Shown here piece by piece: positions 1 to 42,935 of a stretch of DNA of 42,935 nt. Each line of letters begins with the position of its first letter. Position 1 is the first letter of the stretch. A program made the translations under genes and the position numbers. This DNA is from a virus, in the IMG/VR virus record IMGVR_UViG_3300042691_016661, positions 1 to 42,935 of that record; one strand, given 5' to 3'. The notes beneath the pieces are model-generated. The model was not told the origin of the DNA. It was given only the letters and a program-made list of their open reading frames with translations, and searched no databases.

Positions 1-28
1 CGGCCACGGCATCACTGTTCGTTGTCAT
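1..28 (-). CDS. 5' end of a 171-aa accessory gene that continues at 42935
   Basis: The start codon ATG is at 28-26, preceded on the minus strand by AGGAGCAACG, a good ribosome binding site. Nine codons and one base lie here. If position 1 is joined to 42935, the frame continues without a stop to 42448, giving a 171-aa protein. The seamless join is the main evidence that the window is a closed circle. The start overlaps the 3' end of the gene at 12-389. See the entry at 42448-42935 for the rest of the protein. Confidence 0.75.
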
Positions 29-54
29 CGTTGCTCCTCGCGGCCGTGTCCGGC
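1..54. repeat. Leader repeat, copy 1 (partner at 1801-1857)
   Basis: This stretch carries, on the minus strand, GACACGGC, then AGGAGCAACGATGA and AACGAACAG. The same order of blocks is found at 1801-1857 with small differences. Both copies contain a ribosome binding site and start codon, so two unrelated genes (the 171-aa gene here and the 87-aa zinc-ribbon gene at 1831) begin from nearly the same leader. The upstream genes that run into each copy therefore share a related C-terminal tail (PDTAxRSND). The repeat is seen directly. Its role as a recombination or translation module is inference. Confidence 0.7.
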
Positions 55-389
55 AGCTTAGCTCGAACGTTAGGCCACGAATCCGCCACCGTGGCGTCGG
101 CCAGTGCAAGCAACATGCGCTTCTCGGTGGGCCGCTCGTCGCCTGGGTACTGCGGCATGTCTGGCAAGTGCAGCAGGCGCACCAAGCCCCGCATGGACTC
201 AGCAATACGGGTTCTCTCCGCCTTCACCTTGGCATCTACCCACGCAGCGATGTGGTCGCCGGTCAATTCGTCGGCGCCCCACCATGCACGGCCGCCGTCA
301 TCAAACCAAAGCGGCGCAGCGCCTTTTGTGGCGTCGTGGCCTAACCCCTCGCTCAAGCCGAGCACTGCCGGCGTACTTTCTGTGGTCAT
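12..389 (-). CDS. Accessory protein of unknown function, 125 aa
   Basis: I do not recognise the family. The ATG at 389 follows AGGAG with a 5-base gap. The protein is acidic and soluble, with a Trp/Gly-rich block (PLWFDDGGRAWWG, about residues 27-39) and a helical middle. Its start lies in the loop of the attC-like site at 339-434, so about the first 17 codons are attC sequence. Its last codons read through the half-site at 55-75 and the leader of the next gene, ending at TGA inside that gene. The original cassette gene may have ended near the GCCTAAC at 75-69 and been extended. It belongs to the minus-strand cassette operon. Confidence 0.7.
   Translation of the reverse strand: MTTESTPAVLGLSEGLGHDATKGAAPLWFDDGGRAWWGADELTGDHIAAWVDAKVKAERTRIAESMRGLVRLLHLPDMPQYPGDERPTEKRMLLALADATVADSWPNVRAKLPDTAARSNDDNEQ
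55..75 (+). other. attC-like half-site (L' and R' boxes only)
   Basis: Plus strand reads GCTTAGCTCGAAC followed by the core GTTAGGC (69-75), nearly identical to the right half of the full site ending at 434. No inverse core or L'' box is visible upstream; the leader repeat occupies that place. This looks like the surviving right half of an attC whose left half was replaced by the leader repeat. It lies inside the coding end of the 12-389 gene. Confidence 0.6.
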
Positions 390-434
390 TTCAACTCCTG
401 TGCCGGCAGTGCCGGCTTAGCTCGAACGTTAGGC
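339..434 (+). other. Integron attC-like recombination site, 96 bp
   Basis: Seen directly: inverse core GCCTAAC (339-345), L'' AAGCCG (355-360), one unpaired A (361), an 11-bp arm (362-372), a loop, the complementary arm (402-412), L' CGGCTT (413-418) and core GTTAGGC (428-434). The stem pairs perfectly apart from A361, which matches the extrahelical base of classical attC sites such as those of aadA cassettes. The variable loop holds the ribosome binding site and ATG of the 12-389 gene, and the core holds the TAA stop of the 429-722 gene. attC polarity is plus; both flanking genes are minus. Confidence 0.85.
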
Positions 435-722
435 ATCAACAACACCGCGCGCCACCATCTCATCGGGCAATGCGCGAATGCGGTCGCTCAGGGCCTGCAG
501 GTACTCGTGCGGGTTCTCCGGCCTGAAGACCATCAGGCGCCCGTCTTCCATCTTCACGGCAGACGGGTACATGCACGAATGAATGGCGGTCAGCAGATTC
601 ACAGCGCTTTCAACGCGGACGCGTGCTTGGTCCCGCTCGGCGCGCAACACCCGGTTTTCGCGCTGTAGCTGCTCAATCTGGTGGCCTGCGCGCATCAGCG
701 CGGCATCTAGTTCTTCGTCCAT
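429..722 (-). CDS. Accessory coiled-coil protein of unknown function, 97 aa
   Basis: The ATG at 722 follows AGGAGCAACG, the same leader motif used by other genes of this region. Residues 10-45 (HQIEQLQRENRVLRAERDQA) form a predicted coiled coil. The second half (HEYLQALSDRIRALPDEMVA) is helical. The coiled-coil start is common in small phage accessory proteins, but I recognise no family. The TAA stop (431-429) is formed by the GCCTAAC core of the attC-like site at 339-434, and the gene starts just beyond the site at 743-796, so it fills one cassette unit exactly. Confidence 0.75.
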   Translation of the reverse strand: MDEELDAALMRAGHQIEQLQRENRVLRAERDQARVRVESAVNLLTAIHSCMYPSAVKMEDGRLMVFRPENPHEYLQALSDRIRALPDEMVARGVVDA

Positions 723-742
723 CGTTGCTCCTATCGGTTGAT

Positions 743-796
743 GCCTAACTGCCGCTCAAGCCGACCCCTTCGGGGCGGCTTAGCTTTTCGTTAGGG
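743..796 (+). other. Integron attC-like recombination site, 54 bp
   Basis: A compact, textbook-like site. Inverse core GCCTAAC (743-749), L'' AAGCCG (758-763), unpaired A764, CCCC (765-768), loop TTC, GGGG (772-775), L' CGGCTT (776-781) and core GTTAGGG (790-796). The length and the position of the unpaired A match the short attC sites of proteobacterial mobile integrons. The core supplies the TAA stop (793-791) of the 60-aa gene, and the site lies 21 bases upstream of the 722 start. The fold is very likely; activity with an integron integrase is untested. Confidence 0.88.
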
Positions 797-973
797 CGCA
801 CGCGGCGGGCGCAGTTTGTGCGCCTTCAGCAGTGCGGCTTCGATCAACTCCGCGGGCGTCTCGGGCTGCTCGGCTATCCACTGCACCAGCCACTCGGGTA
901 AGCGCAGCGGCACGTTTACCCGGCGCAGGCCGGGCGGTGCTGGCGGGCGTCCGCCTTTGTTCTTGTCGGTCAT
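791..973 (-). CDS. Small ribbon-helix-helix-like protein, 60 aa
   Basis: The ATG at 973 follows GGGAGCGAACG and overlaps the stop of the preceding gene (ATGA). The protein has a basic Gly/Pro N-terminus (KNKGGRPPAPPGLRRVNV), then LRLPEWLVQWI and a helix ETPAELIEAALLKAH. A short strand followed by two helices suggests a ribbon-helix-helix DNA-binding fold; this is inference from the pattern. It is the last of three overlapping genes in the cassette unit between the attC-like sites at 743-796 and 1480-1566. Its stop codon is formed by the attC core. Confidence 0.65.
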   Translation of the reverse strand: MTDKNKGGRPPAPPGLRRVNVPLRLPEWLVQWIAEQPETPAELIEAALLKAHKLRPPRAP

Positions 974-1185
974 CGTTCGCTCCCGAGCGTTGCGCTGCTG
1001 ATCCACTCGTGAGGCATCAGCTCGCGCACAACCTCTCGGCGGCGCCACAGCAGCAGCCCCCGCAAACGCCATTCGGTCCACTGCTCAATGTTCACGCCCT
1101 GGTCTTCGCAATACCCGCTGCCTGGCGGGCATGCGCGCGAGTAGCGGCGCCACTCGCAGCGCATGAGGCGCTGCGTCTTGGTCAC
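970..1185 (-). CDS. Small Arg/Trp-rich protein of unknown function, 71 aa
   Basis: GTG at 1185 overlaps the stop of the upstream gene (GTGA), and its own stop overlaps the next ATG (ATGA). The sequence starts VTKTQRLMRCEWRR, has two cysteines (CPPGSGYC) near residues 18-25, then WTEWRLRGLLLWRRREVVREL. It is basic, with no recognisable family. Translational coupling on both sides supports a real gene. It belongs to the three-gene unit driven by the promoter at 1406-1433. Confidence 0.6.
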   Translation of the reverse strand: MTKTQRLMRCEWRRYSRACPPGSGYCEDQGVNIEQWTEWRLRGLLLWRRREVVRELMPHEWISSATLGSER

Positions 1186-1370
1186 TTCACGCGCTCCAGG
1201 TAGGCGGCGCTCACGCGCTCCGTGACGTACTGGCCGCGCTTCGGGCCGAGGCCGTCGTAGCTCACCCACACGCCGTTGCGGGTCACGCGCTGCACGATGG
1301 CGCGCTGGGCGGCGCCGTAGCGCACAACATCGCCGTACTTCAGGGTCTTGGTTTCTGCGGTGGTCATCAT
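1182..1370 (-). CDS. Small SH3-like protein of unknown function, 62 aa
   Basis: ATG at 1370 (a second ATG follows at 1367) preceded by GGAG with a 6-base gap. The pattern KYGDVVRYG, RAIVQRV, VWVSYDGLGPKRGQYV resembles the short beta-strands of an SH3-like or KOW-like barrel, as in many phage gene-cassette proteins. This is inference from the strand pattern. It is the first gene after the promoter/operator at 1403-1433 and is coupled to the 71-aa gene. Confidence 0.68.
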   Translation of the reverse strand: MMTTAETKTLKYGDVVRYGAAQRAIVQRVTRNGVWVSYDGLGPKRGQYVTERVSAAYLERVK

Positions 1371-1402
1371 GTTTGGCTCCGGGCTGCTGTGTCGCGATGG
1401 GT

Positions 1403-1421
1403 GTTACTGTAGCGCAGTAAC
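1403..1421. promoter_or_regulatory. Perfect inverted repeat, probable operator
   Basis: GTTACTG (1403-1409) and CAGTAAC (1415-1421) are perfect arms with a 5-base spacer. The repeat covers the -10 box of the minus-strand promoter at 1406-1433. GTAAC recurs near 1444. GGTAAC and GTTACC half-sites also flank the repressor start at 5161-5190, so the phage repressor could bind here; that link is inference. Confidence 0.6.
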
Positions 1422-1433
1422 CGCCAGCGTCAA
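1406..1433 (-). promoter_or_regulatory. Sigma70-like promoter of the cassette operon
   Basis: On the minus strand, -35 TTGACG (1433-1428) and -10 TACAGT (1411-1406) are separated by 16 bases. The predicted start is near 1399, about 30 bases before the ATG at 1370. It could transcribe 1370 to 791 and, if the attC folds do not terminate, the genes onward through the origin to 41594. Confidence 0.65.
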
Positions 1434-1479
1434 CAACTATTTTGTAACACGCAAACATGGTCACGCTTTGGCACCAGCG

Positions 1480-1566
1480 CTCTAACACTTCGCACAAGCT
1501 GACCGCGGGTGGCGGTGCAGCGCTCTGGCCACGCACAAGCGCGGCAGCTTTCCTCAATCGTTAGGC
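1480..1566 (+). other. Integron attC-like recombination site, 87 bp
   Basis: L'' AAGCTG (1496-1501), unpaired A1502, CCGCG (1503-1507), a 32-base variable segment, CGCGG (1540-1544), L' CAGCTT (1545-1550), and core GTTAGGC (1560-1566). The inverse core is CTCTAAC (1480-1486): its TAAC matches but the first base departs from the RYYYAAC consensus. The same A is unpaired as in the other two full sites, although the L box sequences differ. This is co-variation, and argues that the fold, not a simple repeat, is conserved. The site ends two bases before the stop of the 1568-1831 gene. Confidence 0.78.
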
Positions 1567-1567
1567 A

Positions 1568-1831
1568 TCAGTATTCGCAGTCCACCTCAAACTCGGCATC
1601 GCAGTTCGGGCACTGAACCTCCATGCCAGTCGTGCGCGGCGTGCCGTGTTCGCATGCCTGCATGCTCTGCCTGCCGTCCCAAAAGTCGGGGTAGCGCAGC
1701 AGGTCCACGTATTTGCCGCAGGCTGGACAGTGGCAGGTAAGCTCAAGGCTCCATGTCGCGCGCACCGCGCCCTGATGCCTAACTGTCGGTTCAACCGGAC
1801 CCGCCACGGCGGGCTGCTTCTGTTCGTTCAT
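1568..1831 (-). CDS. Double zinc-ribbon protein, 87 aa
   Basis: ATG at 1831 follows AGGAGCAACG. Two Cys pairs are visible: CHCPACGKY (about residues 33-41) and CPNCDAEFEVDC (about 75-86), with one more Cys-His pair (ACEHG) between, as in rubredoxin-like or zinc-ribbon proteins. The first 16 or so residues (MNEQKQPAVAGPVEPT then VRHQ) are encoded by the degenerate attC-like site at 1777-1832, so the ancestral start may lie further in. Function unknown; nucleic-acid or metal binding is likely. It occupies one cassette-sized unit. Confidence 0.7.
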   Translation of the reverse strand: MNEQKQPAVAGPVEPTVRHQGAVRATWSLELTCHCPACGKYVDLLRYPDFWDGRQSMQACEHGTPRTTGMEVQCPNCDAEFEVDCEY

Positions 1832-1832
1832 C
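1777..1832 (+). other. Degenerate attC-like site, 56 bp
   Basis: Inverse core GCCTAAC (1777-1783), AACCGG (1793-1798), unpaired A1799, CCCGCC (1800-1805), loop AC, GGCGGG (1808-1813), CTGCTT (1814-1819). The outer arms pair with one mismatch and one wobble. The right core is eroded (GTTCATC instead of GTTRRRY). The right part overlaps leader repeat copy 2, including the ATG at 1831, and the site contains the stop of the 1791-2123 gene. It marks the inner boundary of the cassette-like region. Confidence 0.55.
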
Positions 1833-2123
1833 GTTGCTCCTGTGCGCCGTGTCGGGCGCGGTTAACCTGGCGTCAAACCGGCCGATCATCCGCGCCAGTT
1901 CCGGCCCGATGCGGTACGTCAGCGGCCCGCCGCGCAGCCCCGAGGTGCGGACGGCGTCCAGCAGCCCGACCTTGCGGAGACTGAAGATCGACCCACGGGC
2001 GGTCTGGATGGGAACGTCGAACTTCACCAACACGTCGCTGATTGTCAGCTCGTCGTCGGGGTTGGCTGCGAAGTAGGCCACCAGCCGGTCGCGCAAGGTG
2101 ATGGCGTGCCCGCGCATCCTCAT
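1791..2123 (-). CDS. Predicted winged-helix DNA-binding protein, 110 aa
   Basis: ATG at 2123 overlaps the stop of the preceding small gene by one base. Residues 8-80 (LRDRLVAYFAANPDDELTI, SDVLVKFDVPIQTARGSIF, LRKVGLLDAV, LTYRIG) follow a winged-helix pattern: helix, short acidic turn, recognition helix, then a beta wing. The family is not named with certainty. The C-terminal tail (PDTAHRSNDERTEAARRG) is encoded by leader repeat copy 2 and the attC-like site and parallels the tail of the 12-389 protein. A gene regulator of the adjacent early region is plausible. Confidence 0.65.
   Translation of the reverse strand: MRMRGHAITLRDRLVAYFAANPDDELTISDVLVKFDVPIQTARGSIFSLRKVGLLDAVRTSGLRGGPLTYRIGPELARMIGRFDARLTAPDTAHRSNDERTEAARRGGSG
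1801..1857. repeat. Leader repeat, copy 2 (partner at 1-54)
   Basis: Carries the same blocks as 1-54: a CGCCACGGC-like start, CTGTTCGTT, CATCGTTGCTCCT and GCCGTGTC. It overlaps the start of the 87-aa gene and the 3' end of the 110-aa gene, exactly as copy 1 overlaps the 171-aa and 125-aa genes. Confidence 0.7.
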
Positions 2124-2230
2124 CACCACCACCCCGCCAGCAGCGTCGCCACGGCCCAGCAAGCGACCACCAGCGCCAGCGACAGGATCGACCTGGACCA
2201 GCCGGCCAGGAGCTTGTCGACCGGCTTCAC
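2123..2230 (-). CDS. Small single-span membrane protein, 35 aa
   Basis: GTG at 2230 overlaps the upstream stop (GTGA), and the stop TGA shares its A with the next ATG. The product has a short basic head (VKPVDKLLAGWSRS) followed by one hydrophobic span (ILSLALVVACWAVATLLAGWW). No family is recognised. Tight coupling on both sides and a clean membrane segment support a real gene. Confidence 0.6.
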   Translation of the reverse strand: MKPVDKLLAGWSRSILSLALVVACWAVATLLAGWW

Positions 2231-2466
2231 AGGACACCCCCATCGGGCTGCTGTGGTGTGTGCTGATACAGCAGCGGCGATGCGCAGACGTAGCCCGGCC
2301 TTTCTGCCAGCGTTTCGCTGGCGGCCAGGGCTTTGGCGAAGCGCTCCAGAGCCTGAATGCTGAACTCAAAAACCTCGCGGCGCCGGTTCTGAATGCCGAC
2401 CTCCGGCTCGGTGACCGTGAACGCGCCGCTCTTGCGAGCCAGGGCCACGAGTTCGTTGCGCGTCAT
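2227..2466 (-). CDS. Small phage protein of unknown function, 79 aa
   Basis: ATG at 2466 overlaps the stop of the HTH gene (ATGA). The N-terminus MTRNELVALARKSGAF and the helix FSIQALERFAKALAASE resemble short early phage proteins common next to recombination genes, but no function is known to me. Two residues upstream of the C-terminal PLLYQHTPQQ are Cys-Ala. It sits in the minus operon with recT and the exonuclease. Confidence 0.68.
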   Translation of the reverse strand: MTRNELVALARKSGAFTVTEPEVGIQNRRREVFEFSIQALERFAKALAASETLAERPGYVCASPLLYQHTPQQPDGGVL

Positions 2467-2672
2467 GGCTTGCCTTTCGCGGTCGGCTGCTGCTGTCCGA
2501 CCGACAGAAACCGGTCGATGTCGGCCCGGCGGTAGCGCACGGGCGAGCGAATGCCTTCGCCGAGCTTGGTCCATGGCGGGCCCTGACGCTTGGCGCGCCA
2601 GGCTTCGAGGGTATCTGTGGAGACGCGCAGCAGGGCTGCCGCCTCCTTGGGGGTGAGGAGGTCGGTGCTCAT
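2463..2672 (-). CDS. Helix-turn-helix (excisionase/MerR-like) protein, 69 aa
   Basis: ATG at 2672, just after the RecT stop. The motif LLTPKEAAALLRVSTDTLEA is the helix-turn-helix start of HTH_17/excisionase-type proteins, followed by a wing (IRSPVRYRRADIDRFL). Such proteins bend DNA at attachment sites or act as small repressors. Because only a relic of the integrase is left (41472-41593), an excisionase role would be obsolete; a regulatory role fits as well. Confidence 0.8.
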   Translation of the reverse strand: MSTDLLTPKEAAALLRVSTDTLEAWRAKRQGPPWTKLGEGIRSPVRYRRADIDRFLSVGQQQPTAKGKP

Positions 2673-2674
2673 GG

Positions 2675-3505
2675 TCAGATCGGGCTGTCGTCGTCGGTGG
2701 CGGGCGGGCCGGGCGGCATGTCGATCACGCCATCGTCGTCGGCCGGCGCGGGGGGCGGCGCCTGCTCGGCGACTTTGGCCAGGCGCGACGGGCGGCGGGG
2801 CGTGTCGGCCGGCGGCGGATCCGCGGGCGGCTGGGCGGGCGCGGCGGGCTGCTCCGGCGGCATGAACAGTTCGTCGTCCTCGTGCACCACGCCGTCGAGG
2901 TCGGTGCTCAGTGGCAGGCGCTTGGCCAGGCGGCGGATCGCGGTCTTGCGGGCCATCTCGTCCCACCAGGTTGACCAAGGGCCGGCGTTCCTCGAGCGGC
3001 TGACCGCGCGCACCTGCTCGACCTGCTTCTTGCTCAGGATCTCGACGTATGCGGCGCCGTCTTTCATCTTCGCGACCGCGTACACCCCGACGACCTCGCC
3101 ACGATCGCCGAACCAGTCCGGCTCGTGCTGTGGCACCAAGTCGATGCCGGGCCTGTAGGTGAACTTGTCGGCCTTGTAGACGATCTGCGCGTCGATGCTG
3201 GCAAGTTCGCCGCTGTTGCGGACCAGCTTCAGAATCCCGCCGAGCATCGGCATGAAGCTGCACTTGCCGCCGAAGGTCACGATCGCGCCCTCTCGCCCGT
3301 CCGGCAGCAGGCCCATCTGCGCGGCGCGCGTGGCGGCTGCGAACAGCGTGCGGCGGTCGGCTTCCATCAGGTCCGGGTTGGTCTGCACGGCGGTGAGCGT
3401 GGTGCGGACGAAGCGCTCGACCGGAATGTGCGCGGGCAGCGCGGCCTTGAACTGGGGCGCCATCTTCTCGACGGCGGTGCGGACTTCTACGAGTGCGGTG
3501 CTCAT
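2675..3505 (-). CDS. recT: RecT-family single-strand annealing protein, 276 aa
   Basis: Binds and anneals single-stranded DNA during phage recombination, partnering with the exonuclease encoded just upstream. The RecT core covers about residues 1-200: FVRTTLTAVQTNPDLMEADR, FAAATRAAQMGLLPDGREGA, and then IVTFGGKCSFMPMLGGILKL, with KTAIRRLAKRLPLS at the core end. The tail (about 205-276) is Pro/Asp-rich and disordered, ending in an acidic DDDSPI, reminiscent of the acidic tips that bind host SSB. ATG at 3505 overlaps the exonuclease stop (ATGA). Confidence 0.93.
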   Translation of the reverse strand: MSTALVEVRTAVEKMAPQFKAALPAHIPVERFVRTTLTAVQTNPDLMEADRRTLFAAATRAAQMGLLPDGREGAIVTFGGKCSFMPMLGGILKLVRNSGELASIDAQIVYKADKFTYRPGIDLVPQHEPDWFGDRGEVVGVYAVAKMKDGAAYVEILSKKQVEQVRAVSRSRNAGPWSTWWDEMARKTAIRRLAKRLPLSTDLDGVVHEDDELFMPPEQPAAPAQPPADPPPADTPRRPSRLAKVAEQAPPPAPADDDGVIDMPPGPPATDDDSPI

Positions 3506-4452
3506 GCTTTGGCTTTCTTTGCGGTGATGCGCAGGTTGCGGTAGCCATTGCGGGCCCCGGTGCAGGTGCCGACCATGTCGGCGGTGATCAGGGTCCCGGG
3601 GTTGTCGGCGACCATGCCGGCGCTGATCGAGAACCCGGGCAGCAGGACCTTCTCGGCGTCGCCGATGGCCTCGAACAGTTGGGCCTTGGCGACCTTGGCT
3701 TCCTCGTCGTATTCGTCGCGCAGCGCGCAGGACGTGCGATAGTCGTTCACCAACGATGCGATCTTCGCATCACCCGAGGCGTCGAGGATCTTGCCCGGAT
3801 CGGCGTAGGAGTTCAGGCGGATCAGCGCGGCTGCGTCCTGCGGCATCACCGGGTCGGGCTCCTCGCCGGCCTCGACGGTGCGCCAGAACTCGGCGATCTT
3901 GGCGCGGATGGCGCGGATCACCTCCTCGTCGCGCTGCCGCTCGATGATCTCGAAGCGGTTGCCGCCGACAAAGGCGCCGATGAACGTGCGCTTGAACCCG
4001 CTCACGCCCATCTGGTGCTGGACCTGCATTTCGATGTGCTCGGGCGCCTCGATGCTGCCGTCGTCTTGCTCGAGCCAGCCGTCGCGGAAGGCCAGATAGT
4101 CGACGTTCTTGATCTCCAAGTGCGCCGGCTCGTCGCCGATGATCGCGAAGTCGAACGACGAACCCATGCGCAGGTCGGCGTCGCGCCAGTAGTCCTTCAT
4201 CGGGGCGATCTTCCAGCCCTTCTCCTCGGCGATGCCGTGCGCGATCGCGGCCTCGAGGCGGATGCCCCAGCGCATGCGCTCGTTGGTCTTGAACTCCGGC
4301 ACCTGGCCGGAGCGCTTGCGGTGCCACAGGTCGAAGTGGGTCACGTAGGGCGACATGCCGAACAAGGCCGCCGACTCGGTGCTGGTCACGTCCTGCGTGC
4401 GCAACTGCAACCAGTGGTCCTGGTCGCGTGGGGTGATGATCATGGCGGGCAA
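3502..4452 (-). CDS. YqaJ-type recombination exonuclease, 316 aa
   Basis: A lambda-exonuclease-like 5'-3' nuclease that makes single strands for RecT. Motifs: WLQLRTQDVTSTESAALFG (substrate-binding start of YqaJ), RMRWGIRLEAAIAHGIAEEKG, SSFDFAIIGDEPAHLEIKNV (the D...ExK nuclease core near residues 105-120) and HIEMQVQHQM. The TTG at 4452 follows AGGAG at a proper distance; an ATG three codons later is the alternative. It is the first gene of the minus recombination operon. Confidence 0.9.
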   Translation of the reverse strand: MPAMIITPRDQDHWLQLRTQDVTSTESAALFGMSPYVTHFDLWHRKRSGQVPEFKTNERMRWGIRLEAAIAHGIAEEKGWKIAPMKDYWRDADLRMGSSFDFAIIGDEPAHLEIKNVDYLAFRDGWLEQDDGSIEAPEHIEMQVQHQMGVSGFKRTFIGAFVGGNRFEIIERQRDEEVIRAIRAKIAEFWRTVEAGEEPDPVMPQDAAALIRLNSYADPGKILDASGDAKIASLVNDYRTSCALRDEYDEEAKVAKAQLFEAIGDAEKVLLPGFSISAGMVADNPGTLITADMVGTCTGARNGYRNLRITAKKAKA

Positions 4453-4495
4453 CGCCGTCTCCTGGTAAGCCGCCGGCCACCCGGCGAACGAGGAG

Positions 4496-4525
4496 AATTC
4501 TGCAGCAGTGTTTATAAAACCGCAA
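4496..4525 (-). promoter_or_regulatory. Possible promoter for the exonuclease-recT operon
   Basis: Minus strand -35 TTGCGG (4525-4520) and -10 AGAATT (4501-4496) with an 18-base spacer. GTGTT...AACAC arms surround an AT-rich centre here. The -35 resembles the TTGCGA/TTGTGA boxes of the late promoters. Weak on sequence alone. Confidence 0.35.
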
Positions 4526-4537
4526 CACCTACAGCAC

Positions 4538-4569
4538 GGGGAAAACCCGCGTTGCTGCCACGCAACGGG
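4538..4569 (-). terminator. Rho-independent-type terminator after the repressor gene
   Basis: Minus strand: CCCGTTGC (4569-4562), six-base loop, GCAACGCGGG (4555-4546) with one bulge, then TTTTCCCC. It starts directly after the repressor stop codon (4572-4570). Confidence 0.6.
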
Positions 4570-5157
4570 CTAAGGCAGGATCATCAGAACAGGAACGGCC
4601 CACTCCAGTTCGACACCGGTCGCGGTGGCCGCCGGCCCGACCAGGTCCCACCGGCCGCGGACGTAGGACCGGTGCGGCGCTGCGATGTAGATCACCCCGT
4701 TGCGCAGCCGGCACCAGGACAGGCGGCCGACCGCCTCGGCCTGGATCCCGCGCGGCGCGCTGGCTTGGCCAAACAGCAGCCAGCCGTGCATGTGCGCCAG
4801 CGGGCCGCCGGCTGTGCGGCACTCGACCGCGGCGATCTCTGCCGGCAGGCCGCCGCCCGGGTGCGCGACGCTGGCGCTGGAGCGCTGCTCCCAGTGGAAC
4901 TCCCCTGCCCCGTCGACGTAGCCCACGATCGGCACGGCCTGGCCGCCGCTGTCGATTCGGACGCCGGCGGCCTGCATCACCTCGTCGGCGGGCACGCCGA
5001 GCAGGCGCGCGATCTCTGCTGCTTCAGTGAGCTTCATCTCGCGCTTGCCCCGCAGCATGAGGCTGACGGCGGCGGCGTCCAGGGCCATCTGGCGGGCCAG
5101 CGCGCGCTGCGACAGACCGCGGTCGGCCAGGCGGTCGCGGAACCATTTCGTATCCAT
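4570..5157 (-). CDS. CI-like phage repressor with a degenerate S24 domain, 195 aa
   Basis: The N-terminal HTH_3 domain (residues 1-60) contains LADRGLSQRALARQMALDAA then AVSLMLRGKREM. The C-terminal half follows the LexA/CI fold (PIVGYVDGAGEFHW, HGWLLFG, VELEWAVPVLMILP). However, where the catalytic serine is expected (usually GDSM or similar) the protein reads TAGGPLAHMHGW, and where the lysine is expected it reads VIYIAAPHR. Autocleavage on SOS therefore looks unlikely. ATG at 5157 has GGGAG eight bases upstream. It is divergent from the Cro-like gene and should maintain lysogeny or immunity. Confidence 0.85.
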   Translation of the reverse strand: MDTKWFRDRLADRGLSQRALARQMALDAAAVSLMLRGKREMKLTEAAEIARLLGVPADEVMQAAGVRIDSGGQAVPIVGYVDGAGEFHWEQRSSASVAHPGGGLPAEIAAVECRTAGGPLAHMHGWLLFGQASAPRGIQAEAVGRLSWCRLRNGVIYIAAPHRSYVRGRWDLVGPAATATGVELEWAVPVLMILP

Positions 5158-5160
5158 GCG

Positions 5161-5190
5161 GGTAACTCCCGGTTTCGTCCGTTTGTTACC
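5161..5190. promoter_or_regulatory. Repressor operator half-sites GGTAAC / GTTACC
   Basis: GGTAAC (5161-5166) and GTTACC (5185-5190) form an inverted pair with an 18-base gap immediately upstream of the repressor start. The predicted -10 of the repressor promoter (TAACAA, 5188-5183 on the minus strand) falls in the second half-site, so binding could give autoregulation. The same half-site occurs at 1403-1421. Confidence 0.5.
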
Positions 5191-5205
5191 GTGCCGGTGA
5201 TCAAT

Positions 5206-5239
5206 TTGCAAGCGCGTTGAGATTCCCGCATAATTGCGG
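5206..5239 (+). promoter_or_regulatory. Early rightward promoter with overlapping operator
   Basis: -35 TTGCAA (5206-5211), 17-base spacer, -10 CATAAT (5229-5234). The perfect repeat CCGCA-TAAT-TGCGG (5226-5239) covers the -10 and is a good Cro/CI operator candidate. TTGCAA is its own complement, so the same hexamer can serve as the -35 of the divergent repressor promoter, also with a 17-base spacer to TAACAA. Confidence 0.65.
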
Positions 5240-5274
5240 AATCCTCACCGACGATGCGAACCTCGCACCGACCT

Positions 5275-5547
5275 ATGACCCCTGCAGACATCGTGATCTC
5301 CCGCTTTGGTGGCGTCCGGCCGCTGGCGCGGCTCTTGGGCAAGGACCCGTCGACGATCCACCGTTGGAAACAGCCGGCCGAGCGGGGCGGGCTGGACGGC
5401 CGGGTGCCGTCTGCCGTCCAGGTGCGGCTTCTTGAGCTTGCGCGCGAGAAGGGCGTCGACCTGACGCCTGCCGATCTTGTCCTTGGCAGTACGTGTAGCG
5501 CTGGTGCCGTGGAGTCAACGGGCCGGGCGGGGGGTGTGGCGGCGTGA
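5275..5547 (+). CDS. Cro-like regulator, 90 aa
   Basis: The motif DIVISRFGGVRPLARLLG then KDPSTIHRWK (residues 5-32) is a helix-turn-helix typical of Cro/CII-like proteins of Burkholderiales phages; RVPSAVQVRLLELAREKGVD is the usual dimerising helix. It should repress the early promoter and favour lytic growth. ATG at 5275 is chosen from the family length; an in-frame ATG at 5254 would add seven residues. Neither has a strong ribosome binding site. The last codons overlap the next start (GTGA at 5544). Confidence 0.8.
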   Translation: MTPADIVISRFGGVRPLARLLGKDPSTIHRWKQPAERGGLDGRVPSAVQVRLLELAREKGVDLTPADLVLGSTCSAGAVESTGRAGGVAA

Positions 5548-5864
5548 AACTGCTGTACGTCTCCGGCCCGATGTCGGGCATCAAGGACCTGAACTTTCCC
5601 GCCTTCATCGCCGCCGCCGAGGCCTTGCGCCGCGCCGGCTACGCGGTCGTGAACCCGGTCGACCTGAACCCTGACCCCAAAGCCGAGTGGAAGGCCTGCA
5701 TGCGGGCGGACATCAAGGCGCTGGTGGACTGCGATGCCGTGGCCACGCTGCCGGGCTGGAAGGAGTCGCGGGGTGCCTGGCTGGAGACGCGCATCGCCAA
5801 CGGGCTGGGCATGGAGGTCGACAGCGTCGAGGGGTGGCTGGCGCGGGCGGGGGTGGTGGCGTGA
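5544..5864 (+). CDS. DUF4406 (nucleoside deoxyribosyltransferase-like) protein, 106 aa
   Basis: The opening KLLYVSGPMSGIKDLNFPAF and the block DIKALVDCDAVATLPGWKES, then GAWLETRIANGLGM, are the hallmarks of DUF4406, related to nucleoside 2-deoxyribosyltransferases (GPM(S/T)G substrate loop; a family acidic residue near WLE). The enzyme may act on nucleotides during infection; the reaction is not proven for this family. GTG at 5544 overlaps the Cro-like stop, and the stop overlaps the methyltransferase GTG. Confidence 0.82.
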   Translation: MKLLYVSGPMSGIKDLNFPAFIAAAEALRRAGYAVVNPVDLNPDPKAEWKACMRADIKALVDCDAVATLPGWKESRGAWLETRIANGLGMEVDSVEGWLARAGVVA

Positions 5865-6775
5865 AGGCAATCGACCTGTTCGCCGGCGCCGGCGGATTCA
5901 GCACTGGGGCGGCGCTGGCCGGCTGCCGTGTGCTGTGGGCGGCCGACCACTGGCCGACCGCGGTGCAGTGGCACGCGGCCAACCACCCCGAGACCGAGCA
6001 CAGTTGCCAGGACCTGCAGCAAGCCGACTTCCGCCAGGCGCCTGCGCACGACCTGCTGCTGGCCTCGCCGGCCTGCCAGGGGCACAGCAACGCCCGCGGC
6101 ACCGAGAAGCCGCACCACGACGCGCAGCGCGCCACCGCCTGGGCCGTCGTGACCTGCGCCGAGGTGCACCGGCCGGCCGTTGTGCTGGTCGAGAACGTGC
6201 CCGAGTTCTCGCGCTGGGTTCTGTGGCCGGCGTGGACCGCCGCCCTGACTGCGCTGGGATACGCGCTGCAGCCGCTGGTGCTGGACGCGGCCGACCACGG
6301 AGTGCCGCAGCACCGGCGCAGGCTGTTTGTAGTGGCCACGCGCAGCCGCCATCCGATCGAACTGCGGCCGCCACGTCGCCAGCACCGACCGGCGGCCGAC
6401 TGCATCGACATGACCGCCGGCAAGTGGTCGCCGATTAACAAGCCTGGCCGCAGCGCGGCAACGCTGGCGCGCGTGGCTGCTGGCCGCCAGCAGTACGGCG
6501 CGCAGTTCCTGGCACCCTACTACGGCAGCGGGAGCGGCGAGACCGGCCGCAGCCTGCAGCGCCCCATCGGCACGCTGACGACGCGCGCCCGCTGGGCCGT
6601 GATCAACGGCGACCGCATGCGCATGGTGCAGGCCGCCGAGGGCCGGGCCCTGATGGGGTTCCCTGACGCCTACAGGCTGCCGGCCAGCGAGGCGACAGCC
6701 TGGCACCTGATCGGCAACGCCGTGGCTCCGGTGGTGGCGGCCGACGTGATCGCGGCAATCAGGGAGGCGGCGTGA
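5861..6775 (+). CDS. DNA cytosine-C5 methyltransferase, 304 aa
   Basis: Transfers a methyl group from S-adenosylmethionine to cytosine C5. Motif I LFAGAGGFS (residues about 4-13), motif IV LLASPACQGHS with the catalytic Cys, motif VI VLVENVPEF, motif VIII VPQHRRRLFVVA, a short target region, motif IX RPIGTLTTRARWAVI and motif X LIGNAVAP. The motif IV proline before Cys is alanine, a variant typical of a phage subfamily. GTG at 5861 overlaps the previous stop. No cognate restriction enzyme is adjacent, so it is probably an orphan that shields phage DNA from host restriction. Confidence 0.92.
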   Translation: MKAIDLFAGAGGFSTGAALAGCRVLWAADHWPTAVQWHAANHPETEHSCQDLQQADFRQAPAHDLLLASPACQGHSNARGTEKPHHDAQRATAWAVVTCAEVHRPAVVLVENVPEFSRWVLWPAWTAALTALGYALQPLVLDAADHGVPQHRRRLFVVATRSRHPIELRPPRRQHRPAADCIDMTAGKWSPINKPGRSAATLARVAAGRQQYGAQFLAPYYGSGSGETGRSLQRPIGTLTTRARWAVINGDRMRMVQAAEGRALMGFPDAYRLPASEATAWHLIGNAVAPVVAADVIAAIREAA

Positions 6776-6966
6776 TGCGCTGCTCGGCCTACGGCAAGCC
6801 GATGCGCGGCGCCTGGCTCACGGTGGCCGGCCGCTCTTACGGGCCGCGGTGTGGACGGCCGATGCTGGCGGTCAAGCCTCGCGCGCGACGACGCGACGCA
6901 GGCCGGTCGCGCGGGCCGAGGTCCGATCCGCGCCAGCTGCCGCTGCTCGACGAGGCCGCGCTGTGA
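6775..6966 (+). CDS. Small Cys-containing protein of unknown function, 63 aa
   Basis: ATG at 6775 overlaps the methyltransferase stop (GTGATG); the stop overlaps the helicase GTG. It starts MRCSAYGKPMRGAWLTVAGR then YGPRCG, a reduced version of the CxxCGkpm...yGp.C pattern of short zinc-ribbon phage proteins. The second Cys of the usual CxxC is replaced by Tyr. The C-terminal half is very basic. Function unknown. Confidence 0.6.
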   Translation: MRCSAYGKPMRGAWLTVAGRSYGPRCGRPMLAVKPRARRRDAGRSRGPRSDPRQLPLLDEAAL

Positions 6967-8327
6967 TCCTCCGCCCCCGCCAGCAGAAGGCCGTCGACGA
7001 CATCCAGGCCGCCTACCGGGCCGGGTTTAAGGCGCCGATCTTGGTGATGCCCACCGGCGGCGGCAAGACCGCGACGGCCTCGGTGATCATCCGCATGGCG
7101 ATCGCCCGCGGGAAGCGCGTCTGGTTCCTGGCCCACCTCGACGAGATCCTCGGCGCCACGGAGCGCAAGCTGCAGGCCGAGGGCATCCCCTACGGGTGGA
7201 TCGCGGCCGGCCGCGCCGGCGACCGCAAGCGGCCGGTGCAGATCGTGAGCGTGTTCACGCTGGCGCGGCGCCTGAACCGCTACCAGCCGCCGGACTTCAT
7301 CATCGTCGACGAGGCGCATCTGGCCGTCGCGAACACCTACCAGACCGTTTTCCAGTGGGCCGGCGCTGGCCCGAAGCACTGGCGCCCGGGCGGCGCGTAC
7401 CTGCTGCACTTGACCGCCACGCCCCAGCGCTTGGACGGCCGCGGCATGGGCGAGGTGGCCGACGTGCTGGTGCCGACCTGCAGCACCGCGGACCTGATCG
7501 ACGAGGGCCTGCTGGCGCCGATCCGCTACTTCGAGCCGGAGCGCGGCGCGGACGGCAAGCCGGCGATCGTCGGCGACCCCGTGGCGCACTACTTGGCGCA
7601 CGCGCGCGGCCGGCCGGCGGTGGCGTTCTGCACGTCGAACAAGCACGCCGACGAGATGGCCGAGGCGTTCCGAGCCGCCGGCCTGCGCACGCTGGCCATC
7701 AGCGGCGACAGCGACCCGGTGCTGCGCGACCAGGCGCTGGCCGGGATCCAGTCGGGCCAGCTGGACGTGGTCACGAACTGCAAGCTGTGGGTGGCTGGCG
7801 TCGACGCTCCGGCGATCGCGTGCGTGATCGACCTGGCGCCGACTGACAGCCTGGTGCGCTACCTGCAAGGCCTTGGCCGCGGGCTGCGCACGCACCAGGG
7901 CAAGCAGGATCTGGTGTACCTGGACTGCGTCGGCAACCGGGCCCGGCACGGCGACCCGACCGCGGCGCGGCTGTGGACGCTGGAGGGTGCCGACAAGGGA
8001 TCCGGCCGCGTGGCCAGCGAGGTGCCGACGAAGACCTGCCCGCGCTGCTTCTCGACCGTGCACGCGGCGGCGACCGCCTGCCACTGCGGCCACGTGTTCG
8101 CGCCAGGCGCCGGCCGGGTGGTGGCGCAGGTCGACGGCGAGCTCCGCGAAGTCACGGGCACGGCGCCCGAGCCGGTCACGCCGCGCCAGGAGCAGGGCCG
8201 CGCGCAGACGCTCGAGGACCTCATCGCGCTGGGCCGCAGGCGTGGCCACAAGCGGCCGGAACTGTGGGCCAAAGCAGTAATCAGGGCCAGGAACGAGAAG
8301 ATGTTGCGGTTACAATCGGCCTTATGA
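6963..8327 (+). CDS. Superfamily 2 DNA/RNA helicase, 454 aa
   Basis: ATP-dependent helicase. Motif I VMPTGGGKTATASVII (residues about 22-37), Ia WFLAHLDEILGA, II IIVDEAHLAVAN, III LTATPQRLDGRG, a helicase C domain with AFCTSNKHADEMAEAFRAAG and motif VI YLQGLGRGLRTHQGK. A zinc finger (CPRCFSTVHAAATACHCGHVF, 2 + 2 cysteines) lies near residues 358-378. The order matches RecQ/UvrB-like DEAD helicases of early phage regions. It probably unwinds DNA in phage replication or recombination. GTG at 6963 is chosen since the motif-bearing domain begins at once and the start is coupled to the previous gene. Confidence 0.92.
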   Translation: MILRPRQQKAVDDIQAAYRAGFKAPILVMPTGGGKTATASVIIRMAIARGKRVWFLAHLDEILGATERKLQAEGIPYGWIAAGRAGDRKRPVQIVSVFTLARRLNRYQPPDFIIVDEAHLAVANTYQTVFQWAGAGPKHWRPGGAYLLHLTATPQRLDGRGMGEVADVLVPTCSTADLIDEGLLAPIRYFEPERGADGKPAIVGDPVAHYLAHARGRPAVAFCTSNKHADEMAEAFRAAGLRTLAISGDSDPVLRDQALAGIQSGQLDVVTNCKLWVAGVDAPAIACVIDLAPTDSLVRYLQGLGRGLRTHQGKQDLVYLDCVGNRARHGDPTAARLWTLEGADKGSGRVASEVPTKTCPRCFSTVHAAATACHCGHVFAPGAGRVVAQVDGELREVTGTAPEPVTPRQEQGRAQTLEDLIALGRRRGHKRPELWAKAVIRARNEKMLRLQSAL

Positions 8328-8938
8328 ATGAGATTCTAATCTTTGGATTTTGGACGGCACTTGACTTGGCGCCAACGCCGCGCGCGGACGGCTACCGGTT
8401 GCTGTGCCGATGTGTGTGCGGAACTTCGCGCCTGATCGCGAGGAAGACTCTCAAGGCCGGGCGATCAAAAAGTTGCGGCTGTCACGGCGTTTACCCCGGG
8501 GCCAACGTCGACGGTCACACCGTGTTGCAGCGCGACGGGCGCGAGATGGTCCTTCGATGCGTGCATGGCGCCATCTTCCGCAGTCGGTTCTCTGCTGGGG
8601 CGATCCGAAGGCAAACGTGCCCGTGCGAACGAGACTTTGCAAAGCACTCAAAGCACGGCGAGTCGCCTCATGCCAAAAGGACCACTGAGTACAACAGTTG
8701 GCGGCTAATGCGCCAGCGCTGCAACGACCCCAAGAACAAGCATTTCAAACACTACGGCGGCCGCGGGATCAAAGTCTGTTCCAGATGGGACCGCTACGAG
8801 AACTTTCTTGCCGACTTGGGCCGCAAACCGGCCGGCCATAGCCTGGATCGCATCGACGTGAATGGGAACTACGAACCCGCAAATTGCCGATGGGCCGATG
8901 CCATCACCCAGCGGCGCAATCAGAGGAGGCAGGCATGA
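8324..8938 (+). CDS. HNH-endonuclease-like protein, 204 aa
   Basis: ATG at 8324 overlaps the helicase stop (ATGA). N-terminal zinc-like knots: RLLCRCVCGTSRLIARKTLK then AGRSKSCGC (residues about 27-56). The C-terminal half has the phage-wide pattern WRLMRQRCNDPKNKHFKHYG, GRGIKVCSRW, ENFLADLG, LDRIDVNGNYEPANCRWADA, the last being an HNH-type metal site. Such genes are often free-standing, mobile nuclease genes. The stretch is visibly less GC-rich at third codon positions than its neighbours, which fits acquisition. Confidence 0.75.
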   Translation: MNEILIFGFWTALDLAPTPRADGYRLLCRCVCGTSRLIARKTLKAGRSKSCGCHGVYPGANVDGHTVLQRDGREMVLRCVHGAIFRSRFSAGAIRRQTCPCERDFAKHSKHGESPHAKRTTEYNSWRLMRQRCNDPKNKHFKHYGGRGIKVCSRWDRYENFLADLGRKPAGHSLDRIDVNGNYEPANCRWADAITQRRNQRRQA

Positions 8939-9051
8939 ACGACGACGACGACGGCGCGGGCGCTGGCCTGGCGCTGGTGCTGACGGCGCAGGGCATCGTG
9001 TGGATGTGCGTCGGCCTGTGGGCCGGGTGGATGATGTGGGGCCCGGCGTGA
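8935..9051 (+). CDS. Small single-span membrane protein, 38 aa
   Basis: ATG at 8935 overlaps the previous stop (ATGA) after a strong GAGGAGG. The product begins with MNDDDDGAGA and then one hydrophobic span (GLALVLTAQGIVWMCVGLWA) ending in GWMMWGPA. The stop overlaps the next GTG. No family is recognised. Confidence 0.65.
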   Translation: MNDDDDGAGAGLALVLTAQGIVWMCVGLWAGWMMWGPA

Positions 9052-9335
9052 GCTCCGGCTGCCTCGGCTGCCAGCGGTGCGAGGACGGGCCTGTCGTGCA
9101 GCTGTTCGACGGCCGCACGGTGTGCACCTACTGCCCGGACTGGAAGGACGAGTGTCTCGCGCGCGAGATCCTGAAGATGCCGAAGGAGCGGCGCCGGGCG
9201 TGGCTGTTCGGTGTGGTCGACAAGGGCCGCGTCATCGAGAAGGGCCTCGAGCAGATCCACGGAAAGGAAAAGGCCGACCACATGGCCGGCCTGGTGCGTG
9301 CGGTGTGGGCGGCGGATCGTCAGGCGGCCGGCTGA
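9048..9335 (+). CDS. Cys-rich zinc-binding-like protein, 95 aa
   Basis: GTG at 9048 overlaps the stop of the small membrane gene (GTGA). Cysteines are arranged CLGCQRC (about residues 4-10) and CTYCPDWKDEC (about 28-38), probably binding one zinc ion. The rest (ILKMPKERRRAWLFGVVDKG, then RVIEKGLEQIHGKEKADHMA) is helical. It is common as a hypothetical protein in Burkholderiales phages. Function unknown. Confidence 0.75.
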   Translation: MSSGCLGCQRCEDGPVVQLFDGRTVCTYCPDWKDECLAREILKMPKERRRAWLFGVVDKGRVIEKGLEQIHGKEKADHMAGLVRAVWAADRQAAG

Positions 9336-9336
9336 G

Positions 9337-9486
9337 CTACTTCGGGGCCGGCAGCGCGCCCGGGTAGTGCTTGGCGATGATGCGGTTCATGGCGTCGACG
9401 AGATCCGGCCGCTTGAACATCACGTGGCCGTTGCCGTTCTTGAAGGTGCGGATCGCGAGGTAGTCGTTTTCGACCTGGCCGGGCAA
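9337..9486 (-). pseudogene. C-terminal relic of a DUF4942 protein
   Basis: On the minus strand, an open frame of about 49 codons ends at TAG (9339-9337) and reads ENDYLAIRTFKNGNGHVMF, KRPDLVDAMNRIIAKHYPGA, LP. This matches the C-terminal end of DUF4942 proteins (methyltransferase-associated, frequent in phages and plasmids), which normally exceed 200 residues. Nothing of the N-terminal part is found upstream and there is no good start signal. It lies antisense to the plus-strand early operon, so it is probably the remnant of a lost gene. Confidence 0.7.
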
Positions 9487-9526
9487 CGTCGACCTTTGCC
9501 TGCGCGGCGCCTGAGCCTCGACCGTA

Positions 9527-9542
9527 GCCCCGCGTGCGGGGC
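9527..9542. terminator. GC-rich hairpin, possible weak terminator
   Basis: GCCCCGC (9527-9533) and GCGGGGC (9536-9542) form a tight stem with no T-run on either strand. It lies between the DUF4942 relic and the next plus-strand gene. Termination or transcript stability role is uncertain. Confidence 0.35.
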
Positions 9543-9580
9543 CTCGGCCGGCGCTTTGACCGGATCACCAAGGAGCAACC

Positions 9581-9796
9581 GTGGACTATCAGAGACTCTC
9601 GATCAGGCCCGACTGGGGCGCCGACCAGGTGGGCACTTACACGTTCGACGGTCAGGACAGTAGCGACGAGGTGTGGCTGACTGCCGTCAAGGGCGGCGCG
9701 AACTTCAGCGTGTGCATGACGCTGGCGCAGGCGCAGGAGCTCGCCGCGAACCTCGGCGTCTGCATCCGCGGCAAGCTGGCTGGAGCGGAGTCGTGA
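9581..9796 (+). CDS. Small protein of unknown function, 71 aa
   Basis: GTG at 9581 follows AAGGAGCAACC, a strong ribosome binding site. Sequence pattern: DYQRLSIRPDWGADQVGTY, EVWLTAVKGGANFSVCMTLA, QAQELAANLGVCIRGKL; a beta-rich first half and a helix. It is not recognised. The stop overlaps the GTG of the next gene. Confidence 0.7.
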   Translation: MDYQRLSIRPDWGADQVGTYTFDGQDSSDEVWLTAVKGGANFSVCMTLAQAQELAANLGVCIRGKLAGAES

Positions 9797-10035
9797 TCCG
9801 CTGCCGATCGAACGGGTGCACGGGCAACTGCGACCAGGGCCGGCGCGACTGCGACTGCGACCTGCGCATGCCGACGCTCGACATCCCCATCGTCGAGCGC
9901 GCGTACGAGGCCGGGCCGTTCCCGCGCGTGGCGCGCTGGGTCGACGAGAACCAGGCGCTGGCGTCCGTTCTGATGGTGCTGGCGGTGTTCGGGCTGTTCG
10001 TGCTCGGCGCCTGGCTGGATGGTGCGCCGGCATGA
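9793..10035 (+). CDS. Cys-rich single-span membrane protein, 80 aa
   Basis: GTG at 9793 overlaps the previous stop. The N-terminus has five cysteines (CRSNGCTGNCDQGRRDCDCD), a motif repeated in many small phage membrane proteins. Residues about 55-75 (ALASVLMVLAVFGLFVLGAW) form one transmembrane helix. The Cys cluster should face the cytoplasm and may bind metal. Function unknown. The stop overlaps the VRR-NUC start. Confidence 0.75.
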   Translation: MIRCRSNGCTGNCDQGRRDCDCDLRMPTLDIPIVERAYEAGPFPRVARWVDENQALASVLMVLAVFGLFVLGAWLDGAPA

Positions 10036-10373
10036 CCGAGGCCGGCCTGATGCGCGAGATCATGATCGCGCTGTCGGCCGATGGGCATGCCGTGTTTCGG
10101 GCGAACGTGGGCCTGTTTTTCACCAAGGACGGCCGGCCCGCGCGCACCGGGCTGCCGGTCGGGTTCTCGGACCTGTTCGGGTTCCGGCGCGATGACGCGC
10201 GCGCGTTCTTCCTTGAGGTCAAGACCGCGACCGGGCGCGCGACCTTGGACCAGCGGCGTTTCCTGCTCGCGATGCAGAACCGCGGCGCGATCACCGGCAT
10301 CGTGCGCAGCGTGGACGAGGCGCGGTCGTTGCTTGCGGGCCACGTGTTGCGAAACTCGCATCATCGGCTGTAG
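10032..10373 (+). CDS. VRR-NUC domain nuclease, 113 aa
   Basis: A single-domain virus-type replication-repair nuclease of the PD-(D/E)XK fold. Key parts: MREIMIALSADGHAVFRANV, RTGLPVGFSDLFGF (the motif usually reading GxPDL, with the Asp kept), FFLEVKTATGRATLDQRRFL (ExK with Glu and Lys) and GAITGIVRSVDEAR. Probably resolves or trims DNA branches during phage replication. ATG at 10032 overlaps the upstream stop. Confidence 0.88.
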   Translation: MTEAGLMREIMIALSADGHAVFRANVGLFFTKDGRPARTGLPVGFSDLFGFRRDDARAFFLEVKTATGRATLDQRRFLLAMQNRGAITGIVRSVDEARSLLAGHVLRNSHHRL

Positions 10374-10376
10374 GAT
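10347..10376 (+). promoter_or_regulatory. Promoter for the primase-helicase unit
   Basis: -35 TTGCGA (10347-10352), 18-base spacer, -10 TAGGAT (10371-10376), followed by CGAATCACTCC. The -35 box, the TCGCA in the spacer and the ATCACTCC tail recur at 25029-25070. Predicted start about 10383, before the ATG at 10409. Confidence 0.6.
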
Positions 10377-10408
10377 CGAATCACTCCTTCACTCGTTCGT
10401 TTGTTCGT

Positions 10409-10648
10409 ATGTCCGAAGACCTTTCCCCATCTTCGCGGCCTTTTCAGGCCAAGCTCGACGTGCTGCGCTCGCATCATTTGCGGGCCACGGCGCAGGCTTC
10501 GCTTGCGGTGTTCGACTTCGTCGACGTGGCCAAGCGCATGCTGTTGGAACTGAAGGTGCGCGACTTCACGGCCGCCGATGTTGTCGCGCTGGCCGCGCTG
10601 ATCGAATCGCGCGATCGGTACGTCGCTTCTCTTAGCGATTCCGAATGA
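10409..10648 (+). CDS. Small helical protein of unknown function, 79 aa
   Basis: ATG at 10409; the stop overlaps the primase-helicase ATG (ATGA). Almost fully helical: KLDVLRSHHLRATAQASLAV then FDFVDVAKRMLLELKVRDFT and VVALAALIESRDRYV. It is the first gene after the promoter at 10347 and is translationally coupled to the primase-helicase, so it may be an accessory replication factor. No family recognised. Confidence 0.68.
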   Translation: MSEDLSPSSRPFQAKLDVLRSHHLRATAQASLAVFDFVDVAKRMLLELKVRDFTAADVVALAALIESRDRYVASLSDSE

Positions 10649-13146
10649 GCGCCCGCGAGCAGTTCCGTGCGGCGATGGCCGCAGCCGGCCTGACGCCGCC
10701 CGATGATTTCCCCGCCGGCAAGCTGTTCCGGTTCAGCACGAACGGGAAGCGCTCTGACGACGCCGGCTGGCTGATCTTCCACGACGACGAGCGGCCGGCG
10801 GGTCGTTTCGGCTGCAACCGCAGCGGCATCGACGTAACATGGAAGGCCGAGCAGCAGCGCGAGTTCACCGCCGAGGAGCGGCGCGCCTGGGCCGAGCGCA
10901 TGCGCAACCTCGAGGCCGAGCGCGAGCGCGAGCGCCAGGCCGCCGCGGAGCGCGCCGCCACGAAGGCTGCCAGCATGTGGGCCGCCGGCCGCGACGCTGA
11001 CGAGGAACACCACGACTACCTGCAGCGCAAGCGGATCCCGGGCATCGGCGCGCGCCTGCTGCGCGACCAGCTGCTGGTGCCCATGCGGCACGGCCCGGGC
11101 GCGCTGGTCGGCCTGCAGGTCATCCAGCCGGACGGGTCGCGCAAGTTCTTGACCGGCACGCCGGCCGGCGGCGCGTACACGGTGCTTGGCAAGCCCACCC
11201 GTTGCGGGCAGGTCGTGATCTGCGAGGGCTACGCGACCGGCGTGTCGATCCACCAGGCCACGGGATGGTGCGTGGTCGTGGCTTTCTCGGCCGGCAACAT
11301 CGGCGCGGTGGCCGCGAAGATCCGCGCCGCCCTGCCCGAGGCGCAGGTCTGCATCGGCGCCGACGACGACGCGTTCACGGCGGGCAACCCCGGGCGCAGC
11401 GCTGCTGCCGCGACAGGCCTGCCGGTGGCGCTGCCGCTGTGGGCGGGCGAGCGCGGCCGCGGGACCGATTTCAACGACCTGCACCAGGACGAGGGGCTCG
11501 ACGCGGTGCGCGCGTGCTTCGACGATCCGCAGCCGATCGAGCCGCCCCGCTCTGAGGGGTCCGACAAGCCGGTGAGTGTCGGGGGTCCAGGTGGCCCGAA
11601 CAACCCCGGCAGCAGCGGGACGGGTAGCCCACAAACTCCTCGGGACGGGCCCGCTGCCGTCGACGAGCCGCCGCCGGCGCCGCAGGGTGCTGACACACCT
11701 GAGCCGGCGGCGGGCTCCGACGTTACCGACGAGCGTCATGCGCCACCAGGCTGCGGCGAGCGGCCGCTGATCTTCAAGGGCAAGCCCATGCAGTCGGCGC
11801 AGCTGTTCCACGACACGCTGCCCGAGGGCGGCCGCATCCTGTTCTGGCGAGGCGAGTTCTACAGCTGGGCCGGCGACCGCTACGTCGTGCGCGACAGGGT
11901 CTGGATCGAGCAGCGCCTCTATCACTGGTCGGCGGGGTGCGACACCTGGCGCATGAACAGAGACGGCAGCCACGAGGTCGTGGCCTTCGACCCGACCGCC
12001 GACGCGATCGGCAACATCGTGCACGCCTTGCGCGCCGTGTGCTACGCAGACCTGCCCGAACCGCAGTGCTGGATCGAGGAGCGGCCAGGCGACCCGTCGG
12101 CGACAGAGATCATCGCGTTCCGCAACGGCTTCCTGCACTGGCCGACGCGGCGCCTGCTGGCGTCGACTGACCGCCTGTTCTGCACCTCGGCGCTCGAGTT
12201 CGACTACGACCCGATCGCCGAGCAGCCTGCTGAGTGGCTGGCCTTCCTGCAGGGCTTGTGGCCCGAGGACCCCGAGAGCATCCAGGTGCTCGGCGAGATG
12301 TTCGGCTACCTGCTGACCGACGACACGAGCCAGCAGAAGGCCTTCATGCTGATCGGGCCGCCGCGCTCCGGCAAGGGCACGATCCTGCGCGTGCTCGAGA
12401 GCCTGGTCGGCTACGCCAACCGGGTGAGCCCCAGCCTGTCGAGCCTGGGCATGCAGTTCGGCCTGCAGCCGCTCATCGGCAAGCGCCTGGCCATGATCTC
12501 CGACGCGCGCCTGTCGGGCCGGGCCGACCAGCAGCCGATCGTCGAGAACCTGCTGCGCGTCTCCGGCGAGGACACCATCAGCGTGCCGCGCAAGAACATC
12601 ACCGACTGGACCGGCAAGCTGCCGACCCGGTTCGTGTTCGCATCGAACGAGCTCCCGGCCTTCTCTGACGCCTCGGCCGCGCTGGCGAACCGCTTCGTGA
12701 TGTTCCAGTTCACGACCTCGTTCCTTGGCCGCGAGGATCTCGGCCTCACGGCGCGGCTGCTGCGCGACCTGCCCGGCATCGTGCTGTGGGCGCTGCAGGG
12801 CCTGGATCGCCTGCGCCAGCGCGGCCACCTGATCCGGCCGGCCTCGGCCGACGAGCTCCACGCCGACATGGTCGAGCAGACCAGCCCGATCCGCGCGTTC
12901 GTTGAGGATTGCTGCATCGTCGGCGAGGGCAATCAGGTCGACCGCGACGACCTGTTCGGGGCATGGCGGAAGTGGTGCGAAAAGCAGGGCCGGGATCACC
13001 CGGGCACGAAGGTCGGTTTCGGACGGCAACTGGCCGCGGCTTTCCCCGAGATCAAGCGCGCGCAACCCCGTGCCGGTGGCACAAGATTGAACGTGTATTC
13101 CGGTGCCAGGCTGAAGCACCAATTGGAAGGCGGGCCGCTGGATTGA
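10645..13146 (+). CDS. Toprim primase / D5-type SF3 helicase fusion, 833 aa
   Basis: Likely replication initiator. N-terminal RNA-binding/zinc-like part (residues 1-150) with a long charged helix, then a Toprim_3 domain (VVICEGYATGVSIHQATG, VAFSAGN, CIGADDDAFTAGNPG; residues about 190-290). A Pro/Gly-rich linker follows (about 300-370), then the D5_N/DUF5906 region and an SF3 helicase: Walker A MLIGPPRSGKGTILRVLESL, Walker B LAMISDARLS, sensor FVFASNELPAF. The C-terminal domain (FVEDCCIVGEGNQVDRDDLF onward) resembles the D5/P4-alpha winged helix that binds origin repeats. The gene ends in the iteron-like region. Confidence 0.93.
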   Translation: MSAREQFRAAMAAAGLTPPDDFPAGKLFRFSTNGKRSDDAGWLIFHDDERPAGRFGCNRSGIDVTWKAEQQREFTAEERRAWAERMRNLEAERERERQAAAERAATKAASMWAAGRDADEEHHDYLQRKRIPGIGARLLRDQLLVPMRHGPGALVGLQVIQPDGSRKFLTGTPAGGAYTVLGKPTRCGQVVICEGYATGVSIHQATGWCVVVAFSAGNIGAVAAKIRAALPEAQVCIGADDDAFTAGNPGRSAAAATGLPVALPLWAGERGRGTDFNDLHQDEGLDAVRACFDDPQPIEPPRSEGSDKPVSVGGPGGPNNPGSSGTGSPQTPRDGPAAVDEPPPAPQGADTPEPAAGSDVTDERHAPPGCGERPLIFKGKPMQSAQLFHDTLPEGGRILFWRGEFYSWAGDRYVVRDRVWIEQRLYHWSAGCDTWRMNRDGSHEVVAFDPTADAIGNIVHALRAVCYADLPEPQCWIEERPGDPSATEIIAFRNGFLHWPTRRLLASTDRLFCTSALEFDYDPIAEQPAEWLAFLQGLWPEDPESIQVLGEMFGYLLTDDTSQQKAFMLIGPPRSGKGTILRVLESLVGYANRVSPSLSSLGMQFGLQPLIGKRLAMISDARLSGRADQQPIVENLLRVSGEDTISVPRKNITDWTGKLPTRFVFASNELPAFSDASAALANRFVMFQFTTSFLGREDLGLTARLLRDLPGIVLWALQGLDRLRQRGHLIRPASADELHADMVEQTSPIRAFVEDCCIVGEGNQVDRDDLFGAWRKWCEKQGRDHPGTKVGFGRQLAAAFPEIKRAQPRAGGTRLNVYSGARLKHQLEGGPLD

Positions 13147-13356
13147 TGCTGGCACGGGATAGAACCTGTGCCGGCACAAGGTGCGGCACAAGATCGAATT
13201 GCTTCTAAACTGTTGATTCGTAAGGATAAATTGACGTGGCACAAGATGGCACAAGTAAAAACGCTATAGCAGTCTCACGCGTATACACACACACGCGCAC
13301 ACAAGGAACCCCGGCACAATGGGAAACTCACCTGTGCCACCTGTGCCACCTGTGCC
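13078..13356. other. Putative replication origin with iteron-like GGCACAAG repeats
   Basis: GGCACAAG or a one-base variant occurs at 13078-13085, 13173-13180, 13185-13192, 13238-13245, 13248-13255 and 13313-13320. The inverse TGTGCC occurs at 13167-13172 (forming a perfect 12-bp palindrome with the next repeat), 13333-13338, 13342-13347 and 13351-13356, the last three spaced exactly 9 bp. A relatively AT-rich stretch (13190-13260) lies between the two groups. It follows directly after the primase-helicase gene, as with P4-type replicons. No gene lies between 13147 and 13402. Confidence 0.6.
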
Positions 13357-13363
13357 AGCCACG

Positions 13364-13392
13364 TTGCGAAAACCACACCACCGCTGTAGCAT
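13364..13392 (+). promoter_or_regulatory. Promoter for the terminase genes
   Basis: -35 TTGCGA (13364-13369), 17-base spacer, -10 TAGCAT (13387-13392). The predicted start lies near 13399, only a few bases before the ATG at 13403, so the terminase message could be leaderless from this promoter. The box sequences match the family at 10347, 25029 and 37421. Confidence 0.5.
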
Positions 13393-13402
13393 CCGCACCA
13401 CT

Positions 13403-13900
13403 ATGACCCCGAAGCAGCAGCTGTTCGTCCGCGAGTACCTGGTCGACCTGAACGCCACGCAGGCGGCGATCAGGGCCGGCTACAGCGAGCGCACGGCGGG
13501 ACAGATGGGTTTCGACCTATTGAAAAACCCTCAAGTCGCGGCGGCGATCCAGTCGGGCATGGACAAGCGCGCGGCCAAGGTCGAGATCACGGCCGAGCGC
13601 GTGCTTCAGGAAATCGCCCGGCTGGCGTTCTTCGACCCGTCGAAGCTGTACGACGAGCATGGCCGACCGAAGCCGGTGCACGAGCTCGATGAGGACACGC
13701 GGCGCGCGATTGCTGGGGTTGAGATCGACGAGGTCGGCGGCGGCGACAAGCTGCTCGTGGTGACGCGCAAGGTGAAGCTGGCCGACAAGGGCGCGAACCT
13801 AGAGCGCTTGGGCCGGCACCTGAAGCTGTTCACGGACAAGGTCGAGATCTCCGGCGCGGTCGTGTCGGTGAAGGACTTCACGGGCAAGCCCGATGCCTGA
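13403..13900 (+). CDS. terS: Terminase small subunit, 165 aa
   Basis: Recognises phage DNA for packaging. The N-terminus MTPKQQLFVREYLVDLNATQ, AAIRAGYSERTAGQMGFDLL and KNPQVAAAI is the Terminase_2 DNA-binding helix bundle. The middle (AERVLQEIARLAFFDPSKLY) and C-terminal helix (LADKGANLERLGRHLKLF) follow the usual order. ATG at 13403 is the family start; an upstream ATG at 13319 would add a Pro-rich stretch from the TGTGCC repeats and is not supported. The stop overlaps the large subunit start by 8 bases. Confidence 0.92.
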   Translation: MTPKQQLFVREYLVDLNATQAAIRAGYSERTAGQMGFDLLKNPQVAAAIQSGMDKRAAKVEITAERVLQEIARLAFFDPSKLYDEHGRPKPVHELDEDTRRAIAGVEIDEVGGGDKLLVVTRKVKLADKGANLERLGRHLKLFTDKVEISGAVVSVKDFTGKPDA

Positions 13901-15368
13901 GCCGCGCCGGATCGAGATGCGATACCGGCCGCAGGGCCCGGTGCTGGAGCGCTACATCGCGGGCAAGGCGCGGCGTGAGTTCATCATGGGCCCGCTGGGC
14001 AGCGGCAAGACCAACGGCAGCTGCTGGAAGGCCTTCAGGGCGATCATTAACCAGGCCCCGAACCGCGACGGCGTGCGCAAGACCCGCGGCTACGCGGTGC
14101 GCAACACCTACCCCGACCTGATGGGCACGACGGCCAAGGACTGGCTCGACATGTTCGGCGAGGGTTTCGGGCGTTTCGTGCAGGGCGGCCTCGAGCCGCC
14201 GACGCACTACATGGAGTTCAACCTCGAGGACGGCACGCGAGTCGAGGCCGAGGTCGTGTTCATTGCTCTGGACCGGGCCGAGCACGTCCGCAAGATCCGC
14301 GGTTCGCAGTTGACCTGGGCCTGGATCAACGAGGTCAAGGAGCTCAACAAGCAGATCGTCGACATGCTCGACCTGCGCGTCGGCCGCTACCCTTCGGCGG
14401 CCGATGGCGGGCCGTCCTGGTTCGGCATCTTCGGCGATACCAACGCGCCCGACGAGGATCACTGGTACTACCGCCTGGCTGAGGAGGATAAGCCCGCGGG
14501 CTGGGTGTTTCACCGGCAGCCGGGCGGCGTGGTGCAGGTCGGCAAGGGCGACACGATCAGCTGGGTTCCGAACCCGGACGCAGAGAACCTGCGCAACCTG
14601 CCGAAGGGCTACTACGTCGACGGCTGCTCGGGCAAGACGACCGACTGGGTCAAGGTCAACCTGGCGAACGAGTACGGTTTCGTGCAGGACGGCAAGCCCG
14701 TCTATCCCGAGTACGTCGACAGCGTGCACTGCCGATCCTTTGAGCTCGTGCCTTCGGCGGGCCTGTGGGTCGGGCTCGATTTCGGCCTGACTCCTGCGGC
14801 CGTGTTCGCGCAGCGGATGGTGACGGGCCAGTGGCGATGGCATCGCGAGCTCGTGACGACAGACACCGGCGTGATCGCGTTTGCCGGGCTGCTGAAGCAG
14901 GACCTGGCCACGCACTACCAGGGCGTTCCGATCCACGGGATCACGGGCGACCCGGCCGGCGACCAGCGCCAGGGCGGCGACAGCGAGGAGAAGGTCCGCA
15001 CCGTGTTCCAGATCCTGGCGGCCAACGGCGTCGAGGCCAGGCCGGCGCACACGAACAACTTCACAAAGCGGCGCGAGGCGGTCGCGGCCGCGCTGACTCG
15101 CATGATCGACGGCGCGCCCGGGCTGCTTGTCCACCCGCAGTGCAAGACGACCCGCAAGGGCATGGCCGGCGCCTACCGGTACAAGCGCGTGCAGGTCACT
15201 GGCGACGAGCGGTTCAAGGACGAGCCGGACAAGAACGGCTATTCGCACCCTTGCGAGGCGGGGCAGTACCTTATGATGGGCGCCGGCGAGGGCCGGGCTG
15301 TCGTCGCGTCGAAGCGCGAGGCGCCGCTGCCGACCGTCGCTATCACCGACTACTCGATCTTCGGGTGA
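13893..15368 (+). CDS. terL: Terminase large subunit, 491 aa
   Basis: ATPase and nuclease that drives DNA into the prohead. Walker A-like GPLGSGKTNG (residues about 31-40), motif II LTWAWINEVKEL (Glu kept, Asp replaced by Asn), coupling region WFGIFGDTNAPDE, and the RNase H-like nuclease start GLWVGLDFGLTPAA near residue 290, with GITGDPAGDQR as the second acidic cluster. Length is typical of podoviral large terminases. Translationally overlapped with the small subunit. Confidence 0.93.
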   Translation: MPEPRRIEMRYRPQGPVLERYIAGKARREFIMGPLGSGKTNGSCWKAFRAIINQAPNRDGVRKTRGYAVRNTYPDLMGTTAKDWLDMFGEGFGRFVQGGLEPPTHYMEFNLEDGTRVEAEVVFIALDRAEHVRKIRGSQLTWAWINEVKELNKQIVDMLDLRVGRYPSAADGGPSWFGIFGDTNAPDEDHWYYRLAEEDKPAGWVFHRQPGGVVQVGKGDTISWVPNPDAENLRNLPKGYYVDGCSGKTTDWVKVNLANEYGFVQDGKPVYPEYVDSVHCRSFELVPSAGLWVGLDFGLTPAAVFAQRMVTGQWRWHRELVTTDTGVIAFAGLLKQDLATHYQGVPIHGITGDPAGDQRQGGDSEEKVRTVFQILAANGVEARPAHTNNFTKRREAVAAALTRMIDGAPGLLVHPQCKTTRKGMAGAYRYKRVQVTGDERFKDEPDKNGYSHPCEAGQYLMMGAGEGRAVVASKREAPLPTVAITDYSIFG

Positions 15369-15375
15369 GGACCTC

Positions 15376-15573
15376 ATGAGTGGACTATTCGGATCCAAGC
15401 CGCCGCCGCCGCCGGAGCCGGTGCCGGCGCCTGTGGTGAACCAGGAGATCGTCGACCGCAACACGGCCGACGTGCTGCGCCGTCGCCGCGGCAGCCGCGC
15501 GACCATCACCGGGGCGTCGGAGATGGGCAGCACGGCCGGCAGCGTGGCGATCAAGGACCTTCTGGGGAAGTGA
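15376..15573 (+). CDS. Small virion-associated protein, 65 aa
   Basis: Starts MSGLFGSKPPPPPEPVPAPV, then ADVLRRRRGSRATITGASEM and SVAIKDLLGK. Short proteins with a poly-Pro head and an RRRRGRxxTxxTG core are common between terminase and portal or tail genes of podoviruses. A structural or scaffolding role is likely but unproven. It has a good ribosome binding site (GAGGACCTC). Confidence 0.7.
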   Translation: MSGLFGSKPPPPPEPVPAPVVNQEIVDRNTADVLRRRRGSRATITGASEMGSTAGSVAIKDLLGK

Positions 15574-15574
15574 C

Positions 15575-15856
15575 ATGAGCGGACTGACCGGACGTTCGAC
15601 GCTGTGGGACCCGGGCGGGTTCATGCAGTCCAAGGTGGGCGACCCGCTGGGGCTGAACAACAAGCTCGCCGACAAGGCCGAGAAGAACACGCCGAAGTCG
15701 TGGCAGCGGATCCAGAAGGAGGACCCGTTCACGTCCTGGTCGCTCGACAGCTATTCGCGGAGCCAGCTGTACGGGGTGAAGCCGAAGAAGAAGGAGCCAC
15801 AGGGCCGGGCGGCGTCCGATCTCCTCGGCGGCAGCGGAACCTTCGAGGGGGGCTGA
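15575..15856 (+). CDS. Small protein of unknown function upstream of portal, 93 aa
   Basis: ATG at 15575 starts within two bases of the previous stop. It reads MSGLTGRSTLWDPGGFMQSK, VGDPLGLNNKLADKAEKNTP, and WSLDSYSRSQLYGVKPKKKE. Charged, with no predicted domain. The shared MSGL(F/T)G start with the preceding protein may reflect a common targeting or assembly signal. The stop is two bases from the portal start region. Confidence 0.68.
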   Translation: MSGLTGRSTLWDPGGFMQSKVGDPLGLNNKLADKAEKNTPKSWQRIQKEDPFTSWSLDSYSRSQLYGVKPKKKEPQGRAASDLLGGSGTFEGG

Positions 15857-15857
15857 C

Positions 15858-17516
15858 ATGGCAGACAGCAGGGCGACCGAGATCCTTGAGATGCACACGA
15901 GGATGCAGAACCAGCGCGAGCACTTCGAGAAGGTGTGGCAGGACATCGCCGAGCGCGCGGCGCCGCGCAAGGCCGAATTCGGCCGTCGCAACGCGGCCCA
16001 GGTCGTGAAGGGCAAGCAGCGCACCGAGCGCATGTTCGACGCGACGCCGAGCCTGGCGCTGGACCGGTTCGCCAGCGCGTTCCACTCCCTGGTCACGCCC
16101 CGGAACCAGCAGTGGCACAAGCTGAAGGCCGTCGACGACGATCTCAACGACAACACTGAGGTGCAGCGCTACCTCGACGAGGTCAACAGCCGGCTGTTCG
16201 CGGCGCGCTACGCGGCGAATTTCGACAACCAGGTCCACGAGTGCTACTACGACGCGGGCGCCTTCGGGAACATGGGCCTGTTCATCGGCGACCGGCCCGG
16301 CCGCGGCATGCTGTACCGGACGATCCCGGTCGATCAGCTGTTCTTTGCCGAGAACGACTACGGCGCGGTCGACCTGGTGCACCGGTACTGGTGGATGCCG
16401 GCGCGGGCCGCGGCGCAGCGCTGGGGCGACAGGCTGCCGGCGCACATCAAGCACGCGGCCGAGCGCACGCCCGAGGCCGAGTACCCGTTCCTGCACTGCG
16501 TCAAGCCGCGCGCGGACATGGACGTGCGGCGCATGGACTACCGCGGCATGGAGTTCGCGAGCTACTACGTCGCGGTTGACAGCCGGGACATCCTCGACGA
16601 GGGCGGGTTCCGGGTGTTCCCCTACGCGGTGGGGCGCTATGCCGTCACGTCCGGCGAGATCTACGGCCGCAGCCCGCTGATGACGGTGCTGCCCGACGTG
16701 AAGATGCTCAACGAGATCGAGCGCACCACGATCCAGGCGGCGCAGCTGGCCGTGCTGCCGCCGATGCTGGCGCACCGCGACGGCGTGCTCGACGCGATCC
16801 GGCTGACGCCGGCGGCGATCAACTACGGCGGCGTCGACGACCAGGGCCGGCAGCTGCTGCAGCCGATGAAGTTCGGCGAAAACCTGCCGGTGTCGATCGA
16901 GATGGCCGACCAGAAACGGCGCACGATCCAGGACGCGCTGTGGAACACGCTGTTCCAGATCCTGGTCGACAACCCGGCCATGACCGCCACCGAGGCGATG
17001 CTGCGCGCGCAGGAGAAGGGCGCGCTGCTGGCGCCGACCGCGAGCCGCACCGAGTCGGAGTTCCTGAACCCGATGGTGGCGCGCGAGCTCCAGATCCTCG
17101 AGGACGCCGGCCAGCTGCCGCCGCGGCCCGAGGCGCTGCAGGGCGCGGGCGAGCTTGAGATCGAGTACACCAGCCCGCTGGAGCGCGCGCGCCGCGCCGA
17201 GGAGGGTGTGGCCATCCTGCGCAGCGTCGAGCAGCTGGCGCCGCTGGCGCAGGTGCTGGGCCCGGCCGCCTACAAGCGCGTGAACATCGACGCGGCCAGC
17301 AAGGTGATCTTCGAGGTGAACGGCGTTCCGGCGAAGGTGCTCTACTCCGACGACGAAATGGCCGCCATGGACGAGGAGCAGGCCATGCAGGCGCAGCTGC
17401 AGCAGGTGCTGCAGGCGGCCCCCGTGGCGGCATCGGCGGCCAAGGACCTAGCGCAGGCCGGCGCGCTGGCGCAGGGATCTCCGACACAGGCTGCTGCCGT
17501 GCTGCCGCAGCCATGA
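15858..17516 (+). CDS. Portal (head-to-tail connector) protein, 552 aa
   Basis: Forms the dodecameric ring at the packaging vertex. The family signature of podoviral head-tail connectors (Pfam 12236 type) is clear: ILEMHTRMQNQREHFEKVWQ, DATPSLALDRFASAFHSLVT, DAGAFGNMGLFIGD, YGRSPLMTVLPDVKMLNEIE, and TATEAMLRAQEKGALLAPTA. The C-terminus is Gln/Ala-rich and probably disordered. Length matches BPP-1-like portals. Confidence 0.93.
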   Translation: MADSRATEILEMHTRMQNQREHFEKVWQDIAERAAPRKAEFGRRNAAQVVKGKQRTERMFDATPSLALDRFASAFHSLVTPRNQQWHKLKAVDDDLNDNTEVQRYLDEVNSRLFAARYAANFDNQVHECYYDAGAFGNMGLFIGDRPGRGMLYRTIPVDQLFFAENDYGAVDLVHRYWWMPARAAAQRWGDRLPAHIKHAAERTPEAEYPFLHCVKPRADMDVRRMDYRGMEFASYYVAVDSRDILDEGGFRVFPYAVGRYAVTSGEIYGRSPLMTVLPDVKMLNEIERTTIQAAQLAVLPPMLAHRDGVLDAIRLTPAAINYGGVDDQGRQLLQPMKFGENLPVSIEMADQKRRTIQDALWNTLFQILVDNPAMTATEAMLRAQEKGALLAPTASRTESEFLNPMVARELQILEDAGQLPPRPEALQGAGELEIEYTSPLERARRAEEGVAILRSVEQLAPLAQVLGPAAYKRVNIDAASKVIFEVNGVPAKVLYSDDEMAAMDEEQAMQAQLQQVLQAAPVAASAAKDLAQAGALAQGSPTQAAAVLPQP

Positions 17517-17683
17517 GCGCCGCCGCCGTGCGGTGGCCGTGCACCGTGGCGCCGGTGGACGACATGCCGGGCCGCTGGGTGTGCGTGCCTGACGGCGCAG
17601 AGGAGCTATCCGGCGCCGGCTGCGACGAGGACGAGGCCACCGACGACATGTGCGACCGCATCGAGGCGGCGACGGTGCACTGA
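17513..17683 (+). CDS. Small acidic protein of unknown function, 56 aa
   Basis: ATG at 17513 overlaps the portal stop (ATGA); its stop shares a base with the next ATG. Reads MSAAAVRWPCTVAPVDDMPG, RWVCVPDGAEELSGAGCDED, EATDDMCDRIEAATVH. Four cysteines and many acids. No family is recognised. Coupling on both sides supports expression. Confidence 0.6.
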   Translation: MSAAAVRWPCTVAPVDDMPGRWVCVPDGAEELSGAGCDEDEATDDMCDRIEAATVH

Positions 17684-17982
17684 TGCTGGGCGCCAACCTG
17701 TTCACCCGGTTCTGGAACCTGCGCGAGAGCGCGCGGGCCGTGTTCCAGCGCCGCAAGGCCACGCCAAAGCAGGCGCGGCCGATCCTCGACGAGCTCCGCG
17801 AGTTCTGCCGCGCGGACACGTCCTGCATCGTGATCGGACGCGACGGCCGCGTCGACACCCACGCGACAGCGGTGGCCGAGGGGCGCCGCGAGGTGTGGCT
17901 GAAGATCACGCAGATCCTGACCCTGACCGACGAGCAGATCAACGCACTGAAAGGCGACGACCATGACCACGACCACGAGTAA
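17683..17982 (+). CDS. Bbp19-like protein, 99 aa
   Basis: The block ARAVFQRRKATPKQARPILD, ELREFCRADTSCIVIGRDGR, VDTHATAVAEGRREVWLKI is diagnostic for the Bbp19 family of BPP-1-like phages. The gene is located, as in BPP-1, between portal and capsid genes. A head-assembly role is inferred; the biochemistry is not established. The His/Asp-rich tail (DDHDHDHE) is encoded where the scaffold gene already begins. Confidence 0.82.
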   Translation: MLGANLFTRFWNLRESARAVFQRRKATPKQARPILDELREFCRADTSCIVIGRDGRVDTHATAVAEGRREVWLKITQILTLTDEQINALKGDDHDHDHE

Positions 17983-18724
17983 CGCACCCGCGCCGGCCGC
18001 CGGCGCGCCCGCTCCTGCTGCGCCAGCAGCTGCGCCCGCTGCCCCGAACGCGGCGGCCGAGCTCCTGGGCGGCGCACCGGCGCCCGCTCCTGCGGCAGGC
18101 GCACCGGCGGCAGCGCCAGCACCGGCGCCCGGCACCGACCCGAACGCGGCCGGCGATGCGGCGCTGAAGCTGCCCGGCAAGGACGCCACGCCCGAGCAGT
18201 GGGCCGAGTTCTACAAGGCGATCGGCGCGCCCGAGAAGGCCGAGGACTACAAGCTGCCGGTGCCCGAGGGCGACGACGGCGCGTTCGCCAGGACCGCGTC
18301 GGAGTGGTTCAAGGACGCGGGCATCCTGCCGCAGCAGGCCGAGAAGCTGGCCGGCGCGTGGAACGAGTTCGTTGCGTCTCAACAACAGGCGGCGGACGAG
18401 GCCAAGGCCGACCGGGTCGCGGCGCTGCACGCCAAGAACACCGCCGAGCAGGCCGACCTGCGCAACGAGTGGGGCCAGCAGCACGCGGCGAACATGGAGT
18501 TCGCGCGGCGCGCGGCGACGCAGTTCTTCCCCAAGGAGCAGGCCGGCTCGGTGATCGAGGCGATGGAGGGCGTGCTGGGCTACAAGGCCACGATCCAGGC
18601 GCTGCACCGCATCGGCCAGGGCCTGGGCGAGCACGACGCGACGGCGGGCCTGGGCGGCGCGGGCAACAAGGGCGCTGGCGAGAAGTCGCTGGCCGAGCGC
18701 ATGTACCCGAACATGCCGAACTGA
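17963..18724 (+). CDS. Probable scaffolding protein, 253 aa
   Basis: Residues 1-70 are an Ala/Pro-rich low-complexity run; residues about 75-105 (PEQWAEFYKAIGAPEKAEDY) and the following long helices (FKDAGILPQQAEKLAGAWNE, DEAKADRVAALHAKNTAEQA, RNEWGQQHAANMEFARRAAT) form a coiled-coil-rich body, as in podoviral scaffolds. The end is basic (KSLAERMYPNMPN). Location just before the capsid gene supports this. It overlaps the preceding gene by 20 bases. Confidence 0.78.
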   Translation: MTTTTSNAPAPAAGAPAPAAPAAAPAAPNAAAELLGGAPAPAPAAGAPAAAPAPAPGTDPNAAGDAALKLPGKDATPEQWAEFYKAIGAPEKAEDYKLPVPEGDDGAFARTASEWFKDAGILPQQAEKLAGAWNEFVASQQQAADEAKADRVAALHAKNTAEQADLRNEWGQQHAANMEFARRAATQFFPKEQAGSVIEAMEGVLGYKATIQALHRIGQGLGEHDATAGLGGAGNKGAGEKSLAERMYPNMPN

Positions 18725-19101
18725 TGCGCTGGCTTGATCGGCGCATCGCGGCGCCCGGTCCGTTCCTGGCGCTGTGCCTGAGCCAGGCTGAATTCGACAA
18801 GGTCGAGGCTCGGCTGGGCCTCAAGACCGGTACCGCGTTCGTGAACTCGGGCGCCGATGCCACGATGCACGTGTTCTCCGCTCCCCGCGGGCTCGCCTGC
18901 GTCGTGTGCCTGGCGCGATGGGAGGGCCGCGATCCGATCGAGGTCGCCGGGTGCTTGGTGCACGAGGCCGTGCACGTGTGGCAGGCCTACGCTTCCAGCA
19001 TCGGCGAGCGACGGCCGGGCGACGAGCAGGAGGCTTACGCGGTGCAGGCGATTGCGCAGGAGCTCTTGGCCGAGTTCGCCCGGCGCATGAAGGCCCGTTG
19101 A
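18724..19101 (+). CDS. Predicted zinc metallopeptidase-like protein, 125 aa
   Basis: Contains CLVHEAVHVWQAYASSIGE, an HExxH zinc site (HEAVH, about residues 80-84), and a downstream glutamate in DEQEAYAVQAIAQEL that could be the third ligand, as in gluzincin-type peptidases. Very short for a secreted protease and without a signal peptide. It might process a head or scaffold protein during maturation, given its place between scaffold and capsid genes; that is inference. Confidence 0.72.
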   Translation: MRWLDRRIAAPGPFLALCLSQAEFDKVEARLGLKTGTAFVNSGADATMHVFSAPRGLACVVCLARWEGRDPIEVAGCLVHEAVHVWQAYASSIGERRPGDEQEAYAVQAIAQELLAEFARRMKAR

Positions 19102-19115
19102 GATTTCCTGTGGTA

Positions 19116-19145
19116 TTGACGCAACAGTGGCGCGGGCGCTACAGT
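19116..19145 (+). promoter_or_regulatory. Promoter for the major capsid gene
   Basis: -35 TTGACG (19116-19121), 18-base spacer, -10 TACAGT (19140-19145): nearly consensus sigma70 boxes and the same pair as at 1406-1433. A TGGTG/CACCA hairpin (19155-19173) lies in the predicted leader. The capsid start at 19202 has CCGGAGG upstream. Confidence 0.65.
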
Positions 19146-19201
19146 CGCGGCCATTGGTGTGGTTTCCGCACCACTGACGGGAAATCAACACCGGAGGTTG
19201 C

Positions 19202-20221
19202 ATGGCAACGATTGGCTTTCAGGCGCTGACGCTCACCGATTGGGCCAAGCGCGTCTCGCCCGATGGCAACGGCATCTCGCCGGTCGTCGAGCTCCTCAAC
19301 CAGTCCAACGAGATCCTGATGGACATGCTGTGGCTGGAGGGCAACCTCGCCACCGGCCATCGCACGACCGTCCGCACGGGCCTGCCGGCCGTCGCCTGGC
19401 GCAAGCTGAACTACGGCGTGCCGCAGGCGAAGTCGACGACCGTCACGGTCGACGATGCGTGCGGCATGCTGGAGGCCTTCGGCCAGGTCGACAAGGACCT
19501 CGCCGAGCTCAACGGCACGACCGCCGCCTTCCGCCTGTCGGAGTCGACCGCCTTCATCGAGTCGATGAACCAGACGATGGCCTCGACGCTGTTCTACGGC
19601 GACAGCGAGCAGAACCCCGAGCGGTTCCTCGGCCTGGCTCCGCGCTACAGCACCATCGCGGGCGCCACCAACGGGCAGAACATCCTGTCGGCCGGCACCG
19701 TCACCGCCGGCGACGGCACCTCGATCTGGCTGATGGGCTGGGGCCAGAACAGCGTGCACGGCATCTTCCCGAAAGGTTCGATGGCCGGCCTGCAGCACGA
19801 GGACCTGGGCCTGGATACTGTCACCGACGCGGTCGGCGGCAAGTACCGCGCCTACCTCGACCGCTACCAGTGGAAGTGCGGCCTGGCGCTGCGTGACTGG
19901 CGCTACGTGGTGCGCGGCTGCAACATCGACGTGTCGGCCCTGCTTGCCGACACCGCTGGCACGACCGTGCGGATCATCGAGCTCATGAGCCGCATGATCG
20001 ACCGCATCCCGAACTTCGGCAGCTGCAAGCCCGTGTTCTACATGAACCGCACGGTCTTCTCGATGCTGCGCGTGCACGCCATGAACCGCTCGGCGAACGC
20101 GCTCGGCCTCGAGCAGGGCATGGACCAGTTCGGCAACCCCATCCGCGGCGGCCTGAACTTCCTCGGCATCCCCATCCGCCGGGTGGACGCCATCAGCAAC
20201 ACCGAAGCGCAGATCAGCTGA
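19202..20221 (+). CDS. Major capsid protein, 339 aa
   Basis: Position, length and sequence (FQALTLTDWAKRVSPDGNGI, LLNQSNEILMDMLWLEGNLA, TGHRTTVRTGLPAVAWRKLN) match the Bbp17/BcepC6B-type capsid. The central region holds NQTMASTLFYGDSEQNPERF and the end NPIRGGLNFLGIPIRRVDAI, typical of this HK97-fold group. Strongest ribosome binding site of the late region. Its own promoter lies 57 bases upstream. Confidence 0.9.
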   Translation: MATIGFQALTLTDWAKRVSPDGNGISPVVELLNQSNEILMDMLWLEGNLATGHRTTVRTGLPAVAWRKLNYGVPQAKSTTVTVDDACGMLEAFGQVDKDLAELNGTTAAFRLSESTAFIESMNQTMASTLFYGDSEQNPERFLGLAPRYSTIAGATNGQNILSAGTVTAGDGTSIWLMGWGQNSVHGIFPKGSMAGLQHEDLGLDTVTDAVGGKYRAYLDRYQWKCGLALRDWRYVVRGCNIDVSALLADTAGTTVRIIELMSRMIDRIPNFGSCKPVFYMNRTVFSMLRVHAMNRSANALGLEQGMDQFGNPIRGGLNFLGIPIRRVDAISNTEAQIS

Positions 20222-20249
20222 TCGGCCGCACGAGCAGGAAGGAACGACC

Positions 20250-20678
20250 ATGATCCTCGACCGCGAAAACGCCTTCTCGATCGCGCAGGCCCTGTCCGGC
20301 GCGGGCAACGTCATCTCGACCGACGTGATCGACCTGTCGCAGCTGCGCCAGATCGGCTTCGGCAAAACCCTCTACCTGGTCCTGAACGTCGATGCCGCGA
20401 TGACCGGCACCAGCGGCACGCTGGTCGTCACGGTGCAGACCGACGACAACGTCGGTTTCTCGTCGGCGGCCTCGGCCCTGATCTCGCCGACCTACGCCCA
20501 GGCCAACCTGGGCCTGTCGACGCAGATCGTGCTGCCCATGCCGCAGCAGGGCTGGGAGCGCTTCGTGCGCCTGCAGTACACGCTCGGCGGCACGACCCCG
20601 GCGGTCACGCTCTCGGCGCACCTGACGGAGAACTACCAGCAGGACGTGAAGTACCCCGGCGGCTTCACGGTGGCCTGA
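20250..20678 (+). CDS. Bbp16-like capsid cement protein, 142 aa
   Basis: Reads MILDRENAFSIAQALSGAGN, VISTDVIDLSQLRQIG, then beta strands with LPMPQQGWERFVRLQYTLGG. The Bbp16 family forms a decoration or cement layer that stabilises the capsid. Placement directly behind the major capsid gene supports this. Confidence 0.85.
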   Translation: MILDRENAFSIAQALSGAGNVISTDVIDLSQLRQIGFGKTLYLVLNVDAAMTGTSGTLVVTVQTDDNVGFSSAASALISPTYAQANLGLSTQIVLPMPQQGWERFVRLQYTLGGTTPAVTLSAHLTENYQQDVKYPGGFTVA

Positions 20679-20679
20679 C

Positions 20680-20889
20680 GTGAAGCAGCGCGCGCTGACT
20701 TTCGGCGTCCTGTCGAACCCCTACCGCGCCATCGAGGCCGGCCAGGAGTTCGATTACCCGACACCTCTGAAGTGGGCCGAGCGGGTCGACGACAAGCCGG
20801 CCAAGGCCTCGGGCGGCAAGAAGGCCGAGGCGAAGTCCGGCGGCGGCGACCCGGCAGAACCCGGCGGCGGCGAGCCGGACCCGATTTGA
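20680..20889 (+). CDS. Small structural-region protein, 69 aa
   Basis: GTG at 20680, two bases after the cement protein stop. Starts MKQRALTFGVLSNPYRAIEA GQEF (a short globular head), then a disordered Lys/Gly/Pro-rich tail. The family is unknown. It precedes the hairpin at 20893, so it is the end of a transcription or stability unit. Confidence 0.65.
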   Translation: MKQRALTFGVLSNPYRAIEAGQEFDYPTPLKWAERVDDKPAKASGGKKAEAKSGGGDPAEPGGGEPDPI

Positions 20890-20892
20890 GAG

Positions 20893-20920
20893 CAGGCCCG
20901 CAAGGGCCTGTTCCTCTTTG
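20893..20920 (+). terminator. Rho-independent-type terminator
   Basis: CAGGCCC (20893-20899), loop GCAA, GGGCCTG (20904-20910), then TTCCTCTTT. It lies between capsid-block and neck/tail-block genes and may attenuate rather than stop late transcription, as no clear promoter is seen until 25029. Confidence 0.65.
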
Positions 20921-20929
20921 CGAGGAAGC

Positions 20930-21253
20930 ATGACGAACCCGGTCATCGGCCGCACAGACGGGCTCTACGACCCGGTGACGCGCGAGCACCTGGGCGTCAT
21001 CGACCTGGCGGGCCGCGAACAGCTGATGCTGCGGCGCACGCAGTACGAGGCGATCCGCGCGCCCGGCAACCTGTCCGGCGTGGTCTACGACACCTCCTCG
21101 AGGGCCGTTTCGTGGACAATCGACGGCGTCACCTACACCGCCGACTACTCGGTGGCCGGCCAGATCACGGTGTTCTCGAGCGACAGCCTGGTGCGCGTGA
21201 TCACGCTGGACCCGAGCGGCCGGATTGCCGGCGCGATCGTGCCTGAAGGCTGA
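20930..21253 (+). CDS. Virion-region protein of unknown function, 107 aa
   Basis: ATG at 20930 follows CGAGGAAGC. The sequence is beta-rich: NPVIGRTDGLYDPVTREHLG, NLSGVVYDTSSRAVSWTIDG, and YTADYSVAGQITVFSSDSLV. Possibly a small head-tail joining or fibre-associated protein. No family match recognised. Confidence 0.65.
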   Translation: MTNPVIGRTDGLYDPVTREHLGVIDLAGREQLMLRRTQYEAIRAPGNLSGVVYDTSSRAVSWTIDGVTYTADYSVAGQITVFSSDSLVRVITLDPSGRIAGAIVPEG

Positions 21254-21260
21254 GGACACC

Positions 21261-21653
21261 ATGCAACTCTGCGACGACCTGACCGAGCAGCGCGCGAAGA
21301 CCATCGCGTTCTGGTCGACCTACAGCTACGCGGGCACCGAGGCCGACATCTCGCGCGTCTATGCGTTCCGCGAGCTCGACCCCGCCACGGCCACAAACGA
21401 GGACGTGACGCGGGCCTACGGCGGCCCGGGCTGGGCGCACGTTGAGCCCTGCGCCGAGTGCGGCAGCGAGGCCCGGCGCGTCCGCATCGGCGGTGTCGTG
21501 CTGTGCGAGTCCTGCATCGCGCACGCTGACGCGCTGCTCACCCCGCCCGTGGCCACGCCCGGCGCCCTGCCGACCTCCGACAAGGAGGCGATTCAGATCA
21601 AGCACCCCGAACCCGCCAAGACCGGGTTCTTCTCTCGCATCCTCGGAGGCTGA
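21261..21653 (+). CDS. Zinc-ribbon protein of unknown function, 130 aa
   Basis: ATG at 21261 (the upstream in-frame ATG at 21225 would overlap the previous gene). Residues about 64-91 carry EPCAECGSEARRVRIGGVVL CESC, a CxxC...CxxC zinc ribbon. The N-terminus is helical (LTEQRAKTIAFWSTYSYAGT) and the C-terminus short and basic (FFSRILGG). Function unknown; such proteins are frequent in this place in related podoviruses. Confidence 0.66.
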   Translation: MQLCDDLTEQRAKTIAFWSTYSYAGTEADISRVYAFRELDPATATNEDVTRAYGGPGWAHVEPCAECGSEARRVRIGGVVLCESCIAHADALLTPPVATPGALPTSDKEAIQIKHPEPAKTGFFSRILGG

Positions 21654-21656
21654 CCC

Positions 21657-22058
21657 ATGGCTCTCAACTTGCGCACCAGCGCCCGCACGGGCATGATCCA
21701 GGCGATCATCACCGACGCCGGCTCGAGCGCGAAGCTGCGCATCTACAACGGCACCCGGCCCGCGGGCGTGGGCGCTGTCGGTGGCGGTAACACGCTGCTG
21801 GCCGAGATCACCTTCGGCACCGCGATCGGTACGGCGTCCAGCGGCGCCATCGACTTCGACGAGGCCGGCGCGACGCAAAGCAACGGCTCGCACGTCAACG
21901 GCACGCCGACCTTCGTGGACATCGTGACCTCGGCCAACGCGGTCGTGGCGCGCGTGGACATCGGCGCGGGCGCCGGCAACTGGCAGTTCACCGGCACGGT
22001 GGCGACGGGCCAGAACGTCACGCTGACCTCGCTGGTGTTCACCGCCGGCAACGCCTGA
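21657..22058 (+). CDS. Virion structural protein, 133 aa
   Basis: All-beta protein: ARTGMIQAIITDAGSSAKLR, IYNGTRPAG, LLAEITFGTAIGTASSGAID, VARVDIGAGAGNWQFTGTVA. Gly/Ala/Thr-rich strands ending in TLTSLVFTAGN are typical of short phage virion proteins lying before the tail fibre genes. Specific role unknown. Confidence 0.7.
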   Translation: MALNLRTSARTGMIQAIITDAGSSAKLRIYNGTRPAGVGAVGGGNTLLAEITFGTAIGTASSGAIDFDEAGATQSNGSHVNGTPTFVDIVTSANAVVARVDIGAGAGNWQFTGTVATGQNVTLTSLVFTAGNA

Positions 22059-22072
22059 CCGGGGCGGGCACC

Positions 22073-23515
22073 GTGGCAACGGCTGTCGCCGTCAGCTACA
22101 GCGTGCCCGCAGGCGGCGCGCTGCGCGCCGGCACGTTCGACGTGGCGCTGTCCGGGGGCATCTCGCTCGCGGACCTGGCGCCGACGGGCATCCTCGGCAG
22201 CAACGCGTCCACGGTGTCGGGCTCGGTGCTGCTGGACAACGTCGCGCCGACGGGCACGCTTGACGGGGGCTACAGCGTTCCATCAGGCGCGATCACCAAC
22301 ATCAGCCTGAACCACCGGGACGACGTGAACCCGCGCTCAAACGCGGCGTTCAACCCAAACGCCCCCAGTGCTGCCCCGTGGGAAGCCTCGGTCGGTTGGG
22401 GCGCTTCGGCGCTGTCGGCCTTTTGCGGCGCGCTTTTCTGCGGGAACTGGGGGCCTTCAGGAAAGTACGTGATGTGGGGCGCCCCGGGCCACTCCACGAA
22501 CCTCGAATACGCCGGATGGGTCGCGTTTGATGTGGCCGCGCGTCAGTGGCAGATCGTCAACGCATCTCCCCCGGTGCCGACCCAGGCGGCGCTGCCACCG
22601 ACATCGCAGTGCGATCAGGCATATGGTGAGTGGAACGGCAACAGCGCCGACTGGGTGCCGGCCTTCCGCCGCCCTGGCTACAACCCGCCTTTCGGGGGGC
22701 ACACCCGCAACTCCTTGGTCTACATCCCCGCAGCGGCGGCCGGCAACACCAACGGCAAGATCATCGTCGGCTGGAGCCCCACGCTCAACAACACGGGCCT
22801 GGGCATCGCGGGTGGCTGGGTCTACGACTGCGACACCGGCTTGTTCTCGCGCACGACCAACGCGCGCCCCGGCACGGGCTCCGCTGTCGGCGGCATCTGC
22901 TACCACGCGACGCAGAACGTGGTCATTGGCTACAACAGCGAATTCAGCAGCACGGTCAGCCATCTCGACTACCTCGACCTAGCGACGATGACGTGGACGC
23001 GCCGCAACGCAACGGCGTCGGTAGTCATCGGGATCGACAGTTCGAGCTTCGTGGTCGGCGACCTCTACATCTACGCCGCCAACACCACGACGGGCGTGAG
23101 CTTCCGCGCTGCGCCGGTCAGCACGGTCAAGGCCGGCGGATCGTGGGCGTGGGCCAACCTCACCCTCTCGACGCCCGCAAGCCTGCCGCTGCGCACGGGC
23201 GGGTTGCTGCCAGGGATGCTGTCCTGCCAATGGGAGCGATGCCCGGTCAACGGCGCTTGGTACGCAGTGAACCGCAACAGCGGGAGCCTGACGCTCTGGA
23301 AGCTCCAGAAGCCGGCGGGCGTGGCCGACAGCGACACGGCGGGCCTGCTGTCCGGTTCGTGGACGATCACAAGCGAGACGCTCACCGGCACTGGGCTGGA
23401 GCCTGCGCAGTACGACTACCAGCGCCTTCAGTGGTGCGATGCCCTGTCCGCGTTCCTGTGGACCGGCGACCTTCACACCAGCGCGGTGCAAGCCATCCGC
23501 CCGGTCGGAGTCTGA
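22073..23515 (+). CDS. Predicted beta-propeller-like tail protein, 480 aa
   Basis: GTG at 22073. The N-terminus (about residues 20-65) has short repeats (SGGISLADLAPTGILGSN, SGSVLLDNVAPTGTL) shared with the next protein. The rest is rich in repeated aromatic strands (GGHTRNSLVYIPAAAAGNTN, GGWVYDCDTGLFSRTTNA, SHLDYLDLATMTWTRRN), a pattern of Kelch-like or related propellers: V/L-x-D-x-x-T-x-x-W. It may be a receptor-binding or adhesion protein. No reverse transcriptase or template repeat is seen nearby, so a diversity-generating system is not supported. Confidence 0.6.
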   Translation: MATAVAVSYSVPAGGALRAGTFDVALSGGISLADLAPTGILGSNASTVSGSVLLDNVAPTGTLDGGYSVPSGAITNISLNHRDDVNPRSNAAFNPNAPSAAPWEASVGWGASALSAFCGALFCGNWGPSGKYVMWGAPGHSTNLEYAGWVAFDVAARQWQIVNASPPVPTQAALPPTSQCDQAYGEWNGNSADWVPAFRRPGYNPPFGGHTRNSLVYIPAAAAGNTNGKIIVGWSPTLNNTGLGIAGGWVYDCDTGLFSRTTNARPGTGSAVGGICYHATQNVVIGYNSEFSSTVSHLDYLDLATMTWTRRNATASVVIGIDSSSFVVGDLYIYAANTTTGVSFRAAPVSTVKAGGSWAWANLTLSTPASLPLRTGGLLPGMLSCQWERCPVNGAWYAVNRNSGSLTLWKLQKPAGVADSDTAGLLSGSWTITSETLTGTGLEPAQYDYQRLQWCDALSAFLWTGDLHTSAVQAIRPVGV

Positions 23516-23518
23516 TCC

Positions 23519-24544
23519 ATGCCCAGCTATACCCTCACCGCCGTTAGGACCACCAACTTCACCGGGGCCGACGGCACCAACATCGAGACGCTGGTCAATT
23601 GGCTCGACCCGTTCCCGGAAACGGACAACGGCGGCTATTACGCAGTCATCAGCAACAAATGCAAGCTGGAATTCAGCAACAACGACTTGCTGGGTCTAGC
23701 TGATCTTACGGGCAGTTACGCCAACAACCAGTATGTCGTCGCTAGGCTTGGTGATTTGGACCTGCTTGGGTCCCCTTCCTCCCGCATCGAAGCATTCTTG
23801 CATTGCACTGGCGGGAGCGCGACAGGAACCTCGGCTAACCATTACAGAATGGTCATTAGCCAGTACACCGTAGAACCAACAACGACAAGGATTTTCCGCG
23901 TCAACAGCGGCGCCAGCACTCAAATTGCGATAGACACAAGTTTAACCTGGGCCAACGGCGACAGGTTTCTGTTCGTTGACTACGGCGGAACCATCGAGGT
24001 CTACCGCGACAGCGGCAGCGGCTTCGGCAGCACTGCGGTTCTGTCGGTAGACGACACGGCTTCACGCCTGACTGGCGGCGTGCCGGGGTTCATGCTGCGC
24101 CGGCCTGACGCGCACACGCTCGACGACCTAGAGATGGGCGATGCGACCCTCGTCACGACGTCAGACCTCACCGGCTCGATCACCCTCGACGCCGTCGACC
24201 CCACCGGCACGCTGGGCCTGAACCCGTCCACACTCACCGGCTCGATCACGCTCGACGCGGTGGCGCCAACTGGTACGCTGGGCATCGCGCCAGGCTCGGT
24301 GACGACGCTGCCGTTCTCGCGCAACACCGGATCGAGGCCCGCGGGCCTGACCGCGGTGGCCGTGGCGATCCTGTCCGACGACGCGAACATGACGCGCTTG
24401 GCCGGCGCCACGTCCATCAACCAGGACGGCGCCGGGCGCATCACCTACACGGGCGCGGGCCTGCCGTCGGTGGGCACCAGCGTGCTGGTCGTCACGCGCG
24501 AGCCTGACGGCAAGCTGGGCATCGAGCGCTACACGGTCGCATGA
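23519..24544 (+). CDS. Predicted lectin-fold tail protein, 341 aa
   Basis: The N-terminal part (residues 1-190) has a concanavalin-like pattern: NYR/SNNDLLGLADLTG, HYRMVISQYTVEPTTTRIFR, GDRFLFVDYGGTIEVYRDSG. It is followed by two copies of TGSITLDAVxPTGTLGxxP (about 220-260) that also occur in the upstream protein, then a beta-rich C-terminal domain. The nucleotide stretch 23600-23990 is visibly less GC-rich than its neighbours, suggesting transfer of this domain. Probably an adhesion component. Confidence 0.6.
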   Translation: MPSYTLTAVRTTNFTGADGTNIETLVNWLDPFPETDNGGYYAVISNKCKLEFSNNDLLGLADLTGSYANNQYVVARLGDLDLLGSPSSRIEAFLHCTGGSATGTSANHYRMVISQYTVEPTTTRIFRVNSGASTQIAIDTSLTWANGDRFLFVDYGGTIEVYRDSGSGFGSTAVLSVDDTASRLTGGVPGFMLRRPDAHTLDDLEMGDATLVTTSDLTGSITLDAVDPTGTLGLNPSTLTGSITLDAVAPTGTLGIAPGSVTTLPFSRNTGSRPAGLTAVAVAILSDDANMTRLAGATSINQDGAGRITYTGAGLPSVGTSVLVVTREPDGKLGIERYTVA

Positions 24545-25017
24545 GCACGACGCACCGCTCCGACACGCCGTTCGTCCCGGGCTTCCATCACTCGGGCGAC
24601 CGCGGCTTGGGCGTGCGCGGCGCGGACATCCCGAGCACTGGCGAGCACGGGCCAGGCTTTCTCTACCCCGGCATCACGCTGCCGGCCGAGGCCAACGACG
24701 AGTTCCGCATCGTCATCCTCACGGTGCCGCCCGGGCTCGAGTCGCTGTTCGTCAACGAGAACAGCAGCGCCACGACCGCGGCGGGGCTGACCGGCACTTT
24801 CGTCGGCACCTACGAGGCGTTCAAGAACGGCGTGAGCTACGGCACCAGCACCTACACCGTGAGCTTCGGCGACGGGCTCACCGGCACGCTGGTGTTCGAC
24901 GACATCTTGGCCAGCGGGCAGATCGACGGCGCGCCCGTCACGGCGCCGAGCCTTGGCCGGGCCGTAGCGCCGCGCGTGGGGCTGACCGCGGACGGCAAGC
25001 TGATCATCCTGTTCTGA
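24541..25017 (+). CDS. Tail-region protein of unknown function, 158 aa
   Basis: ATG at 24541 overlaps the previous stop (ATGA). Has a Pro/Gly N-terminus and a beta-rich body, with FRIVILTVPPGLESLFVNEN, TYEAFKNGVSYGTSTYTVSF and GLTADGKLIILF. Unknown family; probably part of the virion adhesion apparatus with the two preceding genes. Confidence 0.62.
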   Translation: MSTTHRSDTPFVPGFHHSGDRGLGVRGADIPSTGEHGPGFLYPGITLPAEANDEFRIVILTVPPGLESLFVNENSSATTAAGLTGTFVGTYEAFKNGVSYGTSTYTVSFGDGLTGTLVFDDILASGQIDGAPVTAPSLGRAVAPRVGLTADGKLIILF

Positions 25018-25028
25018 CCGGCGCAGCG

Positions 25029-25057
25029 TTGTGAAATCGCAACGCCATCGATAGAAT
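25029..25057 (+). promoter_or_regulatory. Promoter for the tail and internal virion genes
   Basis: -35 TTGTGA (25029-25034), 17-base spacer with TCGCAAC, -10 TAGAAT (25052-25057), then CGCATCACTCCC. It shares this layout with 10347-10376. CGTTG (25027-25031) and CAACG (25040-25044) form an inverted repeat over the -35. ATG of the next gene is at 25088. Confidence 0.65.
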
Positions 25058-25087
25058 CGCATCACTCCCACCCGATGCGAGGCAGGC

Positions 25088-25735
25088 ATGGCCAGCCAGG
25101 TTTCGATCGTCAATCGCGCCCTGATCAAGCTCGGGGAGGCGACGATTCTGTTGCTCACCGACAACGTGAAGCAGGCCCGAACGATGGCCGCGCTGTTCGA
25201 CGACACGCGCGACGCTGAAATCAGGGCGCACCGGTGGAAGTTCGCCATGCGGCGCACGCGCCTGTCGTCGCTGGTCGAGGCGCCGGAGTGGGGCTACCAG
25301 CGGCAGTACGAGCTCCCGGCCGACTTCCTGGGCCTGGTGCAGGTGAACGAGATCTACCTGCGCACCGGGACCAAGCAGCGCGCGCCCTGGGCCATCGAAG
25401 GCCGGCGCCTGCTGACCGACCTCGCGGCGCCGCTGGCGATCCGCTACGTGGCGCGCGTCACCGATACGGCGCTGTTCGATCCGCTGTTCGTCGACGCGCT
25501 GGCCTGCCGCCTGGCGATGGAAGCCTGCGAGGCGCAGACGCAGAGCGACACGAAGTTCCAGCGCGTGGCCAGCATGTACGAGCAGGCCCTGAAGCTCGCG
25601 ATCCGCCAGGACTCGGTCGAGGCGCCGCCCGATGAACTGCCCGATGGCACGTGGCTGGAGTCGCGCCAGGGCGGCGGCTACGCGGCGATCGGAGCCGATG
25701 GCGGGCTGTGGCCGTCCGGCGTGCAGGTGCTCTGA
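25088..25735 (+). CDS. Tail tubular protein A-like (T7 gp11-type) protein, 215 aa
   Basis: Starts ASQVSIVNRALIKLGEATIL, then ARTMAALFDDTRDAEIRAHR and WKFAMRRTRLSSLVEAPEWG with YQRQYELPADFLGLVQ: the signature of T7-like tail tubular A proteins. They form the adaptor ring below the portal. The stop shares a base with the next ATG. Confidence 0.88.
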   Translation: MASQVSIVNRALIKLGEATILLLTDNVKQARTMAALFDDTRDAEIRAHRWKFAMRRTRLSSLVEAPEWGYQRQYELPADFLGLVQVNEIYLRTGTKQRAPWAIEGRRLLTDLAAPLAIRYVARVTDTALFDPLFVDALACRLAMEACEAQTQSDTKFQRVASMYEQALKLAIRQDSVEAPPDELPDGTWLESRQGGGYAAIGADGGLWPSGVQVL

Positions 25736-27969
25736 TGGCCAAGGCATCGCCCCTCATCTCGAACCTGAACGCGGGCGAGTTCTCGCCCATGCTCGAAGGG
25801 CGGGTCGACTACGCCAAGTACCCCAACGGCGCCAGCAGGCTCGAGAACTTCATCCCGACCGTGCAGGGCCCGCACATGCGGCGCGGCGGCACGCGGTTCG
25901 TGAACGAGGTCAAGAGCTCGGCCGCCGGCCGGCCGCTGCTGCAGGTCTTCGAGTTCAGCGTGAACCAGGCCTACATCGTCGAGTTCGGGAACTTCTACTG
26001 CCGGTTCTACACCTGGGACTCGGTCACGCTGAGGCGCGGTCTGCTGACAACGACCCCGGGCGGCCCGGCGGTCGAGGTGACGACGCCCTACGCGATCGGC
26101 GACCTCTACAACACAGACGGCACGCCCCGGCTGCGGTTCGCGCAGTCCGGCGACTTCCTCTACATCGCGCACCCGAGCTACCAGCCCCGGATCCTGCGGC
26201 GCCTGACCGCGACCTCGTTCTCGCTGGTGACGTTCTCGGCCATCGGCGGGCCGTGGAAATCCCTGAACGACACGGGCACGACGGTCTACGCCAGCGCGGA
26301 AACGGGCTCGGGCATCACGCTGATCGCTTCGGCCGCGATCTTCCAGGCCGCGCACGTGGGCGCGCTGTTCTTCCTGGAGTCGAAGGACCTGAACGCGATC
26401 CCGGCCTGGGAGCCGGCCAAGGCGATCACGGCCGGCGAGCGGCGGCGCAGCGACGGCAAGACCTACGAGGCGCTGACCTCGGCACACACCGGCTCCAGTC
26501 GGCCCGTGCACAACGAGGGCGCGCTGATCGACGGCGACAGCGGCGTGCAGTGGCAGTACCGCGACGCCGGCTACGGCTACGTGCGAATCACGGGCTTCAC
26601 GTCGACGACGCAGGTCACGGCTGATGTCGTCGACCGGCTGCCCTCGCAGGTCGTGGGCGCAGGCAACGAGACGACCCGCTGGGCGCACGCGGCCTGGTCC
26701 GGCGTCGAGGGCTGGCCGTCTCAGGTCGCGTTCTTCCGCGAGCGCATGTGGTGGGCCCGCGGGCAGGAGGTGTGGGCCTCGGTGTCGGCCGACTTCACCG
26801 ACTACTCGCCCCGGGTCTTCAACACAGTCACGGCCGACGCGGCGTTCACGGTCCAGATCAACTCCGGCAAGATCAACGCGGTGCAGTGGCTGGCGCCCGA
26901 CCGCGACCTGCTGGTGGGCACAGCCGGGTGCGAGTTCGCGATCGGCGAGCTCACCAACGGCGAGCCGCTGGGCCCGAACAACCGGCGCTCCAGGGTGGCC
27001 AGCGAGTTCGGGTCGAAGGCCATCCCCCCGGTCAAGAACGGCAAGAGCACCCTGTTCGTGCAGCGCTCCGGCCTGGTGGCGCGCGAGACGTTCTACGACT
27101 TCGGCAGCGACGGCTACGAGTCGAGCGAGGCCACCGTCGAGGCCGAGCACATCACGCAGCCCGGCGTGCTCGACATGGTGTTCGCGCCCGAGCCGACGCC
27201 TGTCGTGTGGGCCATCCGCAGCGACGGCGCGCTGATCGGCTTCACCTGGAACAACGAGCAGAAGGTCCGCGGCTGGCACCGGCACCCGGTCGGCGGAAAC
27301 GGCGTCGTCGAGAGCCTGGCCGTCATGCAGGCGGCCGAGGGCGACAGGCACGAGCTTTGGCTGGTGGTGCGGCGCACGATCGACGGCGTCACCAGGCGCT
27401 ACGTCGAGTACATGGAGCGGCCCTGGCGCAGTGGCGATCCGCAGTCGCGGCAGTTCTACGTCGACAGCGGCCTGACCTACGACGGCGCGCCGGCAACGAC
27501 GATCTCCGGCCTGGCGCACCTCGAGGGGCAGACCGTCGACGTTCTCAGCGACGGCGCGCCGCATCCGCAGCGCGTGGTGACGGGCGGCCAGATCACGCTG
27601 CAGCGGCCGGCGTCGATCGTGCAGGTGGGCCTGCCCTGCCCGTGCGTCTACCGGTCGATGCGCCTGGACGCGGGCGCGTCCGATGGCACGGCGCAAGGCA
27701 AGACCAAGCGGATCCACAAGGCCGTGATGCGGTTCCTGAACACCGGCGGCGGGCGCTACGGCGGCGCCGAGAACGCGCTCGACGACCTGCAGTTCCGCAC
27801 CGCGGCCGACCCGATGGGCGCGCCCGTTCCGTTGTTTTCTGGCGACAAGGTCGTGTCCTGGCCGGACGGCTACACGACCGACGCCTACATGATGTTCGTG
27901 AACGACCAGCCGACCGCGGTCACGCTGGTGGCCGTGGCGCCGCAGGTGGTCACGCAAGACGCACGATGA
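25735..27969 (+). CDS. Tail tube/nozzle protein, tail tubular protein B-like, 744 aa
   Basis: The N-terminus SNLNAGEFSPMLEGRVDYAK, ENFIPTVQGPHMRRGGTRFV is the conserved start of podoviral tail proteins of this kind. Central blocks LRFAQSGDFLYIAHPSYQPR and TGCEFAIGELTNGEPLGPNN are typical as well. The C-terminal part is a beta-rich ring domain. The ATG overlaps the upstream stop (TGATG). Confidence 0.88.
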   Translation: MAKASPLISNLNAGEFSPMLEGRVDYAKYPNGASRLENFIPTVQGPHMRRGGTRFVNEVKSSAAGRPLLQVFEFSVNQAYIVEFGNFYCRFYTWDSVTLRRGLLTTTPGGPAVEVTTPYAIGDLYNTDGTPRLRFAQSGDFLYIAHPSYQPRILRRLTATSFSLVTFSAIGGPWKSLNDTGTTVYASAETGSGITLIASAAIFQAAHVGALFFLESKDLNAIPAWEPAKAITAGERRRSDGKTYEALTSAHTGSSRPVHNEGALIDGDSGVQWQYRDAGYGYVRITGFTSTTQVTADVVDRLPSQVVGAGNETTRWAHAAWSGVEGWPSQVAFFRERMWWARGQEVWASVSADFTDYSPRVFNTVTADAAFTVQINSGKINAVQWLAPDRDLLVGTAGCEFAIGELTNGEPLGPNNRRSRVASEFGSKAIPPVKNGKSTLFVQRSGLVARETFYDFGSDGYESSEATVEAEHITQPGVLDMVFAPEPTPVVWAIRSDGALIGFTWNNEQKVRGWHRHPVGGNGVVESLAVMQAAEGDRHELWLVVRRTIDGVTRRYVEYMERPWRSGDPQSRQFYVDSGLTYDGAPATTISGLAHLEGQTVDVLSDGAPHPQRVVTGGQITLQRPASIVQVGLPCPCVYRSMRLDAGASDGTAQGKTKRIHKAVMRFLNTGGGRYGGAENALDDLQFRTAADPMGAPVPLFSGDKVVSWPDGYTTDAYMMFVNDQPTAVTLVAVAPQVVTQDAR

Positions 27970-28394
27970 AGATCGAGGTCTTCAAGCCCGAGCACCTGGA
28001 TCGGCTGCAGCTGCAGCCGGCGCAGGCCTATTTCGAGCAGCAGTTCTCGCAGCCGGGCTACGCGAGCATGCTCTCCAATGGCCCGGCCTTCACGGCGCTC
28101 GACGGCGACGTGGTGCTGGGCTGCGGCGGCGCGGCCGAACTGTGGGGGGACCGGGCGTGCGTGTGGTCGCTGCTCTCCGATCGCGCCGGCCCGCACATGA
28201 TGGCCATCACCCGGGCCGTGCGCGGGTTCATCCTGCAGCTGCCGCACCGCAGAATCGAGGCCTTGGTCGACCGGGAGTTCGAGGCCGGGCACCGGTGGGC
28301 GCGCCTGCTGGGCTTCGAGTGCGAGACGCCGGGCGGCATGCGCAGGTTCACGCCCGATGGGCGCGACGTGAGTCTCTACGCGAGGGTCAGGTAA
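27966..28394 (+). CDS. Internal virion protein A-like, GNAT-fold, 142 aa
   Basis: Resembles T7 gp13: MKIEVFKPEHLDRLQLQPAQ, SNGPAFTALDGDVVLGCGGA, ACVWSLLSDRAGPHMMAITR, IEALVDREFEAGHRWARLLG. The fold is that of GNAT acetyltransferases, but the acetyl-CoA loop is poor, so it is likely a structural or assembly factor, as in T7. Start overlaps the previous stop (ATGA). Confidence 0.8.
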   Translation: MKIEVFKPEHLDRLQLQPAQAYFEQQFSQPGYASMLSNGPAFTALDGDVVLGCGGAAELWGDRACVWSLLSDRAGPHMMAITRAVRGFILQLPHRRIEALVDREFEAGHRWARLLGFECETPGGMRRFTPDGRDVSLYARVR

Positions 28395-28837
28395 TGAGTG
28401 GATTCGATATCGCCATCCTGGCGGCGTCCGCGGCCATGTCGGCTGGCGCTGCCGTCTACTCCGGGCAGCAGCAGAAAAACGCGGCCGCGGCCGAGGCGAC
28501 GCGCATGCGCCAGGCGGCCGACGTGTCGCTGCGCGATGCGACGGCGCAGGACGAGCAGTTCCGCCAGGACATCCGCCGCCGCATCGGCCTGCAGGTGGCG
28601 TCCAGCGCCGAGGCCGGGGCGGGCCTCAACGCCGAAAGCCTGCGCGAGTCGATCTACGGCGCCGAGATGGACTCGGCCGCCATCCGCTACGGCGCCATGA
28701 GCCGAGAGCAAGCCCTGAACGACCAAGCCAACATCCGGTCGTGGGAGGGGCGCGGCGCGCAGACGGCCGGCTACCTGAACGCGGCGAGCTCTGTGCTCAA
28801 CTCCGGCTCCAGTTACTACAGCCGCAAGACGAGGTAA
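28394..28837 (+). CDS. Internal virion protein B-like (gp14-type), 147 aa
   Basis: A hydrophobic N-terminus (IAILAASAAMSAGAAVYSG) is followed by a long helix (KNAAAAEATRMRQAADVSLR, DEQFRQDIRRRIGLQVASSA). T7 gp14-like proteins form part of the ejected conduit in the outer membrane. The SAEAGAGLNAESLRESIYGA block is typical. The ATG overlaps the upstream TAA. Confidence 0.82.
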   Translation: MSGFDIAILAASAAMSAGAAVYSGQQQKNAAAAEATRMRQAADVSLRDATAQDEQFRQDIRRRIGLQVASSAEAGAGLNAESLRESIYGAEMDSAAIRYGAMSREQALNDQANIRSWEGRGAQTAGYLNAASSVLNSGSSYYSRKTR

Positions 28838-28840
28838 GGC

Positions 28841-31390
28841 ATGGCCCGCATCCCGGTCTACGAGCGCCGCATCGCGCAGGAAAGCAACGCGCCGATTGCG
28901 CGTGTCGGCGCCAGCCCTGTCGCGGCGGCGCTCCAAAACCTGGGGCAGGCCGGCATGCAGGCGGTCGACCGCGTGATGGCAGCCGACCAGGCGGCCGCCG
29001 AGCGGGCCAAGCGCGAGGCCGAGGAGGTCGACAAGGCGCAGGTGCCGAACCTTCTGTCGAACGGACAGGTCTACTGGCAGCAGCGCGAGGACGAGCGGCG
29101 CCAGGCCTGGAAGGTCGGCGACCCGGACATGCGCGAGAAGGCCGGGCAGGAGTTCGACAAGTGGGTGGCCGAGTCGTCGAAGGCGCTCAACACCGACGAC
29201 GGCCGGCGCTACTTCCAGCAGCACGCGGCCAGCATGCGCGCGCGGCTGCTGACCGACACCTACAGCTACCAGCGCAGGTCCACGGTCGAGAAGCTGAACG
29301 CCGACAACGCGGTCGGCGAAGCGAACGACGAGATCCTGGTCGCCCGGGCCTGGAACAACCCGGCCGAGGTCAACGCCATCATCGCCCGGCGCATCGAGCC
29401 GCTGCTGGCCCGAACCGACCTGAGCGAGGCCGAGAAGATCGTCGCGGCCGAGAAGGTCAAGGCCCGCATGTTCCTCGCGCGCGAGCGCGCGTTCGTCGAG
29501 AACGATCCGCAGGGCTGGCTGCAGGCCAACGGCGGGTTGCCCAAGCCGGGACCGGCTGCGGCCGGCAGCCCGGCGCCGGGCTTCGATGTGGTCGTGCAGC
29601 AGATCCTGAAGACCGAGGGCGGCTACAACGCCAGCGACGGCAATAGCGGCGCGCCGGTCAACTTTGGGATCAACCAGCGCGCAAACCCCGACATCGACGT
29701 GAAGAACCTCACGCGTGAGGGCGCGATCAAGATCTACCGCGATCGCTACTGGAACGCTATCGGCGCCGACAACTTGCCGGGCCCGCTGCAAGCGACGGCG
29801 ATGGACGCGGCTGTCAACCAGGGAGTTGGCTGGACGAAGGGCGCATTGGCCGAGGCCGGCGGCGACGTGGCCAAGTTCAACGAGCTCCGTCGCGCACGCT
29901 ACCGCGAGATCGCAGAGAACCCCGATCAGGCCAAGTTCCTGAACACCTGGCTTGCCCGCGTTAAGGATCCCGTTGCGGGCCCTGGCGATCAAGCCCCGGC
30001 CGCGGCTGCTGGCGCACCGGCCGCGCCGACCGGCTGGGCGTCGCAGCACATGGACCCGGACAAGCTCTACCAGCTGCGCGGCCTGGCCGAGTCGCGCGTC
30101 GCTCAGGTGCAGACGCAGGTCAGGTCCGAGGCCGAGCGAACGGTCGGAGACGCGCTGGCCATGCACAAGGACGGCAAGGTCGACCCGTTCAACCTGACGC
30201 CCGACTACTTCGACCGCGCGTTCGGCGCTGACGGTCCGCGGCGCTTCACCGAGTACAAGGCCGGCCAGGGCATGGCGCAGGCGATCGGCAACTTCGCATC
30301 GCAGTCGCCCGAGCAGATCGCGGCGGTGATCCAGGCCGCGGCGCCAGCGCAGGGCCCAGGATACGCGATGGCCGACGCGCGCCAGCAGGTCATGGTGCAG
30401 GCCGCGCGCCAGGTGATCGAGGAGCGCGCGAAAGACCCGCAGGCCTTCGCCATGCGCCACGGCTTGGCCACGACCCGGCCGCTGGACATGAACCAGCCGG
30501 CGCTGATGGCGCCCGAGCTCGCCAAGCGCCAGGCCACGGCCGCCGCGATGCGCGACCGCTACGCCACCCCGCTGCGGGTGTTCACGGAGGCCGAGGCGCA
30601 GCAACTGAGCCAGGTGCTGGCGGCGTTCCCGACCGAGGGCAAGATCGCCTATCTCGACCAGATGCGGCGCGGTCTGAGCGACCCGCAGACCTTCCGCGCG
30701 GCGATGGCGCAGATCGCGCCCGACAGCCCGGTGACGGCGGTTGCGGCGACGATCCTGACGGCGACCGACAGCGTCGTCATGCCGGGCGGGATGTTCTCCG
30801 ACAGCACGGTGCTGCGGCCGCGCAAGGTGGCCGCGACCATGCTCGAGGGCGAGGCGATCTTGAACCCGACCAGGGGCGCCAAGGCGCAGGACGGTCGCGG
30901 CGGGAAGTTCCCGATGCCCAAGGAGGCCGACCTCGAGCTCGCGTTCACCCAGGCGGTCGGCAAGGCCTTCCGCAACGATGCGGCCGGGTTCGGCACGGCC
31001 TACCAGGCGTTCAAGGCCTACTACGCGGGCGCCGCCTCGCAGCGCGGCGTTCTGAGCGAGCAGATCGACAACAAGCTGGCCAAGGAAGCGATCGCGGCGG
31101 CGACCGGCGGCGTGATCGACTTCAACGGCGCCGGCGAGGTGCTTAAGCCATGGGGCACCAGCGACGACCAGTTCAAGAACGAGATCGCGGCCGAGTTCAA
31201 CCGCCTGATCGAGGCGGCCGGCTACAAGGGCACCAGCCTCGACAACCTGCGCGCCTATGGGCTGCTGGGCCTGGGCCAGGGGCGCTACGCGGTCGTGAAC
31301 GGCTCCGACGCCCTGCGCGCGCCGACCGGTCAGGCGATCATCCTCACGCTGCAGGCGCGCTCGACCGCGCAGATCCCGGGGGCGCGGTGA
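28841..31390 (+). CDS. Internal virion protein with embedded GH108 muramidase, 849 aa
   Basis: Ejected core protein. Residues about 246-375 are a GH108 lysozyme with a PG_binding_3 end: VVVQQILKTEGGYNASDGNS (catalytic Glu in TEGGY), APVNFGINQRANPDIDVKNL, IYRDRYWNAI, ATAMDAAVNQGVGWTKGALA. The first 240 residues are coiled-coil/helical, and the rest (about 400-849) is helical without a clear domain. In T7 the peptidoglycan-cutting domain is a different fold (transglycosylase) at the N-terminus of gp16, so this is a distinct solution to wall penetration. The stop overlaps the next GTG. Confidence 0.85.
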   Translation: MARIPVYERRIAQESNAPIARVGASPVAAALQNLGQAGMQAVDRVMAADQAAAERAKREAEEVDKAQVPNLLSNGQVYWQQREDERRQAWKVGDPDMREKAGQEFDKWVAESSKALNTDDGRRYFQQHAASMRARLLTDTYSYQRRSTVEKLNADNAVGEANDEILVARAWNNPAEVNAIIARRIEPLLARTDLSEAEKIVAAEKVKARMFLARERAFVENDPQGWLQANGGLPKPGPAAAGSPAPGFDVVVQQILKTEGGYNASDGNSGAPVNFGINQRANPDIDVKNLTREGAIKIYRDRYWNAIGADNLPGPLQATAMDAAVNQGVGWTKGALAEAGGDVAKFNELRRARYREIAENPDQAKFLNTWLARVKDPVAGPGDQAPAAAAGAPAAPTGWASQHMDPDKLYQLRGLAESRVAQVQTQVRSEAERTVGDALAMHKDGKVDPFNLTPDYFDRAFGADGPRRFTEYKAGQGMAQAIGNFASQSPEQIAAVIQAAAPAQGPGYAMADARQQVMVQAARQVIEERAKDPQAFAMRHGLATTRPLDMNQPALMAPELAKRQATAAAMRDRYATPLRVFTEAEAQQLSQVLAAFPTEGKIAYLDQMRRGLSDPQTFRAAMAQIAPDSPVTAVAATILTATDSVVMPGGMFSDSTVLRPRKVAATMLEGEAILNPTRGAKAQDGRGGKFPMPKEADLELAFTQAVGKAFRNDAAGFGTAYQAFKAYYAGAASQRGVLSEQIDNKLAKEAIAAATGGVIDFNGAGEVLKPWGTSDDQFKNEIAAEFNRLIEAAGYKGTSLDNLRAYGLLGLGQGRYAVVNGSDALRAPTGQAIILTLQARSTAQIPGAR

Positions 31391-34300
31391 GCTACTTCGA
31401 TCTCGACCCGACCGTCGAAGCCAACACGCTTAGCAAGCTCGGCACGATCCAGCCCGGCGACATGGGCCCGGGGTTCTTCTCCGGCGCCGGGACCGGCCTT
31501 GCCCGAGGCGCCGCGCAGCTGATGATGACGCCGGCCGCGCTGCTGGCCGACGCGGCGACGCCGATGCTGCGCGACGTGGTTAGGCCGTTCGACCAGCTGC
31601 TGGGCTCCAATATCGAGGACTGGCTGATTGGCCAGCAGGCGCAGGCCCGTCGTGACGTAGCGCGGTTCATGCCCGGGCCGGACGTGGGCACCTTTGGGCA
31701 GCTGATGTTTGGCTTCTCGCAAATCATTCCGCAGGCCGCAGTCGGCGGCCTGTCTGGCGGCCCGGTTGGCGCTGCGGCGCTGCCTGGCACGCTGCAAGGC
31801 TACCAGTCCATGCTGGCCATGCAGGACAAGGGCGTCGACCAGCTGACCGCGGCCGGCGTGGGCGGCATCACCGGCCTTATGACGGCGGCCGGCGTCGCCA
31901 TCCCGGCCACGTTCGGCGGACGGCTGCTGCCGACCTTGGGCATCGGCGCCGCGGCCAACGTCGGGCAGGGCATGGTGACGCGCGGATCCACCGGCGCGCT
32001 GCTGGACGCGCGCGGCTACACGGACATGGCCAAGCAGTACGAGGCCTTCGACGCCGAGGCGATTGCCATTGACGCGCTGCTGGGCGTGGCGCTGGGCGGC
32101 GTTGCGTTTGGCCTTCAGCGCACAGCCGGCCGGCCGGCGGCGAGCCAGATCAAGCCGTCGCTGGTCGACGAGGCGCTGGTCGCGGCGCAGCGCCAGCATG
32201 CCGACGTGCCGACCGCGCCCGGCGTGCCGACCGATCCGGCATCGCGCACGGCGCATACCCAGGCGCTGGAGAAGGCCGTCACCGACCTGGTGAACGACAG
32301 GCCCGTCGACGTGTCGACGACCGCCGTGGCCGACGCCGAGTTCGTGCCGAACCGGGCGCAGCTGCAGGCGGCCGTCGAGGCGGCCACGGCCGAGCTCTCG
32401 CCGCTGGGCAAGCTGCTGAACGAGATCGACACCCTGCGGGCCGAGGTCGAGGCCGCTGGCGTCACGCCGGCCGACGACCCGCTGTTCACCGGCCGGCCGG
32501 TGGCTGAGGTTCCGGTTGCGCCAGTCGAGGCGCCGGCGCCGCGCGACTTCCCGAGCACGGTGCCGGGCCGGGCCGGCGAGGTGTTCGTCGGCGAGCGCTC
32601 CGAGCCGGTGCGGTTCATGCTGGTCGAGGCTGGCGACCTGTCGGGCGCGGTGGCCAAGGGCGACAACCAGTTCCGCGACCGCGCGCGCGCAGCGTCTCAG
32701 CTGCAGATCGCCAAGATCGCCAACGACCTGCAGTTTGGCCGCCTGGGCGAGGCGCCGACGATGGCCGAAGGCGCGCCGACCCTGGCCAACGACGGCCGAG
32801 TCGTGGGCGGCAACGGCCGGGTGCTGGCCATCCAGCGCGCCTACGACCAGGGCACGGCGGCGGGCTACCGCGCGGCGCTGGCCGACAGGGCGGTCGAGTT
32901 CGGGCTGACGCGCGAGCAGGTCGATGGGCTGCAGCAGCCCGTTCTGGTGCGGCAGTTCGAGAACCCGGTCGACGTGCGCCAGGCGGCCATCCTGTCGAAC
33001 GAGGGCGGCGCGCTGCGCATGTCAGCGCTGGAGCAGGCCAAGGTCGACGCCGAGCGCATGCCGAGCCTGAACAGCGTCGAACTCCCCGAGTCGGGCGACT
33101 TCACGGCGGCGTCGATGCGCCAGTTCGTGCGGCAGTGGCTGTCGCGCTACCCGCAGGCCGAGCAAGGCAACTTGATCGCAGGCGACGGCAACCTGTCGGC
33201 CGAGGGCGCGCTGCGCATGCGCAACGCGGTGCTGTACTCGGCCTACGGCGACAGTCCGACCCTGGCCCGCCTGGTCGAGTCGACCGACGAGCGGCAGCGC
33301 AACATTGCCGGCGCGCTGGTGAAGGCCGCCCCGACCGTGGCCGAGGCCCGCGCGCTGATCGAAACCGGCGCTCTGCACGACCGCGACATCCAGCCGCAGC
33401 TGCTCGAGGCTGTTGCAATCTCGCAACGGTTGCGGGCCGATGGCATGCGGCTCGACGATTTCCTCGCGCAGACCGACGCGTTCTCCGACCCGGTCGGGCC
33501 CGAGACGACGATGCTGCTGCGCCACCTCGAGGCGAACACCCGGTCGCAGCGCGCGATCGCCGACGCGGTGACGGGCTACTACGACGCGGTGCGCGCGCTG
33601 GGCGACCCGCGGCAGGCGTCGATGTTCGACGCCGAGCCGCCTGGCCGGGCCGAGATCCTGCGGGCCGTGCTCGAAGGGCGCAAATTGCCGCCGGAGGCCC
33701 CCAGTGACGACGCGACCTACGGCGGCCGGATCCCCAAGTCGCCTGACCTGCCGCCGGATCAGCAGGCCGTTGAGGCGCGGTTCGCGGCCTGGATCCTCGA
33801 GGACGTGGACCGGGCCGTGCGTGAGTACGGCGCGCACCCGGAGACGCAGGGCGGCAAGGTGCTGAACACCGACATCGCCCGCGACCTGTCGCGCGATTAC
33901 AACGCCACGAAAGACACGCGATCGACCCTGTCGGCCGCCGTGCACGAGCCGGCGTCCTGGCTGGTCAAGGAGATCTATCGGCGCAAGCTGGCCGAGGCCC
34001 CGGCCGCCGGCGAGCGCGCGGTCGTGACGTTCACGGCTGGCGGCACCGGCGCGGGCAAGTCGTCGGCGATCGAGAAGGTTCCGGTCGTGAACATGGCGGT
34101 GCGGGCTTCGCAGGTGGTCTACGACACCAACATGAACACGCTTGACACTGCGCGCGGGCGCATCGAACAAGCGCTCGCCGCAGGAAAGGACGTGGCGCTG
34201 GTGTTCGTGGCGCGCGACCCCGTCGTCGCGCTGACGGCCGGCGCCTTGCCGCGGGCCATGCGCCAGGGCCGGACGGTTCCCTTGTCCGAGCACGCCAAGA

Positions 34301-34866
34301 CCCACCAGGGCGCGGCGAAGGTGCTGAAGCAGCTGGCCAAGGAGTACGAGGGCGACAGCCGCGTCGCGATCACGGTCGTTGACAACACCGGCCCGAACGG
34401 CACCCAGGCTGTTGCGAAAATTGCGCGCGTTGAGGAAATCGACTACACTGATCTGGAGGCAAGGCTGCGCAAGGCCTTGGAAGATGAGTATGCAAACGGT
34501 CGAATCAGCGAAGTCGTATACCGCGGAACAGTTGGCGGCGATGCCGCCGCGCCAGGCGTTCGAGCACCTGCAGGCGATGCCGCAGGAACAGGCCAGCGCC
34601 CTGATGCTGAAAATGCCGCACCAGGCGTTCAGCGCGATCTCGGCGGAAGCGATGGCGCACCAGCTGCGCCAGCAGACGACGGCGGGCTGATCGACGCTCA
34701 AGTCGGGCAGATCCTCGACGGCGCGCCGAACGCGCAACTTGTCGGCGATGACGCCATGCCACGCACCGCGGCGGTCGCGCTGGCTGAAGCAGACACCATG
34801 ATGGCCAGGACCGAGAAGGACGCCGACGCGTACCCGGCGGCCGTGGCCTGTGCACTCAGGGGGTGA
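31387..34866 (+). CDS. Giant polyvalent-type protein with DdrB/ParB-like and zeta-kinase-like domains, 1159 aa
   Basis: GTG at 31387 overlaps the previous stop. Order: Gly/Ala-rich hydrophobic N-terminus (about 30-250, several possible membrane-inserting helices), a linker, a DdrB/ParB-superfamily domain (about 400-550; RFMLVEAGDLSG, DRARAASQLQIAKIANDLQF, VVGGNGRVLAIQRAYD), a helical middle, and a P-loop kinase resembling zeta toxin (about 875-1005; VVTFTAGGTGAGKSSAIEKV, then VVYDTNMNTLDTARGRIEQA). Such multi-domain proteins are known as polyvalent proteins and are thought to enter the host with the DNA. Residues about 1055-1100 are low complexity because a second gene is nested there out of frame. 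Confidence 0.82.
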   Translation: MSYFDLDPTVEANTLSKLGTIQPGDMGPGFFSGAGTGLARGAAQLMMTPAALLADAATPMLRDVVRPFDQLLGSNIEDWLIGQQAQARRDVARFMPGPDVGTFGQLMFGFSQIIPQAAVGGLSGGPVGAAALPGTLQGYQSMLAMQDKGVDQLTAAGVGGITGLMTAAGVAIPATFGGRLLPTLGIGAAANVGQGMVTRGSTGALLDARGYTDMAKQYEAFDAEAIAIDALLGVALGGVAFGLQRTAGRPAASQIKPSLVDEALVAAQRQHADVPTAPGVPTDPASRTAHTQALEKAVTDLVNDRPVDVSTTAVADAEFVPNRAQLQAAVEAATAELSPLGKLLNEIDTLRAEVEAAGVTPADDPLFTGRPVAEVPVAPVEAPAPRDFPSTVPGRAGEVFVGERSEPVRFMLVEAGDLSGAVAKGDNQFRDRARAASQLQIAKIANDLQFGRLGEAPTMAEGAPTLANDGRVVGGNGRVLAIQRAYDQGTAAGYRAALADRAVEFGLTREQVDGLQQPVLVRQFENPVDVRQAAILSNEGGALRMSALEQAKVDAERMPSLNSVELPESGDFTAASMRQFVRQWLSRYPQAEQGNLIAGDGNLSAEGALRMRNAVLYSAYGDSPTLARLVESTDERQRNIAGALVKAAPTVAEARALIETGALHDRDIQPQLLEAVAISQRLRADGMRLDDFLAQTDAFSDPVGPETTMLLRHLEANTRSQRAIADAVTGYYDAVRALGDPRQASMFDAEPPGRAEILRAVLEGRKLPPEAPSDDATYGGRIPKSPDLPPDQQAVEARFAAWILEDVDRAVREYGAHPETQGGKVLNTDIARDLSRDYNATKDTRSTLSAAVHEPASWLVKEIYRRKLAEAPAAGERAVVTFTAGGTGAGKSSAIEKVPVVNMAVRASQVVYDTNMNTLDTARGRIEQALAAGKDVALVFVARDPVVALTAGALPRAMRQGRTVPLSEHAKTHQGAAKVLKQLAKEYEGDSRVAITVVDNTGPNGTQAVAKIARVEEIDYTDLEARLRKALEDEYANGRISEVVYRGTVGGDAAAPGVRAPAGDAAGTGQRPDAENAAPGVQRDLGGSDGAPAAPADDGGLIDAQVGQILDGAPNAQLVGDDAMPRTAAVALAEADTMMARTEKDADAYPAAVACALRG
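34421..34449 (+). promoter_or_regulatory. Possible internal promoter before the nested gene
   Basis: -35 TTGCGC (34421-34426), 17-base spacer, -10 TACACT (34444-34449), inside the polyvalent gene. GTTGCGAAAATTGCG just upstream matches the promoter-motif family. Predicted start near 34456, before the nested ATG at 34490. Confidence 0.4.
34490..34690 (+). CDS. Small gene nested out of frame in the polyvalent gene, 66 aa
   Basis: ATG at 34490 with GGAAG six bases upstream (an in-frame ATG also at 34484). Product: MQTVESAKSYTAEQLAAMPP, RQAFEHLQAMPQEQASALML, KMPHQAFSAISAEAMAHQLR, a helical protein with three AMP/KMP-type repeats. In this stretch the nested frame has mostly G/C third bases, as do real genes of this phage, whereas the main frame shows many A/T third bases and low-complexity Gly/Ala/Pro sequence. 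Before and after it, the main frame regains its bias. This indicates that the nested frame is under coding constraint. Function unknown. Confidence 0.6.
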   Translation: MQTVESAKSYTAEQLAAMPPRQAFEHLQAMPQEQASALMLKMPHQAFSAISAEAMAHQLRQQTTAG

Positions 34867-37400
34867 TGATGCGTGATCGGTGCGTCGCGGCGGTGCAGAA
34901 GGCCGCAGGCCGGGAGATGAGCCAGAAGGAGATCCAGGGCATCGAGGACCGGATCTCCAAGCACATGCGCCTGCTGGCCCGGCGCGACCCGGCGGCGTGG
35001 CAGAAGCTGCCCGAGGCGGCGCGGATGGGCCAGGCCGCGCAGGCGGCGGTCGCCGAGCTCACGCGCGAGGCCGAGCTCCAGAAGTTCCGGCTCCAGAAGC
35101 AGCTGATCGCCAAGGACCGCCTCGAGCGCGAGACGGGTTCCTGGGGCGCTGGTCGGCTCGATGCGATCAAGCGCAAGATCGCGGCCGTCACGGACGGCAA
35201 GGGATCGTTCCGCTCGATCGAGACGCTGGCGCATTCGATCCGCACCGACGCGCTGCGGCGCCTGCAGGACGCGTTCGACGTGCTCGACCCGCGGATGTTC
35301 GGCCTATTTGAGAACGAGGCGGGCGTGACGGCGTTCATGCGCGCGCTGTACGGCAAGACCGAGGGGATCGACCCGAAGGTCGTCAAGGCGGCCAAGGCCT
35401 GGCTGGACGTGGCCAACGGCATGCGCGAGCAGTTCAACGCGGCCGGCGGCAAGATCGGCCGGCTGCAGGACTGGGCCATGCCGCAGCACCACTCGCAGAT
35501 GCGGGTGTCGCAGGCCGGCGTCGACCGGTGGATCGAGGACACGCTGCCCAAGGTCGACCGATCGCGCTACGTCAACGAGGACGGCACGCTCTACGACGAC
35601 CGGCAGATGCGCGAGTTCATGCGCGGCGCCTGGCGGTCGATCGCGACGAACGGCCTGGACGACATCGAGCCCGGGCGGCCCGGCGCGGCGATGGTGGCCA
35701 ACCGACGCGCAGCGCACCGCGAGATCCACTTCAAGGGCCCCGACGAGTTCCTGGCCTACCAGAAAGACTACGGCGACGCGCCGCTGCTGCAGATCATGGT
35801 GAACCACGTCGACGGCATCGCGCGCGACACGGCGGCCGTCGAGGAGTTCGGGCCCAACCCGGCGCTCATGTACCAGTACCTGCGCGACAAGGGCCTGAGC
35901 GAGGGCGCGGTCGGCGATCCGCAGAACACCGGCCGCTACGAGGCGCAGGCCACGAAGCTCGACAGCCTCTGGCGCTGGGTGAGCGGCGACCAGCCGCCGG
36001 TGGCCAGCATGTGGCTGGCGCGCGGCTTCGACGCGGTGCGCAACTGGCTGGTGGCTACGAGGCTCGGCGGCGCCGTGATCTCGTCGATCGCCGACGAGGG
36101 CACGATCGCGATCACATCGAAGATCAACAACCTGTCCTACATGCAGGTTTTCGGGAACGAGCTCCGCGGCATGAACCTGGCCAACGCCGAGGAGCTCCGG
36201 CAGGCGCGCCGGGCCGGCTTGGCGCTCGAGACGATGATCGGCGACCTGAACCGGTGGGGCCAGGACAATCTCGGCAGCACGATCTCGTCGAAGCTGGCCC
36301 ACACGACGCTGCGCCTGTCGGGCCTGAACGCGATCACCGACGTGCGGCGCCGCGCGTTCGGCGTCACGATGATGGACTCGATCGGGCACCTGACCCGCAA
36401 CGTCGACACGCTGGCCAAGCTCGACGAGCACGACAACCGCATCCTCCTGTCCAAGGGCATCACCGAAACCGACTGGCAGGTGTGGCGCCTTGCCGAGCCC
36501 GAGAAGTGGGGCGGCAACGACACGGTGCTGACGCCGGACGCGATCTACGCCATCCCCGACGAGAAGCTGGCCGGCCTGGTGACGGACATGGCCGACCCGA
36601 CCGCGGCGCGCACGCTCAAGCGCGAGGCGGCGCTGAAGCTGATCGGCACGGTGGCCGAGGAGGTCGACATGGCCGTGATCACGCCCAAGGCCATCGAGCG
36701 CATGATGACCGGCGCCGGCCTGGAGCGCGGCACCTGGAAGGGCGAGCTCACGCGCTCGGTGTTCCTGTTCAAGACCACGCCGATCGCGATCGTCTATCGG
36801 CACTGGTCGCGCGCGCTGGCCGCGGACACGGCAGCCGGCAAGGTGGGCTACATCTCGGCGCTGATCGCCTCGACGACGCTGCTGGGCGCCTTCGCGATGC
36901 AGCTGAAGGAGATCCTGGCCGGCCGCGACCCGCGGGTGCTGTACTCCAGCGACGAGCCCGGGCTGGCGGTGAAGAACTGGGTGCAGGCCTTCCTGCAGGG
37001 CGGATCGTTCGGCATCTACGGCGACTTCCTGTTCTCCAACACCACGCGGGCGCAGTCGAGCCCGATCGCGGCGTTCCTGGGTCCCGTGGCGAGCCTGGCC
37101 GAGCAGTTCTTCAACCTGACGCAGGGCAACCTGGTGCAGATGGCGCAAGGCAAGGAGACGAACGCCGGCGCCGAGGCGGTGCGGTTCTTCAAGAACAACA
37201 TCCCGATGGCGAACCTCTGGTACACCAAGGCCGCGCTCGATCACGCGATCTTCAACCAGCTGCAGGAGTACGTGTCGCCGGGCTACCTGAACCAGCAGCA
37301 GGCCCGCATGCGGCGCGAGTTCGGCGCGGTAAGCTACTGGAACCCGCACGACCCGCTGCCGGAGCGGGCGCCGGACTTCGGGCGCATGGTCGGCCAGTGA
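34866..37400 (+). CDS. Large internal virion protein, gp16-like position, 844 aa
   Basis: ATG at 34866 (a GTG at 34863 and an ATG at 34869 are alternatives) after CAGGGGG. Largely helical: IEDRISKHMRLLARRDPAAW, LFENEAGVTAFMRALYGKTE, WLDVANGMREQFNAAGGKIG, and RLGGAVISSIADEGTIAITS. Late in the protein a hydrophobic stretch (VGYISALIASTTLLGAFAMQ) could insert into membrane. This pattern is common to large podoviral ejection proteins following polyvalent proteins. It has no catalytic domain that I can see; the muramidase lies in the earlier gene. Confidence 0.78.
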   Translation: MMRDRCVAAVQKAAGREMSQKEIQGIEDRISKHMRLLARRDPAAWQKLPEAARMGQAAQAAVAELTREAELQKFRLQKQLIAKDRLERETGSWGAGRLDAIKRKIAAVTDGKGSFRSIETLAHSIRTDALRRLQDAFDVLDPRMFGLFENEAGVTAFMRALYGKTEGIDPKVVKAAKAWLDVANGMREQFNAAGGKIGRLQDWAMPQHHSQMRVSQAGVDRWIEDTLPKVDRSRYVNEDGTLYDDRQMREFMRGAWRSIATNGLDDIEPGRPGAAMVANRRAAHREIHFKGPDEFLAYQKDYGDAPLLQIMVNHVDGIARDTAAVEEFGPNPALMYQYLRDKGLSEGAVGDPQNTGRYEAQATKLDSLWRWVSGDQPPVASMWLARGFDAVRNWLVATRLGGAVISSIADEGTIAITSKINNLSYMQVFGNELRGMNLANAEELRQARRAGLALETMIGDLNRWGQDNLGSTISSKLAHTTLRLSGLNAITDVRRRAFGVTMMDSIGHLTRNVDTLAKLDEHDNRILLSKGITETDWQVWRLAEPEKWGGNDTVLTPDAIYAIPDEKLAGLVTDMADPTAARTLKREAALKLIGTVAEEVDMAVITPKAIERMMTGAGLERGTWKGELTRSVFLFKTTPIAIVYRHWSRALAADTAAGKVGYISALIASTTLLGAFAMQLKEILAGRDPRVLYSSDEPGLAVKNWVQAFLQGGSFGIYGDFLFSNTTRAQSSPIAAFLGPVASLAEQFFNLTQGNLVQMAQGKETNAGAEAVRFFKNNIPMANLWYTKAALDHAIFNQLQEYVSPGYLNQQQARMRREFGAVSYWNPHDPLPERAPDFGRMVGQ

Positions 37401-37420
37401 TGCGGTAGCCTCACCGCGCA

Positions 37421-37449
37421 TTGTGGTTTGCGCACCACATGCCTAGAAT
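37421..37449 (+). promoter_or_regulatory. Promoter for the tailspike gene
   Basis: -35 TTGTGG (37421-37426), 17-base spacer, -10 TAGAAT (37444-37449). TGTGGT (37422-37427) and ACCACA (37434-37439) make an inverted repeat over the -35, an operator candidate. Start of the gene at 37477. Confidence 0.65.
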
Positions 37450-37476
37450 GCGGCACCGTTTCGCTCGGGTGCTGCA

Positions 37477-39807
37477 ATGACCGTCTCCTCGTCTACCGCC
37501 AAGGCAGGCCCCTACGCTGGCGCTGGCCTGCCGGGCCCGTTCACGGTTCCGTTCCGGTTCCTGGCGGCGTCGCACCTGCAGGTGATCAAGACCTCGACCG
37601 CCGGGATCGACGCGGTGCTGACGCTGACGACCGACTACACGGTGGCAGGCGTGGGCGCCGCATCCGGCTCGGTGACGCTGACGGCGCCGCTGGCTGCCGG
37701 TGAGCGGCTGACGATCATCCGCAACGCGCCGTTCACGCAGCTGGCCGACTACGTCAACAACGACGCGTTCCCGGCCGAGTCGCACGAGGACGCGCTCGAC
37801 CTGCTGACGATGCAGACCCAGCAGCTGAAGGAGCGCAGCGACGCGGCGCTGACGCTGCCGGCCACGGTGACGGGTGTCGACACCGACCTGCCGACGCCTG
37901 AGTCGAACAAGCTCATCGGCTGGAACCAGGCGGCCAACGCGCTGCAGAATTTTGACGCGACGACGCTGGCCACGATCGTGGCGTTCGGCACCTCGCGCGC
38001 GGACGTGTTCACCGGCAACGGCGTGCAGACGCAGTTCGCGCTGACGGCCAACCCGGGCGCGCTGGCGAACCTCGACGTGGCCATCGGCGGCGTGACGCAG
38101 ACGCCAGGCGTCGACTACACGTTCAGCGGGACCACGCTGACGTTCATCAGCGGCGCTCCGGCCTTGGGCGCGGTGATCCTGGCGCGGTTCTTCCAGGCTC
38201 TGCCGCAGGGGGTGACGGACAGCGCCGCGAGCACGTTTGTGCAGGCCGGCGCCGGGGCGGTATCTCGCACGGTTCAGGACAAACTCCGGGCGACGGTAAG
38301 CGTCAAGGATTTCGGTGCGGTCGGAGATGGTGTCGCAGACGACACGGCGGCATTCAATTTGGCGACACGCGCCGCTGCGGCCTACGGCGACAACGTGCAG
38401 ATCGAGATAGACCTCGGTGGCGGGTATTACCGAATCCTCGGCACGGTTTTCATGCGAAAGGGACAGAAGCTGCGCGGCGGTGGGGCCCACCTGTTCATGT
38501 CGTCGACCGGCTCGATCAAGCTCGGCTTTAACGCGTCCAACGTCGAGGATCCCGGCGGCGCTCCGGTGTGGGTGGAGCAAGTGTGGTTTGAGGGCGGGCT
38601 GTACCCGATCAATGCGCTGATCAACGGGTACTACATCAGCAACTGCTTCTTCTCGTTCAGTGCTGACGGCCCGGTGATCGGCGGAACCGATGCCGTGGTG
38701 TCCAGCTGCATCTTCGACGACGGCAGCACGCTGCTCACTCTGAGCGGCCGGAACTCGACCATCACGAACTGCAATTTCTACCAGGGGAACAACCAGATCA
38801 ACGTCGGCTCGGGCGATCACAACGTCATCAGCGGCTGCGTCTTTCACTACGCCAGGGAGTCGTCGATCAAGTGGGACGACGGCACGCACCGCTCGCTGCG
38901 GATCGCGGATTGCTCGTTCATGCTGAACGCGCAGAACGCGGGGACGTTCAGGGGGTTCGTCTACACCGGCGGCGGTGCGGCCATCGTCGGCGACATGACG
39001 ATCAGCAGCTGCACGTTTCGCAACGGCTACAGCGGCGCGATCCGCCTGGACGCGGCGACTGCAAACTATCGGATCGACATCGAGGATTGCGCGTTTGACG
39101 GCAACCGCACGAACTCGGCCTACGTGCAGTCCACGACGATGCTGGCGATCGACATGACCACGGGCGGGAGCTCGCGGGGCGTGGTCACGGTCACGGGCTG
39201 CAAGTTCCGCAACCTGCACCAGACGCCGATTCAGATCGGCGGCAATGAGTCGTGGACGTTCACGATCCTCGATAGCGTGTTCACGAACAACGCGGGCACG
39301 CGGTCGATCGAAGTCGCCGGATCGAACTCGTCGGCCGTGTTTACCATGGGCAACATCGTCGGCGACGGGAAGAACCTGCTCGACTTCACCTCGCCGGGCT
39401 CTCTGCGTGTGTCGGGCTGGCTCAAGCGATGGCTCACCGAGACCGTGTCCGGCCCGAACGCGTTCGTGCAAGTTCCGTTCAGTGGGCCCGTGCTGCTCGA
39501 CACGACGCTGATTGCCTGCCCGGCGCCTGGCGCGAATGCGAACTACCGGACAGTCAAGAGCAACTTGTCGGCGGTATCGTTCGACTTCACCGGCGGAAAC
39601 TTCATCACGCAGATCAGCAACACCAGCGTGTTCAACTCGACTTCACCGCTCGGGTACAACCTTAGTCTGACGGCTGAACTGAACGCGGTGGGCGGCGGGA
39701 CGCAGGTCAATAGCCTGAATGCGCCGGGATACGTGGTGCTTTCCACGCTGAGCAGTTACGGCGATCGGTCATGGGACGTGCAGTACAGGCACGCGGAGAA
39801 CATCTAA
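37477..39807 (+). CDS. Tailspike with N-terminal attachment domain and beta-helix, 776 aa
   Basis: Residues 1-130 (TVSSSTAKAGPYAGAGLPGP, FTVPFRFLAASHLQVI, TIIRNAPFTQLADYVNNDAF, HEDALDLLTMQTQQLKERS) are the T7-fibre-like attachment domain. From about 275, VSVKDFGAVGDGVADDTAAF opens a pectate-lyase-3 right-handed beta-helix, with repeated short strands ending in Asn and Cys (CSFMLNAQ, CTFRNGYSGAIRLD, CKFRNL). Such spikes cut or bind surface polysaccharide. The last approx. 120 residues are a separate C-terminal trimer domain. Own promoter at 37421. Confidence 0.88.
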   Translation: MTVSSSTAKAGPYAGAGLPGPFTVPFRFLAASHLQVIKTSTAGIDAVLTLTTDYTVAGVGAASGSVTLTAPLAAGERLTIIRNAPFTQLADYVNNDAFPAESHEDALDLLTMQTQQLKERSDAALTLPATVTGVDTDLPTPESNKLIGWNQAANALQNFDATTLATIVAFGTSRADVFTGNGVQTQFALTANPGALANLDVAIGGVTQTPGVDYTFSGTTLTFISGAPALGAVILARFFQALPQGVTDSAASTFVQAGAGAVSRTVQDKLRATVSVKDFGAVGDGVADDTAAFNLATRAAAAYGDNVQIEIDLGGGYYRILGTVFMRKGQKLRGGGAHLFMSSTGSIKLGFNASNVEDPGGAPVWVEQVWFEGGLYPINALINGYYISNCFFSFSADGPVIGGTDAVVSSCIFDDGSTLLTLSGRNSTITNCNFYQGNNQINVGSGDHNVISGCVFHYARESSIKWDDGTHRSLRIADCSFMLNAQNAGTFRGFVYTGGGAAIVGDMTISSCTFRNGYSGAIRLDAATANYRIDIEDCAFDGNRTNSAYVQSTTMLAIDMTTGGSSRGVVTVTGCKFRNLHQTPIQIGGNESWTFTILDSVFTNNAGTRSIEVAGSNSSAVFTMGNIVGDGKNLLDFTSPGSLRVSGWLKRWLTETVSGPNAFVQVPFSGPVLLDTTLIACPAPGANANYRTVKSNLSAVSFDFTGGNFITQISNTSVFNSTSPLGYNLSLTAELNAVGGGTQVNSLNAPGYVVLSTLSSYGDRSWDVQYRHAENI

Positions 39808-39856
39808 ACATGGCCAGCTACAAACTCATGCATCTAGTACTCGGCAGCATCTAAAT

Positions 39857-39875
39857 CGTCTGTGAGACGTTTGTG
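39857..39875 (+). terminator. Possible weak terminator after the tailspike
   Basis: CGTCT (39857-39861), loop GTG, AGACG (39865-39869), then TTTGTG. The stem is only 5 bp. It lies between the tailspike stop and the start at 39884. A 14-codon frame (39810-39854) is present here but lacks other support. Confidence 0.35.
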
Positions 39876-39883
39876 AAAAGTCA

Positions 39884-40192
39884 ATGGGCGACCCTATCCA
39901 CAAGCAACTGGACTACATGGCCGCGGCTGTCAGCCGGCTGGAGGAATCCATGATCGACCCCCGCGAATTCGGCCGACTCGAAGGCGCCGTCGCTGCGCTG
40001 AAGACCGAGCTCGACAGCGTCAAAGACCGCCAGGTCGCGATCGACGGCAAGCTCGACCAAGTGCTCGACAAGCTCTCCGAGGCCAAAGGCGGCTGGCGGC
40101 TGCTGATGGCGCTGGGCGGCGCGGCGGCAACCCTCGGCGGCATCATCACCTGGTTCGCCACGCACACCATCACCGTAGGGCCGAAGCCGTGA
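39884..40192 (+). CDS. Coiled-coil protein with one C-terminal membrane span, 102 aa
   Basis: Residues 5-70 (DYMAAAVSRLEESMIDPREF, LEGAVAALKTELDSVKDRQV, IDGKLDQVLDKLSEAKGGW) form a coiled coil; about 73-92 (LLMALGGAAATLGGIITWFA) is a membrane span. This is the layout of XhlA-like holin-associated or pinholin proteins. It sits in front of the endolysin, overlapping its GTG. The role in lysis is inferred. Confidence 0.75.
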   Translation: MGDPIHKQLDYMAAAVSRLEESMIDPREFGRLEGAVAALKTELDSVKDRQVAIDGKLDQVLDKLSEAKGGWRLLMALGGAAATLGGIITWFATHTITVGPKP

Positions 40193-40572
40193 TCATCGAC
40201 TGGGCCGCCTACCCCGACTTCGCCGAGGCCGAGTTCCGCTGCCGGCACACCGGCCGGTGCGAGATGAACCCCGAGTTCCTGGCGCGGCTGCAGCGGCTGC
40301 GCGCGGCCTACGGCCGGCCCATGAAGATCACCAGCGGGTTCCGCCACCGCAGCCACCCGGTCGAAGCCCGCAAGGTGGCCACCGGCGCGCACACGCTGGG
40401 CCGCGCGGCTGACGTGGCCGTGGCCGGCGCTGACGCGATCCGCTTGGTCGTCCTGGCGGCCGAGTTCGGGTTCAGCGGCATCGGCGTGCAGCAGAAGGGC
40501 GAGGCGCGGTTCATCCACCTCGACGACGTGCCTGGGAACCTGCTGCCGCGCCCGGCCATCTGGAGCTACTGA
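40189..40572 (+). CDS. Endolysin, M15-type peptidase, 127 aa
   Basis: A zinc-dependent cell wall peptidase of the Peptidase_M15_3 family. Motifs: MKITSGFRHRSHPVEARKVA, GAHTLGRAADVAV (the SxHxxGxAxD-type motif; first residue Gly-Ala before His) and RFIHLDD with the second His. The N-terminal FAEAEFRCRHTGRCEMNPEF is typical. GTG at 40189 overlaps the previous stop. No signal peptide, so it relies on the holin. Confidence 0.9.
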   Translation: MIIDWAAYPDFAEAEFRCRHTGRCEMNPEFLARLQRLRAAYGRPMKITSGFRHRSHPVEARKVATGAHTLGRAADVAVAGADAIRLVVLAAEFGFSGIGVQQKGEARFIHLDDVPGNLLPRPAIWSY

Positions 40573-40574
40573 CC

Positions 40575-40967
40575 ATGAAGACTCTCACCGGGATCGGAGA
40601 GGTCGCCGATGTCGTCGGCGGCGTGATCGACCGCATCTGGCCGAACAAGACCGAGCAGGAGCGCGCCGAACTGCAGGCGGCCATGCTGGTCGTGCAGGGG
40701 CAGCTGAAAGTCAACGAGGCCGAGGCGGGCAGCAGCAGCGCCTTCGTGGCCGGCTGGCGGCCGTTCATCGGCTGGGTCTGCGGCGCCGCCTGCGCGTGGA
40801 ACTGGATCGGCCTGCCGATCGCCAAGGCGTTCCTGCCGATGGTGGCCGGCGTCGCCATCACGCTCGAGCCCGCAGACCTGACCGAGATGCTGCCGATCCT
40901 GATGGGGATGCTTGGCCTAGCCGGCTACCGCACGTTCGAGAAAACCCGCGGCGTTGCCGCCCGCTGA
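40575..40967 (+). CDS. Holin with multiple membrane spans (Holin_3TMs type), 130 aa
   Basis: Early part ADVVGGVIDRIWPNKTEQER, AELQAAMLVVQGQLKVNEAE is amphipathic. The core FVAGWRPFIGWVCGAACAWN, WIGLPIAKAFLPMVAGVAIT and LPILMGMLGLAGYRTFEK gives two to three spans, matching the 3TM holin family. It would open the membrane for the endolysin just upstream. No Rz/Rz1 spanin pair was recognised. Confidence 0.88.
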   Translation: MKTLTGIGEVADVVGGVIDRIWPNKTEQERAELQAAMLVVQGQLKVNEAEAGSSSAFVAGWRPFIGWVCGAACAWNWIGLPIAKAFLPMVAGVAITLEPADLTEMLPILMGMLGLAGYRTFEKTRGVAAR

Positions 40968-40978
40968 CAGGGAGGTCT

Positions 40979-41497
40979 ATGCCCACACTCGTACCCGCAT
41001 CCATGGTCGCTGCCGATGTCGCGACGCAGGCCGAGCTCGACGCGGCTTCGCTGCTGAAGCAGACCGTGCAGACGGTCTCGGGGGCAGTGGCCACCGGTAC
41101 AGCGATCATCCCGCGAGACGACACGATCCCGCAGATCACCGAGGGCACCGAGTTCCTGACGCGGGCAATCACGCCAACGGCCGCGGCGAACATTCTCGAA
41201 GTGGAGGTTGTGCTGCACGTGTCGTGCTCGGTCACGAGCGACGTGGTCGCTGCGCTGTTCCGGGACTCGACCGCTAATGCCCTGGCTGTCGCCAGTCAGT
41301 ACGCCACCACGGCGCAGGGCGTCATGGGCATCGTCCTTACCCACCGCGTGGCGGCAGGGTCTACCAGCCCGACGACGTTCCGCGTTCGCGCGGGCCCGAT
41401 TTCGGCAGGCACCGTGACTGTCAACGGTGCAGCGGGCGGCCGGTACTATGGCGGCGCCTATGCGTCGTCGATCACCGTTCGAGAACTGCTGCCTTGA
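40979..41497 (+). CDS. Fibre-like or decoration protein, 172 aa
   Basis: ATG at 40979 follows GGGAGG. All-beta, with PASMVAADVATQAELDAASL, LHVSCSVTSDVVAALFRDST, HRVAAGSTSPTTFRVRAGP and a last motif GGRYYGGAYASSITVRELLP, a common trimer-forming C-terminus of phage fibres. It lies after the lysis genes as the last late gene. The end overlaps the integrase relic on the other strand by 26 bases. Confidence 0.72.
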   Translation: MPTLVPASMVAADVATQAELDAASLLKQTVQTVSGAVATGTAIIPRDDTIPQITEGTEFLTRAITPTAAANILEVEVVLHVSCSVTSDVVAALFRDSTANALAVASQYATTAQGVMGIVLTHRVAAGSTSPTTFRVRAGPISAGTVTVNGAAGGRYYGGAYASSITVRELLP

Positions 41498-41593
41498 CCG
41501 CGAAGTCGCGCGCGCGCAGCTGCGTGTAGCGCATCAGCTGCTTCGGGTCCTTGTGGCCCGTGACCAGCATCACCTCGTGTAGCGCGTAGAGCG
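41472..41593 (-). pseudogene. C-terminal relic of a tyrosine recombinase (integrase)
   Basis: On the minus strand an open frame of about 40 codons ends at TGA (41474-41472) and reads VALYALHEVMLVTGHKDPKQ, LMRYTQLRARDFAVKAAVLE. This is the end of a tyrosine recombinase: GHKD holds the His of box II and RYTQL the tyrosine nucleophile. The Arg box (HDLRH-like) and everything before it are missing; upstream sequence codes for an unrelated gene. It overlaps the late gene end. It could be a decayed phage integrase, or a host gene end picked up at an attachment site. Confidence 0.78.
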
Positions 41594-41598
41594 CTACA
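41578..41598. terminator. Perfect 8-bp inverted repeat between convergent operons
   Basis: TGTAGCGC (41578-41585), GTAGA loop, GCGCTACA (41591-41598). It separates the convergent late plus operon and the minus cassette operon, covers the stop of the 42076 gene, and lies at the break point of the integrase relic. GTGTAGCGC also occurs at 41524. It may be a bidirectional terminator without T-runs or a trace of an attachment site. Confidence 0.5.
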
Positions 41599-42076
41599 GG
41601 TCGACGACCTCGACATCGTGCGGCCGGCGGCGGCCCGTGAGGATGTCCAGGATCCGCGCTTCGGTCTTGCGGTGCGCGCGCACCATCACCCTGGCCGGCA
41701 GGACGGCGGTCGCCTCGGCGTAGTCCTCAAGGATCGCGCGCACGGCGCGGATGCCCTGGCCGTCGAGGCGGATCGCGCCGCCCTGGAGGGCACGCTTGCC
41801 GGCCATGGCCATGCCCGCGACGGCGTCCTGCAGCAGGCCCTGGCCGTCCTCAAGCACGCCGAGCTCGACCAGCGTCTCCATGAGGTTGACCGCGTCGCTC
41901 ACGGAGCGCCAGTCGTCCGTCGTGGGCTGCGGCGCCTGCTCGATCGCGGCCAGGCCCTGCCACATGCGCGTCAGCTGGTGCGTGCGGATGGCGGCCGGCA
42001 GCGGCGCGGTCGGGCTGGCGGAAAGCTCGTCGATCAGGGTGTAAGTGCGCGGGTGCGACGGGCGGCGGCGTTTCAC
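41594..42076 (-). CDS. Accessory protein of unknown function, 160 aa
   Basis: GTG at 42076 overlaps the upstream stop (GTGA) and follows GGAGCGAAC. Basic head (KRRRPSHPRTYTLIDEL), then helices: AAIRTHQLTRMWQGLAAIEQ, RSVSDAVNLMETLVELGVLE, LQDAVAGMAMAGKRALQGGA, IRAVRAILEDYAEATAVLPA. It resembles hypothetical proteins seen near phage ends in Burkholderiales. It is the last gene of the minus accessory operon. Confidence 0.72.
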   Translation of the reverse strand: MKRRRPSHPRTYTLIDELSASPTAPLPAAIRTHQLTRMWQGLAAIEQAPQPTTDDWRSVSDAVNLMETLVELGVLEDGQGLLQDAVAGMAMAGKRALQGGAIRLDGQGIRAVRAILEDYAEATAVLPARVMVRAHRKTEARILDILTGRRRPHDVEVVDL

Positions 42077-42411
42077 TGTTCGCTCCAGAAGTCACTGCGC
42101 GGCGACGGCACGCGAGGGTAGGCTCGCCGCAGGCCGTCGAGCGCGCGCGTCCAGCCGCCAGTGCGCCACGGCGCGCCATCGGCCTCGATGCGGTACACGT
42201 CGACGCGGCGCGTGCGGTACAGCCGCAGCACGTGCTGCACGGGCTGGCCGGTGTCGTGGTCGATGACGATGACCTCGCGGCGCAGGTTGGGCAGGTCGGG
42301 GGCTCGGCCCGGCGCTGGGCGCGCCATGCGGGCGGCGTCTCGGCCGCGGCGCATCGCTTCGATCTTGCGCGCGCGGGCCTCGCGCTGGCGTGGGGATAGT
42401 CGGCGGTACAT
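42073..42411 (-). CDS. Accessory protein of unknown function, 112 aa
   Basis: ATG at 42411 chosen (a TTG at 42429 is in the hairpin of the half-site). Basic helical N-terminus (MYRRLSPRQREARARKIEAM, RRGRDAARMARPAPG), then a beta-rich part: VIVIDHDTGQPVQHVLRLYR and VDVYRIEADGAPWRTGGWTR. Looks like a small DNA-interacting or regulatory protein; the family is not recognised. Translationally coupled to the 160-aa gene. Confidence 0.68.
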   Translation of the reverse strand: MYRRLSPRQREARARKIEAMRRGRDAARMARPAPGRAPDLPNLRREVIVIDHDTGQPVQHVLRLYRTRRVDVYRIEADGAPWRTGGWTRALDGLRRAYPRVPSPRSDFWSEQ

Positions 42412-42419
42412 GGTGCTGC

Positions 42420-42453
42420 AGACCTTCAACGGTCTGGCGAATTCCTGTTAGGC
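42420..42453 (+). other. attC-like half-site: short hairpin plus core GTTAGGC
   Basis: CAGACC (42420-42425), loop, GGTCTG (42431-42436), then 10 bases and GTTAGGC (42447-42453). No inverse core lies upstream. The core forms the TAA stop of the 171-aa gene, as in other units. It could be an eroded attC, or a simple core-type (attI- or attG-like) insertion point for the cassette array. Confidence 0.5.
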
Positions 42454-42935
42454 CCCAAAAGCGTCACGCCGCATTTCTTCGTGCCATTCCGCGCGTATCT
42501 CTTCCTCGCGTCGCCAATCGACACCGTGCTGCCGCTCGTAGTCCACCGCAGCGTGGCCGCATCCGGCCTCAAGCGCAGCGATCTGGTCCAGCCGCAGCGG
42601 CTCCGCCTGTTTTGGTGCTGTGTACAGCGGAGCCCACATCGCACCGCTGTACTGGTCATCGCAGGGCACTTCCTCGCGCAACATCATCCAGCGGTTGCGC
42701 CCGGTAATGGCGCTGTTCGGGTAGCCCCACGCCACTGGCTCGTCGGGCGGCAGCAGCGGCAGCGGCGGGTGACTCGCCTCGCTCAGGTGCCCTGCTGTCA
42801 CGACCTCAGAAAACTCGTCGATTGCTTGCATGTTGGCGGCATGCTGCAAGGCCTCAGCCGCTTCACGCAGCAGCGCGGCAGGCTTTGTAATGCCGAACAG
42901 CTCGCACTGGCTGGCCTCATCGTACAGGCGCTGTA
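42448..42935 (-). CDS. Main part of a 171-aa accessory protein (start at 28)
   Basis: This frame continues from position 28-1 across the circle join. Full protein begins MTTNSDAVAVQRLYDEASQC and ELFGITKPAALLREAAEALQ. A later block, PDEPVAWGYPN ... MWAPLYTAPKQ (about 74-120), is a short motif common to many small accessory phage proteins (PVAW...W.PLYTAP, as in DUF551-type/Eaa-type proteins). The C-terminus (YERQHGVDWRREEEIRAEWH) is a charged helix. Its stop codon lies in the GCCTAAC core of the half-site at 42447-42453. Confidence 0.72.
   Translation of the reverse strand, partial: QRLYDEASQCELFGITKPAALLREAAEALQHAANMQAIDEFSEVVTAGHLSEASHPPLPLLPPDEPVAWGYPNSAITGRNRWMMLREEVPCDDQYSGAMWAPLYTAPKQAEPLRLDQIAALEAGCGHAAVDYERQHGVDWRREEEIRAEWHEEMRRDAFGA

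Follow-up and report, generated by a model that had tools for sequence, protein, structure and literature searches.

The window analysed here, an IMG/VR record of 42,935 bases (G000), is the 43-kb genome of a tailed, podovirus-like phage with genes for a primase, a helicase, a terminase, a head-tail adaptor, a major head protein, tail proteins, an endolysin and a holin. Its terminase is 74.5% identical, over part of its length, to that of Burkholderia phage BcepC6B, and positions 1-2600 had no match among annotated phages and plasmids. Short genes on the minus strand form a run across 42447-42935 and 1-1873, preceded by a RecT-like gene (2675-3505); to the left of the run come the genes at 42073-42411 and 41594-42076. 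This genome is known as one uncultured contig, the break of which falls inside an attC, and the viral records with which it was compared are for the most part metagenome contigs as well. Read round the circle, the run would consist of an attI-type site at 42439-42453 and five cassettes, which follow one another along the attC polarity (+) up to position 1873 (Table 1).

Table 1. Parts of the cassette array, from left to right round the circle. Bit scores and E-values are those of the covariance model trained on bacterial sites.
Feature	Position	Strand	Remarks
attI-type site GAATTCCTGTTAGGC	42439..42453	+	core 42447-42453; array begins at the GTT of the core
Cassette 1 gene, 5' end lost at contig end	42448..42933	-	71% identical homologue in a cassette of L011
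attC of cassette 1, R'' and L'' lost at contig end	1..75	+	98.7% identical to L025 965-1063
RBS/start AGGAGCAACGATG in the loop of the cut attC 1..75	38-26
Cassette 2 gene, 125 aa	12..389	-	start inside attC 339-434, leader MTTESTPAVLGLSEGLG
attC of cassette 2	339..434	+	64.5 bits, E 1.0e-14 (default filters); 95/96 identical to an L128 attC with a different gene body
Cassette 3 gene, 97 aa	429..722	-	stop TAA in core 428-434
attC of cassette 3, R' = GTTAGGG	743..797	+	26.7 bits, E 6.4e-5
Cassette 4 second gene, 60 aa	791..973	-	stop in core
Cassette 4 first gene, 62 aa	1182..1370	-	ORF and codon score
Promoter-like TTGACG-16-TACAGT within cassette 4	1406..1433	-	sole sigma-70-like match in 1-5000
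attC of cassette 4	1479..1566	+	37.6 bits, E 9.4e-8; 95% identical attC, in other context, in L129
Cassette 5 gene, 87 aa, zinc-ribbon-like	1568..1831	-	start inside attC 1777-1873
attC of cassette 5, the array's last	1777..1873	+	R' mutated to GTCAAAC; 90% identical to an intact attC of L003, 89% to L013

A preliminary description had claimed a cassette array with integron attC sites at 339-434, 743-796 and 1480-1566, and had proposed a covariance-model search and a comparison of related phages. Both bore the claim out, and the array proved to be larger than supposed. Our covariance model, trained on 19 bacterial attC of the Rubrivivax type and on zero viral sites, returned significant matches at all three places (the latter two as 743-797 and 1479/1480-1566), and a motif-plus-stem scanner recovered the identical three sites. 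Since known sites in bacterial arrays are recovered by the model only in part, owing to their long loops, the scanner was used for the bacterial control. The window contains three significant plus-strand attC within 1.2 kb, a CALIN being an array of at least two attC of the same polarity in a few kb, and to these the same array adds the cut site at 1-75 and the site at 1777-1873. With filters off, no position outside the array reached an E-value of 0.1 or better; at this setting 339-434, a long-loop site, was aligned in part and scored only 14 bits, the full match being obtained with default filters. In 100 dinucleotide shuffles of the window, the scanner found a mean of 0.49 sites and never three within 1.6 kb. 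The fold z of attC 339-434 is -5 to -6, and an Rfam scan of the region gave no match. The 21-mer GGCTTAGCTCGAACGTTAGGC of the window sites is also present in long arrays of Rubrivivax albus and other Burkholderiales, as well as in a few MAGs from other groups.

GTTAGGC, named in the preliminary description as the core of the sites, occurs eight times in the window, compared to 1.5 expected, and seven of these copies lie inside the array; the site at 743, however, has GTTAGGG as its R'. The unpaired base of the stem, taken for an A, is in fact a C on the plus strand of the 5' arm, corresponding to the usual extrahelical G of the bottom strand. The fourth, degenerate site proposed at 1777-1832 does exist, but it extends to 1873 as a whole attC that has lost its R', which is intact in L003. 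Likewise, the supposed half-site at 55-75 belongs to the series, but as the remaining end of a complete attC of 99 nt, while the one at 42447-42453, rightly assigned to the array, forms the core of a site of the attI type, as identified by the motif GAATTN3GTTRGGY. Genes opposite to the attC polarity, several starts inside attC and the presence of an attI in the array had escaped that description.

All genes of the array lie on the minus strand and all attC on the plus strand, so that the canonical cassette layout, with the attC at the 3' end of the gene, is not the one found here. To determine gene direction across arrays, we scored codon usage with the late genes of the phage as training set; a longest-ORF count (86:47) had been dropped, as its noise was too high in GC-rich DNA. 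Counted per distinct cassette, 118 viral cassettes were reversed and 3 forward among the 121 scored, with 36 too weak and 2 ambiguous outside this count, compared to 38 forward and 2 reversed among 40 scored cassettes of bacterial host-type arrays (41 too weak, 1 ambiguous). The intI-bearing viral loci gave 22 reversed and 2 forward. In Rubrivivax arrays, the gene comes after the core and is read along the attC polarity. The attC polarity of the viral arrays is beyond doubt, given the position of attI on the expected side in the intI-bearing viral loci and one natural insertion.

The stop codon lies at most 6 bases from the core in 43 of the 118 reversed viral cassettes, as do the window stops at 429 and 791, and the stop codon TAA of the cassette 1 gene is formed within the attI core. 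At their 5' ends, many of the genes start inside an attC: when distinct sites of at least 80 nt were searched for an RBS and an ATG that begins a frame of 35 codons or more, 55 of 128 viral attC had such a start in the reversed direction and 1 of 128 in the other, the corresponding figures for bacterial attC being 5/104 and 0/104. In its predicted RNA fold, the window's attC forms a long GC-rich hairpin whose loop exposes AGGAG and ATG; in the array, two complete sites and one cut site display their RBS and start in the loop. We infer that the attC of the window is at the same time a 5' leader that codes for the N-terminus of the protein, with translation from the loop. The C-terminal ends of the leaders are commonly ..LERGVR or ..LSEGLG, which represent one DNA stretch in two frames. 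As to a Pc-type promoter, the array genes are read towards attI, and a promoter scan of 1-5000 yielded the cassette 4 element alone, which is overlapped by the dyad GTTACTG-TAGCG-CAGTAAC (1403-1421). The genes would rather be read within the phage's leftward operon than from a Pc promoter at attI.

The attI motif occurs 24 times in the 4.35 Mb examined (both strands, duplicate loci included). Everywhere except in L139 and in the window it is located directly upstream of a phage-type intI, and in these two it marks the left end of an array. The window's 15-mer differs from that of L178 by one base, and judging by the motif, the putative attI of the window is the same in form as the attI beside phage intI. 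As had been stated before, the phage has no integron integrase gene of its own, a search of G000 with the TIGR02249 profile giving no match. The window has the attI motif, the reversed genes and the start in the attC loop of a reversed phage integron, but not an own IntI of the phage clade.

This phage IntI family is encoded in 28 viral loci, and R-H-R-Y is kept in all aligned members. Sixteen of them form one clade (support 95/92), separate from Rubrivivax IntI and IntI1 (100/100), while a few divergent ones are placed outside it. By their gene content, namely structural genes, TerL and portal, the carriers are phages: G015 has genes for major head, tail and tape-measure proteins, a phage integrase and a primase, G061 for terminase and portal, G053 for tail proteins, and other carriers for a major head protein. 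Two further intI-bearing records, G018 (20 kb) and G010 (8 kb), could not be identified as phages, G018 encoding only ParB-like and unknown proteins. One Burkholderiales genome contains the phage-type integron layout adjoining tail and phage-integrase genes, and thus probably harbours a prophage. The virus Rctr41k has an IntI-like protein and genes on one strand, with no attC match by this covariance model, and the phages collection contained no IntI with more than 57% identity to the phage IntI of this lineage.

Related phages differ in their cassettes at cores. L177 and L178 match by 100% along stretches of 1095 and 580 bp; they are one cassette apart, the extra cassette of L178 being located exactly at the GTT of attI, and this insertion is what would be expected as the product of attI x attC recombination. 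L139 and L170 have an 840-bp cassette in common (98%), both ends of which coincide with R' cores. Window bodies recur in other phages as well, 427-638 in L003, 789-973 in L129 and 773-985 in L141/L144, in each case beginning at an R' core or in the shared L' arm. The cassette 3 gene has homologues with 83% identity in L002 and 63% in L003, where homology starts at the core; the second gene of cassette 4 is 90% identical at the DNA level in L129 from 789 on and 85% in L141/L144, and has a 59% homologue in L030. L127 is 99% identical to the window over 40961-42394 and has a different first cassette; a break at the core had been expected, but it is found at 42394, 53 bp outside the core. In total, 45 of 158 collapsed in-array breaks fell at attC in both partners, and 16% of all positions in the arrays are that near. 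This count is only supportive, because the breaks were collapsed coarsely and BLAST ends are drawn towards R' by the conserved attC arms. As many HSP ends lie in gene bodies, part of the array divergence is ordinary. Several other exchanges took place at R'' rather than R': one body is found with two leaders, and one leader on several bodies. L141 has a deletion relative to L133, with a 20-bp shared arm, that leaves the wrong attC. Exchanges at R'' are not a standard IntI product; either both strands of the attC take part, or the shuffling is due in part to homologous recombination of the RecT type.

Based on these results, we consider it very likely that the window carries the array of a phage-borne integron with reversed cassettes and start-in-attC leaders, on which IntI acts in trans. 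Cassettes would enter at attI and would leave or move at cores, via IntI acting on folded attC strands; the intI-less phage would draw on the enzyme of a co-infecting or resident phage of the lineage, or on that of the host. The preliminary description was right in that the enzyme has to come from elsewhere, but had the phage rely on its host, whereas the enzyme is no less likely to be a phage IntI, since related phages encode their own IntI adjoining the same attI motif. A host chromosomal IntI as the source is nevertheless quite conceivable, although we would not put it first: IntI above the curated cut-off is found in 6 of 10 genomes with similar attC, and an IntI-like protein at E <1e-90 in 146 of 401 host-family genomes, but the attI motif of the window is found only with phage IntI. 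With similar reserve, one can propose that phages run an integron class of their own, in which attC doubles as start and N-terminal leader and recombination at R' and R'' swaps genes and leaders.

It seems rather unlikely, if still worth weighing, that a RecT-like annealing protein moves the genes by homologous recombination, with attC as mere repeats and no role for IntI in this phage. The adjoining RecT-like gene, the lack of intI in the window, the R'' exchanges and the L133/L141 deletion would all fit such a mechanism. However, attI and attC are joined in the L177/L178 insertion with only GTT common at the joint, the arms vary in sequence while pairing and polarity are kept, and the attI motif has been retained in the window. 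We regard it as highly improbable that the array is a passive relic, acquired once as part of a chromosomal integron of a host and immobile since. The 21-mer of the half-site is the same as in Rubrivivax arrays, the last attC has decayed and intI is missing, but genes run along the attC polarity in host arrays and opposite to it in phage arrays, close phage relatives differ in cassettes, window cassettes recur in other phages, and the attI motif is of the phage type. Finally, transcription terminators or 5' regulatory elements that resemble attC by convergence are scarcely credible: the hairpins do lie between short operon genes, some with a start codon, but the host-attC model detects them in the right polarity, their cores, spacers and extrahelical base fit attC with no terminator-like site there, and the covariance-model matches together with core-bounded exchange rule convergence out.

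As platforms for gene capture, integrons are known from bacteria, and those seen in phages have mostly been read as passenger fragments. Qi et al. 2023 (PMC9892861) reported CALINs and integrons in cultured phages (Vibrio, P1, Shewanella, TJE1, PH101, P12002L), with IntI1 recombining 5 of 6 attC sites tested; as in the window, these are attC arrays in phage genomes, many of them without an integrase. In the text searched, that article (PMC9892861) describes neither genes reversed against attC nor starts within it, and mentions no IntI clade particular to phages and no attI motif of this kind. Phage integrons as such are already known (Qi et al. 2023); the literature searched, which took in a minority of subscription papers and no bioRxiv preprints, contained no report of the reversed start-in-attC form or of such a lineage.

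Among bacterial systems, the sedentary chromosomal integrons of Rubrivivax and other Burkholderiales have near-identical attC arms and cores and IntI of the same family, but differ in their forward genes, in longer attC of ~129 nt and in an IntI of another clade. Treponema integrons (PMC3607928) resemble the phage lineage in that intI and cassette genes are co-directed; there, however, intI points towards attI, whereas phage intI keeps the usual orientation, away from attI, and it is the cassette genes that are reversed. Class 1 integrons (IntI1, attI1, Pc) have the attC architecture and an IntI with R-H-R-Y in common with the phages, but carry Pc at attI, while phage genes read towards attI, so that they would not be expressed from an attI promoter.

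What emerges is a whole phage group with dedicated IntI, attI and operon-adapted arrays, in which one insertion is visible in the sequence. If this is true, phages would gain small genes, including those for counter-defence, cassette by cassette from a shared pool. Where a reversed gene starts in the attC loop, the join between gene and attC becomes visible. It also becomes testable which attC strand is used, how a gene gets joined to an attC, and how cassettes come to expression in the absence of Pc.

The cassette proteins of the window itself gave no function beyond a weak zinc ribbon in Pfam, PHROGs and PADLOC, and no resistance gene families were seen among the 95 cassette proteins scanned. 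The likely use of the arrays would be a quick exchange of small early genes, possibly including genes for counter-defence. Acb2 and Tad1 serve phages against CBASS and Thoeris, and methylases are able to protect phage DNA. The few Pfam names among the 95 proteins comprise four N6/N4 methylases, one RNA ligase and one Acb2/Tad1 hairpin protein, the latter located in fragment G072.

Across a set of compared loci (L128, at 2032-2127, L022, L025, L015, L010, L013 and L133), one attC with the leader encoded inside it is fused in frame to differing protein bodies and, conversely, one body occurs with differing leaders, the breaks falling at R''. The RecT-like protein encoded beside the window array could be a participant in cassette exchange. 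In the host arrays of Rubrivivax albus (L041 and L045), the attC loops of about 129 nt have a long inner hairpin in common, and ATGATG/CATCATC is often present in the loop.

Features in the window and in compared loci
Feature	Position	Strand	Remark
Promoter-like TTGACG-16-TACAGT	window 1403-1433	-	within this interval, inside cassette 4
RecT-like ssDNA annealing gene	window 2675-3505		directly adjoins cassette array
Acb2/Tad1 hairpin-domain protein gene	L140 4498-4782		cassette gene, flanked by two attC sites
Gene annotated 'xerD'	L192 4680-5678 (Virus Rctr41k, KX853513.1)		encodes IntI-like protein

The promoter-like element of cassette 4 is overlapped by a perfect dyad, GTTACTG-TAGCG-CAGTAAC, and may be a repressed promoter carried on the cassette. 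The Acb2/Tad1 product of L140 matches its hairpin domain with 50 bits, above the Pfam cut-off.

Phage integrase, IntI, the attI motif and reversed cassettes, among them a methyltransferase gene, lie together in L218 (G471 contig 21, 8000-23235), a probable prophage within a Burkholderiales genome. The Rctr41k 'xerD' product is 47% identical to phage IntI, and small genes on the same strand stand upstream of its gene; at this locus, no attC was found with the model built from Rubrivivax-type bacterial sites.

The phage L127 (G039) is 99% identical to the window beside the array and diverges at window 42394, 53 bp outside the attI core; the GAATT attI motif is absent from this locus. On the single contig L020, attC sites lie at either end, and both polarities occur among them. 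The tRNA called by ARAGORN at window 35135-35227, inside a coding region and without a clear anticodon, is probably spurious.
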